This document shows, one piece after another, positions 1 to 64,000 of a stretch of DNA of 64,000 nt. The DNA is from an uncultured SAR86 cluster bacterium (GTDB lineage: Bacteria; Pseudomonadota; Gammaproteobacteria; Magnimaribacterales; AG-339-G14), in NCBI GenBank assembly GCA_902594855.1, contig CACJNS010000003.1, forward strand, positions 1 to 64,000, read 5' to 3'. A program made the translations under genes and the position numbers. The notes beneath the pieces were generated by a model, which saw only the letters and a program-made list of their open reading frames with translations, was not told the DNA's origin and made no database searches. Each line of letters begins with the position of its first letter. Position 1 is the stretch's first letter.

Positions 1-1
1 T

Positions 2-547
2 CCAGGCGACTTAGGGTTAATGTCTGAAACACTTAATGGAGCAAGTGACTCTACGCATTTTATTATTGCCTCTTATATGACAAGAGAGGACTTTCAAAAT
101 GCAGGCGCATTAACACAAAGCTGTCCAGAAGCTGCCACAATGCTTGGTTCTTTAATGAGTTCAGCGAGTCCAGTATCAGATCTTGCAATTGTCCCTATCA
201 TTGAAGCCAATGATTGGACTATTGATGGTGCATTCACTAAATATGACATGAGAATGAATCTAGAAAATGAGGAAGAGTACGCCGAGGCATGGTCAGAACT
301 AATGGATTCTAATGTTGAATCAGGATCTGTTACAAGCTCTTATGGATTAAACAGAGTTCTATATGGCAATGATGAATTTACACACTTTGTTTATATCGGA
401 GCTTCTGATTTTGTAACTTTGACAGATGGGGCTACAGAATTAACATCATCAAAGGCTTTTGAAAAATTTTCAAGGAAAGTAAAAGGGATGAGAGAAGTAT
501 TAAATACTTCTTTGGTAATTCCTGTCAAAGCCTGGCCGAGAAGATAA
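2..547 (+). CDS. Hypothetical protein, 5'-truncated by the window edge
   Basis: ORF 20..547; the frame stays open upstream to base 2 (PGDLGL), so the true start is probably outside the window. No family recognised. Confidence 0.6.
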   Translation, partial: PGDLGLMSETLNGASDSTHFIIASYMTREDFQNAGALTQSCPEAATMLGSLMSSASPVSDLAIVPIIEANDWTIDGAFTKYDMRMNLENEEEYAEAWSELMDSNVESGSVTSSYGLNRVLYGNDEFTHFVYIGASDFVTLTDGATELTSSKAFEKFSRKVKGMREVLNTSLVIPVKAWPRR

Positions 548-554
548 TTTCATT

Positions 555-589
555 AAAAAAAAAGAGAGGCTTAGACCTCTCTTTTTTTT
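555..589. terminator. Bidirectional intrinsic terminator
   Basis: AAAAAAAAAGAGAGGC-TTAG-ACCTCTCTTTTTTTT inverted repeat with A/T tracts on both sides, between convergent genes. Confidence 0.85.
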
Positions 590-1512
590 AATTGTTCTGT
601 TCTTAAAAACACAAAGAAACTTAGCGTGGCTAAAGAGCATAATATATGCCATATACCGTGCGGTTGAATCAAAGAATCTGGATTACATAAAGGTTGATTT
701 GGATACCCTTGTAACCAAATTACAAAAGCTGAAATATATAAAAGCATTCCAACAAAAAACCATGGGAAATGCTTTCGCTCGTAGTCAGGCTTAGTGTTAC
801 AAACAAGTCCAGGTAACCAGAAAAATGCAATCCACCAGTATTGATCAAGATTATTAAAAATTTCTTGTGGATAAATTCCAAATATTGCGGCAACAAGGAA
901 ACCCACAAAACCAGATAAAAATCTCATTCTCTGACTCCAATATTTAAATAGAAATTCAGATACTATCCATACACCTATAGAAACACCATAAACACTAAAG
1001 CCTATTCCCATACCATCGCCAAGAAACCATCTGCCTAAACCATAGGCAACTATGATGCTTAGATAGACTTTAAAAAAGGTACTGATGCTCCATTTAGCCA
1101 TAACTTTAAAGTTATAAAGCCAAGGGATGACGATGTACATCACCATGCTCAAGTTATCAGCCCATCCACCCCATTCTGTATGAGTACCATGCATTAAAAA
1201 TGATCCTGGACCTAAAAAGATTGCTGCAGAGGCATATAGAATAGCTATTGGAGTCAGGGTATGGAAAGTATTTACATTTTCTTCATCTCGATTAAGAACA
1301 TGAAACATTATTAAGCCAGTCACCATAAAGGCTAAGTTTGTAAGTGTATTAACAGGCTCTCTAAAAATACTATCGCTTACCCTTTCACACCATCTTGATA
1401 CACCGCCAATCTCCATTCCCGGTTCAAGTGAGAGACCAATACCAAATAAAGTAAAAATACTATAAAGAAATAGAAATAAAAAACTGAATAAATACGCAAG
1501 ACGAATGGCCAT
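571..1512 (-). CDS. Ceramidase-like (CREST superfamily) multi-pass membrane protein
   Basis: Multi-TM; motifs REPVNTLTN, SFLMH (Sx3H), WADNLSM and C-terminal HGIWH (Hx3H). Confidence 0.7.
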   Translation of the reverse strand: MAIRLAYLFSFLFLFLYSIFTLFGIGLSLEPGMEIGGVSRWCERVSDSIFREPVNTLTNLAFMVTGLIMFHVLNRDEENVNTFHTLTPIAILYASAAIFLGPGSFLMHGTHTEWGGWADNLSMVMYIVIPWLYNFKVMAKWSISTFFKVYLSIIVAYGLGRWFLGDGMGIGFSVYGVSIGVWIVSEFLFKYWSQRMRFLSGFVGFLVAAIFGIYPQEIFNNLDQYWWIAFFWLPGLVCNTKPDYERKHFPWFFVGMLLYISAFVIWLQGYPNQPLCNPDSLIQPHGIWHILCSLATLSFFVFLRTEQLKKREV

Positions 1513-1554
1513 AATTAATTATATAGCCATAAAGTCTTGAAAATTAGAATTTAT

Positions 1555-2031
1555 TTATGGAGTTCTCATTACCTCAGGTGGAGTACACTTGAGGATAGAA
1601 GTTGTATTGAGCTCTTCTAGTACTAATTTAAGTTTTCTGAATTCAGCGACTTCTGGATTTAACCCAACTGAACTGACACCAATAAAGCTAGTCCCAATCA
1701 AAGGATCGTGCTTTGTTAAGCCATAAGTAGAGTAGCTAGTGCTTCTATTTGAATTCTCGACAACTCTTTCAGATAGATTATTAATTAAATTAGAAATTCT
1801 GATTCTATTTGCTTGCATTTCAGAACAAGACAAAGTTTGAATATCTAAAGGATAATGAATTGTCTCGTCGTTAACTGCTCCTTTTCCTCCATTTTGCTCA
1901 ATAAAATCATCAAGCATTATTGACGCAGAAGAATAAGTAGTAACGTTAGTGCCAGCACAATTTGCTAATACAAATAGTAACAAAGGAAGGATCAGTACTT
2001 TGTTAAATTTTTTCATGTTTATTGTCTTCAT
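1555..2031 (-). CDS. Hypothetical lipoprotein
   Basis: Signal peptide with lipobox LLLFVLANC. Confidence 0.6.
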   Translation of the reverse strand: MKTINMKKFNKVLILPLLLFVLANCAGTNVTTYSSASIMLDDFIEQNGGKGAVNDETIHYPLDIQTLSCSEMQANRIRISNLINNLSERVVENSNRSTSYSTYGLTKHDPLIGTSFIGVSSVGLNPEVAEFRKLKLVLEELNTTSILKCTPPEVMRTP

Positions 2032-2261
2032 AAACCCACTCCATGAAGTTTTTCCCCTATATTTTTCTCATAATTAAGAAAAAAGAGAATTTTATTGTCA
2101 AAATGACACATAGTCAAACTAACAAAAACTTATTTGGTAATTAAATTTTACTATATTTAATGCTAAAAAGCCTTAATTTATCTATGATCAAAGAGATTTT
2201 ATTTAAATCTAAATCGTTTCATGATATTCAATTCAACTTAATGTAAAGTAACTATTCTTTT

Positions 2262-4034
2262 ATGGATACCAATCAAATCATACTTTCAGCCATACTTTTA
2301 GTAATGGTGGGAATGTTTATATGGGGAAGATATCGCTATGATGCAGTTGCGCTTACAAGTTTAGCGGTTTTAGTGGTGCTTGGATTTGTGCCTGCAAAAG
2401 AAGCATTCGTTGGCTTTGGCCATCCAGCTGTTATAACTGTCGCACTTGTATTGTTGATAAGTAAGGGCTTAGAAGCTTCAGGATTGATAGGAAAAATTGG
2501 CAGCCTTCTTCAAAAAATTGCCAGCAGCGAATTTCAATTTCTTGTGATCTTGATGGGAATAGCGGTTGTTCTGTCTTCATTCATGAACAATATCGGAGCT
2601 ATGGCGATGCTTCTACCGGTTACTTTAGGAATATGCCAAAAAATGAGCTGGTCCCCTTCTAAATTTTTGATGCCTCTTGCTTTTGCATCTATTTTAGGCG
2701 GAATGAATACTAAAATAGGAACACCTCCAAACATTATTATTTCTGAATTTAGAGATCAATATTCCGATAAAGGCTTTGAATTCTTTGATTTTGCCTATGC
2801 TGGATTACCTGTAAGCATTGGTGGTTTGGTTTTCATAGCATTATTAGGATTCATACTTGTAAAAAATAGATCTGGAGAAAATGACTCTTCCTCTTTAGTG
2901 GATATTAATGAATATTTAGTGGAATTAGTAATAGATAAAGATAGTGAACTTATTGGTAAAAGAACCCAAGAGTTTAGGAAAGAATTAGGATCTGACATTG
3001 TACTTATTGGGTCTGTTAATGAGTCCTCAGATGCTAGAGAAATATTAAGTAATTTTGATGAATTAAAAGAATCACAAATATTGCTTTTAAAAATTAATCC
3101 TGAAGAAGTATCTGGTCTCCAAGAAAAATATGGACTATCCCTTAGAACAGAAATTAAAGATCTAGATTCAGGAAGTTTTGGTGAAATTGAAACTATGATT
3201 TCTCCTGGCTCTAGATTGATAGGAAGAACTATAGACTATTTTTCTACAATGGCAGGAAGACAAATGGCTATTTTAGGGCTTTGGAGAAAAGGAACAAATT
3301 TTCAAGGAAGTTTATCAAACGAGCACTTTAAATCTGGAGATGTATTATTAATTGCAACGAGGGAAGAACAAAAAGATACTAGCGAAAAAATGCAGGATCT
3401 AGGCCTTATGCCTTTGTGGCAAAGAGAACTAGATGTAATAAAAGATGACTCTAAAATTCTTTTATCGCTAGGTTTATTTTCATTTAGTTTACTTCTTGTT
3501 ATCACAAATTTTTTAAATGTTGTCATTGCTTTTTTGCTATGTGTTTTAGCTTTTGTAGCCTCTAAATTACTAAAGCCAAATATGCTTTACAGGCATATTG
3601 AATGGCCTGTCATTGTATTACTTGGGGCTATGATCCCAATTGGCGATGCATTGTATGACAGCGGCCTTACCAATATTCTTGCAACTGCTATAGCCACTCA
3701 ATCAATTCAATTTGGTTTAGTAGGCACTTTAATTATTTTAATGGTTGCAACCATGTGTTTATCAGATGTCATTAATAATGCAGCTACAGCTGTTATCATG
3801 GGACCAATATCAGTAACCATAGCTAATCAGTTAGGCCACCCTACTGAACCTTTCTTGATGTGTGTTGCCATAGGTGCAAGCTGCGCTTTTCTTTCTCCAA
3901 TAGGTCATCAATGCAATACTTTAGTGATGGGGCCTGGTAATTATAAATTTGGAGATTATTGGAAACTTGGATTGCCTTTGGAGCTTCTGATCATTGCGAT
4001 ATCAACTCCTTTGCTACTTATTTTTTGGTTCTAG
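2262..4034 (+). CDS. SLC13/CitMHS-type permease with central RCK_C (TrkA-C) domains
   Basis: 590 aa, two TM blocks with FMNNIGAMAMLLPV and DVINNAATAVIMGPI motifs and two central RCK_C-like repeats. Confidence 0.8.
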   Translation: MDTNQIILSAILLVMVGMFIWGRYRYDAVALTSLAVLVVLGFVPAKEAFVGFGHPAVITVALVLLISKGLEASGLIGKIGSLLQKIASSEFQFLVILMGIAVVLSSFMNNIGAMAMLLPVTLGICQKMSWSPSKFLMPLAFASILGGMNTKIGTPPNIIISEFRDQYSDKGFEFFDFAYAGLPVSIGGLVFIALLGFILVKNRSGENDSSSLVDINEYLVELVIDKDSELIGKRTQEFRKELGSDIVLIGSVNESSDAREILSNFDELKESQILLLKINPEEVSGLQEKYGLSLRTEIKDLDSGSFGEIETMISPGSRLIGRTIDYFSTMAGRQMAILGLWRKGTNFQGSLSNEHFKSGDVLLIATREEQKDTSEKMQDLGLMPLWQRELDVIKDDSKILLSLGLFSFSLLLVITNFLNVVIAFLLCVLAFVASKLLKPNMLYRHIEWPVIVLLGAMIPIGDALYDSGLTNILATAIATQSIQFGLVGTLIILMVATMCLSDVINNAATAVIMGPISVTIANQLGHPTEPFLMCVAIGASCAFLSPIGHQCNTLVMGPGNYKFGDYWKLGLPLELLIIAISTPLLLIFWF

Positions 4035-4273
4035 TAACCCTGAATTATTGTTCCTCTTACAAAGAGTTCATAGTAGCGAGAGCAATTATATTTTCTCAGC
4101 TTTATAAGCATATCAAGGTATTTTTGTTTATCTGCTTCTAAAGACGATTTGTGATCTAAATAACAAGCATCAAACTCATCCAAATCATACATAGAGTTTT
4201 TTACAACTTTTTCGTAAGTGCAAGAAAGTAAAGTAAGAGATATTAAAAGAACCAAATAGTTATTGATTCTCAT
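4031..4273 (-). CDS. Small lipoprotein, hypothetical
   Basis: MRINNYLVLLISLTLLSC lipobox; 4-nt convergent overlap with the SLC13 gene. Confidence 0.5.
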   Translation of the reverse strand: MRINNYLVLLISLTLLSCTYEKVVKNSMYDLDEFDACYLDHKSSLEADKQKYLDMLIKLRKYNCSRYYELFVRGTIIQGY

Positions 4274-4985
4274 CTGCGCTTAATTGACCGCTACTTGATT
4301 TCTTTGACATTACATCGACAATAATTCCAATGACCATGTTTAACATTATGACAGCATTCAAAAGAATAAAACTTATAAAGTAAATCCAAACCCAAGGGAA
4401 AACTTCAATAATATCTTTCATTACTGCTGCCCAGTCATCGTAGGTGGCAACCTGTGCAAGAGTTAGCATTGCTAAACCAATATTACCCCAATGCTCTGGG
4501 TCAGTAGTTCCAAAAACTAACGTACCTATAGCAGCCCATATATATATGAAAATGAACATTAGAAGCGCAACAAAGCCAACTCTTGGAAGAGTCTCAAATA
4601 AAGCATCAACAATTTTCTTTAATGCAGGCACGACTGTGATAATTCTCAGTACTCTTACTATTCTAAGTAACCTTGCTACAAAGGCTGTTTCTCCACCAGT
4701 AATAGGAATTAAGCTGACTGTCACAATTATGAAATCAAATATGTTCCATCCACTTTGAAAAAATTTAATTAAGGATCTTTCAGCGACAATTCTTATTATT
4801 ATCTCTATCAAAAAGAAAACTGTGATCGCAGTATCTAAGAAGTTCAAAATTCCTACATAGTCATCTGAAAGATCATAAGAACTTACTCCTGCGTAGATAG
4901 CAGAACCAATTATTACAAAGATGACTATACCGTTAAAAAAACTGCTGTTTCTGATCTTTAAGAAAAATTGAACTATTTGATTCAT
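4260..4985 (-). CDS. Voltage-gated cation channel, single-repeat BacNav/NaChBac type
   Basis: Six-TM ion_trans architecture; S4 RLLRIVRVLR; pore TLAQVATYDDWAAVM. Confidence 0.85.
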   Translation of the reverse strand: MNQIVQFFLKIRNSSFFNGIVIFVIIGSAIYAGVSSYDLSDDYVGILNFLDTAITVFFLIEIIIRIVAERSLIKFFQSGWNIFDFIIVTVSLIPITGGETAFVARLLRIVRVLRIITVVPALKKIVDALFETLPRVGFVALLMFIFIYIWAAIGTLVFGTTDPEHWGNIGLAMLTLAQVATYDDWAAVMKDIIEVFPWVWIYFISFILLNAVIMLNMVIGIIVDVMSKKSSSGQLSADENQ

Positions 4986-5017
4986 GTGCGGATTATATAC
5001 TCAACTTGAAATAAGAG

Positions 5018-6340
5018 TTAATTATTTAAACAAAGATAAGAAAGGTTCAAACCAACATCTGTATTACTTCTAGAAAAAATATCTATGCTACTTCTATTAT
5101 CGAAAGGTTTAACGAATATATTCATTGATAAGCAGTTTATATAAAGTCTAGAAAAGGTTAAATCAGAAGATTCATTTATATCTTTTCTAACCCCTAACGG
5201 ACCATTAGGCGCAAGGTAGTTTTTTGTCGACCAATCATAATTGGTTGCCATTACCCAAGAATCAGGCAATGGCATGCGATAACTAAAACCGAATCCCCAT
5301 TGCCTAAAGGACTCAAATTTTTCATTTGCTTCATATTTATCGCTAAAAACATTCAAAGTCCAACTTGAATTATTATTAGGTAAAAAGAATGTATTATTTA
5401 CAAAAGTTCCGTAACGATAACCACTTTTTGCTTCTAGACCTATAAAGTTCCTTTTGTCTATATTGAAACCATAATCAAAATTTGATCCATTTTCTAAAGT
5501 GCCTGAATGACTAACGCTAAAAGCATTTGATTCTAAAAGTGCTTCACCCGATAGGTATACCTGAATTCTGGTAAAACTGGGAGTGACACTTGGACTTTTA
5601 AGAATTCCTAATCTACCTTCTTCCACCTCAAGTTTACTGTTAATTCCAAAAACTAAACTTCTTTGATCAAATTGAGTGAATCTTGATTGATAAGTAGTAG
5701 CCAGCGCTAAAAAGTAATTTATTGAATCTCCTCGAGGATTATTTAAGTTTTGAGTAAGTGAAACGTTATAATTAAATGATAATTTTGAGTCAGACTGAGG
5801 TTTAGAATCAGGACTCACTTCTAAGGGAAATCCTGCTATTTCAATGATATCTGCATCTATCCCAGCATTAGCATTTGTTGAGCTTGAAAATCCAAATGTC
5901 ATTAATTGATTTACCTTCAAAGGTTTTTCTTGCTCTTCTATAGCAGAAAGAAAAGACTCAACTTTTGTAACTACTTCTTCTGGAGGATCGTAATCTTTGA
6001 CACTATCTAAATATAGTTTTGCTGGAGCGTAAGCTTCTAATCTGAAATATAGTACTCCTAGCTCTAATCTAATCCTCGCAAGGGTCGGATCGTATATAAG
6101 CATTTGCTCAAAGACTCCAATTGCTGCCTCTAAATCACCCAATATGATGGATAAATTGGCATATTTGAATAAATTGCTTTGATTGGTTGGTTCTTCTAAT
6201 AATTGATCAAAGATTAGTTGTCTTTCTTTTCTGATAGTTTCTAATTGCTCAGGATCAGATATAGTTGGTGGAACATTTTGCGAAGAAGCAAAAAAGGTCA
6301 AACCAAAGACAAATAGTAATAAAATATACTTACTAGACAT
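5018..6340 (-). CDS. TPR-containing outer-membrane beta-barrel protein (surface lipoprotein assembly modifier-like)
   Basis: Signal peptide, TPR-like segment (LEAAIGVFEQMLIYDPTLARIRLELGVLYFRLEAYAPAKLYLD), then an aromatic-rich alternating barrel-like C-terminus. Confidence 0.6.
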   Translation of the reverse strand: MSSKYILLLFVFGLTFFASSQNVPPTISDPEQLETIRKERQLIFDQLLEEPTNQSNLFKYANLSIILGDLEAAIGVFEQMLIYDPTLARIRLELGVLYFRLEAYAPAKLYLDSVKDYDPPEEVVTKVESFLSAIEEQEKPLKVNQLMTFGFSSSTNANAGIDADIIEIAGFPLEVSPDSKPQSDSKLSFNYNVSLTQNLNNPRGDSINYFLALATTYQSRFTQFDQRSLVFGINSKLEVEEGRLGILKSPSVTPSFTRIQVYLSGEALLESNAFSVSHSGTLENGSNFDYGFNIDKRNFIGLEAKSGYRYGTFVNNTFFLPNNNSSWTLNVFSDKYEANEKFESFRQWGFGFSYRMPLPDSWVMATNYDWSTKNYLAPNGPLGVRKDINESSDLTFSRLYINCLSMNIFVKPFDNRSSIDIFSRSNTDVGLNLSYLCLNN

Positions 6341-6377
6341 GACAAAGCGTCAATTATATAGCTTTTAATAAACAAAA

Positions 6378-8561
6378 ATGAAGAACATTCAAAAAAAATT
6401 GTTATTGCCAATGGCAATTTTAATTGGATTAATTCCTCTAGCTAATCCTTTGAACATTTTCGATGAATTAAGATTATTTGCATTCGATACTTTGCAACAA
6501 ATAAATCCAAGAGAACCATTGGAAGATGATCCTGTGGTTATTATAGATATTGATGATGAATCTCTTAATAATCTTGGTCAATGGCCATGGTCTAGAGATT
6601 TATTATCTAAATTAGTCCAGCAAACAGAACAAGCTCTTACAACATCATTCGATATCGTTTTTGCAGAAAGAGATAGAACTGGGAGTGATGTTCTCACTGA
6701 GCAATATTCAGATAACTCGGAGTTAGTTAATGAGCTGAAGAAAATTAAACCTAACGACTTAGTTTTTGCTGAATCTATGCAAGCTCATACAACCGTAGTA
6801 CTTGGAAGCGCACCTAACAATAAATTAATCAGTCAATCTATCAAACCTAAATTTGGTTTAATTATTCAAGGTGATACACCTAATGAATTTTTACCAAATT
6901 ATTCTGGTATGCAAAATAATCTGCCTTCATTGATTTCTTCTGCAGCGGGAGTTGGATCTATGAGTATTGGCGGAGATTCAAGCATTGTTAGAAGCTTACC
7001 AACTTTTGAAATAGTTAGTGGGCAGATCGTTCCCTCTCTGATGCTAGAAACTTTGAGAGTAGCAATAGGAGCAAGTACTTATCAAATAAAATCTTCTAAT
7101 GCTTCAGGAGAACTTGCTTTTGGAGAGAGCACCGGAATTAATAACATTAAATTAGGAAATGTGATTGTACCAACTAATGCAAATGGAAATTTATGGTTAC
7201 ATTCAACTTATACAGAAAATTTAAATGTTATTCCCGCCTTTAAAGTACTTAACAATACTTTCGATAGAGAGTACTTTGCTGGAAAAATTGTCCTAGTTGG
7301 AACGAGCGCATCTGGCTTACTTGATATTAGAAACACATCTTTAGAGAAAGATATTCCAGGTGTAACAGTCATAGCTCAAGGAATTCAACAAATTATAAAT
7401 GGCGAGTTTTTAGTTAGACCAGATTGGATGGAAGGAGGAGAATTTATATTTGGATTATTTTTTTCTATTTTAATATGTTTAATCATTCAATATTTTGGCC
7501 CTACTGGAGGATTGATCACATTTCTAGTTGCAAATATGTCAAGTCTCTACGGTTCTTACTACGGATTTAACAATTTAGATTATTTAATTGATCCTATATC
7601 TCCATTGGTAATATGCTTAACAAGTTATCTAATAATTACATTTTTTAATTTTTTATTTACTGAACTAGAACGAAGTAAGGTTAGGACTGCGTTTTCTCAA
7701 TATTTAGCACCAGAAATGGTTTCTAGACTTGCTGAATCAAGTGAATCGTTAAAGCTAGGTGGAGAGAAGAAAAATATGACCTTTCTGTTTTCTGATATCA
7801 GAGGTTTTACAGCAATATCAGAAAGTTATAAATCTAATCCTGAAGAGCTAACGGAACTTATAAATAACCTCCTTACAGTGCTATCAAATGAAATTTTAGA
7901 TAACGCTGGCACTATTGATAAATATATGGGAGATTGCATTATGGCTTTTTGGAATGCACCCACAGATCAAGAAAATCATACCGATTTAGCTTTAAAAGCG
8001 TCTTTTGATATGGAGAAAGCGTTAGAGCAATTTAATATTGAGTTCCAAAAGCAAAAAGGTATGGAGTTAAAAATTGGTATTGGAATCAATACAGGAGAAT
8101 GTATTGTTGGAAATATGGGTTCTGAAAAAAGGTTTGATTATACGGTCTTAGGTGACCCTGTAAACCTTGCTTCAAGATTAGAAGGTCAATCTGGAACTTA
8201 TGGATTTCAGAGGATTCTTGGTCAAGAAACAGTGAATGCTCTTAAATCAAATGCAAATCTTTTCGAATTAGATCTGATTCAAGTAAAAGGAAAAAGTGAA
8301 CCCGTAAAAATTTATACTTCTTTTGATAAATTCTCATTGAAAGATGAAAAATTATCTGAGTTCAGTAAAGATCATGAAGAATTTCTTCATAATTACAGAA
8401 ATCAACAATGGGATTTAGCTTTAAACTTTATTAAGAAATGGGAGCAACAAGTTACAGAGTTTGATTTATACTACGCTATTTTTAAAGACAGAATTAAAGA
8501 TATGAAGCTTAATTTAGCTGATCCAAATTGGAATGGAGCGTACGTTGCAACAACTAAGTAA
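6378..8561 (+). CDS. CHASE2-domain class III adenylate cyclase
   Basis: Extracytoplasmic CHASE2 region, TM segments, then FLFSDIRGFT, TIDKYMGDCIMAFW, DYTVLGDPVNLASRLEG. Both metal Asp, Lys/Asp adenine specifiers and Asn/Arg are present. Confidence 0.9.
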   Translation: MKNIQKKLLLPMAILIGLIPLANPLNIFDELRLFAFDTLQQINPREPLEDDPVVIIDIDDESLNNLGQWPWSRDLLSKLVQQTEQALTTSFDIVFAERDRTGSDVLTEQYSDNSELVNELKKIKPNDLVFAESMQAHTTVVLGSAPNNKLISQSIKPKFGLIIQGDTPNEFLPNYSGMQNNLPSLISSAAGVGSMSIGGDSSIVRSLPTFEIVSGQIVPSLMLETLRVAIGASTYQIKSSNASGELAFGESTGINNIKLGNVIVPTNANGNLWLHSTYTENLNVIPAFKVLNNTFDREYFAGKIVLVGTSASGLLDIRNTSLEKDIPGVTVIAQGIQQIINGEFLVRPDWMEGGEFIFGLFFSILICLIIQYFGPTGGLITFLVANMSSLYGSYYGFNNLDYLIDPISPLVICLTSYLIITFFNFLFTELERSKVRTAFSQYLAPEMVSRLAESSESLKLGGEKKNMTFLFSDIRGFTAISESYKSNPEELTELINNLLTVLSNEILDNAGTIDKYMGDCIMAFWNAPTDQENHTDLALKASFDMEKALEQFNIEFQKQKGMELKIGIGINTGECIVGNMGSEKRFDYTVLGDPVNLASRLEGQSGTYGFQRILGQETVNALKSNANLFELDLIQVKGKSEPVKIYTSFDKFSLKDEKLSEFSKDHEEFLHNYRNQQWDLALNFIKKWEQQVTEFDLYYAIFKDRIKDMKLNLADPNWNGAYVATTK

Positions 8562-9285
8562 ACTCCTCTTTATTACATTATTTTTGCCGTCAATGGCTAT
8601 TTCTCAGACTATTGTGAACATAGAAGAGTTAAGAAATGAAGGTAAAGAAGGTTTTTTTGCTGGTCTTGGTTTTTCTTTGAATGCTTCAAGGGGTAACAGA
8701 GATAGAGACTATTATTCATTTGATCTAAGATTTGACTACAATCTTGATGATGTCGAAAATTTCATGATTCTAAGAAAATCTGAAAGGAAAATAAATCAAA
8801 ACGTCACGGATATATCGCAACTCATTCATATAAGATCTGTCTTTGAGACATACAATCAGTACCATACTGAATTCTTTATCCAGTCAGCTAAAAATCCTTT
8901 TAGATTATTTAGAGAAAGAAACTTATTTGGTACCGGTTTAAGAATGATCATAGATGATCAAATGAGATTTGGAGCAGGCGTTATTTATGAAGAGGAAACT
9001 GATTTAGAAGATTCAGTCACTGATACAACAAGATTCTCTCTTTATTTCCATGATAATTTTGAAATTGCTGAAAACGTTAACTTCAATACAACTATTTATT
9101 ATCAGCCCGATATATTGGATTTTAACGATTACAAAACAAGCTTCTTAATGGCTTTTAATTTTAAAGTTAATGAAAAATTTAGTATCAGCCTTCAGTACGA
9201 TATTGCTTACGATTCGGAACCTATATTGAATGCCGTTGAGGATGATCAAGGATTAAGTACTAAATTCTCTTATTCCTTTAATTAA
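8533..9285 (+). CDS. Putative outer-membrane protein (DUF481-like)
   Basis: Signal peptide LLFITLFLPSMAISQ; beta-rich sequence ending FSYSFN; overlaps the cyclase by 29 nt. Confidence 0.5.
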   Translation: MERTLQQLSKLLFITLFLPSMAISQTIVNIEELRNEGKEGFFAGLGFSLNASRGNRDRDYYSFDLRFDYNLDDVENFMILRKSERKINQNVTDISQLIHIRSVFETYNQYHTEFFIQSAKNPFRLFRERNLFGTGLRMIIDDQMRFGAGVIYEEETDLEDSVTDTTRFSLYFHDNFEIAENVNFNTTIYYQPDILDFNDYKTSFLMAFNFKVNEKFSISLQYDIAYDSEPILNAVEDDQGLSTKFSYSFN

Positions 9286-10295
9286 CCGGTTCTATCTAAA
9301 CTTACTTTTTCAAGCTCCTCAAAAAGATGAGGATACTCTTCCATTAATTCTTCAAGGTCTTCTTTTGATAAAGAGAGTAGTTTAACTTCTTCTAGAGAGC
9401 TAATCGACGCATTACGCACTTCCTTGGAAAGAATTCCTTTTTCACCGAAATAGTCGCCCTGCCCCAAGGTAACAGGAGATTCTATTTCAACTTGCACCGA
9501 ACCAAACTCAATGATGTACATGCAATCCGCCTCATCACCTTTTTCAATAATTTTTCTTTTAGCAGGATAAATCTCTGCAACCAACTTATCGTTTATTTTG
9601 CTTAATGCTCCAATAGGCAACATAGAAAATAATGGAATGCTGGAAATTGTTTCCATCGTGATAAGAAAGTTTCTCTTTTGAATTTCTTCATAATAAGCAG
9701 ATGCTAATATTGCTGCAGGTAATGCAAACATCCCGATACCTAAAAACATAGTTAGAGAAGTTAAAACCTGACCTAAAGGAGAAGATGGAGTTACGTCTCC
9801 ATAACCTACTGTCGTTAAGGTTGCTATTCCAAACCACATTGAGTTAAGAATAGATCCAAAATATTCAGGATTAATATCCCTCTCAATAAAGTGAATTAAA
9901 GTAGAGAAAATCAACAGAACAGAAAAAACCATTATCTGAGACCCTAATAACGCTAATCGTTGGTTATACACTGTTCTCAGTAAGGTGTTTGTTGGTAACA
10001 ACATCTTATGGTTACTGTAAATTGAATAAGCTCTGAAAATTCTTAATATTCTTAAATCGTAAAAACCAAAGAAAACATAATTAGCAAGAACTACAAAATC
10101 AAAAACTAACAAGAAAGAAAATCTTCGTTCAATAACAATCCTTAAAATGAACTCTGTCCCAAAAAAAATATACGAAGCTATAACAAAAATATCAAAATAA
10201 ATGTTTTCTGGAATAATTTTGCTTGAAGATAAAATCTGATCAAAAATATTTAATAAAATTAAAATACCAGCAATATTATTAATATATTTGATCAT
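9282..10295 (-). CDS. K+ channel with C-terminal cyclic-nucleotide-binding domain
   Basis: Filter TLTTVGYGD; CNBD phosphate-binding cassette GDYFGEKGILSKEVRNAS. Confidence 0.88.
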   Translation of the reverse strand: MIKYINNIAGILILLNIFDQILSSSKIIPENIYFDIFVIASYIFFGTEFILRIVIERRFSFLLVFDFVVLANYVFFGFYDLRILRIFRAYSIYSNHKMLLPTNTLLRTVYNQRLALLGSQIMVFSVLLIFSTLIHFIERDINPEYFGSILNSMWFGIATLTTVGYGDVTPSSPLGQVLTSLTMFLGIGMFALPAAILASAYYEEIQKRNFLITMETISSIPLFSMLPIGALSKINDKLVAEIYPAKRKIIEKGDEADCMYIIEFGSVQVEIESPVTLGQGDYFGEKGILSKEVRNASISSLEEVKLLSLSKEDLEELMEEYPHLFEELEKVSLDRTG

Positions 10296-10341
10296 TTGGG
10301 TAAAACCTTGATTTGTATTTTATAACAATAATGTCTTAATC

Positions 10342-10372
10342 AAAAAAAACCCTGCTAATGCAGGGTTTTTTT
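10342..10372. terminator. Intrinsic terminator
   Basis: AAAAAAACCCTGC-TAAT-GCAGGGTTTTTTT immediately downstream of the first TonB receptor gene. Confidence 0.9.
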
Positions 10373-10386
10373 AATAAAGAATTTAA

Positions 10387-13300
10387 TTAAAAATTCCACC
10401 CAGCTCTTACACCGTATCTAGCTCTTTCTCTAGCCATAATTCTTTGATAATTACCTACTGCAGTACTTTCTAAGTTTCTGTAATAGATACTTTCATTATC
10501 AGTAATGTTTTGACCATAGAATTGAACGAACCATGAATCATCACTATCTGAGACAGTAATTTGTGCTCCTAATTCATCCCATCCTTCAAGATAATCACTA
10601 GCTAAATTGTAAACCCTGTTATATCTTTGACCTTGAATATAATAATCAAGACGATAGTTAATTTTAATTTCTCCAACGTCCTGCAGATATCCTATACCAA
10701 GTGAAATTTGACTTTCAGGATGATACAAGCTGTTTCCTGACAAATCAGTTTCCAGACCTTCACTGATGTCTGTTCCTGCCACTAAATCAAATCCATGAAG
10801 CTGAGCCAATACTCTTAGTGGATCGAAATCAACATTATTTCTTAACCTGTTACCTAATGATGGTAAATGTCCATCTGCAGGCATTGCTCCAGTAAATGGA
10901 TTGAAATAACTCACAGGCGTGGGTTCACCAAAAGTTCTATCACCATGGTGTTCTATTGGATTAAAGAAAACTGCTTGAACTAGACCTAGACCATCTAAAG
11001 CAGGATTCAATGCAGCAATACCATCTGCAGGAGTGGTAGCTGCACCAAGAGTAGTGACTTCTTGCAAATAAGTTTGCCACATAGCTGCTAAAGCTGTTTT
11101 CTTAACAATATAAGTCTCAGATTGTTCGTCTTTCATAAGATGCCATTCTGCTCCACCACCAGAAAGTTGGAGATCTCTATTGATGACATCAATGGCTTTT
11201 TCACCATCAGCAATAGAAGAATTGGTCAAACTGATTGAAGCATTGAATGATAATCCTGGAACATCAGGTGGGACAACTAAAAGTTCCGCTTCTAAACCGC
11301 TTATATCAACATCAATTCCTTCATTAATTGTAGTTCTATTAATGATTTTACCTATATGATAATTTTTAACTTGCGAAGCATAAGCAGAAACGTTAAATCT
11401 AATTCCTTGATCAGGGAACTCATTCTTAAATCCAACTTCTACATTCCATACTTCTGAATCTGGAAAACCTGTGGGAACACCAGCAAAAGCGCCTGGATCA
11501 AATCCAGGGTTAATTCCACCACCTTTAAAACCTTTAGAAAGCGATACATACATCATCGAATCTGAGTTAATGAAGTAATCAACAACGAATCTTCCAGTAA
11601 ATTTACTTGTCTCAAGTGTTGTATCAAAACCGGCTGCTTTATAAGCTTCACCAGGAGCGCTTAAACCTTCTCTGCCTGGAATACCAGCTGGGCAAAATGC
11701 ACCGCCTGGGGGACAGAAAAGAGCCTCCCATGCAGCGGCACTAGGCACTTGACCGCTTGTAAGCATTCCGGCTAAAACATCGGTCATAAATCCTTTTTGA
11801 TATCCAAATACATTAATAAAAGGATTGCTTGGCAAAGCTTCTTTAAAATCATCTGTATATCGAAGACCGAAGGTAATTTTTACATCATCATTGGCTTGGT
11901 AATAGTATTCTCCAAATACTGCAGAAGATTCAATGGTATCTAAGTTTGCCGTTCTAAAGTGTGGAGCATATAACTGAATACCCAGAGCATTTAATTGCGC
12001 TCCTACCAAAGCTGCTGCAGGCGCTTTCGTTAAAGCATCCAATCCAGATGCAACAACATCAGTATTTGTGTCACCTACATTTTTATAATAATTCATTCCA
12101 AAAAGAAAATTATGAGGCCCATCAAAACCCGAGACCAATTTTAATTCGACTGAATCAGTAATTTGTTCACTCATAATTGCAAAAGCACCAACAGGATTAT
12201 TGACAGTATCTAAGATACAGCCTCCGAACCAACCCGCAGTATAATCTTCTACAGAACAAGCTGGATTAAATACATCTGACATAGTTCCTAACCCGCCTGG
12301 AGTTGCTGGCGAATCTAAAAATCTAAGAGTATCTAACTCAGGAGACTCCCAAGCTTCTCTTCTGTTGAAAGCTCGATCTTTTCTACTCGCCGCAACAGAA
12401 AGAAATAATTCATCAGAAATATCGTGATCAATTAAAATCTGAGTGAGGTATTCATCAATGGTATACATTGGAGTACCTCTGAGATTAACTTGCCAGAATT
12501 GCTGCGGTGCACCAGACATATCTGTTATAGGAGTAAAGTCTAAGACGCCTTGTGCTACAAGCAGATTTTCAACAAATGTAGACATAGGATTAGCTATTTC
12601 AAATTTTTGATTTTCTGGAGCAACCTGAGTACAGCCAACCACAAGCGATGGATCTCTGTCACACCATGAACCGGCAGATACATTCCTAGTTGAGTCCTCT
12701 AAAGCTGCTGAATGAACTACATTGATCGTTGTATCGTCTGACGCATCAAAAGTAAGAGTCAATCTATAGGCTGATTGATTTCTATTATCTATATCTTGAC
12801 CTTGTGAATATATGTTCTCAATTAAGGGATCTTGCCTAAGAGTATAAGTAGCAATTCTTAAAGCTACTGAATCATCTAAAGGGATATTGAATACTGATTC
12901 AGTACCAAATCTTCCATAGTCACCTAGATCAACCTTAGATGAACCGTAAAAACCTGATGTATCAGCTTTTGCAGTTATAAAATTTATTGAGCCACCGATA
13001 GCATTACCCCCATACAGAGTTCCTGCAGGCCCTCTAATAACTTCTACTCTTTCCATGTCGAAAATACCACCAGAAGCCAAATCTGTAGTTCCTACAATCA
13101 TATCGTTAATATGAACTGCGACACCAGGTTCAGTAGTTCCTGAGGTAGCGCCATTTATCATTCCTCTGATTTCAAATTGACCCCCACCAACACCAATGTT
13201 TCCACTAAATCTTAGACCTGGTATAAACATTTGAAGATCTTTAGCTTCTTCAATTTGTCTCGCTAAAATATCGTCAGTATCCAAAGAACTAACTGCTAAA

Positions 13301-13434
13301 GGAACTGATTGAAGGCTTTGCTCTTGTCTTTGAGCAGTAACTGTTACTTCTTCTAATCCATCTGAATCTTGCACAAAAGCAAAAGAAGACGAAAGAAAAG
13401 AAAAAATTAAAAATAATTTAGATGAAAATTTCAT
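10387..13434 (-). CDS. TonB-dependent receptor (paralog 1)
   Basis: Signal peptide, EEVTVTAQRQEQSLQ TonB-box region, plug VEVIRGPAGTLYG, terminal YGVRAGWNF. Confidence 0.93.
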   Translation of the reverse strand: MKFSSKLFLIFSFLSSSFAFVQDSDGLEEVTVTAQRQEQSLQSVPLAVSSLDTDDILARQIEEAKDLQMFIPGLRFSGNIGVGGGQFEIRGMINGATSGTTEPGVAVHINDMIVGTTDLASGGIFDMERVEVIRGPAGTLYGGNAIGGSINFITAKADTSGFYGSSKVDLGDYGRFGTESVFNIPLDDSVALRIATYTLRQDPLIENIYSQGQDIDNRNQSAYRLTLTFDASDDTTINVVHSAALEDSTRNVSAGSWCDRDPSLVVGCTQVAPENQKFEIANPMSTFVENLLVAQGVLDFTPITDMSGAPQQFWQVNLRGTPMYTIDEYLTQILIDHDISDELFLSVAASRKDRAFNRREAWESPELDTLRFLDSPATPGGLGTMSDVFNPACSVEDYTAGWFGGCILDTVNNPVGAFAIMSEQITDSVELKLVSGFDGPHNFLFGMNYYKNVGDTNTDVVASGLDALTKAPAAALVGAQLNALGIQLYAPHFRTANLDTIESSAVFGEYYYQANDDVKITFGLRYTDDFKEALPSNPFINVFGYQKGFMTDVLAGMLTSGQVPSAAAWEALFCPPGGAFCPAGIPGREGLSAPGEAYKAAGFDTTLETSKFTGRFVVDYFINSDSMMYVSLSKGFKGGGINPGFDPGAFAGVPTGFPDSEVWNVEVGFKNEFPDQGIRFNVSAYASQVKNYHIGKIINRTTINEGIDVDISGLEAELLVVPPDVPGLSFNASISLTNSSIADGEKAIDVINRDLQLSGGGAEWHLMKDEQSETYIVKKTALAAMWQTYLQEVTTLGAATTPADGIAALNPALDGLGLVQAVFFNPIEHHGDRTFGEPTPVSYFNPFTGAMPADGHLPSLGNRLRNNVDFDPLRVLAQLHGFDLVAGTDISEGLETDLSGNSLYHPESQISLGIGYLQDVGEIKINYRLDYYIQGQRYNRVYNLASDYLEGWDELGAQITVSDSDDSWFVQFYGQNITDNESIYYRNLESTAVGNYQRIMARERARYGVRAGWNF

Positions 13435-13593
13435 AACACTCCCTGTTTAAGTTTTCTTCCTTGATTTAATGTGTAATCTAACTTAAATCAGTGAAAATTT
13501 AAATATTTTTATTTTTCGAAATTTATAATTCTATTTTGAGTCAACCTTATTTTTTAAATTTAAATAAAATTAATATAAATAACTATTTATTTA

Positions 13594-15300
13594 TTAGTTG
13601 GTTGAATTCCAGTAGTCGCTCATAAATTTATAGAAATTTTCATTCCATAAGCGAGAATTTTTAATTTTGGTTGAATAGATTTTTGCAGAAGGATTTTTGG
13701 AGCTAAATGGTACATAACCTTCTATGCGACCATATTTAGCAAACTCAATCCAATCACTACGCATTTCTTTTGCAATCATCCTATCTGTTTCGGTTATTGT
13801 TTCTTCAATTCCAAATAGTCCGCCTTCATTAAATAGATAGCCTAGTTCTAGAGCATGGGTGGCACCCAAATAATCACTTGGAACGTTTAAATCAACATTG
13901 AAATAATACAAGTAAGTATCTGCAAGCACACTATGATTTAATGCTGCGTGAAATGCGGGTGCACCAAAAAACATTTCACCCCATAGATCAATTGCAGTTT
14001 TATAAGGATCTGCATTGGTATCTATAAGGTTTAAATATTCAGTAGGTGGTGGTGATAATTTAGAAGGATCAGTAAAAGCCATAAGAGCTGCTTCTGGATC
14101 AATGAATGACCAAATAACAGACGGCCATATATCACCAAAATATGAAAACATTTGTTTATCAATAATTAAAGGTAAGAGACTCGTCCCTTCGTTTGCATTA
14201 AATCCTATTAAATATGGAACTTTATGATTTTTTCCCTTTTTAAAAGATTGCAAACTATTAGTTGGAAATACATAACCATCAACTATTTGACCGCTTATAT
14301 TTGCCATAATGGCGTTATCAAGCATAGGATCATTTATCTCAACGATTTCACTTGCCGGTAGCTTTCTAAAATCTTCAATTGATCCATTTTCACCGAGAAA
14401 AAAATTCACTGCATTTATACCAAAATTTTCAGCTGAGACACCAGACTCTGAAACTTTCAACGGTATTGATATATTGGGGATAGCTGAGCCACTTTGTGAA
14501 ATAGCTTTATGAAATAGACCCTTCGATAAAGGAGACATTAGCAATGATGAAACAGCCTGTCCACCAGCAGACTCTCCAAAAATAGTTACGTTGTTAGGAT
14601 CACCACCAAAACTTGAAATATTATTTTGAACCCATTTTAGAGCAAGGATTTGATCTTGAGTGGCATAATTTCCAGACACACCATGGATTGATTCGGCAGA
14701 CAATTCAGGGTGTGCTAACCATCCAAATATCCCTAATCTATATTGAATTGTAACTACAATTACATCTCCTTGCGTAGGAAGATATCCGCTGGTGTAATTT
14801 CCTTCGTGACCAGAACCCCACCTTCCGGCTCCTCCATGTATCCAGACCATAACAGATTTTTTCTTTGCTCCTCCTTTGGGAACAATGACATTTAGATATA
14901 AACAGTCTTCTGAAGTATTTTGTTGGGTAACTTCATCAAAACCTGATACTTTCCCAATTGAATTTAAATCTAATCCTGATTCTTTAAGAATTAGTTGGTA
15001 AAAAGCATTATTACCTGTCCTATCATTTATAGGCTGAGTGCATGCTTTGACATTCTCGATTGTTCTCTTTATCCCTTGCCAAGGTTCTTTTGCAATCGGT
15101 GCTTTCCACCTTAAGTTTTTTATCGGAGGTTCGGCATAAGGAATACCAAGAAATTTTATTGTTCCGTCATCTGCTTCATATCCCTCTATCAGACCGGAAT
15201 CTGTAGCAACAATTTCGCTTAATTGCTCGCTGCATGATAGAAAACAAAAAACCCCACATAAAAGCAGGGTTTTTTGTAAATGAAGTTTTACCTTAGAAAT
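13594..15300 (-). CDS. Type-B carboxylesterase, probable lipoprotein; start codon unresolved
   Basis: GESAGG nucleophile elbow, MVWIHGGAG, SEDCLYLNV. The tracked ORF (13594..14850) starts mid-domain; the frame is open upstream through a lipobox signal peptide (LHLQKTLLLCGVFCFLSC) to the preceding TBDR stop. Confidence 0.75.
   Translation of the reverse strand: MSKVKLHLQKTLLLCGVFCFLSCSEQLSEIVATDSGLIEGYEADDGTIKFLGIPYAEPPIKNLRWKAPIAKEPWQGIKRTIENVKACTQPINDRTGNNAFYQLILKESGLDLNSIGKVSGFDEVTQQNTSEDCLYLNVIVPKGGAKKKSVMVWIHGGAGRWGSGHEGNYTSGYLPTQGDVIVVTIQYRLGIFGWLAHPELSAESIHGVSGNYATQDQILALKWVQNNISSFGGDPNNVTIFGESAGGQAVSSLLMSPLSKGLFHKAISQSGSAIPNISIPLKVSESGVSAENFGINAVNFFLGENGSIEDFRKLPASEIVEINDPMLDNAIMANISGQIVDGYVFPTNSLQSFKKGKNHKVPYLIGFNANEGTSLLPLIIDKQMFSYFGDIWPSVIWSFIDPEAALMAFTDPSKLSPPPTEYLNLIDTNADPYKTAIDLWGEMFFGAPAFHAALNHSVLADTYLYYFNVDLNVPSDYLGATHALELGYLFNEGGLFGIEETITETDRMIAKEMRSDWIEFAKYGRIEGYVPFSSKNPSAKIYSTKIKNSRLWNENFYKFMSDYWNSTN
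15246..15275. terminator. Intrinsic terminator-like hairpin inside the esterase signal-peptide codons
   Basis: AAAAAACCC-(12 nt)-GGGTTTTTT directly after the second TonB receptor stop (minus-strand reading). Confidence 0.65.
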
Positions 15301-18300
15301 TATATCCAGCTCTTACTCCGTAACGTGCTCTTTCTCTGGCAATAATCCCTCTTGTGTTTCCTACAGCTGAACTACCAAGAGCCATAAAGTCAATATTCTC
15401 TTCATCGGTAATGTTTTGACCGTAGAAAGAAACAAACCAAGCTTTGTCAGACGGCGTTACCGTGATTTGAGCTGATAGTTCATTCCAAGGCTCTAATTTA
15501 TCACTTGGAAGATTGAAGATACGTACGTATCTAGAACCTTGATAGTAATAATCTAACCTGAAATTAACCATTACTGGTCCTGTATCAAGTTCGTAACCTA
15601 TACCAACGTTAGCCATAACATCTGGATGAACTAATTGGTTGCCTGATAGATCTGAGTTAAGACCATCTTGAATGTCAGGAGCCGCAGGATTTAAATTAAA
15701 TCCGTGCAGTTGTGCCATTGTATCAAGAGCAGATCTATCTGCTAAAGAAGGTAAATGACCTTCTGCAGGCGTAAGCCCTAATGCAGGCACTAGATAACTT
15801 ACTGGAGTTGATTGACCTAAAGTTCTGTCCCCGTGAAATTCAGCAGGAATTAAACCAGCCATTAAATCTTCAGTGCTAACTGTCCCTTGGCTTACAGCAA
15901 CAATACCATCTAATGGTGTAGTTGCAGCTCCACCTGTGGCTGATTCTGTTAACCATGAATTCGTGATAGCTGCGAGAGCTGCTTTCTTAATTATAAAGAA
16001 TTCAGACTCTACATCTTTCATTAAATGCCAGTCTTTTCCGCCACCGGTTAATTGAAGATCGTGGTTGTGCGGGTCAAGAGCAGATTCGCCATCAGCAATA
16101 GTTGATTGCGTAAAACTTAAGCTAGCATTTACGCTTAAACCAGGAACTGAAGGTGGAACATACAATAAATCAAACTCAGCACCCATAATATCTACGTCAA
16201 CACCTTCGTTAAGAGATGTTTTCTTGATTACTTTTGTGACGTGATACCCATCGAACTGCGATGCATAAACTGCGGCATTAAATCTTACACCAGCATCAGG
16301 GAATTCGTTTTTGAATCCAATTTCTACATTCCATACATTAGTTTCAGGAAATGCTAAAGGAACGTTTGGAAAAAGTACCGGATCAACTGCAGGGTTAATA
16401 CCACCACCTTTGAATCCTTTTGAAATAGATGCGTACATCATAGAGTCGTCGTTAATAAAGTAATCAACAACGAATCTTCCTGTCGTTGAGCTGAATTCCA
16501 TTTCGGGGTCAAAACCAGTAACGTCTCTGTACACCTCACCGTAGTCAGGAATTGAACCTGCTAAAGCACAGAATCCTCCGTTAGCAGGACAAAATACGCT
16601 TTCCCATAGAGCGGCAGCGGCACCAGCAGGAAGAAGTCCTGCTTGTTGTCCTGCAACAGTTTGTGCCATACCGGCAATCAAAGGATCTGTTTGAGGTGAA
16701 GACGGCAATTCGGCAACAATTGCAGCTGCTGCTCCGTCAGTAACTTGACCAGGTGCATATCCAGCTACGTTTACAAATGCTTGTCTTGAAAGACTTTCTT
16801 TGTAATCTTCGTTATACCTTAGACCGAAAGTTAGCCTAAGATCCTCTCTTGCTTGGAAGTAATACTCACCAAATACAGAAGAAGATGTAATAGTGTTTAA
16901 TGAATCCGTTCTGTATAGAGAAGGATAAAGTTGAATACCCAATGCTGCATTAGTAGCACCTACATACAATGCGGGCGGTTTATATGCTAAGGCATCAAGA
17001 CCGGTAGCACCTACATCGTAGTGATTGTCAGAAAAAGTATCAGTGTAATTTAAACCTACTAAGAAATTGTGATTCCCATCGTAATCAGATGAAATTTTTA
17101 ATTCAACACTGTCTGTATTAGAGAGCGCATTAGAATGATCGAATCCTGTTGGATAATTAATTGTATCGAGAACACACCCACCGTAAGCACCATACAAACC
17201 AGCAGTTACATCGTCACAACCAGCAGGATTAGAGGCAAAACCACCATCTCTACCAGGGCTGTACCCTGACATAACAACTAAGCCACCAGGAGAAGCAGCA
17301 GTATCTTTAAATCTAAGAGCCTGTAGGGTTGGGGAAGCGTAAGAGCTTTGTCTTAGAAATTTTCTATCTTTTCTTGATGCGGCAGCTGATAAACTGAGGT
17401 CGTCATTAATTTGATGTTCAATAATTAACTGTGTGAGGTACTCGTCTACTTGGTAAAGAGGGGCTCCTCTCTGATTAACCTTCCAGAATTCCTGTGGAGC
17501 ACCGCTCATGTCAGTTACTGGAGTAAAATCAAGCACTCCCATAGCCACTAATAGATTCTCAACAAAAGTACCCATTGGATGAGTCAGTTCAAATTTTTGG
17601 TTCTCAACTAGCGTTGGCGTACAACCTACAACTAAAGAAGGATCTCGGTCACACCATACGCCGGCAAATAAGTTCCTGTTTGAATCCTCAAGAGAGCCTT
17701 GATGAACTAGGTTTATTGTTGTGTTATCGGTAGCTTCAACTGTTAATGTCGCACGGTAAGCAGACTGATTTCTGTTATCAGTATTTTGGAAACCACCAGA
17801 ACCTTTGTAAGTATTTTCAATTAATCCGTCTTGAACCAACGTATTAGTTGCAATTCTCAAAGCAACTCTCTCGTCTAATGGAATATTGAAAACCGCAGTG
17901 GTTCCTAATCGACCGTAATCACCAACATCGGCTTTAACGTTCCCATAAAATCCTGAAGTGTCCCCTTTTGCAGTTATAAAGTTCAAGGCTCCACCAACAG
18001 AGTTTTGACCGAACAAAGTACCAGCCGGTCCTCTAATGATCTCAATTCTTTGCATATCAAAGAAGTTACCATCTTGGAGTGTTGTTGAACCGACAGCTAA
18101 ATCATTAATATGTGTAGCCACTCCGGCATCAGCAGTTGCAGAAACAGCAAGGTTAGTAACACCTCTAATTTCAAAACCACCACCACCAGAGAATTGATCG
18201 GAACCAAATCTCAAACTGGGAACAGTTAATTGAAGATCGCTAGCGCCTTCAATTTGTTGTTCAAATAAATCGTCTTCTGAAAGAGCTGAAACCGCTAACG

Positions 18301-18436
18301 GTATGTCTTGAAGACTTTGCTCTTGTCTTTGCGCAGTTACCGTAACTTCTTCAAGACCACTGTCTTGTGAAAAAGCAATACCAGTAAATACTAACGTCAG
18401 GACAAGAAACGACGAAGATAAATTTTTTATACTCAT
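15293..18436 (-). CDS. TonB-dependent receptor (paralog 2)
   Basis: Same architecture as 10387..13434 and strongly similar to it over most of its length; EEVTVTAQRQEQSLQ, IEIIRGPAGTLFG, YGVRAGYNF. Confidence 0.93.
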   Translation of the reverse strand: MSIKNLSSSFLVLTLVFTGIAFSQDSGLEEVTVTAQRQEQSLQDIPLAVSALSEDDLFEQQIEGASDLQLTVPSLRFGSDQFSGGGGFEIRGVTNLAVSATADAGVATHINDLAVGSTTLQDGNFFDMQRIEIIRGPAGTLFGQNSVGGALNFITAKGDTSGFYGNVKADVGDYGRLGTTAVFNIPLDERVALRIATNTLVQDGLIENTYKGSGGFQNTDNRNQSAYRATLTVEATDNTTINLVHQGSLEDSNRNLFAGVWCDRDPSLVVGCTPTLVENQKFELTHPMGTFVENLLVAMGVLDFTPVTDMSGAPQEFWKVNQRGAPLYQVDEYLTQLIIEHQINDDLSLSAAASRKDRKFLRQSSYASPTLQALRFKDTAASPGGLVVMSGYSPGRDGGFASNPAGCDDVTAGLYGAYGGCVLDTINYPTGFDHSNALSNTDSVELKISSDYDGNHNFLVGLNYTDTFSDNHYDVGATGLDALAYKPPALYVGATNAALGIQLYPSLYRTDSLNTITSSSVFGEYYFQAREDLRLTFGLRYNEDYKESLSRQAFVNVAGYAPGQVTDGAAAAIVAELPSSPQTDPLIAGMAQTVAGQQAGLLPAGAAAALWESVFCPANGGFCALAGSIPDYGEVYRDVTGFDPEMEFSSTTGRFVVDYFINDDSMMYASISKGFKGGGINPAVDPVLFPNVPLAFPETNVWNVEIGFKNEFPDAGVRFNAAVYASQFDGYHVTKVIKKTSLNEGVDVDIMGAEFDLLYVPPSVPGLSVNASLSFTQSTIADGESALDPHNHDLQLTGGGKDWHLMKDVESEFFIIKKAALAAITNSWLTESATGGAATTPLDGIVAVSQGTVSTEDLMAGLIPAEFHGDRTLGQSTPVSYLVPALGLTPAEGHLPSLADRSALDTMAQLHGFNLNPAAPDIQDGLNSDLSGNQLVHPDVMANVGIGYELDTGPVMVNFRLDYYYQGSRYVRIFNLPSDKLEPWNELSAQITVTPSDKAWFVSFYGQNITDEENIDFMALGSSAVGNTRGIIARERARYGVRAGYNF

Positions 18437-18585
18437 AACATTCCCCTTTTTTGTTTTGAGTTAAACATCCATGTATAAATAACCTAAAAAACTCCTTTTT
18501 TTAGGTATTTAACCTCTAATCTATCTTAAATTTAGCAAAAATTAAACGATTTTATTTATTTTTGAAATTTAGCTATTCTATAAAA

Positions 18586-18614
18586 AAAGCCCCTTTATGT
18601 ATAAAAGGGGCTTT
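18586..18614. terminator. Intrinsic terminator
   Basis: AAAGCCCCTTTAT-GT-ATAAAAGGGGCTTT inverted repeat after the third TonB receptor gene. Confidence 0.85.
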
Positions 18615-18632
18615 CTTAATATAAATATAATT

Positions 18633-21600
18633 TTAGAATCTATATCTGTACTCTATCCCAGTTACTCTTGGGTCTCTTAAGAAGTAACTTTGGAAGTTTC
18701 CTGTCACATCAGTAGAGTTATATTTCCAAGTAATATTATCTTCATCGAGAGCATTTCTTGAGAAAAATCTGAAATACCATTGGTTTTCAATGTCTCCAAC
18801 AGTTAAACCAATATTAAGTTCATCCCAAGCATCAACTTTTCCGTAAAGATCATTATTGAATTCATTTACATACATATCACTTTGATAGTAGTAATAAATG
18901 TTTGGAACTACAGAAATACCGTTGCCTACCTCAAAGTTATAAGAAAGACCTAGAGAAGTAGTTAATTCAGGAGTGTTAGGAAGTCTATTGCCATCAATAC
19001 TTTGTTTAACTCCAGTCGTAGTAGGTATTCCAAGAGCTGATAATGCTACCCTGGACATGTAGATCGGATGACCATCAGCTTGAGTAGTTCCGGGAACCGG
19101 CAACCAAGCATCCAAACTAGCTAAGACTGCTTGCGCAGCGTTTACAAGATCTTTATCAGCGATAAATGTATTTGCAACACAACCTTCACCTTCGTAAAAC
19201 AAATCGATGCATTTGTAGACAGTATTTTTAGCATCAAAATATTTGGTGCCTTCGGCAGCAATATTAAATGGATCAATCGTTAACGCATCATCCATGATCT
19301 TAGTTTTGATATATGCAAACATAAAATCTAATCTTAAATTAGGAGCGGAGGCTGGAACGTAATCCATTTCAATTTCAGCACCGTAATTTTCTGAATCGAT
19401 ATTAAAGTTAAAAGTTGTAGTAGCTAGAATTCTTGATATTTGCATATCGGTATATTTGTTATAGAACAAAGAAGTGTTAAGTCTCATTTGTCCACCAAGC
19501 AAAATTGACTTGATACCAATCTCGTACGAATCAACTTTCTCTTCAACTGTGTTAGCAGGAATCAATCCTTTTTCATAAATCCTAGGATTAATCGGAGGAT
19601 TAATACCAGCTGGTTTTGTACCTCTTGAATAAGATGCATACAGAAGAGAATCATCACCGAATGCGTAATCAACGATTAATCTTCCTGCGGTAGTTGTGTA
19701 ATCAAGTTTATTTTTTTGATACGACTCCCATCCAGGCTTATTGTAATCTTCACTTCTGTCGTAAAGCGCTGGAACTAAGTCTTTTACTGACATGAAATAA
19801 GTTGCATAAGCTGTTCCGGTAGCAAGAGCTTGTTGTTGAGGATCAGCAATTTGGCCAGCAGCAGCAATACCACCAGCTAATGCTGCTGAAGCAGCATTTA
19901 CTTGCGCAGACACTCCATATAGATCCACTGTTTCCTGCTCGCCTACCCCACAACCGTTACTTGCTTGACCAGTTAATATTTGACCGATGACTGCTTGATC
20001 TGGAGCTTGTCCAAATGCGCCGGCAATGCCTTCAAAACAATTATACAAATCACCGTCCACCAATAACCAAGGAACCCCAGCAAATGCTCCAACATTTCTT
20101 GCTTGTCCGTAGGTAGTGGTAACGATGTCATTAATTTTCTTTTCTTCACCGTAACGTAATCCAAGAGTAATTCTTAAGTTATCTTGAACGTCGAAATAAA
20201 GCTCTCCAAATAAACCGCTTGCTTCTAGTGCATACTCATTTGTATTACCAAATGTGGTTGGTACAAAGAATTGAGCATCCCCTAACAATGTTAGAGGCGA
20301 AGAAGTAGTTAAGTAACTGTCGTCTTCGTAATGACCGTAATGATTTATACCCACGATGTAGTTAAAAATTCCGTCTAAATCAGAACTGTATTTAAGCTCT
20401 AAATACTCGGTAAGTTGTTCGTTACTGGATCCATCAATGAAAGAATTTCTGTTGGTAGTTTGTAAAACGTATTTACCTGATTGACCGCTTAATCTTTCTG
20501 CTTGAGTTGGTCCTTTTATTCCACACTGATCGGCTACACAATGATCCAACATGTCTACACTTATAAGGCCTCCAACGTAAGTGAGAGGATCATCAGATAC
20601 TTTCACTCCGAGCAAAGGTTCAACAGCCAGAGTTGTATCCATTCTTGTGTAAGAAGAAGACTCTCTATTCATCATATTTAGAGATAACCTTCCTTTATCA
20701 AGGTCGTGGGAAATAGTTAATTGATGAGTTCCAGATTGGCGATCAAAAATTGGAACAAAATCACTGTGCGTTTGTCGCAAAGTCATATTGTCAGGCCTTG
20801 GGGCATCGTTTAATCCAAAAGCTGTATAAGTTGCCGTATTGGCTCCTAATGGAGCAGATTCTAAAAAGACCGCAGCTAGAATTCCGTTGTAAGTAGCAGC
20901 AGGATTGGCTATTCCAATACCCTCTCCATCCAAAGTACAACCTCTAGCAATGTTAGCGCTTGGCGTACAAACGTAATTAGTTCTCAAAGTTCTGGTGCTT
21001 TCTTCTTCGTGTTCTTGATACATGTAGTCGATCACAGTGTTTCCTGTGTCGTATCGTAAAGAAATTCTTCCTACGTAATGTTCTCTTCCATCAAAGGTGC
21101 CGCCTACAGGAGTGTATAAATTTTCGGTAAATCCATCCCTCTCAGTTTGAGTATAAGCAGCTCTAACTGCAAAATTATCATCTAAAGGAATGTTTACGGC
21201 ACCTTCAAAAACCTGAAGATCGTACTCTCCAGTTGTAAAGCCTGCATAGCCTTCAACGCCAGAGTCTACGGAAGGTCGCTTAGTAACAAGATTAACTAGT
21301 CCTGCAGTAGTCCCTCTTCCAAATAATGTTCCTTGAGGTCCTCTAAGTACTTCCACTCTGTCCATATCAAACATAGTTGCTACGTTGGTATTTTCTCCCC
21401 AAGGAGATTCATTTATATGTGTTGTCACTGATTGATCAAAAGAAATTCCTGTGGCAAGTCTTCCAATACCTCTGATAGACACCGAGCTACCACCGAAGTT
21501 AGTCTCTGAATAACTGAGGTTAGGAACATTAAGTTGCAAATCTGTAAATCTCACTGCCTGCCTTAAAGCTAAGTCATTAGCAGATAAAGCTGAGACAGCA

Positions 21601-21743
21601 ATAGGAACATCTTGAAGAGATTTTTCTGTTTTTTGAGCGGTTACAATTATCTCCTCGAGCGTATAATCTTCATTGTCAGATTGAGCAAAAAAGTTTGAGG
21701 AAAATAAGAATAAAGCAATTAAGAGGTGATGGAAAAATTTCAT
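18633..21743 (-). CDS. TonB-dependent receptor (third)
   Basis: LEEIIVTAQKTEKSLQDVPIAVSAL, VEVLRGPQGTLFGRGTTAG, terminal EYRYRF. Confidence 0.93.
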   Translation of the reverse strand: MKFFHHLLIALFLFSSNFFAQSDNEDYTLEEIIVTAQKTEKSLQDVPIAVSALSANDLALRQAVRFTDLQLNVPNLSYSETNFGGSSVSIRGIGRLATGISFDQSVTTHINESPWGENTNVATMFDMDRVEVLRGPQGTLFGRGTTAGLVNLVTKRPSVDSGVEGYAGFTTGEYDLQVFEGAVNIPLDDNFAVRAAYTQTERDGFTENLYTPVGGTFDGREHYVGRISLRYDTGNTVIDYMYQEHEEESTRTLRTNYVCTPSANIARGCTLDGEGIGIANPAATYNGILAAVFLESAPLGANTATYTAFGLNDAPRPDNMTLRQTHSDFVPIFDRQSGTHQLTISHDLDKGRLSLNMMNRESSSYTRMDTTLAVEPLLGVKVSDDPLTYVGGLISVDMLDHCVADQCGIKGPTQAERLSGQSGKYVLQTTNRNSFIDGSSNEQLTEYLELKYSSDLDGIFNYIVGINHYGHYEDDSYLTTSSPLTLLGDAQFFVPTTFGNTNEYALEASGLFGELYFDVQDNLRITLGLRYGEEKKINDIVTTTYGQARNVGAFAGVPWLLVDGDLYNCFEGIAGAFGQAPDQAVIGQILTGQASNGCGVGEQETVDLYGVSAQVNAASAALAGGIAAAGQIADPQQQALATGTAYATYFMSVKDLVPALYDRSEDYNKPGWESYQKNKLDYTTTAGRLIVDYAFGDDSLLYASYSRGTKPAGINPPINPRIYEKGLIPANTVEEKVDSYEIGIKSILLGGQMRLNTSLFYNKYTDMQISRILATTTFNFNIDSENYGAEIEMDYVPASAPNLRLDFMFAYIKTKIMDDALTIDPFNIAAEGTKYFDAKNTVYKCIDLFYEGEGCVANTFIADKDLVNAAQAVLASLDAWLPVPGTTQADGHPIYMSRVALSALGIPTTTGVKQSIDGNRLPNTPELTTSLGLSYNFEVGNGISVVPNIYYYYQSDMYVNEFNNDLYGKVDAWDELNIGLTVGDIENQWYFRFFSRNALDEDNITWKYNSTDVTGNFQSYFLRDPRVTGIEYRYRF

Positions 21744-21837
21744 ATAGAGCTCCTAAGAAAGTGAAAGTTTTTTTAAAATAATCATCCTTAATGGTTGCGA
21801 ATTATAAAGATCAAAGAATAAAAAACAATTAAATATT

Positions 21838-23877
21838 ATGAAGGCATTACCTAAAGCTAAAAAAGTCAAGAAGGTTTTAAAAAAACATAACGACTCAAGA
21901 ATTGATAACTATTATTGGCTCAGAGATGACACTAGAAAAAGTAAGACAGTTCTCGAATATTTAAAAACTGAGCGTGCTTACCATGATGATTGGATCAAAA
22001 CCCAATCAAGTATTTCTAAAAATTACTTCAAAAAACTAAATGGCTACATTCCTGCTAAAGATGAGTCTTTAAAGATAAAAAGAAATGGATTTTTTTATTT
22101 TTCGGAATCCCTAAAAAAAAATGATTATAGAAAATACTATCGATCAAAGAAAAAGAATTCAAAGAAAGAATTGATTTTAGATATCAATAAATTAGCTAAA
22201 AATAAAAAATTCTATCAAGTTTCAGGAGTCTCGCCATCCGAAGATAATCAATTATTGGCATACGCTGAAGATATAAATGGGCGCAGAGAATACACAATCA
22301 AAGTTAAAGATATAAAAACAGGAGAAAACCTATCAGATAAAATTTCCGGAACGGACGGACAATTTATATGGTCTAAAAACTCAAAGAATATTATTTACAT
22401 TAAAAGAGATGAAACGACATTAACGAGTAATCAAGTCTTTCTTCATACAATTGGAACCTCTCAGAAAAATGACATACTTTTATTTGAAGAAACCGACCCA
22501 CAATTTCATTGCAGTTTAGGAGTTTCAAGAGATAAAAATTATGGGTTTATTTACTCCAGCCAGACTAATGCAAATGAAGTTCAATTCTTCTCATTAAATA
22601 ATCCAACCAAATTGAAATTAATTCTTAAGAGAAAGAAAAAACATAAATATTACGTAGATATTTTTAATAATACATTTTATGTCATGACAAACATGGACGG
22701 TCAGGACAACTTTTCTCTCAAATATTCTGATTTATCCGTTTGTCATCAATTTAAAAAATGGAAAACAGTTCTTAAAGAAAGTAAAAAAAGATATTTATTG
22801 GATTTCGAAATATTTAAAAATCATATTCTTCTTGATGTAAGAGAAAACGGTCTTCCTCAGATATTAAAAATTAATACCAAAAACAGGACTCATGAATACA
22901 TTAAATTTGATGAGCCGTGTTATGACGTTTCTCTAGCAGGCAATCATGATCCAAAAGCTGATTATTTTTGTTTTGCGTATTCATCGCTCAATAAACCAGA
23001 GACTGTTTATAAGGAGTCTTTAATTTCTGGTAAAAGGTCCGTTATTTGGAAATCAAAAATTAAATGCGAGACAAAAAGCTTAAAAGTCGAAAGGCTTTCA
23101 TTAAAATCTAGAGATAACATAAAAATACCAGCGTCTCTTGTTTACAAGGATAACGGGACCCCTTTACATAAAAAACCCATACTCTTTTACGGATACGGTT
23201 CTTACGGCCATATTATTGATGCAAATTTCCGTTCCAGTATTGTGCCCTTATTAGAAGAAAACTTTATATTTGTTTTGGCGCATATTCGTGGCGGATCAGA
23301 AATGGGTAAACATTGGTATGAGAACGGACGCATGTACAAGAAGAAAAATACCTTTTATGACTTTATCGATGTAACTCAAGGATGTTTGAAAAAGGGTTTT
23401 GGAGATAAAGATAATGTTTTCGCTATGGGAGGAAGTGCCGGTGGTTTATTAATGGGTGCTATAGCAAACGAAGCACCGGAACTATATAAAGGTATTTTAG
23501 CTGCGGTCCCTTTCATGGATGTTGTGACAACTATGCTTGATGAATCTATTCCATTAACAACTTTCGAATACGATGAATGGGGCAATCCAAATAATAAAAA
23601 AGATTACGACTATATGAAGAGTTATTCACCCTACGATAATTTATCCAATCTTCCATATCCGAATATTCTGGTGACTTCTTCGCTATTCGATTCACAAGTT
23701 CAATACTACGAGCCTGCGAAATACGTTGCTAAATTAAGAGATCTTTCAACTTCAAATAACAAAGTTCTCTTTAGAATAAACTTAATTGGCGGTCATGGAG
23801 GCTTAAGCGGAAAGACAGCAGTATTAAAGGAGACTTCGGAAGATTTTACCTTCTTTATAAGCTTAGTGGATTCCTAA
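21838..23877 (+). CDS. ptrB: S9 family prolyl oligopeptidase / oligopeptidase B
   Basis: RIDNYYWLRDD N-terminus, ILFYGYGSYG, HIRGGSEMGKHWYENG, GGSAGGLLMGA catalytic Ser motif, GGHGGLSG. Confidence 0.85.
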   Translation: MKALPKAKKVKKVLKKHNDSRIDNYYWLRDDTRKSKTVLEYLKTERAYHDDWIKTQSSISKNYFKKLNGYIPAKDESLKIKRNGFFYFSESLKKNDYRKYYRSKKKNSKKELILDINKLAKNKKFYQVSGVSPSEDNQLLAYAEDINGRREYTIKVKDIKTGENLSDKISGTDGQFIWSKNSKNIIYIKRDETTLTSNQVFLHTIGTSQKNDILLFEETDPQFHCSLGVSRDKNYGFIYSSQTNANEVQFFSLNNPTKLKLILKRKKKHKYYVDIFNNTFYVMTNMDGQDNFSLKYSDLSVCHQFKKWKTVLKESKKRYLLDFEIFKNHILLDVRENGLPQILKINTKNRTHEYIKFDEPCYDVSLAGNHDPKADYFCFAYSSLNKPETVYKESLISGKRSVIWKSKIKCETKSLKVERLSLKSRDNIKIPASLVYKDNGTPLHKKPILFYGYGSYGHIIDANFRSSIVPLLEENFIFVLAHIRGGSEMGKHWYENGRMYKKKNTFYDFIDVTQGCLKKGFGDKDNVFAMGGSAGGLLMGAIANEAPELYKGILAAVPFMDVVTTMLDESIPLTTFEYDEWGNPNNKKDYDYMKSYSPYDNLSNLPYPNILVTSSLFDSQVQYYEPAKYVAKLRDLSTSNNKVLFRINLIGGHGGLSGKTAVLKETSEDFTFFISLVDS

Positions 23878-24954
23878 TTTGCTAATTACCTCATCAGCGA
23901 TTGATAGAGAACTGGTTAAACCTGGACTATCGATACCTTGTAAATGAATCAAATTTTCAAGTCCGTGATCACTTGCATTAAGAATTTCAAAATCCTGACT
24001 ACCCTCGCCTTCAGCTACTGTCTTGGATCGGATTCCTGTGTAATCTGGTGTTAAACAAGAGGGATCAAAATTTATCCAATAAGATTTAATTGAATTACAA
24101 AACTCATCCAAAGTATTTTCATCAAAAGAATACTCGATGGAATCCACCCATTTTGCATTTGGTCCAAAGCGAAGATTATTTTCAATATCCATTCCAGCAT
24201 GGATACCGTGTCCATTTGAATTAGGAAGCGGATAGATTAGGTGCTTAAAAGGATTTTTCTTTTTATAAAGATAGTAATGACCTTTTGCATACATCACTGT
24301 TTTAATTTTTGGTAAGTTTATTTCTTCGATTCTATTGGCGACGTCTTCGGTATGAAGACCCGAGGCATTAACCAAATATTTACATTGAATTTTATCGCTT
24401 GAATTAAGGGTTAATTCAAAATGTCCATTAACTTTTTTGGCATGTTTTAACTCGGAGGCTAAAACTACATATCCTGTTTTTTTTATGTCCTCCTCTAAGG
24501 CGCTCAAATATTCTGGCACACTTATTATTCCAGACTCGCTTGAAAAAATTGCTCTTTCACACTTTATCTCATCTTCAAGAACTTTAACCTTTTCTTTTGA
24601 GAGCATTTTTAATGGAACTCCATTGGAATTTCCATTTTTATATAATGACTCAAGCTGATCTAGCTGGTTTTTTTCAGTCGCTACTATAAGCTTCCCAGTT
24701 TTTTTAAACGGAATATTTTTTGTAGCTACATATTGATAAAGCTTTTGTCTGCCGTCACAACATACTTTAGCTTTAAGAGATTTTGGCGAGTAATACAGAC
24801 CAGCATGGATAACGCCAGAATTTCTTGTACTAGCACCTTCGCCTATTCTATTTTCTTTCTCAATGACAGCTACTTCAATGCCTTTATCTGCTAAGGATTT
24901 TCCAACAGCTAAACCAACGACTCCAGCGCCGATAACAACAGCCTCTATTTTTAT
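23863..24954 (-). CDS. lhgO: LhgO/L2HGDH-like FAD-dependent oxidoreductase; no canonical start codon
   Basis: Frame open upstream of the tracked ORF (23863..24606): IKIEAVVIGAGVVGLAVGKSLADKGIEVAVIEKENRIGEGASTRNSGVIHAGLYY. No in-frame ATG/GTG/TTG before the upstream stop. Confidence 0.7.
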   Translation of the reverse strand: MKIEAVVIGAGVVGLAVGKSLADKGIEVAVIEKENRIGEGASTRNSGVIHAGLYYSPKSLKAKVCCDGRQKLYQYVATKNIPFKKTGKLIVATEKNQLDQLESLYKNGNSNGVPLKMLSKEKVKVLEDEIKCERAIFSSESGIISVPEYLSALEEDIKKTGYVVLASELKHAKKVNGHFELTLNSSDKIQCKYLVNASGLHTEDVANRIEEINLPKIKTVMYAKGHYYLYKKKNPFKHLIYPLPNSNGHGIHAGMDIENNLRFGPNAKWVDSIEYSFDENTLDEFCNSIKSYWINFDPSCLTPDYTGIRSKTVAEGEGSQDFEILNASDHGLENLIHLQGIDSPGLTSSLSIADEVISKLGIH

Positions 24955-24955
24955 C

Positions 24956-26599
24956 TCAATTCTCCCTTTCTTGAGTGTAATTATCTTGAAGAGTTCTCAT
25001 TTCTTTAGAAAGAAGAAAAATGGCAATTAGGTTTGGTAACGCAGCCGCAGCTACAGTTATCAGCGCAAAATTCCATATGATTTCTGTATCAATCCAACCT
25101 GTACCAACAATAAAAAAAGCTGACATATAGACGATCCTATAAAGAAAAACGTATTTTTTACCGAACAAATAAATTGTGCATCGATCTCCGTAGTAAGACC
25201 ATGACACCACCGTGCTGAACGCAAACAACAAAAGACCTAAAGTGACAATGTATTCCCCATAATCGCCAAAAAAACCTTTATTAAATGCTTTACTGGTCAG
25301 CACAGCAGATTTAACTAAAGATTTTCCAAAGATATCCACATTAGATGAAACTAGGCCATCCTTTACAATAATTTCACCGTTAAATGGATTTTCATTTTCG
25401 TAGATAAGGATATCTTCTGCGAACGATCTGTTGTTTATAAAAGTATAATTACCCTCAACCCTTCCTGACTTAATATTTATTTCTCCTGAATGAAGGTTGA
25501 TGGAATTATTATTTCCTTGAAAGAAATCTATTAGTTCTTCCGAGTCAGTTTCATCAAAACTTCCCTCTAGAATAAAAAAAGTTGTTCTTTCGAATTTGTT
25601 TTCATATTTTTCTATCCATGCGCCTGAAGAAAGGATAACCAGCCCGGTGAGAGTACAGATTACAATTGTGTCAATAAAAGGCTCAAGTATAGATACAAAA
25701 CCTTCCTCAATAGATTCTTTCGTTTTTGAAGTAGCATGTGCAATAGGCGCTGAACCTTGTCCCGCCTCGTTTGAATATAGTCCTCTCGCAACTCCATAAT
25801 TGAAAGCAGTCGCTATGCTTGCACCTAAAAATCCACCAACTACCGAAGTTCCGGTAAAGATATCGCTAAATATCATTTGAAAAGTAGGAAGGATATTTTC
25901 ATAGTTGTAAAAAATCACGCTCAGTGCACCAATAAAATAAATTGCAGCCATTGTCGGTACAATGGAAGCGGCAACCGAGGCTATTCTTTTTAGACCTCCA
26001 ATTATTACGAGTCCAACTAAGATAGTCATGACAATAGACGTCGTAAGATTGGGTATGGAAAAACTGGAAAATAACGTACTGCTGATATTGTCTATTTGGG
26101 GCATCATCCCTGAGCCAAATGTAGTAACTAATAAACAAAACGCAAAGATAATTCCCAACCATTTAGACTTTAAGCCATTTTGCATGTAATACATCGGTCC
26201 GCCAGCAATAGATCCGTCATCTAACGAGATCCTGTATTTGTGGGCTAAAGATACTTCGACATATTTAGTTGTCATTCCCAGGAATGCAGTAATCCACATC
26301 CAAAAAAGTGCCGCAGGTCCACCGATAAAGATTGCCATTGCCACTCCTCCAATATTTCCGGTTCCAACTGTGCCGGATAAAGCAGTGCTTAAAGCTTGGA
26401 AAGGTGTGGTTTCTCCTTTGTTATCTTTATATTTATTTCCAGAAAAAAGAATTTTCCAAGCTCTGTTAAAAAAAATTATTTGTGGGAATTTAAGATAGAT
26501 AGTAAAAAAAATACCTGTTCCCAAAAGTAAAGCTGGAAACCACGGAGAGCTACCAAAGTAACTATCTATCAGCAGAATTGCTGAATTTATCGAATCCAC
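24956..26599 (-). CDS. Alanine/glycine:cation symporter (AGCS) with an extra internal domain
   Basis: SGTVGTGNIGGVA, GGPMYYMQNGL, YSNEAGQGSAPIAHA, FAFSTVVSWSYYGDRC. Confidence 0.85.
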   Translation of the reverse strand: MDSINSAILLIDSYFGSSPWFPALLLGTGIFFTIYLKFPQIIFFNRAWKILFSGNKYKDNKGETTPFQALSTALSGTVGTGNIGGVAMAIFIGGPAALFWMWITAFLGMTTKYVEVSLAHKYRISLDDGSIAGGPMYYMQNGLKSKWLGIIFAFCLLVTTFGSGMMPQIDNISSTLFSSFSIPNLTTSIVMTILVGLVIIGGLKRIASVAASIVPTMAAIYFIGALSVIFYNYENILPTFQMIFSDIFTGTSVVGGFLGASIATAFNYGVARGLYSNEAGQGSAPIAHATSKTKESIEEGFVSILEPFIDTIVICTLTGLVILSSGAWIEKYENKFERTTFFILEGSFDETDSEELIDFFQGNNNSINLHSGEINIKSGRVEGNYTFINNRSFAEDILIYENENPFNGEIIVKDGLVSSNVDIFGKSLVKSAVLTSKAFNKGFFGDYGEYIVTLGLLLFAFSTVVSWSYYGDRCTIYLFGKKYVFLYRIVYMSAFFIVGTGWIDTEIIWNFALITVAAAALPNLIAIFLLSKEMRTLQDNYTQEREN

Positions 26600-26601
26600 T
26601 G

Positions 26602-26832
26602 CTAAATAGATTTAGTCTGGACGTATTGATTAAATTCTTGATAGCCGCCAACTAACTCTCCATCAACAATAATTTGAGGAAAGGTTCTGGCGTTTGGAAA
26701 TTTTTCTGTGAATTCTTCTCGATTGAAATCTTCATCAAGCATGTATTTTTTAAATTCTAAATCCTTTGTTTCGCATATTTGAACGGCTGCATCGCAGAAT
26801 GGGCATTGTGGTTTTGACCAAATTTCTATCAT
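26602..26832 (-). CDS. grxC: Glutaredoxin (dithiol CPFC)
   Basis: WSKPQCPFCDAA, TFPQIIVDGELVGGYQEF. Confidence 0.85.
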   Translation of the reverse strand: MIEIWSKPQCPFCDAAVQICETKDLEFKKYMLDEDFNREEFTEKFPNARTFPQIIVDGELVGGYQEFNQYVQTKSI

Positions 26833-26856
26833 AATGTCTCCTACATTTATTTTTCT

Positions 26857-27543
26857 ATGATTTTAAACGCTATCACATCAGGCTTCACATTATATTTTAA
26901 TAATTTTTTAGCTTTTTCTAAGATATTTTTATTTCCAATCCTATTTATTGGTCTACTTTCTACTGCTGCAGATTATTTATTCTCTTTAGGAGAAGATTAC
27001 TTTGTTGTTGCCGCATTGATTCTAGTTTTTCAAGTTATTTTCTTGACTCCTCTATACACCGGCATGGCAATCTTAATAGGTAGAGATTTAAGAATTGGAT
27101 CTCTAAATAAACTCATAGGCTATGTGATAGTTGCAGCCCAACTAGCTTTAAAGATTTTCATTCTTCAAGTGATCATTGGAATTATGACAATCATAGGTTT
27201 AGTTTTATTTATTGTTCCTGGTCTTTATATTCAATTTAGATTTACTTACTCGGTCTATTACTTAGTCTTAGAAGGAAACTCTATCTTAGGTTCTTTAGAC
27301 AATTTATGGAATGAATCCAGAGAAGTACACTGGTCTTTATTCAACGCAGGAGTTTTATTAACTCTTATAACAATTTCTTTTGTTTTGATTCTTTATGCAG
27401 TTTTAGGAATATCGTCTCAAGATGAAATGTCAGTGGTTTTAAGTTTTATTGGTAATTGCATCACTATCTACTTACAAATGATTCTAGTAGCTTTCCCTGT
27501 ATATTCAATTTATCAATTAATTCTTAAAAAAATCAGTAGCTAA
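26857..27543 (+). CDS. Multi-pass membrane protein, hypothetical (YciC-like)
   Basis: Hydrophobic; FIVPGLYIQFRFTYSVYYLVLEGNSILGSL. Confidence 0.55.
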   Translation: MILNAITSGFTLYFNNFLAFSKIFLFPILFIGLLSTAADYLFSLGEDYFVVAALILVFQVIFLTPLYTGMAILIGRDLRIGSLNKLIGYVIVAAQLALKIFILQVIIGIMTIIGLVLFIVPGLYIQFRFTYSVYYLVLEGNSILGSLDNLWNESREVHWSLFNAGVLLTLITISFVLILYAVLGISSQDEMSVVLSFIGNCITIYLQMILVAFPVYSIYQLILKKISS

Positions 27544-28423
27544 TTGCAGCAGTTTGAAAATCATAGTTAAGATTTTCATTTGACTGTAAGGAATTTATCA
27601 AAGGCAAAATTTCATCATAAAGATAGATCAATGTATCTGCATCTAAAGTATTTTTAACTTCTTTGGAAATTTGAGCAAATGGAGTATCACTTAAAGTTTC
27701 TGTGAAATGAATGAGAATGCTTTCTTCAATTATTTTTGATAACCAATTAAGCTTTATAAGTAAGTTATCCTTATCTTTATCTTTGATTAAGTAGTTGATT
27801 ATCTCCCTCCCTTTTAATGAAACCAAATCATCAAACAATCCCATGATTTTTTCTTCTTTGTTCCAGCATTCTTCTGGATAATCATTTTTATTGATGTCGA
27901 TAAATCCATCATTATTTGATTCAGAATTCAGACTATGAATTTCAGGATTAAGTTTGTAGTGCGTCAATCTGCTTAAAACTGTTGGCTTAAGTCTGTAAGG
28001 TAAAGAAGTGGTTAAAATAAACTTTAAATTTTCCGGCGGCTCTTCTAATGACTTCAATAAAGTGTCTTGCGCAAAAAAATTCAACTCATCGGCTCTGAGG
28101 ATCAATACAATTTTTTTATCGGCAATTAATGGAGTCGAATATATAAAATCTGATGCATCTCTAATCTGTTTAATTTGAATTTGAGTCCTGTCTTTTGAAC
28201 GCTCAATTACTTTAATATCGGGATGAGAATTAGCAGAAAATAGATTACAAGAATGACAATCATTGCAGAACAAATTATTTTTTTTGATATCTTTGCACAA
28301 AAATGATTGAGCAATATGCAATGCAATTTTTTCTGGTTGTGAAATTAAATTTCCAGACAGAAGAAATGAGGAAGCGCTGCTCATAAAAATCAAATTAATC
28401 AGATTCTCTAAATCCTTAGTCAT
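27533..28423 (-). CDS. holB: DNA polymerase III delta' subunit
   Basis: Clamp-loader AAA-like fold with CNDCHSC zinc cysteines, ADELNFFAQDTLLKSLEEPPENLKFILTT; next to tmk. Confidence 0.85.
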   Translation of the reverse strand: MTKDLENLINLIFMSSASSFLLSGNLISQPEKIALHIAQSFLCKDIKKNNLFCNDCHSCNLFSANSHPDIKVIERSKDRTQIQIKQIRDASDFIYSTPLIADKKIVLILRADELNFFAQDTLLKSLEEPPENLKFILTTSLPYRLKPTVLSRLTHYKLNPEIHSLNSESNNDGFIDINKNDYPEECWNKEEKIMGLFDDLVSLKGREIINYLIKDKDKDNLLIKLNWLSKIIEESILIHFTETLSDTPFAQISKEVKNTLDADTLIYLYDEILPLINSLQSNENLNYDFQTAAISY

Positions 28424-28424
28424 T

Positions 28425-29018
28425 TCAAAAAAGTTTATTGATAACTAATTGAAGAATTTTGTCAGGCTCTTGTTCAGCATCTACGGTTATGAACCTATCA
28501 GGATTATCGCCTGCCGCATCTAAGAAACTTTTCCTTAACCTTTCATGGAAATCTATATTCTCTGATTCAAATCTATCAAGTTCATTTCTCGTAGAGGCTC
28601 TTTTCAAACCTACTTCCGGACTAAGATCTAACAGAATAGTTCTGTCAGGTAACATTATTTCTGTTTGACTGACTAAATTATCAATGATGCTTTTGGAGAT
28701 ACCTCTGCCAGCACCTTGGTAGGCATAAGTTGAATCAATATAGCGATCTGTAATGACAATTTTTCCTTCTTCTAGAGATGGCTTTATTACCTTATCTAGA
28801 TGGTCCAATCTATCAGAGAACATTAGTAAAAGTTCTGTTAAAGGACTAATTTGTTGCTTTTTATCTAGAAGGATTGAGCGAAGAATTTTCCCTATTGAGG
28901 TACTGCCTGGCTCCTTAGTGATTACGTAGTCAATATTTCTTTCATGAAGGTGCTGACCTAGACCATTTACTAGAGTTGATTTTCCACATCCTTCAATACC
29001 TTCTACGCTAATAAACAT
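28425..29018 (-). CDS. tmk: Thymidylate kinase
   Basis: FISVEGIEGCGKSTLV, TKEPGST, DRYIDSTYAYQGAGRG. Confidence 0.95.
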   Translation of the reverse strand: MFISVEGIEGCGKSTLVNGLGQHLHERNIDYVITKEPGSTSIGKILRSILLDKKQQISPLTELLLMFSDRLDHLDKVIKPSLEEGKIVITDRYIDSTYAYQGAGRGISKSIIDNLVSQTEIMLPDRTILLDLSPEVGLKRASTRNELDRFESENIDFHERLRKSFLDAAGDNPDRFITVDAEQEPDKILQLVINKLF

Positions 29019-29049
29019 TCAGTAAAGTTTATCAAACTAGATGATGTTT

Positions 29050-29979
29050 CTATTGATATTTTTTTATAGCTTCTTTGTGCTCATCGTATGTTTCAGAAAA
29101 ATGATGAGTACATCTATCTTTTGCCACGAAGTATAGAAAGCTATGAATATCGGGGTTTGATGCTGCCCTTATAGCTGATTCAGATGGATTTGATATCGGC
29201 ATGGGAGGTAATCCTTTATTTGTATATGTATTGAAAGGAGTATCTTTTCTTAAATGATGCTTTTTAATATCTCCATCAAAGTCCTCAATGCCATAAATAA
29301 CCGAAGAATCAATTTGCAAAGGCATATTTAAACGCAGCCTGTTATAAATAACGCCTGCTACTTTTTTATGTTCATTAGGACATGCCTCTTTTTCTAATAA
29401 AGATGCTAGAACTAAAAGTTCCTGAGGTTCTTGCAAAGAAACGTAAGGAGTTCTTGAATTCCAGTATTTTTCTAGAAGACCGTCTTGAGTAAGAATCGCT
29501 TCTAAAAAGACATCTTCACTATTTTCAACGCTTGAGTAGTAGTAGGTATTTGGATGGAATCTCCCTTCAAGAGCGTGGATGTTTGTTCTATCAAATTTAA
29601 TTCCATTGATTTTCAAGGAAACTGGTAAGTTCGATCTATCAAGTATTGAACTAATAGTGGATCCTTCAGGGATTCTATATTTTCGATAATGGGTATCTGA
29701 TGAAATTATTTTTGTTAAAACAGAGAGAAGATTCTCATGTTTTCTAATTAAATAATCTCCGTAAGTGATATTTTTGTCTAACGATGTGTATTTAAGGATA
29801 ACCGAAACAAATGAGGGAATGGTTATATCTATATTTTCTAAGTTATCAACAATCCTAGGGTAAGAATCTCCTCTTTTAATTTCAAAAATTAAATCCTCTT
29901 TGATTTCAGACGGTTTTATAAATAGAAATAGGCTGAATAAAATATTTATGAAGCAAACTGTAAGTAAAAGTCTTATCAC
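29050..29979 (-). CDS. mltG: Endolytic transglycosylase MltG
   Basis: ASLLEKEACPNEHKKVAGVIYNRLRLNMPLQIDSSVIYG, YTNKGLPPMPISNPSESAIRAA. Confidence 0.93.
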   Translation of the reverse strand: MIRLLLTVCFINILFSLFLFIKPSEIKEDLIFEIKRGDSYPRIVDNLENIDITIPSFVSVILKYTSLDKNITYGDYLIRKHENLLSVLTKIISSDTHYRKYRIPEGSTISSILDRSNLPVSLKINGIKFDRTNIHALEGRFHPNTYYYSSVENSEDVFLEAILTQDGLLEKYWNSRTPYVSLQEPQELLVLASLLEKEACPNEHKKVAGVIYNRLRLNMPLQIDSSVIYGIEDFDGDIKKHHLRKDTPFNTYTNKGLPPMPISNPSESAIRAASNPDIHSFLYFVAKDRCTHHFSETYDEHKEAIKKYQ

Positions 29980-31224
29980 CTAGATTTTTGAGAACACCAA
30001 AGATGCGTTCGTTCCACCAAAACCAAATGAATTGTTTAGAACACAGTTAATTTCTTTTTCTTGAGATTCATTAGCAACATAGTTAAGTTTTGGAGCATCT
30101 CCATCAAGATTATCAAGATTTATGGTTGGAGGGAGACGATTATCTCTGAGACTTAGAATGGAAAAAATTGATTCAATTGCACCCGCTGCTCCTAAAAGAT
30201 GACCAGTCATGGACTTTGTAGATGAAACAGCTATATGTTCTTGAGAAGTAGAAAAAATATCAGCTATCGCGTTTGCTTCAATGATATCTCCTAAGGGTGT
30301 AGATGTTCCATGAGCATTGATATAGTCAATTTTAGAGCTATCTAGATCTGCATCCTTTAATGCGGAGATCATTGCCTGTTTGGCACCCTTCCCGTCTTCA
30401 GCAGGCGCTGTCATATGAAAAGCATCAGAACTCATTCCAAATCCTGTTACTTCTGCAAAGATATTTGCAGATCTTGCTTTAGCATGCTCGTATTCTTCCA
30501 ATACTAAAATACCTGCTCCATCACCTAAAACAAAACCATCCCTATCTTTATCCCACGGTCTGCTAGCTTTAGTAGGATTTTCATTGTTAGTAGATAATGC
30601 TGTTACTGCAGAAAACCCTCCTAAACCTAGAGGGGTTATAGCCATCTCTGATCCGCCGGTAATCATGACATCGCAATCTCCGTGTGAAATCGACCTTGCT
30701 GAAAATCCAATGCTGTGATTTCCACTGGAACAAGCTGTAACAATCGACAAATTAGGGCCATGCAATCCATATTCGATGGAGACTAGGCCAGAAACCATGT
30801 TTACGATTGCTCCTGGAACAAAAAATGGTGAAATCTTTCTAGGACCTCTCTTATCTAAAGTCAGAGCATTTTTTTCAATGGTATCTAAACCACCGATGCC
30901 AGATCCTATCGAGACTCCTATTCTCGAAGAATCGATGGAATTTAGCTCCAAGCCAGAATTTTCAATTGCATGTTTGGAAGCAACCAGTCCATATTGAACG
31001 AATTCATCAACTCTTCGTTTAGTCTTTACATCCAGATAATTTACATCATCAAAGTTTTCTACTGGAGCAGCAAATTTGGTTGGGTATTCTGTTACATCGA
31101 ATGCAGTAACAGTTTTAGCGCCGCTTTTACCGGCTAAAATATTTTGCCAAGTTGTCTCTAATTCATTTCCCAACGGGGAAATGATACCCATGCCTGTAAC
31201 TACAACTCTACGAGATGCGGCCAT
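29980..31224 (-). CDS. fabF: 3-oxoacyl-ACP synthase II
   Basis: VVVTGMGIISPLGN, SIVTACSSGNHSIG, ASRPWDKDRDGFVLGDGAG, INAHGTSTPLGD. Confidence 0.95.
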   Translation of the reverse strand: MAASRRVVVTGMGIISPLGNELETTWQNILAGKSGAKTVTAFDVTEYPTKFAAPVENFDDVNYLDVKTKRRVDEFVQYGLVASKHAIENSGLELNSIDSSRIGVSIGSGIGGLDTIEKNALTLDKRGPRKISPFFVPGAIVNMVSGLVSIEYGLHGPNLSIVTACSSGNHSIGFSARSISHGDCDVMITGGSEMAITPLGLGGFSAVTALSTNNENPTKASRPWDKDRDGFVLGDGAGILVLEEYEHAKARSANIFAEVTGFGMSSDAFHMTAPAEDGKGAKQAMISALKDADLDSSKIDYINAHGTSTPLGDIIEANAIADIFSTSQEHIAVSSTKSMTGHLLGAAGAIESIFSILSLRDNRLPPTINLDNLDGDAPKLNYVANESQEKEINCVLNNSFGFGGTNASLVFSKI

Positions 31225-31242
31225 GAGAGTATGTGAATGGAA

Positions 31243-31476
31243 TTAAGATGCAGATTCTATGTAATTGATAGCATCTTGAACAGTTGCTATTTTCTCAGCT
31301 TCTTCATCAGGAATCTCAATTTCAAATTCCTCTTCAAAAGCCATTACAAGTTCAACAGTATCAAGTGAGTCTGCTCCCAAATCGTCTATAAACGAAGCTG
31401 TTGTAGTAACTTCTTCTTCACTTACGCCTAATTGTTCGCAAACAATTCTCTGTACTCTTTCTTGTGTGCTGCTCAT
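31243..31476 (-). CDS. acpP: Acyl carrier protein
   Basis: [21 protein letters not shown]. Confidence 0.97.
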
Positions 31477-31553
31477 AAATACCTCGTTAAGGTTAAAAAG
31501 TTGTCGAATTATATACCTAGAAGATAAGTTTTTTAATTTTTTTTATACATAAC

Positions 31554-32288
31554 CTACATATAAAGTCCACCATTTATATGAATGGTCTGACCAGTAATGT
31601 AATTAGCTTCTTCTGAAGATAGAAAATAAATTAAATCAGCTACATCTTCGGGAGAACCAAGCCTTCCCAGAGGAATTTGGTCTGACATAAACTTTAAAGT
31701 ATCTTCATCCATACCTTTGATCATATCTGTCTCTATGAAACCTGGTGCAACGCAATTAACAGTTATATTCCTCGGTGCCAGTTCCCTGGCTAAAGACCTT
31801 GAAAATGCTTCTAAACCTGATTTTGCAGCTGCGTAATTAGCTTGCCCCTTATTTCCAATGGCAGCCGAAGTAGATGAGATATTAATAATTCTTCCAGATT
31901 TATTTTTCACCATTTTTTTGGAAAAAAATTTAAGTAATGAGAAAACAGAACTAAGATGAACCTGAATTACCTCATCCCACTCTGCATCTTTCATCCTCAG
32001 AAAAATATTATCTCTTGTTATCCCGGCATTATTAACGACAATCTCTGGATTGATATCTTTCTCCTTCAAAGTATCAAATAAATTTTCAATTGATTGCTTA
32101 TCAGAGAGATCAAGTTTAATTCCAAAGCCTTCTCCAGATAATTCGGATAAAAATCCATCTATAACATTAACGCCTTCCTCAGAAGTAGCCGTTCCGATCA
32201 CAGGAAACCCTTTGGAAGAAAATAACTTTAGTATGCTTTGACCAATGCCTCTCGAAGCACCAGATACAAAAACATATTGAGAATTCAA
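31554..32288 (-). CDS. fabG: 3-oxoacyl-ACP reductase
   Basis: SDR motifs SGASRGIG, NNAG, YxxxK (NYAAAKSG); next to acpP. Confidence 0.93.
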   Translation of the reverse strand: MNSQYVFVSGASRGIGQSILKLFSSKGFPVIGTATSEEGVNVIDGFLSELSGEGFGIKLDLSDKQSIENLFDTLKEKDINPEIVVNNAGITRDNIFLRMKDAEWDEVIQVHLSSVFSLLKFFSKKMVKNKSGRIINISSTSAAIGNKGQANYAAAKSGLEAFSRSLARELAPRNITVNCVAPGFIETDMIKGMDEDTLKFMSDQIPLGRLGSPEDVADLIYFLSSEEANYITGQTIHINGGLYM

Positions 32289-32295
32289 AACTTAA

Positions 32296-32505
32296 TTATT
32301 CTGGAGTATTTTGTTCTTCAGTGTCTTCTTTGATTTTTACTTCCATTACCTTCTTGCCTTTGTAAAAACCATCTGAAGTCATGACATGACGCTGATGACG
32401 CTCTCCTGTAACCTGATCGGTAGATAAGGTTGTGTTTTTTAGAGCATTATGGGACCTACGTGCTCCTCTTCTTGCTCTAGATACTTTACTTTTTTGTACT
32501 GCCAT
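32296..32505 (-). CDS. rpmF: 50S ribosomal protein L32
   Basis: MAVQKSKVSRARRGARRSHNAL, TGERHQRHVMTSDGFYKGKKV. Confidence 0.95.
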   Translation of the reverse strand: MAVQKSKVSRARRGARRSHNALKNTTLSTDQVTGERHQRHVMTSDGFYKGKKVMEVKIKEDTEEQNTPE

Positions 32506-32545
32506 AATTAAAAGAATGCGATTCTAGATGAAATTTCGTTTCTCA

Positions 32546-33457
32546 TCAAACTTCAAAAGGTTGAAAAAAAGAATTTGGTACTTTGCTGGTGATTTTCAGA
32601 TCCTTCTCTAAAATCTCCAAGCTTGAACAATGTAGATACATTCTTTTCTCCATGTCACTGTTTAAGGTCATTGAAGAATATTTTAAATCTCCTACTATAG
32701 GAAAACCACTGGCACTAGTATGCACTCTAATTTGATGAGTTCTACCTGTCTCTAAGGAGCATTCTAGTAAAGAAAAGTATTGATTAGATTTAATCAATTT
32801 AAAGTTTGTTGCTGAATATTTTCCATCTTCAGAAACAATGGTCTTTTTTAAATTTTCGTTCTTATTGACTTTCAATGGCAGTCTTATGTTATTAAGTTTC
32901 TTTGGCCAAGAGCCATGAATTAAGCAATGATATTTTTTAATTATTTGATTGGATCTAATAAACGAATTGTAAAGACGAGTGCTTTGTTTATTCTTAGCTA
33001 CTATGATGCAGCCGGATGTTGCTTTATCTAACCTGTGAACAAGTTGAGCGTCTCTATAATCCTTTCCAAAATTTCTGACAATTTCAATTAATCCAATACT
33101 TACTCTCGAGCCTCCGTGAACGGCTAAATTATGCTTTTTGTTAATTGCTAATATTTCTCCATCCTCATATATTACTTGTCCCTTAATTTCCTCTATAAGT
33201 CCTTTTTCCGGAGAACTTTGATTAAATTTTGTATTCAAAAATAAGGGGGGAATTCTTATTTTATCGCCTAAGGAAAGTTTAAAATGAGGTTTTACTCTGG
33301 AGCCGTTTATTCTGACCTCTCCTTTTCTAATAATTGAATAAATTTTTGATTTAGGTAAATCTTTGAATTTTCCTAACAAAAAATTATCTACTCTTTGATT
33401 TAATGAATTTGTGCCAATTTCTTCAATGGAAACTTTTGTATAGCTATCTTCTGTCAA
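32546..33457 (-). CDS. rluC: 23S rRNA pseudouridine synthase RluC-type
   Basis: S4-like N-terminus, VHRLDKATSGCIIVAKN catalytic Asp motif, TGRTHQIRVH; divergent from rne. Confidence 0.9.
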   Translation of the reverse strand: MTEDSYTKVSIEEIGTNSLNQRVDNFLLGKFKDLPKSKIYSIIRKGEVRINGSRVKPHFKLSLGDKIRIPPLFLNTKFNQSSPEKGLIEEIKGQVIYEDGEILAINKKHNLAVHGGSRVSIGLIEIVRNFGKDYRDAQLVHRLDKATSGCIIVAKNKQSTRLYNSFIRSNQIIKKYHCLIHGSWPKKLNNIRLPLKVNKNENLKKTIVSEDGKYSATNFKLIKSNQYFSLLECSLETGRTHQIRVHTSASGFPIVGDLKYSSMTLNSDMEKRMYLHCSSLEILEKDLKITSKVPNSFFQPFEV

Positions 33458-33641
33458 TTTCTTAAGCGGAATTGTTTTTAAATATCCTATTAATGTGGTA
33501 GTTTAGCTTCTTTTTTAGGAGATAAAACATAGCAATTTTGCTCTTTATCTTTATTTTTAATCTCCTAAACGTATAAATTATTCAAAGATAAAGAATTATT
33601 TGCATGTTAAATAATAGAGTTTTATAAGAACAATTAATATT

Positions 33642-33699
33642 TTTTCAGGTCAGTAGGCGTAAATCCTGAAAATCTCACATTTTTGAAGTCATTACTGAC
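33642..33699 (+). promoter_or_regulatory. Candidate structured rne 5'-UTR element (interleaved stems)
   Basis: TTTTCAGG(33642-33649)/CCTGAAAA(33665-33672) interleaved with TCAGTA(33650-33655)/TACTGA(33693-33698). Confidence 0.5.
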
Positions 33700-33736
33700 T
33701 CTTAATTACTTATAAAACATTTTTTTCGAGGTACTT

Positions 33737-35794
33737 ATGAAAAGAATGTTAATTAATGCTACTCAACCGGAAGAGCTTCGCGTTGCTATGACTAGAGGAG
33801 ATTCCCTCTATGATTTAGATATTGAAAACATCAATGAAGTAAGAAGGAAGGGAAATATCTACAAAGGTATTGTTACCAGAGTGGAACCAAGTTTAGGGGC
33901 TGCATTTATCAATTTTGGTGCTGATAGACACGGTTTTCTGCCTTTTAAGGAGGTTGCACCCCAATTTTATCCAAAAGACAAAAAAGGAAGATTATCCATA
34001 ACCGATTGTCTATCTAAAAATCAAGAAATTATCGTTCAAGTTGAAAAAGAAGAACGCGGAAACAAAGGTGCTGCATTAACTACTTTTGTCAGTTTGGCAG
34101 GAAGATTTTTAGTTTTAATGCCGAACAACCCAAAAGCTCAAGGCATCTCTAGAAGATTAAACCCTTCTGAGAGAGATACTTTGAAACAAAAAGTTTCTGC
34201 TCTGAACATTCCTGAAGAAATGGGGATAATTGTAAGGACTGCTGGGGAAGGAAAAGAATTGACTGAATTAGAATGGGACTTAGATTATTTATTGAAAGTC
34301 TGGGATGCAATTTTAGAAGCAAATCTTCAAAAAAATGGTCCTTTCTTAATTTACAAAGAAAGTGATGTAATCATTAGATCTCTCCGAGATTATGTTAGGG
34401 AAGACGTTGATGAAGTTTGGATAGATACTCAAGAAGCATATGACCAAGCCATAGAGTTTGTAGACAGAGTTATGCCAGAACAATCAAATATCATAAAAAG
34501 ATATGAAAACAGTCTGCCTCTTTTCACTCGATATCAAATTGAATCTCAAATAGAGACTGCTTATCAAAGAGAAGTAAAACTTGAGTCAGGTGGATCAATA
34601 GTCATTGATGATGCAGAAGCCTTAGTAGCGATAGACATAAATTCATCAAAAGCAACTTCAGGCAAAGATATTGAAGAAACTGCTACGCATACAAATCTTG
34701 AAGCAGCAAGAGAAATATCCAGGCAGTTGAGACTTAGAGATATTGGCGGTCTGGTAGTTATTGATTTTATTGACATGATGAATCTCGAAAATAAAAGAAA
34801 AGTGGAAGATGAAATGCGAAATTCTCTCTCAGCGGATAGAGCGAGAGTACAAATCGGCAGAATTTCAAGATTTGGTCTTCTTGAACTCTCTAGACAAAGA
34901 CTGAGATCTTCTTTGAAGGAAAGATGGACACAAGATATTAATACCCTCTCAACCGCTGTATTAAGATTAATCGAAGAGGAAAGTAGTAAAGAAAATACAG
35001 GAGAAGTGAGAGCGATCGTATCGCCATCAATGTCTGCTCTTCTTTTGAATGAGAGAAGAATCAGACTTAACGATATCGAAGCTAGAGCTAACTTAAAAGT
35101 AACTGTTATAGCTGACCCCATTCGTCCAGATACAAGATTTGAAGTTGTAAGATTAAAAGATGGGGAAATAATTGAAGAGGAAACAAGTTCTCACATACAA
35201 GAACAATTAGAGAAAGATTCAATCAGTTCTCCTGTTGCAAGAAAGGAGGAAAAAGCTGCTGTTAATCTGATGCCATCCTCTAGACCTAAAACTGGTTTGA
35301 TATCTAAATTGATGAATCTGTTTAAAAGTAGCAAACCTAAAGGAAAGAAAAAACCAAAAAATATAAGAAAACGAAATCCTAGAAAAGCTCAAAATAAAAA
35401 ACATCAGCCTAAACAGGATGCTAGAAGGAATTCTAATCAAAAGAGAAAACCGTCTAATCAAAAAAGGGATCAAGTTAAATCTAAGACAACCGCAAAAAAA
35501 GATTCAGTAAATGAAGCACCAAAGAAAAAAATCTCAAAACCAAAAAAAGATAATAAACCCGTTGCAAAAAAAGATTCTGAGGCAAAACTTCAAGCTGGTG
35601 CTGCTGTAGGTAAAGTTAAAGAAACTAACAAGGAATCAAAATCTGAAATTAGTAAAAAAGCTACTAAACCAGTGAAATTATCTAGACCTAAGAAAGTTGA
35701 AGAACCCAAAAAGGTTGAAAAAGAGGAATCAGTTTTAGATCAGAAACAACATGCCGGCGATATTAGAGCCTCTAACGATCCAAGAAATAAATAA
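33737..35794 (+). CDS. rne: Ribonuclease E
   Basis: MKRMLINATQPEELRVAM, S1 domain, DINSSKATSGKDIEETATHTNLEAAREI, FIDMMN, Lys-rich C-terminal extension. Confidence 0.95.
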   Translation: MKRMLINATQPEELRVAMTRGDSLYDLDIENINEVRRKGNIYKGIVTRVEPSLGAAFINFGADRHGFLPFKEVAPQFYPKDKKGRLSITDCLSKNQEIIVQVEKEERGNKGAALTTFVSLAGRFLVLMPNNPKAQGISRRLNPSERDTLKQKVSALNIPEEMGIIVRTAGEGKELTELEWDLDYLLKVWDAILEANLQKNGPFLIYKESDVIIRSLRDYVREDVDEVWIDTQEAYDQAIEFVDRVMPEQSNIIKRYENSLPLFTRYQIESQIETAYQREVKLESGGSIVIDDAEALVAIDINSSKATSGKDIEETATHTNLEAAREISRQLRLRDIGGLVVIDFIDMMNLENKRKVEDEMRNSLSADRARVQIGRISRFGLLELSRQRLRSSLKERWTQDINTLSTAVLRLIEEESSKENTGEVRAIVSPSMSALLLNERRIRLNDIEARANLKVTVIADPIRPDTRFEVVRLKDGEIIEEETSSHIQEQLEKDSISSPVARKEEKAAVNLMPSSRPKTGLISKLMNLFKSSKPKGKKKPKNIRKRNPRKAQNKKHQPKQDARRNSNQKRKPSNQKRDQVKSKTTAKKDSVNEAPKKKISKPKKDNKPVAKKDSEAKLQAGAAVGKVKETNKESKSEISKKATKPVKLSRPKKVEEPKKVEKEESVLDQKQHAGDIRASNDPRNK

Positions 35795-35795
35795 T

Positions 35796-36617
35796 CTATT
35801 TAAGACTATTCAAGTAATGTTGAATTAAATCTCCTGAAATAGATACGCCTGGTGGAGGTGTATTAGGTAAATTATCAACTTCAAACCATTGAGCATCATC
35901 TATCTCATCGTTGTCTGGGGTTATTTCTCCAGATTTGTATTCAGCAAAATATCCAAGCATTAATTGACCTGGGAAAGGCCAAGACTGACTTTGAAAATAT
36001 TTAATATTGTGAACCTCTATTCCAACTTCTTCTTTTACTTCTCTCATTAAACAAGCTTCGGCACTTTCTCCAGCCTCAATAAAACCAGCAATAGTGCTGT
36101 AAAGATTCACTGGAAAATTTTTATTGTGAGCCAATAAGATGCTTTTATCTTTATGAATTAAGGTAATTATGCATGGAGAAATTTTTGGATAAACTAAAGG
36201 CGCATGACAATTATGACATTTCATAGCCCTTTCTCTTTCATCATGATGTAATTCTGATCCGCAAAAGCCGCAATATTTATTTGAATCTGACCAGTTAACT
36301 ATCTGAAATGCTCTAGAAATGGCTTCGAATAGACGCATATTCATCACAGGAAATAAAGCTCTTAAATCGGTAAAAGTTGTATCTGGAATCAATGTTTGTT
36401 CATTTGACACAGACACAGCATAAAGGGGTGAATCATCTAAATATCCAATAAAGTGTCTACTTTTTTCTTCTAGGCCTGACCATTTCATTTCATCCTCAGT
36501 AGCTGGTCGGACCGAAGATTCTTTTAAAAAGTGTAATAACTTTGAATTATATACAGGAAAGTACTTTGACTCTTTGGACGTATCATCTATAAAATTAGCC
36601 GGCGTAAAGATATTCAT
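35796..36617 (-). CDS. nudC: NAD+ diphosphatase (NUDIX) NudC
   Basis: Zinc ribbon CGFCG...CHNC; NUDIX box [24 protein letters not shown]. Confidence 0.92.
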
Positions 36618-36627
36618 ACAAAAAACT

Positions 36628-38136
36628 ATGTCCTCAGCAATTTTTAAGAACTTTCTTGGTCATGCTCCTGATTGGTATAAGCAGACCATTCTAGCCTTTT
36701 TAGTTATAAATCCAATTCTTTACTTCATTTGTATTGCAACGTCCTTGCCTGCTGGGACCATTTTAGGCTGGGTTATTCTTGCGGAATTTATTTTTACACT
36801 TGCCATGACTTTTAAATGTCACCCTCTTCCTCCTGGAGGACTGATTGCACTGCAGGCAGTTATTTTAGGGCTCACTTCAACCAGTCAAGTTTATTACGAA
36901 ATTTCTCTAAACCTTAAAGTAATTCTATTGCTTATGTTCATGGTTGCTGGAATATTTTTTATGAAGGACTTGCTTCTTTTTATTTTTACTAAGCTTTTAT
37001 TGAAAGTAAAAAACAAGACAACTGTATCTCTTCTTTTTGTCTTCGCTGCCGCTTTTTTATCAGCTTTTCTTGATGCCTTAACTGTAACAGCAGTTTTAAT
37101 ATCCGTCGCCGTTGGTTTTTATACTGTTTATCACCAAGCGGCATCTGGAAAAGATTATTTAGATGAACATGACTTAAACGATGATTCTCATCTAGACGAT
37201 AATGAATCAATTAATTTAGAAAAATTTAAACTCTTTCTTTGTAACCTACTAATGCATGGAGCCGTGGGAACAGCTCTTGGTGGCGTTTGTACTATTGTAG
37301 GAGAGCCACAAAATCTTCTTATTGCATCCATCGCCGAATGGGACTTTATAGAATTTTTTATGAGGATGGCTCCAATTTCAATGCCTGTTTTAATCGCTGG
37401 CTTGTTCACTACATTATTTTTAGAAAGATTTAAGGTTTTTGGATACGGCGCTCAACTCCCAGAAAGAGTCAGAGATATACTTCAAGCATTTGATGATGAT
37501 CAAACAGCTAACTTAACAGATCAAGTTAAAGCCAAACTTCTCGTTCAACTAATCGTTGGATTAATCCTTATGTTCTCTTTGGCATTTAGTATTGCTGCTG
37601 TTGGTCTTATAGGTTTGATGATTATTATACTTTTGACTTCATTTACAGGGATCATTGAAGAAAAAGAATTAGGAAAAGCCTTCGAGGAAGCTCTTCCTTT
37701 CACAGCCCTGCTGGTTGTTTTTTTTGCTGTGGTTGCAGTTATACACGATCAACATTTATTTAAGCCTGTTATTGATTATGTGTTTCTTCAAGCTGTGGAA
37801 CTTCAAGCGCCTCTGTTTTTTATAGCAAATGGAATTTTATCCATGATTAGTGACAATGTTTTTGTTGCTACTATTTATATCAACGAAATTAAAGCTGCAT
37901 TAGATTCTGGAGAAATCAGCAGAAATCAATTTGATGCGTTAGCTGTTGCGATAAATACCGGTACAAACTTACCAAGTGTTGCTACTCCAAACGGACAAGC
38001 AGCTTTTCTCTTCTTGCTAACATCATCAGTGGCTCCTCTAATTGGTCTGTCTTATTTAAGAATGGTCAAGCTGGCTCTTCCTTATACAATCGTATTGAGC
38101 TCTGTTGGATTGACAGCAATTTTTTATTACTTTTAA
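36628..38136 (+). CDS. nhaB: Na+/H+ antiporter NhaB
   Basis: [44 protein letters not shown]. The tracked start at 36574 lies inside nudC; ATG 36628 fits the family better. Confidence 0.9.
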
Positions 38137-39095
38137 TGGATAGAACCTTTTGTATCGCCCCAATGATGGGAAGAACTGATACGCATTTTAGAAATCTTTG
38201 TAGGTTTGCTTCAAAACATGCTGTTTTATTCACAGAAATGGTGCATTCCAATGCCCTTTTGAAAAACAAACGAATAGATAAATATATACAAAGAACTGAT
38301 ATAGAAAATCCAGTTGTCTTCCAGCTTGGCGGTTGTGAACCAAGGGATCTCGCAGAAGCAACTAAAATAATTAATGAAAACAAATACGATGAAATTAATT
38401 TGAATGTTGGTTGTCCTAGCCCAAGGGTGAAATCAGGAGGTTTTGGAGCATTTCTCATGTACGAACCAACTAAAGTGAAAGATTGTCTTTCTGCTATGAC
38501 TGCATCTTCTGATATACCAATAACTGCAAAAATTAGATTGGGAGTAGATAATCAAGATATTGAAGAAACTTTAGATAATTTCATTGAAATCATTTTGCAA
38601 TCTGGAATAAAAACTCTATATGTGCATGCCAGAAAAGGAATGCTTGAAGGATTAAATCCAAAAGAAAATAGAAATATTCCACCTCTTAACTACGAAAGAG
38701 TCTATCGATTAAAAGAAGATTTTCCAGATATTGAAATAATACTCAACGGAGGTTTATCTAACTTTCAAGAAGATAAAGATAAATTAAAAATGATTGATGG
38801 TTTGATGTACGGAAGGTATATCTGTGAAAAACCTTATGAATTAACTAAAGTAGATAAAATTTTTTATCAATCAACAAATGAAACTGAAATTGAATCTCTT
38901 GTAATGATGATGGAAAAATATTTGATAGAAAATCAAGATTTAGGATTCTCAGGCTACTTAATTAAAAGGCATATGGTAAATTTTTTTAAAGGTTTTAGTT
39001 ATTCAAAAAAGATAAGACAAATAATTATGTCGGATAACCTAAACGTAGATGAGATAATAAAAATACTGAAGAAAAAACATTTATTAGTCGCATGA
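38136..39095 (+). CDS. dusA: tRNA-dihydrouridine(20/20a) synthase
   Basis: FCIAPMMGRTDTHFRNLCR, LNVGCPSPRVKSGGFGAFLM, YVHARKGMLEGLNPKENR. Confidence 0.93.
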   Translation: MDRTFCIAPMMGRTDTHFRNLCRFASKHAVLFTEMVHSNALLKNKRIDKYIQRTDIENPVVFQLGGCEPRDLAEATKIINENKYDEINLNVGCPSPRVKSGGFGAFLMYEPTKVKDCLSAMTASSDIPITAKIRLGVDNQDIEETLDNFIEIILQSGIKTLYVHARKGMLEGLNPKENRNIPPLNYERVYRLKEDFPDIEIILNGGLSNFQEDKDKLKMIDGLMYGRYICEKPYELTKVDKIFYQSTNETEIESLVMMMEKYLIENQDLGFSGYLIKRHMVNFFKGFSYSKKIRQIIMSDNLNVDEIIKILKKKHLLVA

Positions 39096-39538
39096 AATTT
39101 TTCAAAAATTTATTTAAAACTAAAGAAAGTGAAGATGAGAGCAAAGATAACAGTATTCAAAAATCCATTTGCTCTTTAATGATAGAAGTTGCTTATGCCG
39201 ATAATCAATTAGATGAATCTGAATTGAAAGCTATGGCTAATTCCCTCAATAAATTAGATATTGAAGAAGAAGAGATACAAGAAATCGTTGATGCAACTCT
39301 TGCAAAGTCTAAAGAATCAATTTCTTTTTATGAACACACGAGAATACTTAATGATCAACTTGACTACGATCAGAAAAAAGAAGTCCTGAATTCTGTTTGG
39401 GCAATAGCTTTTGCAGATGGAGAGATGGATAAGCATGAAGAGCATCTGATAAGAAGAATTGCTGATCTTTTATACCTCAATCATAAAGATTTTATTAATG
39501 CCAAATTAATTCAAAAAGAAACTAATGAAGATAGTTAA
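39092..39538 (+). CDS. TerB-like/DjlA N-terminal-type protein
   Basis: Paired acidic helical repeats AYADNQLDESELKAM and AFADGEMDKHEEHLIRRIADLLY. Confidence 0.75.
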   Translation: MKFFKNLFKTKESEDESKDNSIQKSICSLMIEVAYADNQLDESELKAMANSLNKLDIEEEEIQEIVDATLAKSKESISFYEHTRILNDQLDYDQKKEVLNSVWAIAFADGEMDKHEEHLIRRIADLLYLNHKDFINAKLIQKETNEDS

Positions 39539-40766
39539 TCCAAGCAAGCATCATTTATCAAAGGAAAAACTCCAATTCATGGATGAACTTTTCATGGATA
39601 GATACATATCACCAGGAAAAATATCTGGAACACAAACCTTGGTGGCAAGGAATGGAGAAATTGTTCATTGTCATTCTCAGGGTTTAAGAGATATTGAACA
39701 AAATCTAAAGATGGAAGATGACTCGATTTTTAGAATCTATTCAATGACAAAACCTGTAACCGGAGTAGCCTTAATGCAGTTATATGAAAAAGGTTATTTT
39801 CATCTGGCAGACCCGGTGAGCAAATTTCTCCCTGAATTTAAAAATCAAACAGTTTACATAAGTGGAATCTATCCGGCATTTGATACCAGACCTGTAAACA
39901 GAGAAATGACAATTCGAGATTTATTAACTCATACCTCTGGTCTCAGCTATTCAATTAATTTTGAAAATCACTTAGATAGTGCCTATAGACATGTATTTGA
40001 TGAATTACTACCAGACAGGGAAAGACGTTCTCTGGATTTAAAAGATGTATGCGAGACTTTAGCTACCCTTCCCCTTCAATTTTCCCCTGGCGAAGGCTGG
40101 CTCTATAGTGTTTCTATAGATGTGTGCGCAAGAATTGTTGAAGTTATATCAGGAGAGAAAATAGATGATTACTTTAAAGAAAACATATTTGATCCCTTAG
40201 GTATGAAAGATACAGGATTTATAGTGCCTCAAAAGGATGCAGATAGATTGACAGCTTTGTATTGGAGAACGCCCGAAAAAAAATTAGTCCTAGAAGATCC
40301 ATCTGGAAAAGAAAGTAACATGTTGATAGATAAAAAATTCAAAGGAGGCGGTAGTGGTCTCGCATCTACTATTGAAGACTATTTCAAGTTTAGTCAGATG
40401 CTCTTAAATGGTGGCGAATTAAATGGGAAAAGAATACTCTCAAGAAAAACTGTTGAGTTAATGACAATGAATCACCTTCCTAATAACAATACTTTGATAG
40501 ATATGAATGCTGGAGGAGGTTTTTCTGAGGTACGTTATCAGGGGATGGGTTATGGTCTGAGCATGGCTGTAACTGTAGATCAAGCTGCTACACAAATCTC
40601 TGGAACTGCGGGCTCCTATAACTGGGGCGGTATGGCAAGTACTTTTTTCTGGATAGATCCAATAGAAAATTTATTAGGGATCTTCATGACTCAATTGAGG
40701 CCTTCGACTACCTTTCCATTTAGAGGGCAAATGCAAGCTATGGTGTACGGATCATTTGAGGACTAA
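39525..40766 (+). CDS. Serine hydrolase, beta-lactamase (class C) family
   Basis: SMTKPVTG (SxxK), YSVSID, LLTHTSGLSY. Confidence 0.85.
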   Translation: MKIVNPSKHHLSKEKLQFMDELFMDRYISPGKISGTQTLVARNGEIVHCHSQGLRDIEQNLKMEDDSIFRIYSMTKPVTGVALMQLYEKGYFHLADPVSKFLPEFKNQTVYISGIYPAFDTRPVNREMTIRDLLTHTSGLSYSINFENHLDSAYRHVFDELLPDRERRSLDLKDVCETLATLPLQFSPGEGWLYSVSIDVCARIVEVISGEKIDDYFKENIFDPLGMKDTGFIVPQKDADRLTALYWRTPEKKLVLEDPSGKESNMLIDKKFKGGGSGLASTIEDYFKFSQMLLNGGELNGKRILSRKTVELMTMNHLPNNNTLIDMNAGGGFSEVRYQGMGYGLSMAVTVDQAATQISGTAGSYNWGGMASTFFWIDPIENLLGIFMTQLRPSTTFPFRGQMQAMVYGSFED

Positions 40767-41488
40767 AAATCTTCAAATTCATCGACAAAATCATCAGCAT
40801 CAATTTCTCCGTCACTGATTTCGTATTTTCTACGTTGCAAATATGCATCTCTAAAAAATATATATTTGTCTCCGCTAACGAAATTATCAAGCTCGAGTAA
40901 TACAGTTGTTTGATTCAAGACATTTATTCCAGTCAGTAATCCTGATGTAGTTGGATGATCATCTGCTACAGCCAAAGGAGATATTACTGAATCAATTCCC
41001 CTTGATAAACCATCCCTCACAGTTGTGGGACCTAAAAAGGGCAAGACAATGTATGGTCCTTGATCTACACCCCATTTACCGAGTGTCTGACCAAAATCTT
41101 CATTGTTCTTATCAAATCCCATTGGGGTAGCAACGTCAAAGAGACCAAAAAGACCAAACATTGTATTAAAAATAAACCTTCCAAAATCATTTATGGCTTT
41201 AATAAAATTTTCTTGCAGAATATTATTAATTCCTGATTTCACATCACTAATGTTTTCAAAAAAATCTGTTACTCGATCTCTTATAAATGGAGGCGTTGCT
41301 TTTACATACGCTCCAGTGACAGGCTCAACTAGATTTTCAATAACTTTTTCATTGAATTCATGGACTTTTCTATTTTGTTCTTCATAAGGGTCTATTGGAT
41401 CTCTTAATTCCAAGGAACTAGCACAACCTATAAACAAGAAGAAAAATGTTAAAATAGATGCAAACCTTTTAAAGAAAAGAATATTCAT
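40763..41488 (-). CDS. mlaA: MlaA (VacJ) family outer-membrane lipoprotein
   Basis: Lipobox LFIGC; DPYEEQNRKVHEFNE, GFDKNNEDFGQTLGKWGVDQGPYIVLPFLGPTTVRDG. Confidence 0.93.
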   Translation of the reverse strand: MNILFFKRFASILTFFFLFIGCASSLELRDPIDPYEEQNRKVHEFNEKVIENLVEPVTGAYVKATPPFIRDRVTDFFENISDVKSGINNILQENFIKAINDFGRFIFNTMFGLFGLFDVATPMGFDKNNEDFGQTLGKWGVDQGPYIVLPFLGPTTVRDGLSRGIDSVISPLAVADDHPTTSGLLTGINVLNQTTVLLELDNFVSGDKYIFFRDAYLQRRKYEISDGEIDADDFVDEFEDF

Positions 41489-41499
41489 TTCGTAAGCAT

Positions 41500-43152
41500 A
41501 TGCCTCTTCCTAAAAAAAACAACAGTGTAATTGTAACTTCTGCTTTGCCTTATGCTAACGGTGATTTACACATTGGGCATCTTTTAGAGCATGTGCAAAC
41601 AGATATCTGGGTAAGGTTGCTTAGAGCAAACAACATTACTTGTCACTATGTTTGTGCAAGCGATGCTCATGGTACTCCTATTATGCTAAGAGCTAAGGAG
41701 TTGGAGACCGAACCTGAAAAAATGGTTGAAGAATTCAGATCCTCTCATATGAAAGACTTAGGATCATTCAATATTTCTCACGATAATTTTTATACAACTC
41801 ATAGTGAAGAAAATAAATACTTCAGTGAATTGATTTATAACAAAGCAAAAGAATCTGGATTCATTGAAAGTAAACAGATCGAACAACTATTTGACGAAAG
41901 TGCAGGCTTATTTCTCTCAGATAGATATGTTAAAGGTTCTTGTCCAAAATGTTCTGCTGAAGATCAGTATGGAGATAATTGTGAAATCTGTGGTGCGAAA
42001 TATGAAGCAGCTGAATTAATCAATCCAGTATCAACAATCAGCGGTCAAAAGCCAGTAGTGAAAACTAGTGAGCATGTTTTTTTTAAATTATCAAAGTTAG
42101 AAACTAATGTGGCAAATTGGATGAAAGCTACACCTCTTCAGGAAGCAGTTAAAAATAAACTTGAAGAATGGTTTCAGCAAGGTCTAAAAGATTGGGATAT
42201 TAGTAGAGATTCGCCTTATTTTGGATTTGAAATTCCTGATATGCCAGGGAAGTACTTTTATGTCTGGCTTGATGCCCCTATTGGGTACATAGCCAGTCTT
42301 GAAAAACATCTAAGAGCAAAAAGTGATGTGTCTGCAGAAGAAATTTGGTCGGAAACTGCCAATACAGAAATTTATCATTTTATTGGAAAAGATATCATGA
42401 ATTTCCACGCCTTATTTTGGCCAGCTTTACTAGAAACTTCTAAATTTAAAAAACCATCCAATGTTTTTGTTCATGGTTTCTTAGGCTTGAACGGGGCAAA
42501 AATGTCTAAGTCAAAAGGTAATTTTTTAAGTATGAGAGATTACTTAGATATTCTTGATGCTGACTATATAAGATATTACTTGGCATCAAAGTTATCTCCT
42601 TCCATTGATGATATTGATCTCAACTATGATGACTTCCAAAAAAAAGTTAACTCTGATTTGGTCGGAAAATTTGTGAATATTGCCAGTAGATCCGCAGGAT
42701 TTTTAAAAAAGAATGATAATCAGATAGGAAATAGTATCGATCATGAATTTTATGAAAATTTTATTTCATCAAAAAATGAAATTACTAATCTTTTTGCAGA
42801 TCTTGAATACTCAAAGGCAATTAAAGAAATCATGAAATTAGCTGATTCTGCAAATGCTTATGTGGATGAGAAAAAACCTTGGATTTTAGCTAAAGATGAA
42901 AAAAACAGGGATGAGGTTATCAAGATTGCGAGCACCACAATAAATCTATTTAGAGTTATAAACACTTATCTCAAGATAGTGATTCCAGACACATGCTCTA
43001 AAGGAGAAAGTTTTCTAAACGAGATAATCGGCTCGATTGATGATATTGACACTCCTTTAACAAATCATAAATTAGATTCTTTTTCTCCTATCCTTAATAG
43101 ATTAGAAGATGAGAAATTAGAAGCACTTATTCAAAGAGGTTCAAATGGATGA
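41500..43152 (+). CDS. metG: Methionyl-tRNA synthetase catalytic and anticodon-binding part
   Basis: [23 protein letters not shown]...CEIC zinc knuckle, KMSKSKGNF. Confidence 0.95.
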
Positions 43153-43477
43153 AATTTCTATAGAAGATTTTATAAAAATAGATCTGAGAGTTGCTGAGAT
43201 CAAAAACGCTGAAAACGTGGAAGAAGCAGATAAACTCCTAAAAATAATTCTAGACCTTGGAAATTTAGGAGAAAGAACGGTATTTGCAGGTATTAAAAAA
43301 TTTTATGATCCAGAAAAATTAATAGGTCTAAAAATTATATGTGTAGCTAATTTAAAGCCTAGGAAGATGCGATTTGGAGTATCTGAGGGTATGATTCTTG
43401 CTGCAAGTAACGATGAAGATGGCGTATTTATATTGCATCCTGATCAGGGTGCAAAACCAGGGATGAGAGTGAGTTAA
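43145..43477 (+). CDS. Stand-alone tRNA-binding (OB-fold) domain equivalent to the MetRS C-terminus
   Basis: [42 protein letters not shown]; overlaps metG by 8 nt in another frame. Confidence 0.9.
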
Positions 43478-44511
43478 TGACTAAAAGCATTGAAACAGAT
43501 ATTTTAATTATTGGAGCTGGTCCGGTAGGACTATTTACAGTATTTGAGGCAGGATTACTGGGTCTCAAATGTCATCTTGTAGACAATCTAGATAAAATTG
43601 GCGGTCAATGCATTGAACTTTATCCAGAAAAACCTATTTACGACATACCCGGTGTACCAAATCAAACTGGTAAGGAGCATATAGATTCACTTTTAAAACA
43701 AATCGAGCCCTTTGATTACGAAGTTCATCTAAATCAACGAGTGGATAAAATTGAAGAGTCAGGAGATTATTGGATTGCCGAAACGACTGATGGAATTTCT
43801 TTTAAGACGCTAAATATTTTTATAGCGGCTGGTGCTGGGTCTTTTGAACCTAGAAAACCCCCCGTTGAGTCTCCGGATAAATTTTTAGGCAAAGGAATAG
43901 ATTATGCAGTCAGAAGTGTAGACAAATACAAAGGTAAGGATATTGTTATTTTTGGTGGCGGAGATAGTGCACTAGATTGGTCAGTAGAATTAGCAAATAA
44001 AGCGAAATCAATAAAACTTGTTCACAGAAGAGATGATTTTAGAGGTGCAGAACATACCGAAAACAAAATGCGAAGTTTTGTTGCAAGTGGTGAAATAGAG
44101 TTAAAAATTCCTTTTGTCATAAAATCTATTGTTGGTGGTAAGTCTTTTGAGGGAGTAGAAATCATGAATTTTGAAACCAAAGAGACAGAAGTTATTAACT
44201 GCGATGAGGCGTTATTTTTCTTTGGTTTAAGTAAGCAACTTGGGCCAATAAATGATTGGGAGATTGATTTAAACGAAAGAAAAGTTCAAGTAGATACAGA
44301 AAAATTTGAAACGAATCAAAAAGGCATCTTTGCTGTTGGCGATATCAATACTTATCCTGGAAAATTAGACCTAATCCTTTGCGGGTTTCATGAAACTACC
44401 CTTGCTGTACAAGAAGCCTTTAAAAGAATAAATCCAGGTGAGAGAGTTCCTTTCGGTTACACAACCTCGAATAAAGGTTTGCAAGAAAAACTTAAAGTTT
44501 CTGGATCATGA
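43477..44511 (+). CDS. Thioredoxin-reductase-like ferredoxin/flavodoxin-NADP+ reductase
   Basis: IIGAGPVGLFTVFEAG, GGQCIELYPEKPIYDIPG, GGGDSALDW, HRRDDFRGAE, FAVGDINTYPGKLDLILCGFHE. Confidence 0.85.
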   Translation: MTKSIETDILIIGAGPVGLFTVFEAGLLGLKCHLVDNLDKIGGQCIELYPEKPIYDIPGVPNQTGKEHIDSLLKQIEPFDYEVHLNQRVDKIEESGDYWIAETTDGISFKTLNIFIAAGAGSFEPRKPPVESPDKFLGKGIDYAVRSVDKYKGKDIVIFGGGDSALDWSVELANKAKSIKLVHRRDDFRGAEHTENKMRSFVASGEIELKIPFVIKSIVGGKSFEGVEIMNFETKETEVINCDEALFFFGLSKQLGPINDWEIDLNERKVQVDTEKFETNQKGIFAVGDINTYPGKLDLILCGFHETTLAVQEAFKRINPGERVPFGYTTSNKGLQEKLKVSGS

Positions 44512-45404
44512 ATGCTATTTTGTTCCCTGGTCAGGGAGTTCAAACTGTAGGCATGATGGATAGCCTTTTCAGTTCAAGCGAAAAAGCAAAAGATTTATTC
44601 ATCAAAGCTTCTGATGCTATTGATATTGATCTTGTTGAGTTAGTTTCAGATGATTCAAATAATTTGATCGATTTAACAGAATATTCTCAACCAATTATTT
44701 TGGCTTCAAGCATTGCCTTTGCTGAACACTTCACAGATAAAGCCAATTATAATTTCTGTGCAGGTCTATCTCTCGGTGAATATTCTGCGCTAGTTTATTC
44801 AGGATGCTTAGATTTTTTAGATGCAATAAAGTTAGTTCATATTAGAGGAAAGCTAATGCAGAATTCAGTTGCACCCGGTGAAGCTAAAATGCTGGTTGTC
44901 ATGGGAATGAATCATGATGATATTCAATCCTTAATAAAAGAACTTTCTGATGATGGATGCACAGTAAATTTGTCCACAGATACTGCTGATGGAATGGGTG
45001 TGCTTGCGGGCGAAACTGCAAATATTGAAAAGTGTAAAACTTTGCTTGAAAGCAAAGAATTAAGAAGAGTTAAAACGCAATACGTAAATATGTCTGTGCC
45101 ATCGCATTGTTATTTATTAAAAGATGCTCAAGAGAAATTAGCCTCTGAGTTAGAAAAAATAGAATTCAGAGATCCAAGAGTTCCGATAATATCTAATTTT
45201 ACTGCGCTTCCAACTTCTGATATCGATGAAATAAAAGATAATTTGATCAATCAACTTTGTGAAACTGTAAGGTGGAGAGAAACTTTAGATTTTCTTGATA
45301 AAAGCAAAGTTTTAAGCATTACGGACTCTGGTCCCGGAAAAACAATAATAGGAATGGCTAGGAAGTTTAAAGAAATGGAGAAACTAGCTTTAATTGATTC
45401 TTAA
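44508..45404 (+). CDS. fabD: Malonyl-CoA:ACP transacylase
   Basis: LFPGQGVQTVGM, GLSLGEYSAL, NMSVPSHCYLLK; variant of the usual GHSLGE motif. Confidence 0.88.
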   Translation: MNAILFPGQGVQTVGMMDSLFSSSEKAKDLFIKASDAIDIDLVELVSDDSNNLIDLTEYSQPIILASSIAFAEHFTDKANYNFCAGLSLGEYSALVYSGCLDFLDAIKLVHIRGKLMQNSVAPGEAKMLVVMGMNHDDIQSLIKELSDDGCTVNLSTDTADGMGVLAGETANIEKCKTLLESKELRRVKTQYVNMSVPSHCYLLKDAQEKLASELEKIEFRDPRVPIISNFTALPTSDIDEIKDNLINQLCETVRWRETLDFLDKSKVLSITDSGPGKTIIGMARKFKEMEKLALIDS

Positions 45405-46588
45405 TTATCTCTATTTTTTAATCTTAACGATTTGATCTTAATATAACCCTCGGCATCTTTCTGATCAAAATCACCTTTCTCATCAAAACTCGCTAAATCT
45501 GCTTTATATAAAGATTTATCACTTCGTCTGCTTAAAATGATTACATTACCTTTCTTGGCTAATATTTTTATTTGTCCTTGAACATTTTTTGAAAAATTAT
45601 CGACAAGACTTTGTATTGCAAATCTTTCAGGTGCCCACCACAAACCATCATAAATTAAACCGGAATATTTACTTATAAGTTCGTCTTTAGTTTTTATTGA
45701 TTCTCCATCCATACAGATTGATTCTATTGATCTTCTTGCTTTGAGTAAGATCGAACCACCAGGCGTCTCGTAGCAACCTCTTGACTTCATTCCGGTAGAT
45801 CTCGATTCAACAATATCCAATCTGCCTATGCCGTTTCTTGAGCCAATGTCATTTAACTTTGTTAATAATTCTGCAGGAGAAAGCTTTTCATCATTAACTG
45901 CAATAGGATCTCCGTTTTCAAACTCTATGGAAAATTCTTCTCCTGAATCAGGCGCATCATCAATTGATTTAGTATTGCGCCACATACTTTCTGGAGGTAC
46001 CGAGGTTATATCTTCTAAGATTCCACCTTCATAAGAAATATGTAATAAATTTTCATCAGTTGAAAAAGGAGGTTCGTTTTCACTACCCTCTTCAACTGGC
46101 AATTGATTTTCAATGCAGTATTTAACTAAATCCTTCCTCGATGCTAGATCCCACTCACGCCAAGGGCTAATAATTTTCAATTCAGGAGCAAGTCCATAAA
46201 CTCCTAATTCAAATCTAATCTGATCGTTTCCTTTACCTGTAGCCCCATGAGATATGAACTGAGCTCCCTCCTCTTTTGCAATTTCAACGAGCCTTTTGGC
46301 GATTAAAGGTCTTGCAATTGAAGTACCTAAAAGATATTCACCTTCGTAAATAGCATTCCCTCTGAACATAGGAAAAACGTAATTTTTTACAAAATCATCT
46401 TTTAGATCTTCAACTATTGAATGAGATGCACCAGCTTGTGAAGCTCTATCTTCCACGTCATCTCTTAAGTCTTTTTGCCCTAAATCTGCGGTATACGTAA
46501 TAACTTCAGCATCATAGTTTTCTTGCAACCATTTAAGGATAACAGTTGTATCTAGTCCGCCTGAGTAAGCTAGTATTATCTTATTCAT
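45401..46588 (-). CDS. argG: Argininosuccinate synthase
   Basis: ILAYSGGLDTTVILKWLQ, GATGKGNDQIRFE, PWREWDL. Confidence 0.96.
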   Translation of the reverse strand: MNKIILAYSGGLDTTVILKWLQENYDAEVITYTADLGQKDLRDDVEDRASQAGASHSIVEDLKDDFVKNYVFPMFRGNAIYEGEYLLGTSIARPLIAKRLVEIAKEEGAQFISHGATGKGNDQIRFELGVYGLAPELKIISPWREWDLASRKDLVKYCIENQLPVEEGSENEPPFSTDENLLHISYEGGILEDITSVPPESMWRNTKSIDDAPDSGEEFSIEFENGDPIAVNDEKLSPAELLTKLNDIGSRNGIGRLDIVESRSTGMKSRGCYETPGGSILLKARRSIESICMDGESIKTKDELISKYSGLIYDGLWWAPERFAIQSLVDNFSKNVQGQIKILAKKGNVIILSRRSDKSLYKADLASFDEKGDFDQKDAEGYIKIKSLRLKNRDN

Positions 46589-46696
46589 ATAAAAAATTTT
46601 TGAGGATTATATCTTTAAACTTCTAGCCTATGTAAATCAATATGAAAAACATTCCGTATCCAAAATTTCTTCTTCGTTGCTAAGTTAAATGCTTAA

Positions 46697-46711
46697 TAAA
46701 AATGATTATCA
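46697..46711 (+). promoter_or_regulatory. Candidate Fur box upstream of the ferritin-like gene
   Basis: TAAAAATGATTATCA matches 12 of 14 arm positions of the 7-1-7 pattern TGATAATNATTATCA. Confidence 0.45.
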
Positions 46712-46785
46712 ATTCCCATCTATTTCTCATCAAGAATTTTCTATGATTTAACTGCTATAGTTTCCAAAATTTTGAGGTGATAAAA

Positions 46786-47226
46786 ATGGAAAATGAAAAT
46801 TTTGATACAAGCGAGGTATGTGGAATATTAAATGAAATCATGGAATATGAACTATCAGGAGTTGTGAGATATACCCATTCGTCTTTGATGGTTACTGGTC
46901 CTCATAGATTACCCATAGTAGATTTTTTAAAAGAACAGGCAAGTGAGTCATTACAGCATGCTCAACAAGCTGGGGAATTATTAACGGGTTTAGATGGCCA
47001 TCCAAGTCAGAAAATAGCTAATATCGTTGAAACAAATAACCACTCAATTAAAGATATTTTAGAAGAAAGTCTTGAGCATGAAATGCATGCATTGAATCTC
47101 TACAAAAAACTTCTCACTAAAGTTGAAGGTGAATCAGTATATCTTGAAGAATATACAAGAGATTTAATTGGGCAAGAAGAACAGCATCAACTCGAACTCC
47201 GCAAGATGTTAAAAGACTTTAGTTAA
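46786..47226 (+). CDS. Ferritin-like/bacterioferritin-family protein
   Basis: Helical protein with E...E..H motifs (ILNEIMEYELSGVVRYTHSS, ESLEHEMHALNLYKK, QEEQHQLELRKML). GAGGTGAT precedes ATG 46786; tracked start GTG 46777 is the alternative. Confidence 0.8.
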   Translation: MENENFDTSEVCGILNEIMEYELSGVVRYTHSSLMVTGPHRLPIVDFLKEQASESLQHAQQAGELLTGLDGHPSQKIANIVETNNHSIKDILEESLEHEMHALNLYKKLLTKVEGESVYLEEYTRDLIGQEEQHQLELRKMLKDFS

Positions 47227-47356
47227 TTGCTTATCTCTAAAAGTTCAGTTTAGGATTTTAAATATATAAATTAGCTATAATGAAAATGCGTGATTTGGCC
47301 CTATTGCTGCGTTAATGCTAAGAAGGATCAATTCTGATTTACTTTCCGGAGTTGTT

Positions 47357-48256
47357 ATGAAAATTTTTATACCTATTCTAATTCTTGTTCTCTATTCTTG
47401 TGGTGGAGGCGGTGGCTCCATGTATGGAAGCTCTGAAGAAACTGGTACAGGTTCTTCTGGTGATTATGGGAGTTCATCAAGCTATGGATCGAGCTCGTCA
47501 AGCAGCAGCCAATCCTCCTCACCTACTCTTGCCGCATCGACAACTACAATAAATGGTCTTGAAATAATTCAGATAATGGGTGCTAACAGTGAGTCAAATA
47601 TGGGGGGATCTGCAACTAGTTCAAAAAGATCTGTTTACGCATACGTTAATGATGATGATTCAGTTGCAACCTACGAAGGTAATGCATGGCCGAGGGTGAG
47701 ATTTTCTGGAACCGAGATCAGTAAATCTGATTCTGTTACCGCACAAGTTACAAAGCTTTCCAACACAACAAATAGTAACGATATTGTAGGAATAAATTTT
47801 CGTCCTAGCTATCAATGCTCTGCTGATGCATATGACTACAATGCAGGTTGTGAAGATGCAAACTGGAGACTTTTTCTTCCAAATGGTTCAGTAAATCTAG
47901 AAGATACAGAATCTGTTCCTGAAACTACTCAATCTTTTACCGTAACCGTCCAGAGCACAGATTCAGGAAATAAATTTTATATTGATGGTGAGTTAGCAAA
48001 AGACCTTACCTTAGAAAGAGGTAAGACATACGCTTTTGTTCAAACAGATTCTTATACTTCTCACCCGCTAAGATTCTCAATAGAAAAAAATGGATTACAT
48101 GCTTCTAAACCGGAATTCATTAGAGGTGTGAAAACTTCTAAAACAAACAATACAATTTATATTACCGTACCTAGCGATGCTCCCGATCAGCTGTATTATT
48201 TCTGTTTTATACATTCTGGTATGGCTAATGATGCTGTTATAACCATTACTGACTAG
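47357..48256 (+). CDS. Lipoprotein with Ser/Gly-rich linker and C-terminal cupredoxin-like domain
   Basis: Lipobox ILVLYSC, SYGSSSSSSSQSSS linker, C-terminal SHPLRFS...YYFCFIHSGM. GGAG 5 nt before ATG 47357. Confidence 0.65.
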   Translation: MKIFIPILILVLYSCGGGGGSMYGSSEETGTGSSGDYGSSSSYGSSSSSSSQSSSPTLAASTTTINGLEIIQIMGANSESNMGGSATSSKRSVYAYVNDDDSVATYEGNAWPRVRFSGTEISKSDSVTAQVTKLSNTTNSNDIVGINFRPSYQCSADAYDYNAGCEDANWRLFLPNGSVNLEDTESVPETTQSFTVTVQSTDSGNKFYIDGELAKDLTLERGKTYAFVQTDSYTSHPLRFSIEKNGLHASKPEFIRGVKTSKTNNTIYITVPSDAPDQLYYFCFIHSGMANDAVITITD

Positions 48257-48259
48257 CAA

Positions 48260-48643
48260 ATGATTTTTATAGAACTTCTTTCTGGAGTAATTTCAGGAAT
48301 GATTCTTTTTCAAACTGCTATTGTTGCTCCTGTAGTTTTTACTACACTTGATGCAGAAAATGCCTCAAAGTTTTTAAGAAAAATCTTTCCTAGATTTTTT
48401 ATGGTAATTTTTATCTTAGGTATTAGCGCTTTAATCGTTTCATCAGTATTTTTGAGCATCCAGGGGATCGTTATCGCTGCAGTTACTGCGATTTCAATGA
48501 TTATTTCTTACCTAGTAGTGCCAGCAACTAACAAAGCTCGAGATGAAGACAGGTCTACAGCTTTTAGAAGATTGCATACCCTAACTGTAGTTTTAACCTT
48601 TTTTACCTTATTAGCTAACTTAAGTTGGATTCTTCCAATTTAG
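48260..48643 (+). CDS. DUF4149-like membrane protein
   Basis: Four-TM protein; GMILFQTAIVAPVVFTTLDAENASKFLRKIFPRFF. Confidence 0.7.
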   Translation: MIFIELLSGVISGMILFQTAIVAPVVFTTLDAENASKFLRKIFPRFFMVIFILGISALIVSSVFLSIQGIVIAAVTAISMIISYLVVPATNKARDEDRSTAFRRLHTLTVVLTFFTLLANLSWILPI

Positions 48644-48954
48644 ATTTCAACTGAATCTATCAATTCTTTGAGTTCGCCGTTTTGGTACATCTCCATCATG
48701 ATGTCACTACCACCGACTAGTTCACCATTGATAAATAATTGAGGAAAAGTTGGCCATTCCGAAACAGAAGGAAGTTCCTGTCTGATTTCTGGATTACTTA
48801 AAATATCTACAAAAGAGAATTCCTTTCCACATGCCATTAGTATTTGTGATGCACGTTGAGAAAAACCGCATTCTGGTTTATCAGGAGATCCTTTCATGTA
48901 CAAAAGAATTTTGTTGTCAGCAATTTGATTATTAATCTTTTCAATAATATCCAT
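48640..48954 (-). CDS. grxD: Monothiol glutaredoxin
   Basis: LLYMKGSPDKPECGFSQRA, WPTFPQLFINGELVGGSDI. Confidence 0.95.
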   Translation of the reverse strand: MDIIEKINNQIADNKILLYMKGSPDKPECGFSQRASQILMACGKEFSFVDILSNPEIRQELPSVSEWPTFPQLFINGELVGGSDIMMEMYQNGELKELIDSVEI

Positions 48955-48959
48955 AATTT

Positions 48960-49691
48960 TTATTTTAACACTTCAAGATATTTCTTAGTGGTTTCTTTGA
49001 TTCCATAGATCAAACAATCAGATACATATGCCTGTCCAATAGATACTTCTTTTATCTCACCACAATCCATAAGAAATGGAAGATTCTTGAGATTTAAATC
49101 ATGACCGGCATTGAGATCCAAATTTATCTCATTAGCAAATTCAATAACAGAACGATAAGTATCTTTTGTTGATTGGCTGTTGTAGAGAGCTGCGTAAGGT
49201 CCTGTGTAGAGTTCTACCCTATCCACTCCTAAATCTTTAGCACGTTTTAGCTGTTCAATATCCGGATCGATAAAAATGCTTGATCTTATATTGAAAGATT
49301 TTAATGTTTTAATTATTTTTTCTAATTCCAGATTTGGTTTGTTTAAATCAAACCCATGATCAGAAGTTTTTTGCATCGTATCGTCTGGTACTAAAGTTGC
49401 CTGATCAGGCTGATAGAAGTTAATCAGTTCCATATAACCGGGATATTCATCGTTTGGCTGTTCAAATGGATTTCCTTCAATGTTAAATTCTATATTGCTC
49501 GGTATGATCTTTTTTATTTCTGCAACGTCTTTTGGCGTTATGTGTCTTAAATCTGGTCTCGGATGAACTGTTATTCCATGACAACCCGAATCTATAATAT
49601 TCATAGTCATATCCACCAAGTTTGGAATATCTCCATCTCTTGCATTCCTTAACCAAGCTATCTTATTTATATTGATACTTAAATTTGTCAT
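48960..49691 (-). CDS. pdxJ: Pyridoxine 5'-phosphate synthase
   Basis: LSININKIAWLRNAR, GITVHPRPDLRHI, VELYTGPYA, LNAGHDLNLKNL, VSIGQAYVSDCL. Confidence 0.95.
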   Translation of the reverse strand: MTNLSININKIAWLRNARDGDIPNLVDMTMNIIDSGCHGITVHPRPDLRHITPKDVAEIKKIIPSNIEFNIEGNPFEQPNDEYPGYMELINFYQPDQATLVPDDTMQKTSDHGFDLNKPNLELEKIIKTLKSFNIRSSIFIDPDIEQLKRAKDLGVDRVELYTGPYAALYNSQSTKDTYRSVIEFANEINLDLNAGHDLNLKNLPFLMDCGEIKEVSIGQAYVSDCLIYGIKETTKKYLEVLK

Positions 49692-50452
49692 AAAAAAAGC
49701 TTTATGGATCCATCATAAAATAGCTTGCAACCTGCGAGCAAAGTACAAAAGTATCCAATTTTATAAAACCAATCTTGCCCTATTTTATCAACAAGATAAG
49801 CTCCAAAATAAACACCAAGAGGAGCTAAAGGAAGTAATAAGAGAGAAGTATATATATTTTCAAAATTCATTTCGCCTAGATAAGCATAGGGAAAAATTTT
49901 AAATAAATTTATCAATAGATAAAAAAGACCGGCGGTTGCAACGTACATAGTTCTATCTAGCCTCATCGGAAGAAGATAAAAACTCAATGGCAATCCACCA
50001 GCATGAATTGAAAAACTAGTAAAACCTGAAAGACTTGGCCAAAAGTATGAGGCAAATTTAGATGGCTTCTTAGGTTTATCTGAATCTTTACGAAAGTAAT
50101 AATCCAAACAGAAAATAATAGCCATTAGTCCAATGATCATTCTTATATGGTCATTGGTCAGATAGCTAAATGTAAAAGTCCCAATTAATACTCCGACGAA
50201 AGCAAGAGGAATTATAAATTTGATAATTTCAATGTTCCATTTATGCCTATATCTCCAAACTGTAACGCAATCCATAAAAATCAAAGGTATAAGAAGAATT
50301 GCTACAGCCTGAAAAGGTGGAACAAAAAAAGACATAACGGGAATTGCCAAGAGAGAACCAAAGGATCCTGCTCCAATGAATCCTCCTTTTCCCATTCCAT
50401 GAAGGAAAACAGAAATGATTGCTACCACATAAAATAATGGATCCAGAATCAT
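49688..50452 (-). CDS. TauE/SafE (TSUP) family permease
   Basis: GKGGFIGAGSFGSLLAIPVMSFFVPPFQAVAILLIPLI and GFTSFSIHAGGLPLSFYLLP. Confidence 0.88.
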   Translation of the reverse strand: MILDPLFYVVAIISVFLHGMGKGGFIGAGSFGSLLAIPVMSFFVPPFQAVAILLIPLIFMDCVTVWRYRHKWNIEIIKFIIPLAFVGVLIGTFTFSYLTNDHIRMIIGLMAIIFCLDYYFRKDSDKPKKPSKFASYFWPSLSGFTSFSIHAGGLPLSFYLLPMRLDRTMYVATAGLFYLLINLFKIFPYAYLGEMNFENIYTSLLLLPLAPLGVYFGAYLVDKIGQDWFYKIGYFCTLLAGCKLFYDGSIKLFL

Positions 50453-50458
50453 TTTCTT

Positions 50459-51661
50459 TTAAATTAATTTATAGAGAATATCGGATAATTCGTTGGAGGA
50501 TTGATAAAGTTTTAAGCCCTTATGAATTTTGTTATTGATATAAGAAAAACCAATTTTTTTATCTGTATCACCATAAGCGCAGGCTCCACCGATGCCTGCA
50601 TGCCCAAAAGCACTTTCAGATCTTCCAATCGGAGAAAGCTGCGTATTGAGCAAATATCCTAGTCCAAATTTAATATCTCCAAAAAAGAGAACTGTATCCG
50701 GTCCAGAAGTATGGGGAGTTAAAGCCTGATTGATCGATTCCCTTGACATGATTGTCTTGCCATCTCTTGATCCACCATTAGATAAGATGCCATAAAACTT
50801 TGCTAAAGCATTTGAATTACCGTGTCCGTTTCCAGCCGGAATTTCTGCCATCCTCCAATCTGTAGAATTCATATAGTTCTGATCATCGTTAGCTGCAGTA
50901 CTGTCAAAAGCAACCTTAAAATCTCCCTTTCTGAACCATCTCTTTATGTTTTTAAGTGGCTGAGGAAGAAATAACTCTGGGATCAAAGATATAAATATCT
51001 GAAATCCTTTTGAGGGCCCCATAGCATCAGAAATAGAAATTGTATCTGCACAATTTGGCAAATCCTCTTCATCTAAACCAATCTTAAAATTTAGGTCAAA
51101 TGGATCAGCAATATGTTCTTTAAAATAAGATCCTATTGTTTGGCCTGTAACCTTTCTGAAGAGTTCGCCGTTTAGAAAACCATAAGTCAATGCATGGTAA
51201 CCTTGACTTGTGCCAGGTTCATGAAATGGTTCTTGAGTTTCAAGAGCTTTGATAAAAGAAGACCAATCCTGCCATCTTGGATTTTCGAGTCTTTCTCTAA
51301 AACCAAACATTCCCGCTCTGTGTGTTAAAAAATGTTTGATTAAGGTATTTTCTTTACCGTTAGTTCCGTATTCTGGCCAATATTTACTTACTTTGTCATC
51401 CAATGATATTTTTCCTTGTTCAACTAAGTGCATCATGCAAGGGACAATAATTCCTTTTGTGACAGAGAAGACATTGCAAATAGTATCTTTATCCCAAGGT
51501 ATAGTTTTTTCCTTATCCTTAAATCCACCCCATAAATCCACTATCATTTCACCATCTTTTTCCACAGCAAATGACGCACCAGTTTCATAACCAGAATCTA
51601 TTAAAGATCGGAAGTGATTCTCTAACTCTTTAAAATCTGGGTGACAATATCCATCTATCAT
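50459..51661 (-). CDS. Serine hydrolase, beta-lactamase (class C)/esterase family
   Basis: SVTKGI (SxxK), YHALTYGFLNGEL, FGHAGIGG. Confidence 0.87.
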   Translation of the reverse strand: MIDGYCHPDFKELENHFRSLIDSGYETGASFAVEKDGEMIVDLWGGFKDKEKTIPWDKDTICNVFSVTKGIIVPCMMHLVEQGKISLDDKVSKYWPEYGTNGKENTLIKHFLTHRAGMFGFRERLENPRWQDWSSFIKALETQEPFHEPGTSQGYHALTYGFLNGELFRKVTGQTIGSYFKEHIADPFDLNFKIGLDEEDLPNCADTISISDAMGPSKGFQIFISLIPELFLPQPLKNIKRWFRKGDFKVAFDSTAANDDQNYMNSTDWRMAEIPAGNGHGNSNALAKFYGILSNGGSRDGKTIMSRESINQALTPHTSGPDTVLFFGDIKFGLGYLLNTQLSPIGRSESAFGHAGIGGACAYGDTDKKIGFSYINNKIHKGLKLYQSSNELSDILYKLI

Positions 51662-52539
51662 GATGCTAGAACTTGTTTTAATGAATCGACAAATTCTTTA
51701 GGTTTATCTAAGAATAAATGATGCATTGCACCAGGAATCATATGTAACCTATCATCAGATAAACCACTTACGTACTTGAAATAATCTAAAGTTTCTTGGG
51801 TCATGAGTTGACTAAGCTGACCGTAGATAAGAGAAAGTTTGCAGTTAAGGTTGGTTAAATTCTCATGTTGATCTAAATACGAATAAGTTTTCATGATTGT
51901 AGGGTCTGATTTCAATTTCCACCCTTCCTCAGTTTCTCTATAAGAAGTTTCGGCAACATATTTCAGGACAAAATCCAGCTCACAAGGTTGAGGAGGCATA
52001 AGCCTAAATCTTTCAATTGCATCCTCTTTAGTAGGAGATGCCACTCCTAATCTAACAGTTGGCCGACGAGATGACATTTCTTTTGCTTTTTCAGGCGGAA
52101 GAACAATGGTTGAATCCACAAGGATTATTTCATCGCAGAGGTCTTTATATTTATTGCCAAAGATAATGGAAACATGACCTCCCATACTGTGAGCAACTAT
52201 GATTGGTTTATCTAATTTTAAACCTTCTATAACGTCTTTAACTTCATCTGCGTATGTTTCCTGCGAATAAGCTTCTCTGTGTTCACTATCTCCCATACCG
52301 CTAAAATCCATGGCGACAACAAAATAATCATTTGCAAATTCTGGAATGACATGGTCCCACCAATGCGTATGCGCATTAAAGCCATGTAAAAATAGAAGGC
52401 ACTTTTTTTCATTTGAACCCCAAGTCCTAACATTTATTTTTACCCCAGATGAATCTATCGATAATTGTTCTGAAGGATATTCAATATTATTTATGAACCA
52501 TTCTGGTGCTAGACCCAGAGGATTTTTTCCAATTAACAT
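51658..52539 (-). CDS. Alpha/beta hydrolase
   Basis: LFLHGFNAHTHWWDHV, VAHSMGGHVS nucleophile elbow, PGAMHHLFLDKP. Confidence 0.88.
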   Translation of the reverse strand: MLIGKNPLGLAPEWFINNIEYPSEQLSIDSSGVKINVRTWGSNEKKCLLFLHGFNAHTHWWDHVIPEFANDYFVVAMDFSGMGDSEHREAYSQETYADEVKDVIEGLKLDKPIIVAHSMGGHVSIIFGNKYKDLCDEIILVDSTIVLPPEKAKEMSSRRPTVRLGVASPTKEDAIERFRLMPPQPCELDFVLKYVAETSYRETEEGWKLKSDPTIMKTYSYLDQHENLTNLNCKLSLIYGQLSQLMTQETLDYFKYVSGLSDDRLHMIPGAMHHLFLDKPKEFVDSLKQVLAS

Positions 52540-52562
52540 GGCGCGATTATACGGAATATTAG

Positions 52563-53276
52563 TTATCTAAGTAAGGAATGAATATTTCCTTGAAACTCTA
52601 TGGACGGGTTGACATTAACTCCAGCGGTAAGAGATTGCTCTAATACTTTTTCCAACATTCTAGAGGAGCCGAATATTTCATAATTTAGTTCATTATCTAT
52701 AACTATATTGCCTGACAAGAGATCGGCATTTGGAAAAGTTATAAAATTAGCAATTAATTTATTATTTTCGCAATTTATATTTGCTTCAACCGAAGTTTCG
52801 TAAACTTCACCAAATAATTCAAGATCATTGACCATAGCGTTAATTCTTCCCGAAGAGGAAATGCATCTATCTTTATCAAAACCTAAAGTTAAGTTATCCG
52901 ATGAAAGAAGGATTTTCATAGGCAATTTTGAGCCAAACTTGTCACTATCAAATATAAATTTTATGGAGCTAAGACTAATTACTTCATTCATGATTAGCTC
53001 TGCTATTGAAATATCTCCTGTTAGATCAAGCCTTCCACGATCAATTTTTATATGAAGTTTATTCAATCCAACAGAGGTATTAAGATTCCCAATCAGAGTA
53101 TCGCCATAAAAAACTTCCTCAAATGTGCCACTCCAAATTGTTCCGTTAATGTCTCTATAAGAGATTTCTGGAAAAAGATCATCAACAGTTGAATAAGCAA
53201 TCCTTAAGGGTAAAAATAAAAAAAGAAGTACAAAGAAGAGAGAAACTACCGAGATAAAAAAATATCGAAGACTCAT
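52563..53276 (-). CDS. gspN: Type II secretion protein N
   Basis: Position at the end of the gsp operon; TM plus NGTIWSG motif. Confidence 0.75.
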   Translation of the reverse strand: MSLRYFFISVVSLFFVLLFLFLPLRIAYSTVDDLFPEISYRDINGTIWSGTFEEVFYGDTLIGNLNTSVGLNKLHIKIDRGRLDLTGDISIAELIMNEVISLSSIKFIFDSDKFGSKLPMKILLSSDNLTLGFDKDRCISSSGRINAMVNDLELFGEVYETSVEANINCENNKLIANFITFPNADLLSGNIVIDNELNYEIFGSSRMLEKVLEQSLTAGVNVNPSIEFQGNIHSLLR

Positions 53277-53722
53277 TAGATTTTAGATAGATTTAATTGA
53301 GCAGACACTCTCCCGCCTGAAGACTTTGTGAGGCTAGTTTTATCTAAAGAAACTCGATCTTGAATTGAGAAAAGCCAGTCATAAAGTCTCATAAAATCTG
53401 CATCATTTATCCAGACAATAATTGACTCTTCGTCTATGACCTGAGTTCTGTCGATGGAAATTTTAAAATCGCCAGAAGTATTGGTAATTAAGGAGGATAT
53501 TGAAACATTATCTTGATTGACAAACCCTGGGAAAAAATTAATTTTATTTATTAATCTTTCTTCTGTAAGTATTTTATTTCTTTCGATTTCAAGATTGTTT
53601 GCTGTCTTTTGAATAAAATTTAAAAAGAAACTAAGAACGATTAGAACAAGTAAAGACAACGTCAAAATAAATATTATTTGTTGTTGTCGAGTTAAGGAAT
53701 TTAGATAACTAAAAACTTTCAA
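53276..53722 (-). CDS. gspM: Type II secretion protein M
   Basis: Position; short N-terminal segment, TM, ferredoxin-like ending. Confidence 0.75.
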   Translation of the reverse strand: MKVFSYLNSLTRQQQIIFILTLSLLVLIVLSFFLNFIQKTANNLEIERNKILTEERLINKINFFPGFVNQDNVSISSLITNTSGDFKISIDRTQVIDEESIIVWINDADFMRLYDWLFSIQDRVSLDKTSLTKSSGGRVSAQLNLSKI

Positions 53723-54830
53723 TTATGATTTCTCCTATGATGAAATTATTACTTCTATTGGATGTGCCTATTTGAGCGTAAATCCCCTCTCCTTCCAATT
53801 TAGCTATTATTCTTTCTAAATCGGCGAATGAATTTGCCTCAACTTCGAAAGCAGTTCTTTGTTGTGACAACACAAATGAATTTAAATTAGTTGAATTTAG
53901 AGAAGTAACAGCATTACTGACTGTAGAAATTAATTTTAATTGATCTTGATCGTTATTCTGTCTCATCAAGCGGTATTTAATTTCATTGAAATCGGTCTCG
54001 TAATTCAGACTTGGGAATTTTTGGTTAAAAACTTGTTTTGACTTTTCTAACGAATTATCAATTTGAAAAGAATAGGAAATAATTTCAATCAAGCTCAAAC
54101 TAATAAAAAATAAATAAATTGAAGCTAAAGCAATTAGGGGTTTTTTGCTTTGCTTGAATAACTTGTCTATATCTAGACGTTTTTCATATTTTCCCTGCAT
54201 GAGGTTGAAATATGAAAAGTCTATTGATTTGAGAGAATGGATCATAAGATCCTCATAAGAATCAAAGACTTTTGATTGAATTTTTAAATCCTTATCGAGA
54301 GATATTTCTTCGACGCTAAAGACTTCAAGTGGATCAGCTTTAAATTGATTAATAATATTTTCTTTACTTAATTTGAAGGTTGCCAAAGACATCATCAATC
54401 TTATTTTGTTTCTCTTAGAGTGAACGTAAACAAAATTTTCAAAGAAAATTAAAGTATTTACTTCGGAATCGTAAGCGTGAAATGGTGTCAAAAAATCTAG
54501 ATTTTCTTGAAAAGCTAAATCTCTAACTGAATTAAGATATTCACTTGATGCAGCAAGAATCTCTTTTGAGTCTTTTGATTGTATCCATTCATCTTCAGAA
54601 TCATCGTCAATAAGCTCATCTTTTATCATGAAAGGAATAGCTTTCTTAAGCTGTGCATCTGATACATCGGGAAGATTAAGATCAATATTATGGAACTCAT
54701 TAGTCAGCAATATTCTTCCTGATACTTTGTGACTTTCGGAATCAAATTTTACTGATTTAAAAGTGTCATTTTCTTGGAGAAAATAATGACTTTTATCTTG
54801 TTCTATAAGCTCTATTACTTTTTGTATCAT
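53709..54830 (-). CDS. gspL: Type II secretion protein L
   Basis: Position; cytoplasmic domain plus one TM plus periplasmic domain. Confidence 0.8.
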   Translation of the reverse strand: MIQKVIELIEQDKSHYFLQENDTFKSVKFDSESHKVSGRILLTNEFHNIDLNLPDVSDAQLKKAIPFMIKDELIDDDSEDEWIQSKDSKEILAASSEYLNSVRDLAFQENLDFLTPFHAYDSEVNTLIFFENFVYVHSKRNKIRLMMSLATFKLSKENIINQFKADPLEVFSVEEISLDKDLKIQSKVFDSYEDLMIHSLKSIDFSYFNLMQGKYEKRLDIDKLFKQSKKPLIALASIYLFFISLSLIEIISYSFQIDNSLEKSKQVFNQKFPSLNYETDFNEIKYRLMRQNNDQDQLKLISTVSNAVTSLNSTNLNSFVLSQQRTAFEVEANSFADLERIIAKLEGEGIYAQIGTSNRSNNFIIGEIIIESF

Positions 54831-55810
54831 AGATATTTTCCAATCTTTCGCATGTAAACTTTTGGTCCTGTTGAGGTTATTTCGATTTTTGAAATTAAAT
54901 CGTAAGTGTTCGATCCATTAGTAATTTCTACATCTATTTCATAATAATTACTTTGAGTTGATAACGACTCTCTTATAGATCCTGATAAAGCCAATCCATC
55001 AAATTCTGGCATATCAAAGAATTCCTTAGTTGATTTGTAGCCTCCAAAAGGTTTTGATAACAGCACATTTTGAGCCGAATAAAAATCTAATTGATTTTCC
55101 GTAATAGCAATTATTAGATGAGGATATTTAGGAGACAAAGCATTTATATTGATGTTTAACTCCCTCGAAGGATGAACACATAGATAAGGTTTAAGTTGTT
55201 TGTAAATCTCATCATTCATCCCATTAATGTTTCTAATTTCAGGCAAGTCAGCAATTAATTGATTAGTTGGAAGATAAGGATTCTTTTTGGCAGTGTAGTT
55301 AACATCTTCCGCGCCAAGAGTATCCTGTGGAGTGGAATTGGTATCAATCCAATCAATTAAAGAGGACACAATTATATCCATGTCATATTCAGGAATTTCT
55401 AGACTCATTCCAAGATTTTTCAATAACTGCGAATTGATCCTACTAACCCTATCTTGAGAATTATTGATCTTTGAAACCAAAGAATTAACATTAAAGCAAT
55501 TATTCCTGTCATAAAAATTTCCAAAAACTCGACCGTTTTCAGTTTCAAAACTTAATGAGTTTTCAATGGACTCTGATGAGCTGGCTAAAGCAATTTGAAG
55601 TCTATTTTGTTCCGGTTTTAAATATTCTTTTCCAATTACTTCGAGACTTAATAGATCAAGATATGCTTGAGAGAAAAAATTTTCATAAATATGAAACTTT
55701 ACCTTTTGCTGTGTCTCATTACTCATCATTACTCCGATCGAAGAAACGATCGTTATAATAAATAAGGATAATATGAGCGCTATTCCAGGCAGACTTTCTC
55801 TCTTATCCAT
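54827..55810 (-). CDS. gspK: Type II secretion minor pseudopilin K
   Basis: GIALILSLFIITIVSSIGVMM N-terminus; SLIDWIDTNSTPQDTLGAED. Confidence 0.88.
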   Translation of the reverse strand: MDKRESLPGIALILSLFIITIVSSIGVMMSNETQQKVKFHIYENFFSQAYLDLLSLEVIGKEYLKPEQNRLQIALASSSESIENSLSFETENGRVFGNFYDRNNCFNVNSLVSKINNSQDRVSRINSQLLKNLGMSLEIPEYDMDIIVSSLIDWIDTNSTPQDTLGAEDVNYTAKKNPYLPTNQLIADLPEIRNINGMNDEIYKQLKPYLCVHPSRELNININALSPKYPHLIIAITENQLDFYSAQNVLLSKPFGGYKSTKEFFDMPEFDGLALSGSIRESLSTQSNYYEIDVEITNGSNTYDLISKIEITSTGPKVYMRKIGKYL

Positions 55811-56393
55811 AATTCACCAATAAAATCTTATTGAATATTAAAAGGTCATAAAATCCTATTTTGACTTCAACTGCATCTGGAAGACTGCTATCAAAAAATA
55901 TTTCTTCTGATATAGGCCATGCTTCATAAGAGACATTTTCAAAAAATATTTCAAGATCCACATAATCCACATCATCAAGAAGGATTTCACTTTGTAAAGG
56001 ATCCTCGTTATCTATATATCTGTAGGATTCTCTGATCAGTTCTCCGTTATCTAATTTATAAATTATCTTTCTTAGAGCACCGGTATCATCCAATCCATCT
56101 GTGTCCGAGAGTTTTATTAACCTTAATAAGATTTCGTCAGAATCTGAGGAATTTAATTCCATAGTTGATAATTCATAAGCACCCATTTGGTCTCTTGGGA
56201 TTGTATTTACGGATTGCGTAAAATCTTGTCTCAAATATTTATTCAAAAGAACCAATTTATCTAACCTATCATTTTTTTCTTGAATGGAAAGATTCGAAGA
56301 AACAGATATATTCAATAAGGATGAGCCTAATAATGCCAAAAGAGCGAATAAAGATATTGCAATGAGCATTTCTATTAAAGATAAGCCTTTCAT
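55803..56393 (-). CDS. gspJ: Type II secretion minor pseudopilin J
   Basis: GLSLIEMLIAISLFALLALLGSS prepilin signal. Confidence 0.85.
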   Translation of the reverse strand: MKGLSLIEMLIAISLFALLALLGSSLLNISVSSNLSIQEKNDRLDKLVLLNKYLRQDFTQSVNTIPRDQMGAYELSTMELNSSDSDEILLRLIKLSDTDGLDDTGALRKIIYKLDNGELIRESYRYIDNEDPLQSEILLDDVDYVDLEIFFENVSYEAWPISEEIFFDSSLPDAVEVKIGFYDLLIFNKILLVNYG

Positions 56394-56770
56394 TGGGCCA
56401 AAACCTCTTTAAAAACCTTTGATTTTCCTAATAAATCTCCATCTTCAGAAAAAACTTTTATTTCAATTTCAATTCTATTTCTCTCAACTGAAGTTGCTAA
56501 CTCTCTTTCCCAAATGAACGGCATGCCTAGAAATGTTTCCTCTCCTTCGTCGTATTGCGAAGAAGTAAGATAATCATCCTTGACTAAGTTTTTCAAAGCT
56601 AAGTTTTCTGCAATATTATTTGCCAAGAATCTTTCTTCAATTAAGTTAATGGATTTTGAAGAATCAGTGATTAAAGAAGAGAAAGCCAGTGCAGCAATAG
56701 CAAGAATAAAGAAAGCAACTAAGATTTCTATTATTGTGAAACCAGATAATGTTTTATTCCCAGTTGCCAA
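56390..56770 (-). CDS. gspI: Type II secretion minor pseudopilin I
   Basis: GFTIIEILVAFFILAIAALAFSS prepilin signal. The tracked ATG 56806 adds an unlikely leader inside gspG; TTG 56770 is the likely start. Confidence 0.8.
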   Translation of the reverse strand: MATGNKTLSGFTIIEILVAFFILAIAALAFSSLITDSSKSINLIEERFLANNIAENLALKNLVKDDYLTSSQYDEGEETFLGMPFIWERELATSVERNRIEIEIKVFSEDGDLLGKSKVFKEVLAQ

Positions 56771-57185
56771 TATCTTTATCCGATCCTTCTCCACCTTCCT
56801 CACCATCAGCTCCTAGAGAATATAAATCAAAAGTTCCAAATCTTCCGGGTCTTCTGTATTTGTAATCATTACCCCAGGGATCTTTTTCTAATCTTCTTAC
56901 GTACCCTCCTGATCTGTATCTTTCTTTAAATCTGTGATTTTCAGGAACTGTCACAAGAGCTTGAAGACCCTCTCTGGAATTTGGGTAAGAGATCATATCA
57001 AGACGATAGAGCTCAAGTGCTTGTTCTAAGAGTCTAATGTCGGCTTTAGCTTTATCTTCTCTAGCCCTTTCCTGACTCGGTAAAACATTGATTGCAATCA
57101 CGGCAGTCAATAAGCCTAAAATCATTAAAACAACTAAGATTTCAATAAGTGTAAAGCCTTTTAATTTTATTTTTTTCATCATCAT
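56754..57185 (-). CDS. gspG: Type II secretion major pseudopilin G
   Basis: KGFTLIEILVVLMILGLL; DPWGNDYKYRRPG; LYSLGADGEEGGEGSDKDIGNW Ca-site loop. Confidence 0.95.
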   Translation of the reverse strand: MMMKKIKLKGFTLIEILVVLMILGLLTAVIAINVLPSQERAREDKAKADIRLLEQALELYRLDMISYPNSREGLQALVTVPENHRFKERYRSGGYVRRLEKDPWGNDYKYRRPGRFGTFDLYSLGADGEEGGEGSDKDIGNWE

Positions 57186-57198
57186 ATTTTACTCCTCG

Positions 57199-58407
57199 TT
57201 ATAGGCTGAATGTATTTAACTGAATCAACGGTAATAAAATTGCCAAAACAATCAAAGAAACAAATCCACCCATAAAAATAATAACCGCGGGTTCCAAAAG
57301 ATTTAAAGTTATCTTAGTAGAATGATTAAATCTATCCTGAAGGTATTTTGAAACCTTAATTAACATGTTTTCTAACTCTCCACTTGCTTCACCGCTAGAT
57401 ATCATTTCAATGATTAGTGAAGGTATGTATTTTGATTTACTTAATGATCTTGCAAGAGAATTTCCTTCAGAAACTTCAACGGATGCAAAATTAATATCTT
57501 TTTTTAAAATTCTGTTGCTGACAGTATTTGCAGAGATATCCAGTGACCTAATTATGGGGACATTGCTTGATCTGAGAATGGATAGAGAATTAGTGAATCT
57601 TGATAAGTTTGAATCGATAATAAATTTATTAATTATCGGAAGTTTTAATAGGACTTTATCAACATAAAGAAAAAAATTATTAATGCCAATGAATCTGATT
57701 CCAATAAAAGCAATTAAAGCTAAAAAAACAATAAGCAATCCGAACCAGAGGCTTGTAAAAAAATTTGAAATTCCTAACATTGCCATTGTTAAGAATGGTA
57801 ATTGCTGATTAGAGTTAGCAAATTGAGAGACGACATTTGGAACAACAAAGATTAGCAGTAAACTTATTATCACCAGGGAAGTTGCAAATAAAACCATTGG
57901 ATATATTGTTGCTCCAAGGATCTCTTGATTAAGGGTTGCTCTTTTTTCTAGATAATCAGCTGTCTCCTCCATAACATTTCCCAATTCTCCAGAAGATTCC
58001 CCTGCTTCGATTAGTGATACATATAAACTATCGAAAGATTCAGGGAATTCCTTTAAAGCTTCAGAGAACTTATACCCTTCTTTAACTCGCATGGATATTT
58101 CCTTGAGTTTGTTGGCACTAGATTTATCTGAAAGCTGTTCAGCTACCGAATCTAGTGACCTATCAACAGGTATGCCTGCATTTATAAGAGTGGACATTTG
58201 ACGAGTAATTAATGCTAAATCACTTGATTTAATTTTATGGGACAAAAAACTTAAAAAAGATCCTGAAGCTTTTCTTTCTTTTACATCTATAGGAATTAAA
58301 CTCCTACTTTTTAATTCTTGAGAGGCTAAATTGACATCATCTGCAATTAAGCTGCCTTTTATTTTTTTTCCATCTGACGATAAAGCTTCGTAATTAAAAG
58401 CAGGCAT
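57199..58407 (-). CDS. gspF: Type II secretion inner-membrane protein F
   Basis: LALITRQMSTLINAGIPVDRSL; IEAGESSGELGNVMEETADYLE; SSGEASGELENML. Confidence 0.95.
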   Translation of the reverse strand: MPAFNYEALSSDGKKIKGSLIADDVNLASQELKSRSLIPIDVKERKASGSFLSFLSHKIKSSDLALITRQMSTLINAGIPVDRSLDSVAEQLSDKSSANKLKEISMRVKEGYKFSEALKEFPESFDSLYVSLIEAGESSGELGNVMEETADYLEKRATLNQEILGATIYPMVLFATSLVIISLLLIFVVPNVVSQFANSNQQLPFLTMAMLGISNFFTSLWFGLLIVFLALIAFIGIRFIGINNFFLYVDKVLLKLPIINKFIIDSNLSRFTNSLSILRSSNVPIIRSLDISANTVSNRILKKDINFASVEVSEGNSLARSLSKSKYIPSLIIEMISSGEASGELENMLIKVSKYLQDRFNHSTKITLNLLEPAVIIFMGGFVSLIVLAILLPLIQLNTFSL

Positions 58408-59789
58408 CAGGCCTCCATAAGAACTCTTCTGACTTCTTCAAGGGTTGTGACACCCTCTTGAATAAGTTTTTGACCTGATTCTTCAAGAAAATCATGCTGT
58501 GGATCGATAATATCCCTGACTTTCTTTTCAGAAAAATCATCGTTAATAAGTTCTTTAACGTTTTGATCGACATCTAAAATTTCAAAAATACCTTGCCTCC
58601 CAGAATAAGTTTCTCCATCTGATGAAAGTTTTCTTACCAGTCGTTGTGAAATTATTGTTCTTAACGATGAAGCTAATAAATAAGGTTCAACGCCCATGTC
58701 TATCAATCTAGTAATTGCACCCAAGGTATCATTGGTGTGAATCGTTGATAAAACCAAGTGACCAGTTAGAGAAGCCTGAATTGCAATCTCAGCTGTTTCT
58801 TTGTCCCTTATTTCACCAACCATTACCACATCTGGATCCTGTCTTAGAATTGCTCGCAGTCCAGCAGCAAAAGTCATTCCAACTTTATTATTAACTTGTG
58901 TTTGCCCAATACCGTCTACGGCATATTCAATAGGATCCTCAACCGTTAAAATGTTTCTACTCTGATCATTCAATAGGTTTAATCCAGCATATAAAGTTGT
59001 AGTTTTACCGGAACCAGTTGGCCCTGTTACTAATATAATTCCATTATTTTGAGAAAGGGACTTAGTGAATACTTCTTTTTGCCCTGCAGGCATTCCTAGA
59101 TCGTCTAAATTAAATTTTGCTTCAGACTTATCGAGAAGTCTGAGAACAATTCTTTCACCGTAATTAGAAGGTAAAGTTGATACTCTTAAATCTACCCATT
59201 TTTCCCCAAGCTTTAATGAGATTCTGCCGTCTTGAGGAATTCGTTTTTCAGCAATATCAAGGTTAGCCATGACTTTTATTCTGGCATTTAAAAGAGAGGC
59301 TATTCTGCTACTTGGAGAAAGTATTTCTTTTAATATACCGTCTACTCTAAACCTTATAGAGAGATTTTTTTCGTAAGGCTCTATGTGTATATCAGATGCA
59401 TTCGATTTAATTGCTTCCGATAAAACAGCATTAATTAGTCTGATTACGGGAGCTTCTGTTGAGTCATCCAGCAGATCTTCTGTTTTTGGTAAATCGGAAG
59501 CCAATTGTTCCAAATTAATTTGATCTCCAAGGCCATCAACAATATCTTCTGATTTATCGGTATTTTCTGAATAAAAAGATGAAATATGTTTGAAAAAATC
59601 TGCTCCAGATAATGATTTTATAACCAAAGGCATCTTAAATTTTGCCTCTAATTGAGATAATTTATTTAATTTAACATCGTCGGAAGTTAACACTTCCAAG
59701 TTATTTTCATTTATACCCGAAATAAAAATTCCATTTTCTCGTGCAAATTTATAGCTCAGTTGAAAATTTTGTGTATTTTTATTCTCCAT
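58407..59789 (-). CDS. gspE: Type II secretion ATPase E, without the tetracysteine domain
   Basis: VTGPTGSGKTTTLYA Walker A, RQDPDVVMVGEIRDKETAEIA, LSTIHTNDT. Confidence 0.95.
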   Translation of the reverse strand: MENKNTQNFQLSYKFARENGIFISGINENNLEVLTSDDVKLNKLSQLEAKFKMPLVIKSLSGADFFKHISSFYSENTDKSEDIVDGLGDQINLEQLASDLPKTEDLLDDSTEAPVIRLINAVLSEAIKSNASDIHIEPYEKNLSIRFRVDGILKEILSPSSRIASLLNARIKVMANLDIAEKRIPQDGRISLKLGEKWVDLRVSTLPSNYGERIVLRLLDKSEAKFNLDDLGMPAGQKEVFTKSLSQNNGIILVTGPTGSGKTTTLYAGLNLLNDQSRNILTVEDPIEYAVDGIGQTQVNNKVGMTFAAGLRAILRQDPDVVMVGEIRDKETAEIAIQASLTGHLVLSTIHTNDTLGAITRLIDMGVEPYLLASSLRTIISQRLVRKLSSDGETYSGRQGIFEILDVDQNVKELINDDFSEKKVRDIIDPQHDFLEESGQKLIQEGVTTLEEVRRVLMEA

Positions 59790-59792
59790 AAT

Positions 59793-61697
59793 CTATTGTT
59801 CGTCCAAAAACGTTTCGATGAGGCTCAGATCTACGACTGGTATACCTCTTTTCTCTAATAACATTTGTTCTGCTTTCAAATAGTTGTACTTTTCAGTGCT
59901 AATAGTTTGCATATCAGCAGCATTTTTAATTATTGTTGGTTTAAGGAACACGACAAGGTTTCTTTTCACCTTAGATTTTGACGTTGATTTAAAGAGATTC
60001 CCAAATACTGGAATATCTCCTAGTCCCGGAACTTTTCTTTCAACCTCTTGAATATCTTCATCGATCAAACCCCCAAGCACAACGGTCTGTCTATCCTCAA
60101 CCATGACTTTAGTTTGAATCTCTCTTTTATTTGTAATTATCTCTGACGCACTTTCTGTAATTGGCCCAAATAAACTGGAAACTTCTTGTTCGATATCAAG
60201 CCTAATTGAATCGCCGTCATTGATTTGCGGAGTTACCAAAAGTTTAATTCCTATTTCTTGACGATTGATAGTTCTGAAAGGATTCGCATTGTTTGCCCCT
60301 AGTGATTCTCCAGTGGTGATAGGAATTTCTTGTCCAACTAAAATAGAAGAGGTTTCATTATCCATGGTTAAGATAGAAGGTGTAGATAGGACATTTGAAT
60401 CAGAGTCTTTTGCAATAGCATTTAAAATAGATGCAAAGCTACTTTGACCCGCAACAATTTTTCCAATCCCAACCGCTATACCCTCAATTCCAAGTAATGA
60501 GGATGCTGCAACTGACTTAACTGTTCCTGCTAATCCCTCTTCTGCCAAGAGACTTGAGCTAGAAGCAGCAAAAGCACTTAAATCAGGATTTGGGCTTCCA
60601 AATCTTGTGCCAAATGCTGGTTGTTCAACACCATCGCCTTGAAAAAGAATCTGCACACCAAGATCTTTTGTAAGTTGTTCTGAGATTTCCACAATAATTG
60701 CTTCGACTAAGACCTGAGCTCTTCTGATATCAATTTTATCTATGACATCTTCTAATTGCCCTAGGATATCTGGATCTGCATTAATGATTAAAGAGTTTGT
60801 CTCTTTATGAGCTGATATCGATGTCTTAATTTTCCCGCCAGAATTTCCTTGAGGACTCTTATCTATATTTTCTGCAACATTGGTCAGAATATCCTTTATC
60901 TCCTCTGCGGATGCATATTTTAAATATCTGACTTTTAAACTTTTTGACTCACTAACTTCGTTATCTAAATCAAATGCTATGGATTTCATTTTTGTCGTAA
61001 CTTCTTGATTTCCAACCAACAAGACGGCATTAATACGATCAATTCCAAAAGCATTAAATTGTGCAGTTGTTCGGTTAGACGCACTCTTCAAATGCAGATC
61101 ATTCAGAATCTTAGCCATTTCTTTAGAAGAAGAATTTTTAAGAGAAATTAATTCAACGAGATCTTGATCAAGTCGATCTAACTCATTTGCAATATTCATG
61201 ATTTTTGTAATGTTCGATGCCTTATCTGCTATTAAAACTGCGTTTGCATCGACAAAAGCTTCAATATGACCTGACCTATTAGTAATAGGTTTCAATAAAG
61301 CTACTAAAGGCTTTGCAGAAATATTTTTTGGTCTAAAAACATTGATGGCCAATCCATCGGACAAGCTATTTTCAGAATAGTTAGCTTGAAATTCGGTTCT
61401 ACCAACGACTTCGGGAACTATTTTGGCAAGATTCCCATAATCAACTACAGAATAAGCGTGGGCAGCCATGACAGATTTAAATACTTCGTAAGCCTCATCA
61501 ATGCTTAAATCAATCTCAGATGCGACCGTTACCGAGCCTTTTACCCTGGGATCGACTACAAAGGTTTTATTGGTCACGCCGGCCATATCTGATATAAAAA
61601 CCTTGATGTCGGCATCACGTAAATTTATTTTTGCAGACGCCAATGACAAAGACGCACAGGCGAGCGCAAGGAGTAATATCCCTCTCGTAAAAATCAT
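59793..61697 (-). CDS. gspD: Type II secretin D
   Basis: N0/N1 repeats, VEAIIVEIS, VPGLGDIPVFGNLFKS secretin core. Confidence 0.95.
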   Translation of the reverse strand: MIFTRGILLLALACASLSLASAKINLRDADIKVFISDMAGVTNKTFVVDPRVKGSVTVASEIDLSIDEAYEVFKSVMAAHAYSVVDYGNLAKIVPEVVGRTEFQANYSENSLSDGLAINVFRPKNISAKPLVALLKPITNRSGHIEAFVDANAVLIADKASNITKIMNIANELDRLDQDLVELISLKNSSSKEMAKILNDLHLKSASNRTTAQFNAFGIDRINAVLLVGNQEVTTKMKSIAFDLDNEVSESKSLKVRYLKYASAEEIKDILTNVAENIDKSPQGNSGGKIKTSISAHKETNSLIINADPDILGQLEDVIDKIDIRRAQVLVEAIIVEISEQLTKDLGVQILFQGDGVEQPAFGTRFGSPNPDLSAFAASSSSLLAEEGLAGTVKSVAASSLLGIEGIAVGIGKIVAGQSSFASILNAIAKDSDSNVLSTPSILTMDNETSSILVGQEIPITTGESLGANNANPFRTINRQEIGIKLLVTPQINDGDSIRLDIEQEVSSLFGPITESASEIITNKREIQTKVMVEDRQTVVLGGLIDEDIQEVERKVPGLGDIPVFGNLFKSTSKSKVKRNLVVFLKPTIIKNAADMQTISTEKYNYLKAEQMLLEKRGIPVVDLSLIETFLDEQ

Positions 61698-61700
61698 ATT

Positions 61701-62528
61701 TTAATTTAGGTTAATTGTAAGGGTGATTGGGATACCGTCTCTGATAACACCAACCTCTATATTTCTAACTTTTTGGTTTAGTTCTCGTTCTAGATCAACA
61801 GTCGTTACCTTTTGACCGTTGAAGGATGTAAGGATGTCTCCGGGTTCTAAATTATCATCTTGAAAAAATGGTGAAGATTTCACCGGATTAACTCTTATTC
61901 CTAAAACTTCCCCATCTCTAATGACGGGATTGAATGAAATAAGCTCTTTGATTTCAAGATTTTCTAACCAATCTTTTGTTGCCACTTTGGATGGATCTAT
62001 GGATTGTTTAAAACCTTTATTTTTTATAACCTCGGCAAAAGATAAGCTTTCAAGTTTTCCGTTTCTTCTCAGATTAACAAATGTGTCATCTATAGATTCC
62101 ACTACAAGATTACCTGAAATTTTATCTCCAATTTTATAGCTCCTCTGTTTTTCATTTGGAAGACCAATAATGGCAACATTTTCTTCTTTAGATTTTACAA
62201 TTCCATACAATTTTATATTCAGATCAGTTTCAGGGCCTTTTTTATTGCTTTCAGAAGAATTAGCTATGGATTGATTGATAGCGCTTGCCTTAGCTGAAGA
62301 AAAAGGGTCCGAATTAAGCGCAACGTACTGTTGAGAAGTATTTACAACAGTAGAAGCTTTAAAATCTATGTCTGGAAACAATATGCTGTTGACAGAAGAA
62401 TAAAGTTGAACGGAAATAAAAATAGCAAAAACAGAAGCAAAAACTAGACGGAATTTAAGAGCAAATTCAGTTGCGTGATTAAAAAAGCTCTGAAAATCGA
62501 GTTTAATGCCAAAAATCATAAATCTCAT
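61701..62528 (-). CDS. gspC: Type II secretion protein C
   Basis: TM, HR domain, PDZ-like LEPGDILTSFNGQKV; first gene of the operon. Confidence 0.88.
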   Translation of the reverse strand: MRFMIFGIKLDFQSFFNHATEFALKFRLVFASVFAIFISVQLYSSVNSILFPDIDFKASTVVNTSQQYVALNSDPFSSAKASAINQSIANSSESNKKGPETDLNIKLYGIVKSKEENVAIIGLPNEKQRSYKIGDKISGNLVVESIDDTFVNLRRNGKLESLSFAEVIKNKGFKQSIDPSKVATKDWLENLEIKELISFNPVIRDGEVLGIRVNPVKSSPFFQDDNLEPGDILTSFNGQKVTTVDLERELNQKVRNIEVGVIRDGIPITLTINLN

Positions 62529-62559
62529 TATATATGTTTACTTAAAAACATAGTAATTT

Positions 62560-64000
62560 TTAGAAATTAACTTTAATACTGAATGAATATGATGTTGGAT
62601 ATTCGTATTGTTCTACCATTTCATCCAATTGAAAAACTTCATATTTTTCACCGGTTAAATTACCAAGCTTAAACCCTATTTCAAGATCATTGTTTCCATT
62701 ATAAATATAAGCAGTGTAATTAAAATCTAAAATTCCTGTACCTTGCTCAAAATAAGCAGGTGCGCCCTTAATTGGAGCTAATTCAGATATACGTTCTCCT
62801 GTGTAGTTATATGCAAGAATAACTTTGTGTGCATCCGTTTCATAGCCGAAAGTAAAGTTACCCAAAAAGTCTGACTGACCTTGCAGGCTTCTTTCTTCTT
62901 GAACAAACTGAGACGTTGTATCAACCTCTGAATTCATAAAGGTTAGATTGCTTCTTATGAAGAATGGGAAAAAATCATAAAAAATTTCAAATTCTGCACC
63001 GGTCATTTGACCTTCATCTACGTTTAAAAACTCTCTATAAAAAGTCCCTGGTTGAATTCCTTGTTCAATAGGATTTTTAAGATCTTTTGCAAACAATCCT
63101 GCAGAAAAATACTGACCACCATCACCAAAATACCATTCGTATCTAAAATCTAAATTGGTAATTTCGGTAATTTTTAGGTCAGGATTTCCCACGAAAGATC
63201 TGTTAGTGGCGGGATTAAAGAAAACAGACTGAGCTAATTCTCTAAAATTAGGCCTCACCACAGTCTCACTCACACCCAATCTTATTTGCATATTATTATC
63301 TAAGGTTTGAGTAAGAGTTATCGCAGGCAAAACTTTATCTAGCGCTAGATCGCTTCTGTCATTTTCAACTTTAGAGTATTTATTAAAGTTTGAAACATTG
63401 ATATCAGAATCTTCATACCTAAATCCGATTGACAATCTTAGAGAATCTGTAAATTGACCATCGATACCAGTGTAAAAAGCTAGTATTTCTGAATCTGCTT
63501 CGTAGTAATCAGCTGCTCCAGTAATCTCGTTTATTTCCCATGTGTCTGGACCGATATTTTGTTCTGCAAAAAGCTCCGTTAAAGGCTGAGTAAGAAATGT
63601 CTCATCAAATACGGTCGTAGCAGTTGGAGAGCGATCAAATTCAAAATTAGAAATTTGATTATCTCTTTCTTTGAAATAATAGGAAGCTCCAGCTTTAAAA
63701 TCCATGCTGACATTGCCAGCGATAATAAAGTATTTGATATCTGCCCCTATATCAACAACAGAGTCCTGAAGATCAAAAAACTTTAATCTAAATTTATCAT
63801 TCCTGTTGCCAAAATATCTCGTTCCATCTTCGTAGACTTCATATTGTGTATCAAGGTTATTAGGGGATTCTCTGGTGCTGTCTGCAAAGGATGTACGCCA
63901 ATTGAATTGCAAATCTCCCCAAAAGTGTTCTCCGGAAGCTTGGTTGGTCCAGACTTGTCTTTCAACCCACTCAACATAAGTTTTCTCCATTGGAAAATTA
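62560..64000 (-). CDS. TonB-dependent receptor C-terminal part, truncated by the window edge
   Basis: Beta-barrel repeats, VSETVVRPNFREL, NPDLKITEITNLDFRYEWYF, terminal SFSIKVNF; frame open to the window end. Confidence 0.85.
   Translation of the reverse strand, partial: NFPMEKTYVEWVERQVWTNQASGEHFWGDLQFNWRTSFADSTRESPNNLDTQYEVYEDGTRYFGNRNDKFRLKFFDLQDSVVDIGADIKYFIIAGNVSMDFKAGASYYFKERDNQISNFEFDRSPTATTVFDETFLTQPLTELFAEQNIGPDTWEINEITGAADYYEADSEILAFYTGIDGQFTDSLRLSIGFRYEDSDINVSNFNKYSKVENDRSDLALDKVLPAITLTQTLDNNMQIRLGVSETVVRPNFRELAQSVFFNPATNRSFVGNPDLKITEITNLDFRYEWYFGDGGQYFSAGLFAKDLKNPIEQGIQPGTFYREFLNVDEGQMTGAEFEIFYDFFPFFIRSNLTFMNSEVDTTSQFVQEERSLQGQSDFLGNFTFGYETDAHKVILAYNYTGERISELAPIKGAPAYFEQGTGILDFNYTAYIYNGNNDLEIGFKLGNLTGEKYEVFQLDEMVEQYEYPTSYSFSIKVNF

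Follow-up and report, generated by a model that had tools for sequence, protein, structure and literature searches.

A conserved Asp-Asp selectivity filter in a putative voltage-gated cation channel, probably of the NavRh/ancestor-like lineage, from SAR86 bacteria

Introduction

NavAb and NaChBac are the parents of the engineered channels CavAb and CaChBac, and CatSper1 is a eukaryotic channel that works in a heterotetramer with CatSper2-4. The published rules linking a filter sequence to the choice between Ca2+ and Na+ conflict, resting on the charge count, on a 'beacon' Asp or on a Gly at position 4 (counting the filter Thr as position 1), and CavMr is the sole native prokaryotic Ca2+ channel that we found in the literature on filter selectivity. 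NaChBac with the filter LEDWAS (-8e) carries Ca2+ current (PMC7764494) and has also been described as non-selective (PMC4972137). According to the 'beacon' rule of Spafford, an Asp after the first acid, at position 4, brings Ca2+ selectivity or Ca2+ block (PMC10120453). The filter TLEDWTD makes NavPp a Na+-preferring channel (PCa/PNa 0.31) that is blocked by Ca2+, and gives a PCa/PNa of 13.8 when placed in CavMr (PMC7041947), which makes the scaffold as decisive as the filter. A Phe for Leu at position 2 causes no Ca2+ block in NavAb, Tyr not being among the mutants quoted (PMC10349818).

In our literature search we found neither a characterised channel with the filter TYDDW nor a paper linking SAR86 with a voltage-gated sodium channel. 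SAR86 group bacteria are abundant in the ocean, and seawater contains Ca2+ at about 10 mM. Here we describe a SAR86 channel gene with this filter, its relatives and its neighbour genes.

Channel gene and selectivity filter

The stretch of DNA analysed (the window, 64,000 nucleotides) is contig C3 of a 1.23 Mb genome in 15 contigs, and the named relatives (95-97% identity) are SAR86 cluster bacteria. This genome encodes one channel of the family studied here and one K+ channel with a cNMP domain. The former and its parts are listed below.

4260..4985, minus strand: gene for a 241-aa voltage-gated cation channel with S1-S6 and a short C-terminal tail (Ion_trans and NavRh match)
4644..4673, minus strand: S4 gating charges R105, R108, R111 and R114, invariant in a 38-sequence alignment
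4446..4481, minus strand: P1 pore helix, residues 169-180 (IGLAMLTLAQVA), from DSSP of the AlphaFold2 model
4428..4445, minus strand: selectivity filter T181-Y182-D183-D184-W185-A186, by direct translation, Asp-Asp invariant in 59 genes
4407..4433, minus strand: P2 helix, residues 185-193 (AlphaFold2 model), its run to S6 one residue shorter than in NavAb/NaChBac
4293..4391, minus strand: S6 helix, residues 199-231 (AlphaFold2 model), with N216 invariant in the alignment

The product matched Ion_trans (Pfam) with 147.6 bits (cut-off 25), and profile and model agreed on a single six-transmembrane domain with S1-S6 and a P-loop. The AlphaFold2 model (monomer, 38-sequence alignment as input; pLDDT 80, pTM 0.60) has long helices as in a six-helix channel, with P1 at 169-180, a coil at 181-184 and P2 at 185-193 (DSSP). 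As this coil lies between P1 and P2, the filter is T181-Y-D-D-W185, and the preliminary description, which had allowed that an alignment might put the filter elsewhere, was right about its place. All the voltage-sensor residues (the four S4 arginines, E61 in S2 and D84 in S3) were invariant in the 38-row alignment, as were T181, W185 and N216. By sequence and modelled fold, the product is a single-domain six-helix voltage-gated cation channel. Its gating by voltage is predicted, NavRh itself having been non-functional in mammalian or insect cells (PMC4225499). The tail past S6 has only about 10-15 residues here, whereas most relatives with TFEDWTD reach a length of 265-300 aa.

The reverse complement of 4428-4445, ACCTACGATGACTGGGCA, translates to TYDDWA, and the next codon (4425-4427, GCA) gives A187, confirming the pore sequence TYDDWAA that had been read before. 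Positions 1, 3, 4 and 5 were T, D, D and W in 59/59 distinct DDW genes, with more freedom at position 2 (Tyr 58/59, Phe 1/59), position 6 (Ala 48/59, Gly 11/59) and position 7 (Ala 52/59, Asn 7/59). The two Asp are encoded by GAT or GAC in varying proportion (44/15 at position 3, 38/21 at position 4), and this constancy of Asp-Asp over varying codons argues that the pair is kept by purifying selection across the DDW genes and that the motif is not due to chance.

Register and phylogeny

The best single-domain PDB match was NavRh from alphaproteobacterium HIMB114 (4dxw, 211 bits), followed by wild-type NaChBac (163) and NavAb chains (about 145 or less), and the four NavRh 4dxw chains were also the top four fold matches (44% identity, fold search). 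Eukaryotic T-type Ca2+ channels reached a higher summed score only through several domains adding up. NavRh has the same 15-residue register as our channel, and its solved chain lacks a long C-terminal extension; the filters differ, that of NavRh (TLSSWE) having one acid elsewhere in the filter and that of the channel two Asp.

We measured the register as the residues counted from the filter Trp to the Trp at the start of S6. In counts that take in near-identical copies, it was 15 residues in 85/85 DDW entries, 125/126 EDW+T and 5/6 EGW+P entries (both exceptions are without the landmark), 6 ESW+T entries and 12 SSW+E entries of the NavRh type, and 16 residues in 37/37 ESW+A/S entries, the NavAb/NaChBac type. 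The alignment of 245 sequences, which covered SAR86 (203 genomes of the order), members of the class and of the phylum, and named genomes, likewise made the channel lineage one residue shorter than NavAb/NaChBac directly past the filter Trp. Since this indel forces an arbitrary gap, CavAb D181 has no clean counterpart in the channel. The preliminary description had put an Ala at the position of the third CavAb Asp; A187 does follow, but the indel makes that ungapped reading uncertain. One subgroup with TFESWATAV (Halomonas, Marinospirillum, Marinobacterium; L048, L050-L052, L055, L066, L167) is nested in the 15-residue TFEDWTD clade and combines a canonical-like ESW filter with the longer spacing (16, one extra residue), as though the type of filter changed in step with the length of P2.

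The main filters in the 245-sequence alignment were TFEDWTD/TLEDWTD, TYDDW[AG][AN], TLESWSM, TFESWAT, TLSSWE, TFESWT and TLEGWPD. An IQ-TREE phylogeny of 78 rows, built with the filter columns omitted, without an inferred root and without the sequences of NavPp and CavMr, contained a 100/99 branch with NavAb, NaChBac and the TLEDWTD group on one side and NavRh, the SSWE group and the DDW, TLEGWPD and TFEDWTD/TFESW channels on the other. The DDW channels, from SAR86 and its near relatives, fell into a single clade (100/99), whose sister was a set of three SAR86 TLEGWPD channels with a CavMr-like filter (97/88). Next came marine TFEDWTD channels from Halomonas and others, to which the H. elongata gene of PMC7041947 probably corresponds; the AnclNavs of Halomonas and Teredinibacter have a filter of this type (PMC7041947). 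NavRh fell in a separate SSWE clade (100/96), and its TxSSWE filter is not that of the channel. The same DDW filter occurred in two Woeseiaceae-labelled MAGs (L037, L038), sister to the SAR86 set in the tree, and in a Flammeovirgaceae-labelled MAG (L040) whose label is probably wrong. EDW filters lie on either side of the deepest branch of this unrooted tree, a distribution that fits an old origin of the acidic position 4.

The preliminary description had called this a natural BacNav-type channel, with NaChBac and NavAb as points of comparison. We rejected a BacNav of the NaChBac/NavAb type on tree position and register: the filter is TYDDWAA rather than TLESW[SA]xG, the spacing is 15 rather than 16, and the 100/99 branch separates the DDW channels from NavAb and NaChBac, whereas NavRh is the closest solved homologue and shares the spacing. 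An acid at the second-Asp position is not exceptional in itself, being usual in marine gammaproteobacterial relatives (TFEDWTD). The DDW clade is set apart by its Tyr (position 2) and first Asp (position 3), and by having lost the third acid. Overall, the channel reads as a real, conserved natural variant of the NavRh/ancestor-like lineage and not as a natural CavAb.

No SAR86 genome had more than one channel of this family, and the filters were very diverse: TYDDW/TFDDW, TLEGWPD (CavMr-like), T[LM]SSWE (NavRh-like) and TVSGWED (L154-L157, L025, L026, L158-L165, L153), all four of which occurred within one genus (g10) in different species. One species genome (G907, L260) carries the NavRh gene itself, with a branch length of about 0 to the 4dxw sequence. 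A single viral-contig homologue was found (L302, IMGVR_UViG_2693429859_000001, 39.7 kb, 47% identity), lying near one end of the contig and having the filter TFEDWTD, not DDW; it may belong to the host flank of a prophage.

Ion selectivity

The sequence, family, conservation, voltage-sensor residues, phylogeny and conserved gene cluster are established directly here. Our main reading, which we hold with a probability of about 0.72, is that the channel is a member of the NavRh/ancestor-like lineage with a divalent-binding -8e filter and not a plain Na+ channel. Such a channel of the NavRh or 'ancestor-like BacNav' lineage would be a homotetramer opened by depolarisation, with tetramer and gating polarity both predicted, and would carry a formal charge of -8e at the pore entrance. 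Judging from the filter residues, the putative DD site probably binds divalents, and its affinity for Ca2+ would be far higher than that of TLESW or TLSSWE filters (-4e). In seawater, the pore would then be Ca2+-permeable (mixed Ca2+/Na+) or would carry Na+ under strong Ca2+ block. The sister TLEGWPD clade, also -8e and CavMr-like, was counted in favour of an interaction with Ca2+, as were the Ca2+ current of NaChBac LEDWAS, the NsvBa filter LDDWAD, the weaker Na+ selectivity with Asp at position 3, the beacon rule and the CatSper1 filter; the cadherin domains of a giant protein in the gene cluster described below and a Na/Ca-exchanger-family protein encoded in the host genome are weak hints of a Ca2+ role. 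Within these bounds, Ca2+ permeation with PCa/PNa above 1 has a little less than an even chance, a Na+ or mixed channel blocked by Ca2+ is a serious possibility below even odds, a plain Na+ channel is improbable, and some other behaviour is very improbable. The suspicion that this is not a plain Na+ channel, voiced in the preliminary description, thus holds up in that a divalent-binding filter makes such a channel unlikely, with Ca2+ permeation and Ca2+ block as the two candidate behaviours.

The strongest alternative, which we consider quite possible though short of an even chance, is a Na+ or mixed monovalent channel that seawater Ca2+ keeps shut and that is relieved as Ca2+ drops. NavPp (TLEDWTD), CavMr (TLEGWVD) and other ancestor-like BacNavs resemble our channel in being bacterial and single-domain with an acid or Gly at position 4 (PMC7041947), and NavPp, with its acidic position 4, behaves in just this manner (PMC7041947). 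In NavPp-T6A, which has Ala at position 6 as here, divalents give no inward current and block fully (PMC7041947), favouring block over permeation, and the beacon scheme has 'strong calcium block' as its class III (PMC10120453). The match is incomplete: our channel has Asp where NavPp and CavMr have Glu (position 3), and differs from them also in its Tyr (position 2) and its non-acidic position 7. NavPp, which has the Glu together with a third acid, has one acid ring more.

It is unlikely that the channel is a natural CavAb, Ca2+-selective by the CavAb mechanism with PCa/PNa of 10 or more. The first two CavAb substitutions are native here and the DD pair is invariant, and both CavAb/CaChBac and the channel have Asp at positions 3 and 4, natural only in the channel. 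In CatSper1 and the NavAb mutant 4mvu a beacon Asp goes with Ca2+ selectivity (PMC10120453), and LDDWAD in NsvBa gives a PCa/PNa of about 30 (PMC4225499). Against this, acids at positions 3, 4 and 7 make up the CavAb filter, and position 7 is Ala, or Asn in 7/59, with the third acid absent from all 59 distinct DDW genes; the P2 register is 15, not 16, residues, one fewer after the Trp; Tyr replaces Leu at position 2; and the parents of CavAb/CaChBac lie across the deepest branch of the tree from the channel. Furthermore, the CavAb/CaChBac-type filters TLEDWSD and TLEDWAD in NavPp kept or strengthened Ca2+ block without Ca2+ selectivity, and high Ca2+ selectivity in CavMr and NavPp came from Gly, not Asp, at position 4 (PMC7041947). 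Of the 'CavAb-like' label given earlier, the native Asp-Asp stands; in its strict sense we rejected it on the indel, the lack of a third acid and the NavPp precedent of block (PMC7041947).

CatSper1 (PDB 9ubw, 7eeb), with TLDDWSL, shares with our channel the pattern Thr-X-Asp-Asp-Trp followed by a small neutral residue, without a third acid; close kinship was not seen, and the likeness is likely convergence.

A plain Na+-selective channel with the DD filter as a mere lineage marker is improbable: the odd filter of NavRh was Na+-selective when grafted into NaChBac (PMC4225499) and the SAR86 habitat is Na+-rich seawater, but that filter, unlike DD, has one acid per subunit (-4e), and Asp at position 3 is reported to weaken Na+ selectivity (PMC4225499, PMC4972137), as for the first-site E-to-D filters NsvBa TLDSWGS and NaChBac E192D (PMC4225499). 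Returning to the divalent-binding filter of our main reading, the DDW clade, with two Asp rings and a shorter P2 register, forms together with TLEGWPD, TFEDWTD, TFESWT and TLSSWE a natural series on which the conflicting rules can be tested.

Gene cluster

The genes beside the channel in the window are as follows.

4031..4273, minus strand: predicted lipoprotein of 80 aa (LLSC lipobox), an ORF overlapping the channel 3' end by 14 nt
5018..6340, minus strand: TPR and predicted beta-barrel outer-membrane protein (TPR_19, 26.8 bits), about 36 nt upstream of the channel
6378..8561, plus strand: class III nucleotide cyclase with a CHASE2 domain (CHASE2 143.9 bits, Guanylate_cyc 79.9 bits)
8533..9285, plus strand: DUF481 protein (PF04338, 54.4 bits), with the same neighbourhood in genomes G040 and G095
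9282..10295, minus strand: K+ channel (TVGYGD filter) with a C-terminal cyclic-nucleotide-binding domain (Ion_trans_2 57 bits, cNMP_binding 57.5 bits)

The 80-aa ORF had no Pfam match and was conserved, at 77-85%, only within the genus. To look for a conserved operon partner, we ran BLAST with every neighbour in the window; beyond the genus, nothing lay beside the channel except a distant relative of a 158-aa lipoprotein and scattered DASS or DUF481 matches. A giant cadherin gene, the main partner, emerged only when the upstream ORFs of all channel loci were clustered: for most DDW genes a member of this one family lies about 30-180 nt upstream, and for none of the EDW, ESW or SSWE genes. Its products are secreted proteins of about 2,000-2,500 aa where the ORF is complete and carry cadherin domains (PF00028, 205 bits), whose family as a rule binds Ca2+. 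In the host genome, two such cadherin-repeat proteins of 2265 and 2216 aa stand in tandem on another contig (C1, about 481.7-495.2 kb; L298:3748-17200), apart from the channel.

In G040 and G095 the genes run from the cNMP-domain K+ channel through the DUF481 protein, CHASE2 cyclase, divergent TPR protein and giant to the DDW channel, with an extra ORF at the DUF481 step in G095; the window has the same order and lacks the giant alone. In SAR86 genomes other than that of the window, the TPR gene precedes the giant cadherin gene. Among 202 genomes of the order, many of them fragmentary and related by a shared ancestry that inflates the association, the channel was present in 57, the CHASE2 cyclase in 49 and both in 43, and cyclase and cNMP K+ channel co-occurred in 45, within 3 kb in 45/45. 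Channel and TPR gene lay within 25 kb in 23 genomes, 36 nt apart in the genus of the window and about 6-13 kb apart elsewhere, which leaves room for a giant. In another genus of the family (g3), the channel stays with the giant, and cyclase, TPR protein and K+ channel are together elsewhere (e.g. G010).

The barrel of the TPR protein is predicted from our reading of its sequence. An identification as Slam of type XI secretion was not supported, as TPR_Slam scored 13-17 bits against a cut-off of 35.2 and no barrel family was found; that the protein is a Slam with the giant as its substrate is a suspicion at a Pfam score below cut-off.

As far as the literature shows, this conserved SAR86 cluster of cNMP K+ channel, DUF481 protein, CHASE2 cyclase, TPR protein and giant is new. 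It suggests that the channel and the clustered cyclase, cNMP K+ channel and cadherin-repeat protein may act in one pathway, which would link Ca2+ and cyclic nucleotide with membrane voltage at the cell surface; the proposal rests on co-localisation and hints at the job of an ion channel in a streamlined, uncultured ocean bacterium. The fuller version, in which SAR86 has a native Ca2+ channel whose double-Asp filter is of the CatSper1 type and which shares a signalling module with its conserved neighbours (CHASE2 cyclase, cNMP K+ channel and a giant surface protein with Ca2+-binding cadherin repeats), we regard as doubtful; if true, one of the most common bacteria in the ocean would link voltage with Ca2+ and cyclic nucleotides.

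One copy of the cluster (G033:C1:495699-501160) has 8 in-frame stops in the cNMP K+ channel, 4 in the TPR gene and a cyclase match that starts from residue 150, and is either decaying or badly sequenced. At another locus (L023, G003:C39), one ORF runs from the N-terminal part of a CHASE2 cyclase into the channel, present from residue 97 onward, apparently through an assembly join or a deletion.
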